From contig JAGGVT010000021.1 in NCBI GenBank assembly GCA_021157815.1, forward strand, positions 1 through 6,982: a stretch of 6,982 bases of DNA. The letters run 5' to 3'. The position numbers and the translations under genes are program-made. Below, piece after piece: positions 1 to 6,982 of the stretch. The notes beneath the pieces were generated by a model. It made no database searches, was not told the origin of the DNA, and saw only the letters and a list, made by a program, of their open reading frames with translations. The DNA comes from a bacterium (GTDB lineage Bacteria > JAJVIF01 > JAGGVT01). The first letter of the stretch is position 1. The number at the start of each line of letters is the position of its first letter.

Positions 1-41
1 ATGCAATTTAGATAACGAAGTGCCAATCAATCAAGAGTTAC

Positions 42-47
42 AAGGTG
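42..47 (+). promoter_or_regulatory. Ribosome binding site deciding the start of the first lipoprotein gene
   Basis: AAGGTG lies 6 bases before ATG 54. The in-frame GTG at 45 is part of this SD-like hexamer, and has only a weak AAGAG (33-37) before it. Starting at 54 also gives a compact signal peptide (M-I-S-R followed by a hydrophobic run). The promoter of this gene is not recognisable in the 53 bases available and probably lies outside the window. Confidence 0.6.
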
Positions 48-53
48 AAGCAA

Positions 54-3020
54 ATGATATCTAGAACTATTGCCTGTTTTTTGGCTATTTTCGCAATACT
101 GGTAATCGTGGGTTGTTCAAAAGGCGGGAATCCTGTAACTCCTCAGGACAGCCATACGGGGATTAGTGAAATCAGTTCGCTTCCTGTCGGGGTAACATCG
201 TGGTTTGATGCCGGTTCCCCTGCGAGTGGCGCAGGCGCTCTCGGCTTGTTCAATCTAAGCGTCAATCCTGATGAAATATCTGCCGAGCTGATACCGGTTC
301 GCCAAACCGCGCTTACCGATGTTATTGAAATAGTGGATATTACAAATTTCCTTCAGGTGTCGCCATGTGTTGACTGCGCACGAATAAAATCAGTGGGAAT
401 CGACACTGACGGGAATATAGTTGTGTCGATTGGGATAAAACATCCGTTTGCCGCCGGGGATGAAAGCAAGCCAATAACAGCATCCAATCGCGCTGATCTT
501 CATGTTTTCAATATTGAGGGAACAATTGTATCGAATAATGAGGGAACTTATTTCAGCGGGACAGGCCAAAGCATATCAGAATTCCGCCTTGTAAACGCGG
601 ATGGATATTCAGCATATCTTGACAGCGTTCTCGATGATATCTATCCCACCGAAGCGACACTGCATCCGTATATTCTCCATTACGATGATTACACAAGCGG
701 GAATTTCGCCTGGTATTACCCGACCGGATTTTTAAGCGTAACCACACCATCGCCAAGTGGAAATCTGGTAATGGCGATGGGGTCGGATTATGACTACAAG
801 GATTATGTGTTCAAACTTGAAGATGGCAGTATGGATTTCATCTACGTTGTCGGTTGCACTTACGCTGTAAGCTCCACTGGAAAAAATAACAGGTTTACAC
901 CTGAATACCGTATTCCGCAGCATAATAAAAAAGCGGCAAGTGAGGTTCGAGTTGATATTACATCGAATGAGCTGAAAGCGGGGCATATATCGTCAACGGC
1001 TGAAATTGCAATTCGTGTTGTTGATATCAGCCATGGCGTCGCTGTTGGCGAGAGACTGGATGAAATGCTGGCGGACAGCTCTGTTGCAGCAATTACAGTT
1101 GATATTCCACAGATTGTATCCAGTCCGATAACGGTTGACATTTCAGCGCCGTCGGGAAGCGGCCATTCCCCAACTGACCCGCTTGTTTACAGCGCGACAA
1201 TCACGAACGAACTGGGAGCGGATTCAGGTGTATATCTCGGACTGGCAAAGGTTCTCGACAGTTATCCTCCTGGCATGAACGAGTTGCCGCTGCTTGAAAA
1301 TATGGATGGCATTCAACGTGCCAATCCGGGTGATGCTCCTCTTGATGGGCTTTTCGAAATTACAGAATTCGCAACTTACACGATATTTGAATTGCCGATA
1401 GAATTTGAAAATGAACCTCCGGTGGCTGTTCTTGAGCCGAATCAATTTAAAGCGCTTGTTGGCAATACTGTAAACTGGGATGCCACAGCATCGTATGACC
1501 CGGATGACTCGATTGTCCAGTATGAATGGGACTTTTTCATCGAGGATGGCGACGAAGCTAATTTCACTCCGGATGGTTCTCCTACGTATCCGCCTGAGAG
1601 TACGATAATCTCACCGCCTTATGACCAGGCAGGATTGGCATACGCCGCTGTGCGCGTGACGGATGAATTTGACGCGACTGATATCGCGGTTGTCAGCTTT
1701 GAGGTGGTTGATCCTGTTTTTGATGATGTCTATTTTGACTTTTCCACTATTGATATTAAGGAAATCCATGTTACGGGTTCAGGCTTCGGAAGTGAGTTGG
1801 CGGACAGCATCATTTATCTGGATGGTGCAACAACCGGTTTCACTTTTATCAGTTGGCAGGATGATGAGATTGTTATTCAGATCAGCAATGATAACCTTGA
1901 CCATGAGCTTCAATTTGACATTGGTGGAGTAATGGCATCTGTTGTTCCCGTTCCTGAATCTGAAGCGCTTCTGATTATCTATAACTCCAACGACAGCGAT
2001 TCGGTTTCAATAAAGGATTACTACGCCAGCGATGTTACTGGGCGAGATATCAAGGATGACATGATACTCGCGCTTGATCTTTCGCTTGGTGAAAGCATCA
2101 CACGCACTCAGTACGACGACGAGATAAAAACTCCGGTTGAAACGTTTATCGAAAGCAATAATCTGAAATACCGCATTAAATATATTGTTTTGGCAAAAGG
2201 AATCCCCCTGAAAATCCAAAAAACACATGGAAGCAGCTATACTGATCTTGACTACGCGGCGCTGGAAAGTGAAATGACATTGTTGTTCGATAATGACTAC
2301 AATCTTGATGGTAGAATTGGCAATCCATATTACTCAAAGCCTGCCGGAGAGTATTTCCATCCGTTCAAGTGGACAGGCTACCAGAACGCGACGTTTGCAT
2401 ATTTGGTAACACGCCTTGCAGCCTGGGATCTTGATGAAGTCTATGCAATGATAGACAGGGGACTGAATCCATATTCAGGAAGCGCCGCCTATGGCGTTCT
2501 GGACGGTGATCCGGGCAAATGGTATGACCAGATGGAGAATGCCCATTCCAATTACGATTCGCTTGGAATTCAGCATGTTTATGATAATTCAAATATTTTT
2601 GTAACCGCTGACACGATAGGGGACACGTCAATCAGCGACAATATAATCGCATATACCGGCCATGGTGTTCATCACAATAGTAACCCTCCGAGCGGTGGGC
2701 TTTATATTCTTAACGATCTTGGATTCGGTTTGTTAAACGGCGCGATTTTCAATTCGTATGAATCATTCAACGGCACAACGTATATTGAGGCAAATCGATC
2801 GAGCCACGGCATGGTTAGTGACTGGATTAGAATTGGCGGTACTGGCGGTGTTGGGCATGTTTATGAACCGTGGTCGGATGGAGTCGCCAACGAAAGCCTG
2901 CTGTATCCGGCTCAGATCGCAAAAAACAATCTCGCCGAGGCATGCTGGATTTCCCTTAGATATTTAAGCTGGACTGAAACCATTCCGGGCGACCCGTTGT
3001 GCATTATTGATATTCAGTAA
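54..3020 (+). CDS. Mosaic lipoprotein: paralogous N-module, PKD-like, IPT/TIG-like and TIGR03790-like C-terminal domain
   Basis: 988-residue exported lipoprotein of unknown function. Seen: residues 1-20 form a signal peptide with lipobox IVGC, so Cys21 is the predicted lipidated residue; Ser at +2 fits outer-membrane sorting. Residues about 40-449 are homologous to the next gene (C105xxC108, HPF at 130-132, NR at 145-146). Residues about 454-553 look like a PKD domain (start NEPPVAV, then YEWDFF, end VVSFEVVD). Residues 557-632 resemble an IPT/TIG domain (VTGSGFG). Residues 637-982 match my memory of TIGR03790: YNSND, RTQYDDEI, YIVLAKGIPL, LVTRL, GGVGHVYEP and terminal GDPL. A dockerin/EF-hand-like loop lies at 748-757. 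TIGR03790 is an uncharacterised family found in scattered phyla. The YTGHG at 867-871 recalls C25/caspase-fold peptidases, but a Cys is lacking where the nucleophile would be, so proteolysis is not claimed. Start: ATG 54 is preferred over in-frame GTG 45 because AAGGTG (42-47) is a well-placed SD for ATG. Domain-family calls are from recognition, not a search. Confidence 0.85.
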   Translation: MISRTIACFLAIFAILVIVGCSKGGNPVTPQDSHTGISEISSLPVGVTSWFDAGSPASGAGALGLFNLSVNPDEISAELIPVRQTALTDVIEIVDITNFLQVSPCVDCARIKSVGIDTDGNIVVSIGIKHPFAAGDESKPITASNRADLHVFNIEGTIVSNNEGTYFSGTGQSISEFRLVNADGYSAYLDSVLDDIYPTEATLHPYILHYDDYTSGNFAWYYPTGFLSVTTPSPSGNLVMAMGSDYDYKDYVFKLEDGSMDFIYVVGCTYAVSSTGKNNRFTPEYRIPQHNKKAASEVRVDITSNELKAGHISSTAEIAIRVVDISHGVAVGERLDEMLADSSVAAITVDIPQIVSSPITVDISAPSGSGHSPTDPLVYSATITNELGADSGVYLGLAKVLDSYPPGMNELPLLENMDGIQRANPGDAPLDGLFEITEFATYTIFELPIEFENEPPVAVLEPNQFKALVGNTVNWDATASYDPDDSIVQYEWDFFIEDGDEANFTPDGSPTYPPESTIISPPYDQAGLAYAAVRVTDEFDATDIAVVSFEVVDPVFDDVYFDFSTIDIKEIHVTGSGFGSELADSIIYLDGATTGFTFISWQDDEIVIQISNDNLDHELQFDIGGVMASVVPVPESEALLIIYNSNDSDSVSIKDYYASDVTGRDIKDDMILALDLSLGESITRTQYDDEIKTPVETFIESNNLKYRIKYIVLAKGIPLKIQKTHGSSYTDLDYAALESEMTLLFDNDYNLDGRIGNPYYSKPAGEYFHPFKWTGYQNATFAYLVTRLAAWDLDEVYAMIDRGLNPYSGSAAYGVLDGDPGKWYDQMENAHSNYDSLGIQHVYDNSNIFVTADTIGDTSISDNIIAYTGHGVHHNSNPPSGGLYILNDLGFGLLNGAIFNSYESFNGTTYIEANRSSHGMVSDWIRIGGTGGVGHVYEPWSDGVANESLLYPAQIAKNNLAEACWISLRYLSWTETIPGDPLCIIDIQ

Positions 3021-3035
3021 CTTATTCAGCATGGT

Positions 3036-3047
3036 CGGAAAGCCGGG
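3036..3047. repeat. Degenerate intergenic repeat motif CGGAAAGCCGGG after the first gene
   Basis: The 12-mer differs at one base from CGGAAAGTCGGG at 5610-5621, in the GC-rich repeat cluster after the second gene. Related CGGAAA motifs occur at 5665-5671 and at 6728-6743 after the third gene. It lies 15 bases past the stop codon. It does not form a convincing terminator here: only a 3-bp CGG/CCG stem and a short T-rich run are visible. Confidence 0.4.
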
Positions 3048-3051
3048 GGTT

Positions 3052-3080
3052 TTGACATTTTTCGAGGGGAAATGTATCAT
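3052..3080 (+). promoter_or_regulatory. Sigma70-type promoter for the second lipoprotein gene
   Basis: A perfect -35 TTGACA (3052-3057), a 17-base spacer and a -10 TATCAT (3075-3080, one mismatch to TATAAT) are visible. Transcription would start near 3087 and give a leader of about 110 bases before ATG 3199. This suggests the second gene has its own transcription unit. It also argues against the small reading frame that would start at ATG 3072, because that codon lies upstream of the expected transcription start. Confidence 0.65.
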
Positions 3081-3187
3081 ATTGATGTAACCAGTAAAGG
3101 CAGCCGTGAATTACCAACAGCATTTCAGATTAACAGTATTACCAGCAGTTTGGAATTTCTAAAGTTTACTTATCAAAGTCTATTGTC

Positions 3188-3193
3188 GAGGTG
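3188..3193 (+). promoter_or_regulatory. Ribosome binding site of the second lipoprotein gene
   Basis: GAGGTG lies 5 bases before ATG 3199, a strong SD match with good spacing. It fixes the start so that the protein begins directly with a lipoprotein signal peptide. Confidence 0.7.
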
Positions 3194-3198
3194 GTGTT

Positions 3199-5487
3199 AT
3201 GCATTACTTCAAAAGTGTATGTTTTGTGATTGCCACAATGATTCTGGCTTTTCTAATTGGATGTTCCGGCGGGAGTGGGCCTCTTGCGCCATCAGCAAAC
3301 AACAGTAACACATTAGATAACACTCTTCCGGTAATTTCCCTTTCATCAATGGGTGATACATGCCAGGGGATTGCCTTGATGGGAGCGTATGAGCTAAGCA
3401 TTGATCCGGCATTTGCATCAGCGGAACTGGTCGCAAAGCGCGTTTCCTCGATTGGTGAGGATTATATCGTAAGTGGAATCGGTTTTTTCACAATCGCACC
3501 GTGCGCGACATGTTTGAAAATCATAGGCGTAAGTTTGGATATGACTGAAGCAACATTGACTTTTGCGATTACCCATCCATTCCCGGCTGGTGATGTGCTC
3601 CAGCCGCCATCAGCGGAGAATCGTCTCGACTTGGATGTCTTCGACCTGGCAATGGTGATTCTGCCAACCGGGGCGACATCGACAACGTACTCACAGACGG
3701 GCAGCAGCGTTTACTCCGGATTCTGTATTGAGCCGGACGGTTATACCAGCGAACTTGCCAATGTTATCAGCGATACTGCAGCTTTGCCGTTCTTCCTTAT
3801 TGTTGATGACAGCACTGATTTTGACCCGCCTGAATCAACATGGAACAAATTCGCAATGGGCGCTGAAAAAACTTTCGATGTCGGATTCAACCTGGCATCA
3901 GGAACACTTTTTTTTGATATGTATCTGACCATGGGGTACGGGTTCTCCGCTGTCAAAAAGGACAGGCTTCTGCCGAAATATTACAATCCTGAGTTTAACC
4001 GTAAAGCCGCGTGGAAAGTTGATGTTACTCCGCCTGAGGGAGCGAATCCGCCAATGAGTGGCAATACCTGGCTCGACAACGATACAACAACGGCTTTTGA
4101 TGTTGTAGTCGATGTTTATGACTGGCAGATTGGCGCGGTAGTTTCAATCGAAGATGATTTTGGAAATGCCGACCCGTCAGAGGTTTTCGCCTTAAGCGCG
4201 CCATCCGGTGTAACAGTTGAAATTCCGGGCATGAATGGCACACTGCCACAGGCGTCATCTCCTGATAATCCAACATCAACCGGAATGCCGGATGACCCCT
4301 GGATTTACACAATTCCAATAGCGAACGAGAACAGCCTGAGCGCCGGTGAGTATTTCAGCCTTGTTAAAGTAACCGATGAGCGGCCTGTTCTGGCGCCTGC
4401 CGATGGCCGGGATTTTCTAATCGACACTCCTGACGGCATTCAACTTGTTAATTACGAGATGCCTGAATACGCGACATATCAGGTGTTCACAGCGACAGTT
4501 GTCAGCGGATGCGGCCCTATTACAGGACAGGTCGATTCACCCGCCTGCCCGGTTACTGATCAGGGGAATGGCGCGACTGTCGATTTCACAGTCAGCGCGA
4601 CCAGTGATAATGGCGGTGGAAATATAGTTCTTTATGAGGTTGATTTCGATTACGATGGAAATAATTTCACAATGGACGATTCCAATACGGATGGCATTTT
4701 CGACAACGTGGGCCCTTTCACAGTGCCTGACCCATGCGTTGATAATATTCCCTACAATTACACAGTTGCTTTTAGAGGCACCGATGAATGTACTCCGGCG
4801 AATGTTACTGTTTTCGCAACATGCGTTGTGACTGTTAACATGTGCTGCAATCAGGCTGAATTGTATTATCAGTTCGACAGCTGCACCACGCCAACATACG
4901 AATGTGATGGCTGGAGCGCGAAGGACTGGCGCTCATCGACTGGCGGCTGCGGTTTGCCAAATGAGGATGATGCATTATCCTGGGACGACGTATCCTGGGG
5001 TGATTTCAAATGGGGATGCAACATCGGAGGTCCCTTGTGTGATGACATTACATTTCCATATATAACATCCGGTCCCGACCCAATTGGCAGTACTTACGGC
5101 ACCTGTGATTGGGAGGCTGATCATGATGAGTTTGCCGATTTCAATGTCGTGAGTCCGGTTATTAACCTTCCGCAATCATCAGACGGGCAGATTGAATTCG
5201 ACCATTGCAATTATTTTGCCGATGCGAGTGCAACTTTCACGCTGTACATTTCAGAAGACGGATGCAATGGCCCGTGGGTGGAACTCTGGGTCTCAACTGA
5301 TATGGAAGGATGTTACAACGATTCAACAGTAGATATCTCAAGCTATTCAGGCAGCAATATCATGTTTAGATTTCAATATTCAGCAGTGGATTATATCTCG
5401 AACGCGAATGCATGTGGTGATAATGCTGGTGTCGTTTTTGACAATACTCGGATATTCGGCTGTTTTAATGGTGATTTGCACGACTAA
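3199..5487 (+). CDS. Mosaic lipoprotein paralogue with PKD-like segment and cysteine-rich jelly-roll C-terminus
   Basis: 762-residue exported lipoprotein of unknown function. Seen: the signal peptide ends in lipobox LIGC with Cys22, followed by a Ser/Gly-rich linker. Residues about 43-430 are homologous to the preceding protein: PC102xxC105, HPFPAGD at 126-132, NRLDLDVF at 141-148, NRKAAWKVDV near 267-276, and DGIQ...EYATYQVF at 412-430. Residues about 437-548 resemble a PKD-type beta-sandwich, with acidic DFDYDG (482-487) and DSNTDG (494-499) loops that look Ca-binding. Residues about 552-755 hold 12 cysteines and patterns of a MAM/M6-peptidase C-terminal jelly roll (VSPVINLP, VDISSYSGSNIMFRF, GVVFDNTRIFG). 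No catalytic motif is seen, so adhesion or ligand binding at the cell surface is inferred. The end has TAA followed by in-frame TAG and TAA. Its own promoter (3052-3080) and a terminator (5536-5562) suggest a single-gene unit. Domain names are by recognition only. Confidence 0.85.
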   Translation: MHYFKSVCFVIATMILAFLIGCSGGSGPLAPSANNSNTLDNTLPVISLSSMGDTCQGIALMGAYELSIDPAFASAELVAKRVSSIGEDYIVSGIGFFTIAPCATCLKIIGVSLDMTEATLTFAITHPFPAGDVLQPPSAENRLDLDVFDLAMVILPTGATSTTYSQTGSSVYSGFCIEPDGYTSELANVISDTAALPFFLIVDDSTDFDPPESTWNKFAMGAEKTFDVGFNLASGTLFFDMYLTMGYGFSAVKKDRLLPKYYNPEFNRKAAWKVDVTPPEGANPPMSGNTWLDNDTTTAFDVVVDVYDWQIGAVVSIEDDFGNADPSEVFALSAPSGVTVEIPGMNGTLPQASSPDNPTSTGMPDDPWIYTIPIANENSLSAGEYFSLVKVTDERPVLAPADGRDFLIDTPDGIQLVNYEMPEYATYQVFTATVVSGCGPITGQVDSPACPVTDQGNGATVDFTVSATSDNGGGNIVLYEVDFDYDGNNFTMDDSNTDGIFDNVGPFTVPDPCVDNIPYNYTVAFRGTDECTPANVTVFATCVVTVNMCCNQAELYYQFDSCTTPTYECDGWSAKDWRSSTGGCGLPNEDDALSWDDVSWGDFKWGCNIGGPLCDDITFPYITSGPDPIGSTYGTCDWEADHDEFADFNVVSPVINLPQSSDGQIEFDHCNYFADASATFTLYISEDGCNGPWVELWVSTDMEGCYNDSTVDISSYSGSNIMFRFQYSAVDYISNANACGDNAGVVFDNTRIFGCFNGDLHD

Positions 5488-5494
5488 TAGTAAC

Positions 5495-5520
5495 GTGATT
5501 TGTATATGTGATTTGTATAT
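5495..5520. repeat. Perfect 13-bp tandem duplication
   Basis: GTGATTTGTATAT occurs twice head to tail (5495-5507 and 5508-5520). A partial third copy, GTGATTTG, lies at 5471-5478 inside the end of the second gene. It sits between the triple stop and the terminator. It is most simply a slippage duplication, and I see no promoter or binding-site role. Confidence 0.7.
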
Positions 5521-5535
5521 GTTGGATGAGTAACA

Positions 5536-5562
5536 GCAGAGGGTTCAAACTCTCTGCCTTTT
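5536..5562 (+). terminator. Rho-independent terminator of the second lipoprotein gene
   Basis: The left arm GCAGAGGGT (5536-5544) pairs with ACTCTCTGC (5549-5557) across a TCAA loop, giving a 9-bp stem with one G-T wobble. It is followed by CTTTT. It lies about 50 bases after the stop codon, in the correct orientation. Confidence 0.7.
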
Positions 5563-5586
5563 AATTATACACGCACCGGGACACAA

Positions 5587-5690
5587 GCCGGGAGCTTCGG
5601 CACCCTTGCCGGAAAGTCGGGTGCTTCAGCACCCCTGTAAAAAACCGGGGCTTACGCACCTTCGCCGGAAAGGTTGCCGACACTCCCGGC
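5587..5690. repeat. GC-rich nested hairpin / degenerate 28-bp repeat cluster
   Basis: Three head-to-tail units of 28-29 bases are seen at 5588-5616, 5617-5644 and 5645-5672, on the pattern CCGGG-GCTTC-GCACC followed by GCCGGAAAG in units 1 and 3. Each can form its own hairpin: GGGAGC/GCACCC with TTCG loop (one mismatch), perfect GGGTGC/GCACCC with TTCA loop (5619-5634), and GGGGC/GCACC with TTAC loop (one mismatch). The whole block is bounded by a 16-base inverted repeat, 5587-5602 against 5675-5690, matching at 14 of 16 positions. It is clearly more GC-rich than its flanks. It resembles REP/BIME-like intergenic repeats; a structured RNA or an attC-like site is less likely. Confidence 0.65.
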
Positions 5691-5730
5691 ATGCCGTATT
5701 AAACATGGTCAATTCAGGGCGTAATAAGAA

Positions 5731-5938
5731 AAGTGTCTCATAACCCCACATTTTCTGTCATGCTGAACGATTTCTGTCTTTCTGAACGATTTCTGTCATT
5801 CTGAACGAAGTGAAGAATCTATTCGCGATAACATAAATATTTCTTATTAGATATAATCACCAACTCAGTCGCATATAGATTTTTCGCTGCGATCAGAATG
5901 ACAAACTTTTTCGCTTATAATGCGGTTCTGAGACAGTT
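5731..5938. mobile_element. MITE-like non-coding inverted-repeat element, about 205 bp
   Basis: The outer ends match as an inverted repeat: 5734-5748 against 5921-5935 agree at 13 of 15 positions, with TGTCTCA at the left end and TGAGACA at the right. Inner arms 5794-5820 and 5877-5903 agree at 23 of 27 positions and carry the core TGTCATTCTGAACGAAG. This core resembles a motif I know as widespread in bacterial intergenic DNA. There is no open reading frame inside. No clear target-site duplication is visible at either edge, so the exact borders are uncertain. It is best read as a non-autonomous or decayed element; the mobilising enzyme is not in the window. Confidence 0.6.
5752..5808. repeat. 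Three tandem 19-bp repeats in the left arm of the MITE-like element
   Basis: Units at 5752-5770, 5771-5789 and 5790-5808 follow TTTCTGTCATTCTGAACGA. Units 1 and 2 each differ from unit 3 at one position. The right arm of the element has only a single counterpart, so the triplication is an expansion of the left arm. Confidence 0.85.
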
Positions 5939-6093
5939 TCCACGCGGCGCCCCTACACCACACTGCCATTTTACGCACCCGTTATCCTTTTCAACAGACC
6001 CCGGTTTCCAGCTGGCTGGGGAAATATTTGGATAATTTAATCGGGAAAATAAATCAACTATATACCTGATATAAGGGCGATATTACATTGTAT
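5939..6093. other. Non-coding stretch with no recognisable feature
   Basis: Between the MITE-like element and the palindrome I see no credible reading frame, RNA gene or terminator. The sequence goes from GC-rich (5941-6020, with a short CCCC/GGGG inverted pair around 6000-6020) to AT-rich. It may hold part of the upstream region of the third gene. Confidence 0.5.
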
Positions 6094-6113
6094 TAAATGC
6101 CTTAAGGTATTTA
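6094..6113. promoter_or_regulatory. Operator-like 20-bp palindrome upstream of the third gene
   Basis: TAAATGCCTTAAGGTATTTA is self-complementary at 18 of 20 positions, around a perfect CCTTAAGG core (6100-6107). It lies about 110 bases before ATG 6224 and just upstream of a weak promoter candidate. That position suits a dimeric regulator's binding site. No regulator is encoded in the window. Confidence 0.35.
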
Positions 6114-6139
6114 TTGGCAGCTATTCCGGTTATGATAAT
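6111..6139 (+). promoter_or_regulatory. Weak promoter candidate for the third lipoprotein gene
   Basis: A -35-like TTATTG (6111-6116), a 17-base spacer and GATAAT (6134-6139) can be read here, overlapping TATGAT (6131-6136). The -10 is good but the -35 is poor. The leader would be about 80 bases. The overlap with the palindrome at 6094-6113 would allow repression or activation. Confidence 0.25.
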
Positions 6140-6209
6140 TTCTTATCCGCAACTTCAAGCTAAAACCAGAGAGTAAAATCACGATATTATTCACGAAACC
6201 TAAAACAGC

Positions 6210-6215
6210 GGAGGT
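6210..6215 (+). promoter_or_regulatory. Ribosome binding site of the third lipoprotein gene
   Basis: GGAGGT lies 8 bases before ATG 6224. A nearer ATG at 6216 touches the SD directly and reads only Met-Gln-stop; its TAA overlaps the ATG of the gene by one base (TAATG). The spacing favours 6224. Confidence 0.75.
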
Positions 6216-6223
6216 ATGCAATA

Positions 6224-6718
6224 ATGCATCGCAATACTTTGCTTTCACTTGGACTAGCTCTCATCGCGGGGCTTATGTTCACCTTATGTGCCTGTAACGG
6301 AAGTTCCGTTATAAGGAATATGGATGACATTGAGGGCGTATGGGATCTGCATTCTGCTGGAACCGGACATGTGTCCGATTTCTACAGTGTCAGTCCTATT
6401 GCCAGACATGTAACATTTGATGGCGTTTATAGCATTTATCCGAGCGAGATTCTTCAGAAGGGATATAACTGGGAGTGGACGTATGACGGCAGTCGCCTCC
6501 AGTTCGAAATGCTGAAAGATATTCCAATTCAGGATTATTCATGCGGTTTGATTCATCTTCAGGGCACTGCGAAATTTGACATACCGAATATAAGCGCAGC
6601 GGCTACAACCGCAACCGGAATCCTTACTTTGGATAACGCGACTGTTACATGCGAGAATGATGCTGACAGAACAGGCAGCATTACTGGCTCATTCAGCGTG
6701 TATATGGTCAAGCGTTAA
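6224..6718 (+). CDS. Small lipoprotein, possibly lipocalin-like
   Basis: 164-residue exported lipoprotein of unknown function. Seen: the basic start MHRN, a hydrophobic stretch and the cleavage region LCAC predict lipidation at Cys24; the Cys at -2 of the lipobox is unusual. The mature protein begins with a short linker and then DIEGVWDLHSAG (35-46). This resembles the opening strand of lipocalin-like lipoproteins (I-x-G-x-W). Alternating hydrophobic residues through GSFSVYMVKR suggest an all-beta barrel. Cys107 and Cys143 could form a disulfide. It is not related in sequence to the two larger lipoproteins. It is followed within 90 bases by a strong terminator and is separated by 736 bases from the gene before, so it is probably a single-gene unit. 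The lipocalin idea is inference from one short motif and size. Confidence 0.8.
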   Translation: MHRNTLLSLGLALIAGLMFTLCACNGSSVIRNMDDIEGVWDLHSAGTGHVSDFYSVSPIARHVTFDGVYSIYPSEILQKGYNWEWTYDGSRLQFEMLKDIPIQDYSCGLIHLQGTAKFDIPNISAAATTATGILTLDNATVTCENDADRTGSITGSFSVYMVKR

Positions 6719-6725
6719 TCAGTAA

Positions 6726-6762
6726 GCCGGAAAATCGGAAAGCCAACTCCTGATGAGTTGGC
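6726..6762. repeat. GCCGGAAAATCGG motif plus perfect 8-bp hairpin after the third gene
   Basis: GCCGGAAAATCGG (6726-6738) differs at one base from GCCGGAAAGTCGG (5608-5620) in the GC-rich cluster after the second gene. In both places a perfect hairpin follows. Here GCCAACTC (6742-6749) pairs with GAGTTGGC (6755-6762) across CTGAT. There is no T-run after it, so this is not the terminator. It looks like a member of the same intergenic repeat family with a different stem sequence. Confidence 0.5.
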
Positions 6763-6780
6763 CACCACAGCGAAATAATA

Positions 6781-6809
6781 AACCGCCATGGTTCATGGCG
6801 GTTTTTTTT
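6781..6809 (+). terminator. Strong rho-independent terminator of the third gene
   Basis: AACCGCCATG (6781-6790) pairs perfectly with CATGGCGGTT (6794-6803) across a GTT loop. The right arm runs into eight consecutive T (6802-6809). It is 62 bases after the stop codon. Confidence 0.93.
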
Positions 6810-6982
6810 ATCCCTCCATTTTGTAGGCATAATTGCAACCTATAAAAAATCCGGCTCTTCAATAAATCGTGTGGGTTGAGTTTAGATTGAGTAAAAAAAG
6901 GGGACTGTCCCAACAAAGTGAATAAACACAGTATAAATAAGGGGTTACAGCATAGTATATTGATAACATCAGATTTGAAGCC
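6810..6982. other. Non-coding AT-rich end of the window with a GGGACTGTCCC near-palindrome
   Basis: I see no gene here. A run of seven A followed by GGGGACTGTCCC (6893-6911) contains an 11-bp palindrome around a central T (6901-6911). From memory this A-run plus GGGGAC-GTCCC motif is common in intergenic DNA of some bacteria, often close to IS200/REP-type transposase genes. No transposase lies in the window. Confidence 0.4.

Follow-up and report, generated by a model that had tools for sequence, protein, structure and literature searches.

The window analyzed here, that is, the whole stretch of 6,982 nucleotides, begins with a gene on the forward strand (45..3020) that has an open reading frame, a GTG start and family matches, and that encodes a lipoprotein of 991 aa with a TIGR03790 domain at its C-terminal end. 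Residue numbers count from the GTG at position 45; those of the initial annotation are 3 lower because they were counted from an ATG at 54, so that its His870 corresponds to His873 and its Glu903/Ser904 to Glu906/Ser907. The features described for this gene and for the next one lie on the same strand. The protein starts with a signal peptide (45..116), whose lipobox, LVIVGC with Cys24, was recognized by eye in the translation. A PKD-like domain occupies residues 456-508 (1410..1568), where PF18911 scored 24.8 bits (E 2.3e-5) and just missed its cut-off of 27, and an IPT/TIG-like domain at residues 572-616 (1758..1892), matched weakly and below the cut-off by PF01833 (E 0.049), adjoins the TIGR03790 domain on its N-terminal side. 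The TIGR03790 domain itself spans residues 641-976 (1965..2972). The initial annotation had described its carrier as a lipoprotein devoid of a PEP-CTERM tail, and this is borne out by the lipobox, by the C-terminus, which reads GDPLCIIDIQ-stop immediately past the domain and leaves no such tail, and by the PEP-CTERM profile TIGR02595, which did not match the protein.

The next gene (3199..5487) encodes a lipoprotein of 762 aa that is 28% identical to the first one over 583 aa (E 9e-43). The two proteins have about 550 N-terminal residues in common (45-1710 and 3199-4830) and differ in their C-terminal domains, the first ending in TIGR03790 and the second in a region that weakly matches choice-of-anchor J; these adjacent lipoproteins look like variants of one exported chassis whose tips can be exchanged. 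A small lipoprotein of 164 aa, with no match to a Pfam or NCBIfam family, lies further downstream (6224-6718), and an Rfam search of the window returned no match.

The TIGR03790 family and its relatives

The match to TIGR03790 covers positions 2-316 of the 316 in the profile with 133.2 bits (E 1.4e-38), against a curated cut-off of 67, which excludes a chance match and makes the domain a member of the family by the curated cut-off. The domain thus lies where it had been placed beforehand, and all the motifs quoted for it were found. A paralogue is encoded on a different contig of this genome, with a domain 69% identical to that of the window and a similar plan, namely a lipoprotein with an IPT-like region (51% identical to the corresponding region here) and TIGR03790 at the extreme end.

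Early scans with a two-sequence alignment detected no relatives, whether in genomes or in viral contigs. When stretches of the curated profile were masked, GVGHVYEPW proved the richest, providing 28 of the 41 bits of the C-terminal part; masking YTGH and its neighbors cost only about 2 bits, a first sign that the histidine of YTGH is not a family feature. A search pattern was then chosen from a guide alignment around GVGHVYEPW, in which synthetic rows served only for choosing the pattern and are absent from all later results. The scan gave 27 loci, nearly all acidobacterial and one from an Ignavibacteria genome; the phylum to which the latter belongs is called here the Bacteroidota side. Profile searches around those genomes, covering some 890 genomes from two phyla, yielded further members, and removal of duplicates and partial domains left 76 aligned domain sequences, on which all conservation counts are based. 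The family is sporadic (13/395, 13/199 and 43/294 genomes in three surveys), and no relatives were found in plasmids or viral contigs. One further TIGR03790 hit, from a genome of the same class (21 bits), looks spurious and was set aside, as it falls in a protein that looks intracellular and lacks every end motif of the family. TIGR03790 is an NCBIfam family without assigned function, and the literature search found no paper naming it.

Predicted fold and comparison with C25 peptidases

The domain of the window was modeled with AlphaFold2 from 27 sequences (pLDDT 74, pTM 0.81), and the model is weak at domain residues 183-254, which include the loop of the histidine. An acidobacterial core member, L014, gave a better model (pLDDT 91.8, pTM 0.92). 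The two were built from largely the same alignment rows. Compared by VIA-align, the window model matched the gingipain RgpB best (Z 17.1, 281 residues, 3.8 A), followed by Kgp (Z 16.7) and separase (10.0), with unrelated folds appearing from Z 4.5. The L014 model likewise matched RgpB over 273 of 340 residues (Z 20.6, 3.3 A), and the alignment to residues 10-347 of 1cvr (Z 20.1) covered both catalytic subdomains; its other matches were Kgp (19.3), separase (12.8) and the CHAT protease of Craspase (11.7). Overall, separases, PorU and CHAT proteases rank after the gingipains at Z 8-13, ordinary alpha/beta folds start at about Z 4.5, and caspases and metacaspases reach Z 4-6 against the L014 model, mainly on the C-terminal half. 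Foldseek also returned Kgp as the best match of both models (E 1.5e-5 and 1.1e-4). Sequence identity within the structural match is about 10%.

In clan CD peptidases, the catalytic His and Cys sit at the C-terminal ends of successive strands (PMC4357240). In the window model, one strand runs up to His873 and the following one stops two residues ahead of Ser907, so that the prediction reproduces both the overall fold and the location of the active-site positions at strand ends. A clan CD, gingipain-like fold of the TIGR03790 domain is thus strongly supported by the models, in line with the earlier suggestion of a caspase-fold relative, and the family and C25 likely share a common descent. As far as the literature was searched, this would be the first placement of the known but uncharacterized TIGR03790 family in the gingipain fold, and it offers the family a first testable structure.

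Sequence comparison did not reach significance. Alignment of 51 TIGR03790 with 49 C25 sequences by hhalign gave a P of 0.099, not above the best of five shuffles; HMM searches between the two families in both directions returned nothing significant (best of the set, E 0.002); PF01364 matched neither the whole window protein at E up to 10 nor any of 27 TIGR03790 members at E up to 1; and phmmer and profile searches of the PDB sequences found no gingipain. Homology to C25 from sequence alone was therefore given up, and the relation between the two families is a remote one that is carried by structure prediction. A search of the window's genome, which is 91% complete, found no C25 peptidase either, with a profile that was also silent in the control genomes yet matched many genomes elsewhere.

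The residue equivalences used below come from the weak hhalign alignment together with the strand positions, and not from superposed coordinates. That alignment sets YTGHG on the NYDGHG of C25, Ser907 on the catalytic Cys, GDPL on GDPS, and Asp820 on a conserved Asp of C25 located about 58 residues ahead of the catalytic His. In the literature, the catalytic triad is Cys477-His444-Asp388 for Kgp and Cys244-His211-Glu152 for RgpB (PMC7591570); judging from its spacing, Asp820 may stand at the third place of the triad. Furthermore, His873 and Ser907 are 34 residues apart, and the same His-to-Cys distance occurs in 17 of the 21 C25 sequences where it could be measured, while C25 retains counterparts of the conserved Arg, Asp, Tyr, Gly and GDP of TIGR03790. 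The likeness to RgpB and Kgp therefore comprises the predicted fold over both catalytic subdomains (Z 17-21) and the way in which the His, Cys and GDP positions are ordered and spaced.

Active-site positions and the clade of the window

The initial annotation had proposed that the domain lacks the nucleophilic Cys and that Glu and Ser occupy its place. Both points hold. In the loop E906-S907-F908-N909-G910 (2760..2774), Ser907 is equivalent to the Cys of C25 in the profile alignment, and among the 76 members this position is Ser in 71, Gly in 3, Ala in 1 and Pro in 1, but never Cys. The histidine fared differently. The domain of the window has His873 in its YTGHG motif (2652..2666), at the position of the catalytic His of C25, and the initial annotation had relied on this residue; across the family the position is Trp in 67 members, Asn in 3, Phe in 2, Ala in 1 and His in only 3. 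Because the clan CD reading had been made to depend on conservation of this residue, the outcome has two sides: the idea that the His was kept while the Cys was lost falls, whereas the fold stands.

A scan of the entire domain for conserved Cys or His columns gave at best 28/76 for Cys and 38/76 for His, hence no Cys-His dyad common to the whole family can operate in any part of the domain. Pro721, Asp820 (2502..2504), Gly931, Asp983 and Pro984 are instead invariant (76/76), and Gly874, Gly899 and Gly982 (75/76 each) and Arg790 (72/76) nearly so; Gly982-Asp983-Pro984 (2988..2996) is shared with the GDP motif of C25. Both catalytic residues are thus lost family-wide, unlike in the gingipains, while the skeleton is kept, as expected of a pseudoenzyme. 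The separases (C50) and the CHAT proteases (Csx29/TPR-CHAT), the next best fold matches (Z 10-13), are active intracellular Cys peptidases; TIGR03790 proteins differ from them in bearing export signals, of several kinds, and in having no dyad.

In a tree built without columns 866-914, the window, its paralogue and seven Bacteroidota-side members form a clade of nine on one side of a branch with a support of 99. All nine have Glu906 and Ser907, and the eight analyzed in detail have Glu906, Ser907 and Asn909. Position 876 (His876 in the window, 2670..2672) is His in eight of the nine and Tyr in the other, and is Asn in nearly all other members, whereas position 873 varies within the clade (His 3, Asn 3, Trp 2, Ala 1). 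The histidine singled out by the initial annotation is therefore the variable one, and the conserved histidine of the clade is three residues later. Outside the clade the family mostly has Asn876, Val906 and Ser907, and with His876-Glu906-Ser907-Asn909 the clade of the window is a diverged one. The window protein also differs from the family in being a lipoprotein with PKD-like and IPT/TIG-like domains, from a genome in which no exosortase was found. The clade-specific trio amounts to one evolutionary event and is not by itself proof of a catalytic site; it leaves a low probability to the suggestion that another residue has taken over the chemistry in this clade.

Sorting contexts and possible functions

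The acidobacterial members consist either of a signal peptide and the domain only or of the domain followed by TPR repeats. Close to one TPR-type gene (L145) are a PrsT-like gene, at a distance of about 1.6 kb, and an exosortase A gene, at about 4 kb; another (L146) has a PrsT-like gene immediately after it and an exosortase about 3 kb away; and in a third genome a single contig carries a PrsT homologue and PEP-CTERM proteins besides the TIGR03790 gene. This arrangement, in which TIGR03790-TPR genes (L145, L146, L147) occur near PrsT-like TPR lipoproteins and the stretches concerned also encode exosortase A or PEP-CTERM proteins, suggests that they belong to exopolysaccharide loci of Acidobacteriota. 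The short Bryobacterales members have no shared operon partner and no common exopolysaccharide neighbor that could be found; their commonest neighbor is a LysR-type regulator, recognized by eye at 11 loci of related genomes.

A full-length exosortase is present in 12 of 14 acidobacterial carriers but in just 1 of 18 non-carriers (p 5e-6 by Fisher's test, without correction for kinship). The family has been described as confined to exosortase-bearing genomes, a trait that does not define membership. This restriction does not hold, as PF09721 (exosortase) has no match in the window's own genome (91% complete) and none of the 18 Bacteroidota-side carriers has an exosortase, and all three full-length Bacteroidota-side members scanned have type IX sorting tails instead. 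The association with PEP-CTERM genomes that the initial annotation had mentioned for the family is therefore lineage-dependent, strong in Acidobacteriota but absent from the Bacteroidota side.

Together, these data make it fairly probable that the TIGR03790 domain is a catalytically dead gingipain/caspase-like relative in clan CD, a secreted pseudopeptidase with a ligand-binding groove. In this reading, both gingipain subdomains are retained, along with Asp820, Tyr870, Gly874 and Gly-Asp-Pro 982-984 around the old active site, while the general-base His is replaced, mostly by Trp, and the nucleophilic Cys by Ser. The domain most likely no longer cuts proteins and acts as a binding or scaffold part at the surface, where the leftover substrate groove would most likely bind a peptide or glycan ligand. 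The anchoring part varies by lineage: a lipoprotein anchor here, with spacers that are PKD-like and IPT/TIG-like; on the Bacteroidota side, a type IX sorting tail; and TPR repeats in acidobacterial members, which in several genomes are encoded near exosortase A and PrsT-like genes.

The conservation of Ser907 exceeds the need of a dead site and leaves room for other chemistry. The protein might still be an enzyme, such as a serine hydrolase or a transpeptidase with surface proteins as substrates, if in the window's clade the nucleophile were Ser907, assisted by His876 (or His873) and by Glu906 or Asp820. The recurrence of Ser907 in 71 of 76 members and the co-occurrence of His876, Glu906, Ser907 and Asn909 in a clade with a support of 99 agree with this possibility, which is nevertheless unlikely, as Asn876 and Val906 outside the clade leave no general base that is conserved across the family and the trio stems from one branch, hence one event and not repeated co-variation. 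We also know of no serine peptidase in clan CD, which counts against it further. The more specific proposal, that this clade rebuilt the gingipain fold as a serine enzyme with Ser907 for Cys and His876 plus Glu906 or Asp820 as base, is quite improbable; if true, the nucleophile of this clan CD fold would be a serine.

A low but appreciable probability is attached to a carbohydrate-active or glycan-binding part for exopolysaccharide, working with the exosortase/PrsT system where present, with the fold only as scaffold and Asp/Glu741, Asp820, Glu941, Glu965 and Asp983 as the working site. The exosortase excess among acidobacterial carriers, the TIGR03790-TPR genes a few kb from PrsT-like and exosortase genes, and the near-invariance of several acidic residues speak for such a role; the exosortase-free Bacteroidota-side carriers, the window's genome and the many short Bryobacterales members speak against it, and some of those acidic residues are conserved in C25 too and may be structural. 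It is very improbable that the fold match is misleading and reflects the common architecture of another Rossmann-like alpha/beta domain: the absence of a significant sequence-profile link and the identity of about 10% would fit, but two models point to the same top family over both subdomains at Z 17-21, where ordinary Rossmann folds give Z 4-5, and the conserved motifs follow the C25 order with equal spacing.

For the favored pseudopeptidase, the fact that neither catalytic residue is conserved directs experimenters to binding partners and not to proteolysis. One exported domain occurs in three settings, exosortase/exopolysaccharide in one phylum, type IX sorting in another and a lipoprotein anchor here, and these differing contexts indicate that its role probably does not depend on any one sorting system.

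Two members depart from the usual domain structure: in the acidobacterial L069 and L070, an insertion of about 400 residues interrupts the domain ahead of the GDP end, and both reside in the two carrier genomes without exosortase. An Ignavibacteria member (L010, 7833-9503; the same gene as L035) carries an in-frame TGA midway through the domain, which may denote a pseudogene, an assembly error or recoding.
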